Shown piece after piece: positions 1-5,766 of a stretch of DNA of 5,766 bases. The notes under the pieces are model-generated. The model did no database searches and was not told the origin of the DNA. It saw only the letters and a program-made list of their open reading frames with translations. The stretch is from a bacterium. GTDB taxonomy: Bacteria; 4484-113; JALSIF01. The stretch covers positions 1 to 5,766 of the forward strand of contig JALSIF010000033.1 of the NCBI GenBank assembly GCA_026981635.1, read 5' to 3'. Position numbers and translations under genes: made by a program. Positions within the stretch are counted from its first letter, which is position 1, and every line of letters starts with the position of its first letter.

Positions 1-550
1 GGCAACGCCATCTCCATCGACTCGGACGGCATCTACCCCAAGGGTCTCTCGGTGAGGGGCTCGGGGTTCGTAACCCTGGGCGGGATGGTCTGGCCCTGGG
101 AGCTGGCCGAGGGGGAGATCCGCCACAAGCTGGCCTTCAGCTATGACTTCACCAAGGCGGGAGGGCCGGTTCCTCCGGCCACCGAGAGCAACGGTTGGTT
201 CGACCCCCCCCGACGCCATCCCCGAAGGCGCCATCGTCCAGCTTGACCCCAGTCTGGACCTGGACAGTCTGGACCTCACCCCCATTGAGCGCACCATCGC
301 CAAGGCCCTGCAGGACTACGGCATGGTGCTGGTGGACGGGGGTGGGGGCATCCAGCTCTACCTGGCCAGCCCCCTCGCCGCCGGCAAGAACCACTGGTAC
401 AGCCTGCCCGATGTGGACTGGATTGAGCTTAGCGGCATACCGGTGGACCGCTTCCGGGTGCTTAGACTCCCGCCCCAGTATGAACCGGACATAGAGGTGG
501 TGGATACCGGCTGCAACCGTTTCGCCAACCCCAATCCCAATCCCCAATAA
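1..550 (+). pseudogene. Conserved hypothetical protein, 5' truncated, frame broken at a C8 tract
   Basis: The gene enters from the left edge in frame 1 and reads openly until TGA at 244-246. From about base 212 the coding sense continues in frame 2 to TAA at 548-550. Joining 1-210 with 212-550 gives about 182 residues with no internal stop. The joined product runs from a segment around 'GSGFVTLGGMVWPWEL', through 'PATESNG', to 'IPEGAIVQLDPSLDLDSL', 'PIERTIAKALQDYGMVLVD' and a 'YLASP' segment. I recall this order (a 'PATRTDG'-like segment, then 'PEG..LRLDP', then 'ALQ.YG..V.D..G') from a family of uncharacterised, mostly actinobacterial proteins; no function is known to me. Both halves match the same family, so one ancestral gene with one extra C is the likely reading. 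The tail ends in an Asn-Pro repeat. It may be a true pseudogene or a homopolymer sequencing error. The family assignment is from memory and moderate. Confidence 0.6.
204..211 (+). other. C8 homopolymer at the frame break
   Basis: Eight consecutive C follow GA at 202-203. With seven C the frame would read Asp-Pro-Pro-Asp-Ala-Ile-Pro and run on to 550. With eight, translation switches to an Arg/Pro-rich frame that stops at 244-246. The break therefore sits exactly at this tract. Confidence 0.75.
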
Positions 551-582
551 GGACCGGTTAGTCCAGGGACTGATATGCAATC

Positions 583-696
583 ATGCCCCTCCTCATGGCG
601 GAGCTGTGGCTGATCCTGAGAGGGATCGTGGCCCTTTTCTTTGTCGCCCTGTTTATCCGCCTGCTAATGAGCAAGCGCCGCGGCTGGGAGGAGTGA
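583..696 (+). CDS. Small single-pass membrane protein (37 aa), hypothetical
   Basis: A 37-codon frame starts at ATG 583 and ends with TGA at 694-696. It has a short N-terminus with one Glu, a continuous hydrophobic stretch at about residues 8-29 (Leu, Val, Ala, Phe, Ile rich, broken by single arginines), and a basic C-terminal end containing 'SKRRG'. This is the layout of a one-helix membrane protein. By the positive-inside rule the basic C-terminus would face the cytoplasm. A weak AGGGA (565-569) lies 13 bases before the start. The frame sits in the only gap between the truncated gene (ends 550) and paaB (starts 724), on the same strand, and leaves only 27 bases before paaB. I do not recognise a family. 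A chance frame is possible, but the clean hydrophobic-then-basic pattern and the fit to the gap favour a real gene. Confidence 0.5.
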   Translation: MPLLMAELWLILRGIVALFFVALFIRLLMSKRRGWEE

Positions 697-723
697 TCGG
701 CCGCCCCGGGCGGGCCAGGTAAA

Positions 724-1197
724 ATGGGTGGGATGGTGAGGCGCTGGCACTTCAACCCCTACCACCAGCGGATTGACGAGTCCCTGGAGAAGGACCCCGG
801 TGAGGTGAGGGCCGACACCGAGTGGCCCGCCTGGCACGTCTTTCGCCAGCCCAAGCGGGGGGAGGCCCATGTCCTGGTGGGGATGGTCCATGCCCCCGAT
901 GCGGAGACCGCCCTGCTTCTGGCCAAGGAGCAGTACGCCCGGCGCGAAGACTGCGTAAATCTGTGGGTGGTGCGCACCGACCAGGTCCACGCCACCAGCT
1001 ATGAGGACGCCGACATGTTTGAGTTTGTAAGCGACCGCACCTACCGCCTCACTCGCGGGTTCCCGGTGGGCGAGAAGCTCAAGAAGATCAAGGCGGGAGA
1101 CCCCTACGCCGAGCGCCTGGAGACCCTGGAAGAGATAGAAAAAGAGCACGCGGGAAAGAAAATACCCCAGGAGGCTAGCGGTGACGGCTCCGACTGA
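724..1197 (+). CDS. paaB: Phenylacetyl-CoA epoxidase (1,2-ring) subunit PaaB, extended form
   Basis: The 157-residue product holds a clear PaaB core at about residues 33-115: 'EWPAWHVFRQPKRGEAHV', then 'VGMVHAPDAETALLLAK', 'YARRE' and 'NLWVVRTDQV'. This parallels E. coli PaaB as I remember it (WP.YEVFVR.K.G.SH.HVGSLHA.D...AL..ARD.YTRR.E..SIWVV). In characterised systems PaaB is a small non-catalytic subunit that bridges PaaAC heterodimers of the cytoplasmic multicomponent oxygenase, which forms an epoxide on phenylacetyl-CoA. E. coli PaaB is about 95 residues. This protein adds about 32 residues in front and a charged, helix-prone tail of about 40 residues (Lys/Glu rich). The start is uncertain: AGGT at 717-720 is only three bases from ATG 724, and ATG 733 in the same frame is an alternative. 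The last 17 bases overlap paaC, so the two are probably translationally coupled. The substrate is not proven. Confidence 0.87.
   Translation: MGGMVRRWHFNPYHQRIDESLEKDPGEVRADTEWPAWHVFRQPKRGEAHVLVGMVHAPDAETALLLAKEQYARREDCVNLWVVRTDQVHATSYEDADMFEFVSDRTYRLTRGFPVGEKLKKIKAGDPYAERLETLEEIEKEHAGKKIPQEASGDGSD
1169..1174 (+). promoter_or_regulatory. Ribosome binding site AGGAGG of paaC
   Basis: AGGAGG lies inside the paaB coding sequence, six bases before GTG at 1181. It decides the non-ATG start of paaC and supports coupled translation across the 17-base overlap. Confidence 0.85.
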
Positions 1198-1987
1198 CCC
1201 CGCCCTGAGGGAGGCCCTGGCCTCCTACCTCCTCGCCCTGGCCGACGATGAGCTGATCATCGGCCACCGCCTCTCCGAGTGGACCGGCCTGGGGCCCATC
1301 ATTGAAGAGGACATCGCCTGCTCCTCCATGGCCCAGGATGAGCTGGGCCACTCCCTCACCTACCACCGCCTGCGCAAATCCCTGGGGGTGGAGGAGGACC
1401 CCGACACCCTAAACTTCACCCGTCCCCCCGAGCAGTTTCTAAACGCCCTCCTCTGCGAGCTTCCCCGGGGCGACTACGGGTTTACCCTGGTGCGCCAGAC
1501 CCTCTATGACCTAGCCGAGTTCACCCGCCTGGAGGCCCACGCCGAGTCCTCCTCCTGGGAGGAGCTGGCCGAGGCCAGCCGAAAGCTCATGCAGGAGGAG
1601 AAGTACCACTTGGCCCACGGCGAGGCCATGACCCGCCGCCTGGCCACCGCCACCGACGAGTCCCGCCGGCGCATCCGCGATGCCTTCCATGAGCTTTTCC
1701 CCTACGCCCTGGGCCTGTTTGAGCCCCTGCCCCAGGAGGAACTGCTGGTCCAGGCGGGGATAAAGCCCGGCGAGAAGGAGCTTATGGACCGTTTCCTGGA
1801 CCGGTTGGACGGTTTCCTGGAGGGGACCGACCTGGAGGTGCCCGCCATTCGCTCCCTGGAAGGTGGCTGGGAACCTAAGGTGAGGCCGGTATTCGGCGGC
1901 CGCAAGGGTGAGCACACTGAACACTTGGCGAAGCTCCTTGGGGCCATGCAGATGCTGGTTCGGGAGCACCCCGGCGCCCAGTGGTAG
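1181..1987 (+). CDS. paaC: Phenylacetyl-CoA epoxidase subunit PaaC (ferritin-like fold)
   Basis: GTG start, TAG stop, 268 residues, close to the roughly 250 of known PaaC. Landmarks shared with E. coli PaaC as I recall it: 'LADDELIIGHRLSEWTG' (15-36 region), 'DTLNFTR..EQFLNALLCELP' (76-95), 'EEKYHLAHG' (139-147), and the C-terminal 'GGRKGEHTEHLAKLLGAMQ' (239-257) ending in 'PGAQW'. PaaC normally pairs with catalytic PaaA as a structural subunit with a degenerate di-iron site. Here the metal-type motifs look intact: Glu24 in helix 1, Glu54-x-x-His57 in helix 2 ('QDELGH'), Asp110/Glu113 in helix 3, and Glu140-x-x-His143 in helix 4. That is the E...ExxH...E...ExxH order of ferritin-like di-iron proteins. 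E. coli PaaC has Gln in place of the first motif's His. No paaA is adjacent, so this subunit could be structural with a paaA elsewhere, or itself metal-binding. Confidence 0.9.
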   Translation: MTAPTDPALREALASYLLALADDELIIGHRLSEWTGLGPIIEEDIACSSMAQDELGHSLTYHRLRKSLGVEEDPDTLNFTRPPEQFLNALLCELPRGDYGFTLVRQTLYDLAEFTRLEAHAESSSWEELAEASRKLMQEEKYHLAHGEAMTRRLATATDESRRRIRDAFHELFPYALGLFEPLPQEELLVQAGIKPGEKELMDRFLDRLDGFLEGTDLEVPAIRSLEGGWEPKVRPVFGGRKGEHTEHLAKLLGAMQMLVREHPGAQW

Positions 1988-2033
1988 GAAGGCGGAGCCC
2001 GAACGAGATAACCTTGACTTAGAAGACCCCAGG

Positions 2034-2540
2034 ATGAGCGAGGAAAAGGGAAAAGAGGGAGAGAGGAGCGAGCGGGAACGCCGGGTCTGGGAGCTTCTAG
2101 CCCAGGTCACCGACCCGGAGATCCCCACCGTAAACATCGTTGAGCTGGGCCTGATTGAGTACGTCCAGGTGGAGGGAAACCAGGTTGAGGTGGGCTTCGT
2201 CCCCACCTTTGCCGGCTGCCCCGCCCTGGGGGTAATAAAGATCCAGATCGCCAAGGTGCTCATGGAGGCGGGCTTTGCCCCCCGGGTAAAGGTTTTGGAC
2301 ATCGTCTGGTCCACCGACCGCATCGCCGAGAGCGCCCGCCAGAAGATGAAGGAGATCGGCCTCTCGCCCCCGCGCCGCCATGGGGGAAGCTTTGACCCCC
2401 ACCTCACTGAGAAGGTGGCCTGCCCCTACTGTGGCTCAACCGAGACGGTGATGGAGAGCCCCTTCGGCCCCACTTTATGTCGGGCCATCTACTACTGCCG
2501 CGCCTGCCAGCAGCCCTTTGAGAAGTTCAAGGAGCTTTAG
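2034..2540 (+). CDS. paaD: Phenylacetate-CoA oxygenase accessory protein PaaD (DUF59/MIP18 domain plus zinc ribbon)
   Basis: 168 residues from ATG 2034 to TAG 2538-2540, close to E. coli PaaD in length. Residues about 17-110 form the DUF59 (MIP18-like) domain, with 'VTDPEIPTVNIVELGLI' (25-41) and the conserved Cys62 in 'FAGCPALGVI'. The C-terminal part is a Cys-rich ribbon: Cys130-x-x-Cys133, Cys149, and Cys155-x-x-Cys158 before 'PFEKFK', as in PaaD of known operons. PaaD is thought to help assemble the metal or Fe-S centres of the epoxidase. The frame is open further upstream (to about 1908), but that stretch overlaps paaC in a shadow frame. I chose 2034 because the product begins just before the domain and AGAAG at 2021-2025 can serve as a weak binding site. 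The N-terminus is Lys/Glu/Arg rich. There are 46 bases between paaC and this start. Confidence 0.9.
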   Translation: MSEEKGKEGERSERERRVWELLAQVTDPEIPTVNIVELGLIEYVQVEGNQVEVGFVPTFAGCPALGVIKIQIAKVLMEAGFAPRVKVLDIVWSTDRIAESARQKMKEIGLSPPRRHGGSFDPHLTEKVACPYCGSTETVMESPFGPTLCRAIYYCRACQQPFEKFKEL

Positions 2541-2562
2541 CTCTTGGTACATACACCCACTT

Positions 2563-2901
2563 TCAGTAGTACCTGGCCAGCACCCGGGCGATGGTGCGAA
2601 GTTTATCCTCTACCACCCTTCTCTCTTCTCCCTCCTCTCCCAGCCGGTCGGCGGTCTTTTCCAGCAGCAGCGAGAGCATAAAGGAGAAGGACTTGTTCAG
2701 CGCCTGGCGGGCGGCGGCCAGCTGCTGGGCGATGGCCTCGCAGGGGGCTTCCTCCTCCACCATCCGGCGAATGGCCCGAAGCTGCCCCTCAATGCGGGAA
2801 AGCCTTGCCTCCAGGGCCTGCTTCTCCCCCTCGCTGATCAGCCTTACCTCCTCGGTGACCAGGGGGTGCTCCGATTCTGAGCGGTGGTTGTGCTTTGCCA
2901 T
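2563..2901 (-). CDS. CsoR/FrmR/RcnR-family (DUF156) transcriptional repressor, atypical sensor site
   Basis: 112 residues, last gene of the minus-strand operon. The signature 'RLSRIEGQLRAIRRMVEEE' (33-51) followed by Cys54 and 'QLAAARQALNK' marks the all-helical DUF156 family, whose tetramers bind GC-rich pseudo-palindromes and release DNA on sensing Cu, Ni/Co, formaldehyde or sulfane sulfur. In CsoR the next ligands lie 25 (His) and 29 (Cys) residues after the first Cys. CstR keeps the second Cys at +29 with Asn at +25. Here those positions are Leu79 and Thr83, so Cys54 is the only cysteine. The N-terminus instead has several His (residues 4, 6, 12), and the C-terminal helix is long, ending in Tyr-Tyr. 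It starts 15 bases after the DsrE2-like gene, with GGGGA (plus 2910-2914) as binding site. Context points to control of sulfur genes through the operator at 5090-5105. The inducer is unknown. Confidence 0.88.
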   Translation of the reverse strand: MAKHNHRSESEHPLVTEEVRLISEGEKQALEARLSRIEGQLRAIRRMVEEEAPCEAIAQQLAAARQALNKSFSFMLSLLLEKTADRLGEEGEERRVVEDKLRTIARVLARYY

Positions 2902-2916
2902 GATGAGTGTCCCCGG

Positions 2917-3516
2917 CTAGATGAACAGGGCGGTGCGGGCCCTCAGGGCTTCGCCCAGGAAGGTGCCCACTCCCCCAAACTCCACCCCCTCCATGAGCTC
3001 GCCGTCTGATATCCCCATCACCTGCTGGCTCATGTCGCAGGAGACGAAGCGCACGCCGAGCTCTCGGGCAAGCTCCATCAGCTCCTCCAGGGAGCTTACT
3101 CCCTGCTTTTTCATCATCGCCCGAAGCATCTTTGCCCCCATGCCGAAGAAGTTGAGCTTGGATACCCCAAGCCCCCGGGTGGAGGCGGGGCTCATCAGGG
3201 CCATCATCTTCTGCATGAAGTTCTTCCCCGCCAGCTTTTTCCCCTTGCGGATGGCGGAGAGGCCCCAGAAGGTGAAGAACATGGTCACCTCCATCCCCAT
3301 GGCGGCCGCCCCGGTGGCGATGACGAAGGCGGCCAGCACCCGGTCAAGGTCGCCGGAAAAGACCACCATGGCTACCTTGTCCTCCGGCACCCGCCGGCTG
3401 AGCTCCTCCACCCTCTGCTCAAGCTTTTTGATCCGCTCCGCCAGCTCACTTGCTCCACCAGCACCGTTGGCGGTGCCGGCCTCGCCCACGCTCTTTTCCA
3501 TCTGGTTCTCTTTCAT
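2917..3516 (-). CDS. DsrE2-like (DsrE/DsrF-type) sulfur-transfer protein with N-terminal coiled coil
   Basis: 199 residues. Residues about 24-43 ('ELAERIKKLEQRVEELSRR') are heptad-like and predict a short coiled coil, after a small Gly/Ala-rich N-terminus. The rest is the DsrE2 type: 'KVAMVVFSGDLDRVLAAF' (47-64), a hydrophobic 'ATGAAAMGMEVTMFFTFWGL' segment (67-86), a Lys/Met-rich middle, and Cys160 in 'VRFVSCDMSQQVMGI', followed by a Gly-rich end. Cys160 is the only cysteine and matches the position of the sulfur-accepting Cys in DsrE-like proteins. DsrE2 proteins are often encoded beside TusA and rhodanese and are thought to relay persulfide sulfur; the hydrophobic segments suggest membrane contact in some members. 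GGAGG (plus 3526-3530) is nine bases before the ATG. It is 24 bases downstream of tusA and 15 upstream of the repressor, so co-transcription is likely. Confidence 0.87.
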   Translation of the reverse strand: MKENQMEKSVGEAGTANGAGGASELAERIKKLEQRVEELSRRVPEDKVAMVVFSGDLDRVLAAFVIATGAAAMGMEVTMFFTFWGLSAIRKGKKLAGKNFMQKMMALMSPASTRGLGVSKLNFFGMGAKMLRAMMKKQGVSSLEELMELARELGVRFVSCDMSQQVMGISDGELMEGVEFGGVGTFLGEALRARTALFI

Positions 3517-3540
3517 CTCCGACTACCTCCCTTGACGGTC

Positions 3541-3804
3541 TCAGGCGGTCTTCCTCAGGTAGTGGAGGTAGAGCTTTCTGCCCTCCTCCTCCACCTCGTG
3601 CTGGGCCAACAGCTCAAAGTCACTGGCGCTCTGGGCCCAGCCCTGAAAGTCCTTGATGGAACCGCGGTCGGTGGCCACCACCCGGAGCACCTGCCCCGGC
3701 TCAAGCTCCTTTAGGGCCTGGCGCGCCTTCACCACCGGCATAGGACAGCTTAGCCCCCTGGCGTCCACCTCCAGGTCAAACTGGATCTCCACCTGGTCAC
3801 TCAT
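3541..3804 (-). CDS. tusA: TusA-like sulfur carrier protein
   Basis: 87 residues. 'VDARGLSCPMPVVKARQAL' near the N-terminus is the TusA/SirA signature (D.RGL.CP.PV...). Its Cys in the CPxP motif carries persulfide sulfur, and it is the only cysteine. The rest ('ELEPGQVLRVVATDRGSIKDFQGW' region) fits the two-layer alpha/beta fold, including the usual 'L..G..L.V..TD.GS..D...W' order. Length is typical (about 80). Start: ATG at 3804 is chosen because GGAGGTG (plus 3811-3817) lies six bases before it. The frame extends upstream to 3888 only as an overlap with the preceding gene. The start overlaps that gene's stop in ATGAGTGA, so translation is coupled. TusA probably takes sulfur from the rhodanese or DsrE2 partner encoded on either side. 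Confidence 0.93.
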   Translation of the reverse strand: MSDQVEIQFDLEVDARGLSCPMPVVKARQALKELEPGQVLRVVATDRGSIKDFQGWAQSASDFELLAQHEVEEEGRKLYLHYLRKTA

Positions 3805-5062
3805 CACCATCACCTCCATCGGGGTTTCCGTTGCCCTCGGCCCCCTGATAGGCCTGGGCCAGGGCGCAGATGTTCTTGCCCAGCTCAAGCTCGCTTGCCT
3901 TCTCCTCGTCGGGTCTCACCAGCCCGCCGTTTACCCGCTTGATCTCCACATACTGCTCGGGAAACTCGGGCAGGCTGGAAAGTAGATAGCGGATGTAGGC
4001 CTCCTCCCCCTCCTCAAGCTTACTAAGTCCCTCGTTTTCTTTCCTCAGCCGACCAAGCTCGCGGCGAAAGATCCCCCACTCATCGGCCTCGGCCAGCTTG
4101 CTGAAGTGACCCGGCAGCACCACCGTCTCGCCGGGAAGCTCGGCCAGCCGCCTGAGGGAGCGGTAGTGGATGGGCGCCCAGCGCTCCCCCTGTCCGCCCA
4201 GGTCGGGCCGCGCCACCGAGTCAATGAAGATGGTGTCCCCGGTAAGCAGGAAGCGGTCGTCCACCACCAGGGCGGTGTTGCCCAGGGTGTGGCCGGGCAC
4301 ATGTAGCACCCTCACCTTGCTCTCCCCAAAGCCGATCTCGCTTCCCTCCCTCAGGTAGTCATACTCAAGTTCAGCCGGCAGCATGTCAATGGGGTGGATG
4401 CCGTCGTAGGGGTGGAGGTAGTAGGGAACCCCAAGGCGGGCGGCAAGCTCCGGGCCCCCGCTGATGTGGTCGGCGTGGGCGTGAGTATCAATCACCGCAA
4501 CGAGCTTTGCCCCCCGCTCCCTGAGCACCTCCTCGTAGGGGCGAAGATGCCTGCCCGGGTCAACCACCACCGCTTCACCCCGGCTGATGGCCACATAGCT
4601 GAGGCATCCCCGGGCGATGCGCTGTCCCTGGAGTAGGGTGAGCCGCTCCCCCTGCTCCACCAGAGCGAAGCGGTAAAAGTTGCCCCAGGCCACCATCCCG
4701 CCGGCCAGGTTCACCGCCCGGTAGCCCAGCCTGCGCAGCGCCTGGGCCACCAGGTCGGAGGTGTCCCCCTTGGCGCAGACCACCAGGATCTCCCCTTCGC
4801 GGGGAAGCCGGTCGGTCAGGTGGCGCTCGGCGTAGGTGGCGAGGGCCCCCACCACATCGTCTCCCTCCAGGTAGTCAAACATCTCAAAGTAGGGCTGGTT
4901 TACCGCCTCCAGGGGCCCGTCCCGGCCCTCCAGCCGCCAGCGTTCAAACTCGTCCCGGTTGCGCACATCCAGCACGAAGGGGCGCTCCCCGGCCATCAGC
5001 CGATCGGCAAGTGCGCTCGCCCCGATCTGAAAGTCACTCTGAGTTTGGGTCATGCTTTCCAT
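3797..5062 (-). CDS. Rhodanese-metallo-beta-lactamase fusion, persulfide dioxygenase (ETHE1/CstB-like)
   Basis: 421 residues. Residues about 12-130 are a rhodanese domain: 'PFVLDVRNRDEFERW' (28-42), and an active loop at Cys96 ('VVCAKGDTSD') leading into 'LGYRAVNLAGGMVAW'. Residues about 138-330 are a metallo-beta-lactamase domain with 'THAHADH' (193-199), His258 in 'VPGHT', Asp276 in 'TGDTIFID', 'ARPDLGG' (284-290) and His319 in 'LPGH'. The 'THAHADHISGG' and 'RPDLGG' forms are those of ETHE1-type persulfide dioxygenases, which oxidise glutathione or coenzyme A persulfide to sulfite with one Fe(II). A tail (about 340-421) carries 'VEIKRVNGGL' and Cys399, ending Gly/Asp-rich. The order is rhodanese first, the reverse of CstB. 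Start: ATG 5062 follows GGAGGT (plus 5072-5077) by nine bases. The frame is open to ATG 5086, but that would place the binding site inside the coding region and abut the operator. First gene of the operon. Confidence 0.9.
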   Translation of the reverse strand: MESMTQTQSDFQIGASALADRLMAGERPFVLDVRNRDEFERWRLEGRDGPLEAVNQPYFEMFDYLEGDDVVGALATYAERHLTDRLPREGEILVVCAKGDTSDLVAQALRRLGYRAVNLAGGMVAWGNFYRFALVEQGERLTLLQGQRIARGCLSYVAISRGEAVVVDPGRHLRPYEEVLRERGAKLVAVIDTHAHADHISGGPELAARLGVPYYLHPYDGIHPIDMLPAELEYDYLREGSEIGFGESKVRVLHVPGHTLGNTALVVDDRFLLTGDTIFIDSVARPDLGGQGERWAPIHYRSLRRLAELPGETVVLPGHFSKLAEADEWGIFRRELGRLRKENEGLSKLEEGEEAYIRYLLSSLPEFPEQYVEIKRVNGGLVRPDEEKASELELGKNICALAQAYQGAEGNGNPDGGDGDE

Positions 5063-5071
5063 GGCTGTCCT

Positions 5072-5077
5072 ACCTCC
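5072..5077 (-). promoter_or_regulatory. Ribosome binding site of the rhodanese-MBL gene
   Basis: The minus strand reads GGAGGT here, nine bases before the ATG at 5060-5062. It argues against the longer in-frame start at 5086. Confidence 0.85.
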
Positions 5078-5089
5078 GATGAGCATACC

Positions 5090-5105
5090 ATACCCCGTAG
5101 GGTAT
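5090..5105. promoter_or_regulatory. CsoR-family operator (inverted repeat)
   Basis: ATACCCCGTAGGGTAT consists of perfect 6-base arms ATACCC and GGGTAT around the 4-base centre CGTA. AT-flanked runs of C and G in this arrangement are typical of CsoR/CstR-type operators. It lies 27 bases upstream of the ATG at 5062, where a repressor would block the promoter. An extra ATACC half (5085-5089) directly abuts it. The operon it precedes encodes a CsoR-family protein as its last gene. The binding itself is inferred. Confidence 0.78.
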
Positions 5106-5109
5106 CATA
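5104..5109 (-). promoter_or_regulatory. Candidate -10 element of the sulfur operon promoter
   Basis: The minus strand reads TATGAT here (consensus TATAAT, one mismatch), in an A/T-rich stretch unusual for this GC-rich window. It overlaps the edge of the operator, which would explain repression. No convincing -35 box is seen 16-18 bases upstream, so the call is tentative. Confidence 0.4.
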
Positions 5110-5253
5110 TTTATCTACCTCGGGCCTAAATACTCTGCCTGACCTAACCATTGACCGCGGGCAGTTAACCTGACCCGCCTTGTTGGAGTCAGATTGGGCA
5201 GACGGGGTTTTGAGGGCGGACCCGCTGGAAGCTAGTTTTTGGAGGTAGTTGCC
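5106..5253. other. Divergent intergenic region
   Basis: This 148-base stretch separates the operator of the minus-strand sulfur operon from the plus-strand secreted-protein gene. It is A/T-rich near the operator. It contains CTGACCTAACC (5139-5149) and TTAACCTGACC (5165-5175), two sites that share CTGACC and TAACC in swapped order. No clear plus-strand promoter and no convincing terminator are seen. Overlapping reading frames have no recognisable coding character. Confidence 0.5.
5241..5246 (+). promoter_or_regulatory. Ribosome binding site of the secreted hypothetical gene
   Basis: GGAGGT follows a T5 run and lies seven bases before ATG 5254. It supports a start that is otherwise easy to miss because the gene has no stop inside the window. 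Confidence 0.8.
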
Positions 5254-5766
5254 ATGGGGAAATCTCTGCTTGGACTTCTGGTGGTCGCTATCTTCCTCGG
5301 GCTGCTTAATTTTGGAACTGCCTCGTCTTGTGCAGGAGCCCTTGGCGGCCCGCCGGAGGTCAGCCTTGCGGGCCACTATCAGATCAGGCCCTTTTGGGGC
5401 TTCGGCAGGCTTAGCCCCACCCGCATCGTCACCTACCTGGACCCCCACCCCTGTCTGCCGGAGGGCTTCCCCCTGCTGGTTAGGCCCGGCTGCGAAGGGT
5501 GGATGAAGGAGAACTTCCCCGCCCATAAAACCGTCTGGATTGGAAATCCTCTCTTTCCCGACTGGCAGGGCTACACCTTCCGCACCCCCCGCCCCCACTG
5601 GGAGGAGCTTTCCCCCGAGGAACAGCTTCTCCTCGGCGACTGGCGCATAGTTGACCGGGATGAACCGGAAAGCCCCATTGATTACTTCCCCCGCCGCACC
5701 ATCCCCGCCCGTGCCGCCCGCTTCCTGGCTGAGCGGGGCAGGCTGCCCCGCACCCTGGGAGAGCTG
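5254..5766 (+). CDS. Secreted or lipid-anchored protein of unknown function, 3' end beyond the window
   Basis: An open frame of 171 codons runs from ATG 5254 to the last base, with a good binding site (GGAGGT, 5241-5246). The N-terminus is a signal peptide: Lys3, a hydrophobic core at about 5-20, then a small-residue region 'GTASSCAGALGG'. Cleavage could follow Ala29 (AGA, signal peptidase I). Cys26 after 'ASS' is a weak lipobox candidate, lacking the usual Leu at -3. The mature part is rich in Pro, aromatic residues and Arg ('YLDPHPCLPEG', 'WIGNPLFPDWQGY', 'PRPHWEELSPEEQLLLGDW'). Cys67 and Cys80 are spaced so that a disulfide is possible. The end of the visible part ('FLAERGRLPRTLGEL') looks helical. 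I do not recognise a family. It is divergent from the sulfur operon and could share its regulatory region, but its job is unknown. Confidence 0.78.
   Translation, partial: MGKSLLGLLVVAIFLGLLNFGTASSCAGALGGPPEVSLAGHYQIRPFWGFGRLSPTRIVTYLDPHPCLPEGFPLLVRPGCEGWMKENFPAHKTVWIGNPLFPDWQGYTFRTPRPHWEELSPEEQLLLGDWRIVDRDEPESPIDYFPRRTIPARAARFLAERGRLPRTLGEL

What the first reader, a model, noticed from the sequence alone, without database searches (positions are those of the whole stretch)
2563..2901. CsoR-family repressor with only one cysteine and no usual +25/+29 ligands
After Cys54, the family's +25 and +29 ligand positions are Leu and Thr. Copper sensing (Cys-His-Cys) and CstR-type two-Cys polysulfide crosslinking therefore both seem impossible by the standard route. 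The sensor may use Cys54 alone (persulfidation or a disulfide between subunits), N-terminal His residues 4, 6 and 12, or a different ligand. In a sulfur operon this could be a new sensing mode.
Basis: partly seen in the sequence, partly recalled or inferred. Interest (0 to 1): 0.65.

Follow-up and report, generated by a model that had tools for sequence, protein, structure and literature searches.

The report
One-cysteine sulfur-operon repressor of CsoR fold
This is a small DNA-binding repressor that probably switches on a sulfur-detoxifying operon when its single cysteine is modified by reactive sulfur; related repressors normally need a second cysteine for this, and in this branch of the family that second cysteine has been moved or, as here, lost.

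Summary
The protein (2901-2563, minus strand, 112 aa) is a DUF156/CsoR-fold repressor with one Cys (C54). Its only His residues (4, 6, 12) lie in a low-confidence N-terminal tail; L79 and T83 fill the +25/+29 ligand positions, and two gapless structural alignments support that register. It is the last gene of a persulfide dioxygenase-rhodanese/TusA/DsrE2 operon. The operon promoter carries ATACCCCGTAGGGTAT, a typical CsoR/CstR-type operator found exactly once in the 1.75-Mb genome. Loss of +25/+29 is not private to this protein: it marks a clade (66 of 132 sampled DUF156 proteins; +29 Cys in 0/66 inside versus 60/66 outside), often beside the same sulfur genes. In that clade the second Cys sits at +24 (44/66) or +30 (10/66), or is absent (12/66). 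All ten nearest relatives in the tree have Cys+30; the window lost it. A second one-Cys member sits in the same four-gene operon in another lineage (L161). Best reading: a sulfane-sulfur-responsive autorepressor working by modification of C54 alone, a one-Cys variant of the CstR kind. The N-terminal-His idea has little support. The sensing chemistry is inferred, not shown.

The parts
2563..2901 (-). DUF156/CsoR-fold repressor with one Cys (112 aa)
   Evidence: PF02583 E=3e-18; 3-helix model, pLDDT 85; closest PDB folds are InrS, FrmR, CsoR and CstR
2740..2742 (-). codon of Cys54, the only Cys and the conserved DUF156 sensing Cys
   Evidence: translation; conserved in 64/66 clade members
2650..2667 (-). 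codons L79-A84: +25 (L79), +29 (T83) and +30 (A84), which hold His, Cys or Cys in relatives
   Evidence: sequence; gapless structural alignments; clade table
2866..2892 (-). codons H4-H12 in the low-confidence N-terminal tail; not conserved in the nearest relatives
2917..3516 (-). DsrE2-like sulfur carrier, same operon
   Evidence: PF13686 E=5e-51
3541..3804 (-). TusA-like sulfurtransferase with CPMP motif, same operon
   Evidence: PF01206 E=5e-19
3797..5062 (-). rhodanese-metallo-beta-lactamase fusion, probable persulfide dioxygenase; first gene of the operon (alternative ATG at 5086)
   Evidence: PF00753 E=2e-20 and PF00581 E=4e-9; HxHxDH, GH and TGD motifs in the sequence; RBS GGAGGT before ATG 5062
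5090..5105 (.). palindrome ATACCCCGTAGGGTAT, probable operator of this repressor in the operon promoter
   Evidence: 0.01 expected by chance in the window; only exact copy in the genome; same site in relatives' promoters

Best explanation
The protein is a repressor of its own operon (persulfide dioxygenase-rhodanese, TusA, DsrE2, repressor). In its reduced form it binds the palindrome ATACCCCGTAGGGTAT in the promoter and blocks transcription. When sulfane sulfur (persulfides or polysulfides, or a persulfide handed over by TusA or DsrE2) accumulates, Cys54 is modified, most likely to Cys54-SSH or a mixed disulfide with a small thiol. The tetramer then leaves DNA and the operon that oxidises the sulfur is expressed. 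No resolving Cys takes part. Shown here: fold, single Cys, missing ligands, operon, unique operator, clade membership, loss of the relocated second Cys, and a second one-Cys case in the same operon. Inferred: that it binds this operator, that sulfane sulfur is the inducer, and that Cys54 modification alone is enough.
For: One Cys, and no His in the folded core. The operon codes for sulfane-sulfur enzymes and has one CsoR-type operator, unique in 1.75 Mb. The promoter block TACCCTACGGGGTATGGTAT differs at one base from TACCCTAGGGGGTATGGTAT in Bipolaricaulota, where it lies between TTGACA and TATAAT. CsoR-type sites are about 33 times denser just upstream of DUF156 genes than elsewhere in the related loci. 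The PDO-TusA-DsrE2-(YeiH)-(YeeE)-CsoR order is kept in Bipolaricaulota and in another lineage, f93. Sulfur genes flank 25 of 55 clade loci and 0 of 25 other DUF156 loci. Cys54 is conserved in 64/66 members of the clade. L161 has the same four-gene operon with a one-Cys repressor. Literature: S. coelicolor CsoR in a PDO circuit is persulfidated only on Cys37, with no bridge (PMC7533328); MarR-family MgrA senses sulfane sulfur with its unique Cys12 as Cys12-SSH (PMC11211675).
Against: No experiment. In S. coelicolor CsoR the second Cys is not persulfidated, yet its Ser mutant no longer responds, so persulfidation of the first Cys alone failed there. CstR works by Cys31-Cys60 di-, tri- and tetrasulfides (PMC9774590). 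T. thermophilus TTHA1953 needs its Cys pair for the redox effect and did not respond to NaHS (PMC10318464). The genome has another DUF156 with a CstR-like Cys-Tyr-Cys site (L002) that might bind the same operator.
Confidence: 0.58

Rival explanations
1. Same regulator and same inducer, but the second thiol comes from elsewhere: Cys54 of one protein pairs with a Cys of a partner (TusA, DsrE2 or the Cys-Tyr-Cys paralogue L002 in a mixed tetramer), so the chemistry is still a two-thiol bridge.
For: TusA and DsrE2 carry reactive Cys and are co-transcribed; the genome has a C-Y-C paralogue next to a thioredoxin-like gene; second thiols are essential in S. coelicolor CsoR.
Against: No mixed DUF156 tetramer is known to me; no copy of the operator pattern turned up in L002; no data on partners.
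Confidence: 0.17
2. The protein has lost inducer sensing: it is a constitutive or weakly regulated autorepressor, and Cys54 is a relic.
For: Second Cys lost; long end branch (0.75-1.3 changes per column); in L087/L088 even the first Cys is gone, yet the gene stays beside the persulfide dioxygenase.
Against: Cys54 is kept, as in all nine Massilia/Undibacterium one-Cys members and in L160; operator, promoter and operon are intact.
Confidence: 0.15
3. Metal or aldehyde sensor using Cys54 plus the N-terminal His tail (RcnR- or FrmR-like).
For: H4, H6 and H12 in the N-terminal tail; FrmR senses formaldehyde with Pro2 and Cys35 (PMC5016687).
Against: Tail is low-confidence in the model, absent in the nearest relatives and 10-18 residues further from the Cys than RcnR His3; position 2 is Ala, not Pro; His60 and the +29 ligand of RcnR/FrmR are missing; no metal efflux or aldehyde gene in the operon.
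Confidence: 0.06
4. It does not control this operon: it controls other genes, while L002 or another factor binds the 5090-5105 site.
For: TTHA1953 controls distant genes; Massilia/Undibacterium clade members examined (L064, L091) are not beside sulfur genes.
Against: The only exact site in the genome is in this operon's promoter; gene order and site are conserved together in relatives.
Confidence: 0.04

Closest known systems
CstR (Staphylococcus/Streptococcus; YrkD of B. licheniformis)
   Same: DUF156 fold; conserved first Cys; represses an operon with persulfide dioxygenase, TusA/rhodanese-type and DsrE2-type genes; CsoR-type palindrome
   Different: CstR needs Cys+29 for interprotomer di-, tri- and tetrasulfides; here +29 is Thr and no second Cys exists; the protein falls in another clade of the tree
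S. coelicolor CsoR-like SCO0620 (ScCsoR)
   Same: persulfide dioxygenase circuit; operator ATACCN6GGTAT; only Cys37 becomes a persulfide, no bridge
   Different: it has a second Cys (Cys66) and the C66S mutant is unresponsive
T. thermophilus TTHA1953
   Same: DUF156 protein controlling sulfur genes by thiol chemistry
   Different: Cys39/Cys68 pair (+29); different operator (TACNNTACNNNNGTANNGTA); regulon is Sox, far from its own gene
Bipolaricaulota and f93-lineage orthologues (L043, L044, L144, L030, L031)
   Same: same clade, gene order PDO-TusA-DsrE2-...-repressor, and near-identical promoter and operator in Bipolaricaulota
   Different: they carry a second Cys at +30 (ERNC) and YeiH/YeeE genes in the operon; the window has Ala at +30 and neither gene
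FrmR / RcnR / InrS
   Same: fold and conserved Cys; best Foldseek hits are InrS and FrmR
   Different: they use His60 (+25) plus Pro2, His3 or a +29 ligand, none of which is present here

Membership tests
DUF156 / CsoR-RcnR family (PF02583) | HMM match and three-helix fold | tested here: met
   PF02583 E=3e-18, above cut-off; model matches InrS, FrmR, CsoR and CstR
DUF156 / CsoR-RcnR family (PF02583) | conserved first Cys at the N-terminal end of helix 2 | tested here: met
   Cys54, helix 54-84
DUF156 / CsoR-RcnR family (PF02583) | tetramer that releases DNA when the Cys site is occupied | not testable with these tools
   needs protein
CsoR (copper) | Cys-x25-His-x4-Cys ligand set | tested here: not met
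   L79 and T83 in gapless structural register
CstR (persulfide) | second Cys at +29 for interprotomer polysulfide bridges | tested here: not met
   T83; single-Cys protein
CstR (persulfide) | linked to sulfane-sulfur oxidation genes | tested here: met
   PDO-rhodanese, TusA and DsrE2 in the operon
CstR (persulfide) | CsoR/CstR-type palindromic operator in the operon promoter | tested here: met
   ATACCCCGTAGGGTAT at 5090-5105; matches ATACCN6GGTAT of ScCsoR
FrmR (formaldehyde) | N-terminal Pro2 next to Cys35, and His60 | tested here: not met
   Ala2 in a tail about 20 residues longer; +25 is Leu
RcnR (Ni/Co) | His3, Cys35, His60, His64 | tested here: not met
   no His in residues 13-112
Relocated-Cys DUF156 clade found here | grouping with it in a tree with the ligand columns masked | tested here: met
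   51-row clade 99/96; sets of 3, 9 and 10 rows holding the window starred; finer placement unresolved once L160 is added
Relocated-Cys DUF156 clade found here | second Cys at +24 or +30 | tested here: not met
   L78 and A84; one of 12 members out of 66 without it

The most novel reading that the evidence does not exclude
A one-Cys sulfane-sulfur sensor of the CsoR fold: modification of the single conserved Cys, with no resolving thiol or metal ligand, suffices to release DNA. It lies in a DUF156 clade in which the second Cys has moved along helix 2 (+24 or +30) and been lost repeatedly while operator and sulfur operon stayed.
Probability: 0.45. Interest if true: 0.62.

Novelty: new variant of a known kind. 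Interest (0 to 1): 0.5.

Why it matters
CsoR-family persulfide sensors are described as dithiol switches. A clade in which the second thiol sits at +24 or +30, or nowhere, while promoter, operator and operon are kept, gives a natural series for asking what the resolving Cys is for: specificity against peroxide and metals, reversibility, or the allosteric step itself. The one-Cys members (window, L161) against the +30-Cys orthologues in the same operon are a direct comparison.

Tried and rejected
Register shift: MAFFT put a one-residue gap in helix 2; structural alignments are gapless and no Cys or His enters the site either way. Frameshift hiding a Cys: the C-terminus ...RVLARYY matches ...RILTRYA of relatives, so the frame is intact. 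Wrong start codon: an RBS-like GGGGA precedes ATG 2901; a shorter start would only remove the His tail. Viral contigs and plasmids: no relative. Nine genomes of the same class: no close orthologue, so whether the Ala at +30 is fixed in the group cannot be tested. Window + L160 as one clade (single loss of the Cys): not favoured (log-likelihood 13 lower) but not rejected (p-AU 0.089). sigma-70 scan of the window promoter found nothing, although the relatives have TTGACA/TATAAT around the same operator. Two primary CstR papers (Luebke 2014, Fakhoury 2021) are not in the held library, so whether this clade was noticed there could not be checked. Only a monomer model was made, so the distance from Cys54 to +24/+30 of the partner subunit was not measured.

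Full report
Observation. The ORF at 2901-2563 (minus strand, 112 aa) is a DUF156 protein (PF02583 E=3e-18). It has one Cys (54) and three His (4, 6, 12), all three in the N-terminal tail. Residues +25 and +29 from the Cys are L79 and T83. AlphaFold on an alignment of 29 sequences gives three helices, 24-49, 54-84 and 92-111, with mean pLDDT 85; residues 1-20 average 53-60. VIA-align places the model without gaps on 6ahx (60/60 residues) and on S. pneumoniae CstR 7mq1_B (83/83), so L79 and T83 are the structural counterparts of the His and Cys ligands. Z-scores of 9-12 are not decisive for helical bundles, but the top rows are nearly all DUF156 proteins and the sequence match is independent. 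The folded core contains no His and no second Cys, so neither a CsoR nor a CstR site can be built.

Surroundings. On the minus strand, before the repressor, lie a rhodanese-metallo-beta-lactamase fusion (persulfide dioxygenase type), TusA and DsrE2, close-packed. The four genes converge on a paaB-paaC-paaD run on the plus strand. In the promoter lies ATACCCCGTAGGGTAT (5090-5105), 28 bases upstream of the likely start codon at 5062. In the window the core pattern has a chance expectation of 0.01. In the genome ATACCCNNNNGGGTAT occurs exactly once and TACCCNNNNGGGTA exactly once. S. coelicolor CsoR binds ATACCN6GGTAT (PMC7533328), which this site fits.

Relatives. The genome has three other DUF156 genes: L001 (Cys-His-Cys), L002 (Cys-Tyr-Cys, next to a thioredoxin-like gene) and L003 (Cys-His-Cys, next to a MerT/HMA gene). 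No close orthologue was found in the nine genomes of its class. A scan of GTDB genomes with a five-sequence profile gave Bipolaricaulota (43-47% identity) and many Proteobacteria; further Bipolaricaulota came from a phylum search. Because the profile was made from this type, the frequencies below describe the sample, not nature.

Tree and ligand table. In a tree of 132 DUF156 proteins the window lies in a 66-member clade (SH-aLRT 97). With the five ligand columns masked and a careful search, the corresponding 51-member clade has 99/96 support and the window's 10-member subset 99/97. Outside the clade +29 is Cys in 60/66 and +25 is His in 48/66; inside, 0/66 and 1/66. The first Cys is kept in 64/66. 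The second Cys is at +24 in 44 (Proteobacteria, plus L137), at +30 in 10 (all the window's neighbours in the 11-member group) and absent in 12: the window, nine Massilia/Undibacterium proteins, and two Comamonadaceae-type proteins that also lack the first Cys.

Context. Gene order is conserved: PDO-TusA-DsrE2-YeiH-CsoR in L043 and L139, with YeeE genes added in L144, L145, L146 and L162. Proteobacterial members often sit beside a persulfide dioxygenase, rhodanese, TauE or YeeE gene. Sulfur genes were found in 25 of 55 clade loci and 0 of 25 other DUF156 loci (Fisher p about 1e-5; one duplicate row, L052, was counted as outside, and related rows inflate the test). CsoR-type sites occur at 0.97 per kb within 450 bases upstream of DUF156 genes and 0.03 per kb elsewhere. 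The window promoter block TACCCTACGGGGTATGGTAT differs at one base from TACCCTAGGGGGTATGGTAT in L043, L044 and L144, where it sits between TTGACA and TATAAT. A second one-Cys repressor, L160/L161, sits in the same four-gene operon PDO-TusA-DsrE2-CsoR, likewise with neither YeiH nor YeeE between DsrE2 and the repressor (its contig ends 3' of the gene). It groups with the f93 proteins that have Cys+30 (100/97), which suggests a separate loss; joining it with the window is disfavoured but not rejected (p-AU 0.089).

Mechanism. The conserved operator and self-containing sulfur operon make an autorepressor induced by sulfane sulfur the best reading. The one-Cys step is inferred. For it: only Cys37 of ScCsoR is persulfidated and no bridge forms, and MgrA of the MarR family responds through one Cys as Cys-SSH (PMC11211675). 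Against it: ScCsoR C66S is dead, CstR forms Cys31-Cys60 polysulfide bridges, and TTHA1953 uses a Cys pair. A partner thiol (TusA, DsrE2 or L002) and loss of sensing are the main rivals. The His tail is unlikely: low confidence in the model, absent in L043/L044, and further from the Cys than RcnR His3.

Verdict. Confirmed observation; partly supported interpretation; a new variant of a known kind. The broader result is the clade in which the second Cys of a CsoR-fold sulfur regulator is moved or lost while operator and operon stay. I found no paper on this clade in the held library, but key CsoR-family papers are not held, so its novelty is not fully checked.

Noticed in passing
L087 4980-5225 and L088 69-350: Clade members from Ottowia and a related Pseudomonadota genome in which the conserved sensing Cys is Ser or Thr and the only Cys left is in helix 1 (LCARL), yet the gene is still directly followed by a persulfide dioxygenase-rhodanese gene.
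   Followed up: partly
L064, L077, L086, L089, L091, L093, L095, L112, L116: Massilia/Undibacterium one-Cys DUF156 group with a three-residue insert before the Cys; no PDO, TusA, DsrE2 or YeeE gene was found in the flanks, and L064/L091 lie beside unrelated genes (aldo/keto reductase, periplasmic binding proteins); effector unknown.
   Followed up: partly
L003 (same genome, contig C24): A Cys-His-Cys DUF156 gene next to a MerT-like/HMA fusion gene, suggesting DUF156 control of a mercury or other metal uptake locus.
   Followed up: partly
L002 1162-1509 (same genome, contig C146): Cys-Tyr-Cys DUF156 protein with an extra N-terminal Cys cluster (CGCGDFCH), followed by a thioredoxin-fold protein.
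   Followed up: partly
window 724-2540 (+): paaB-paaC-paaD genes of phenylacetyl-CoA epoxidase, convergent with the sulfur operon.
   Followed up: no
L043 1580-1640, L144 1442-1500, L063 4866-4926: Two CsoR-type operators in tandem in each promoter; the window has only one plus an extra TGGTAT half-site.
   Followed up: no
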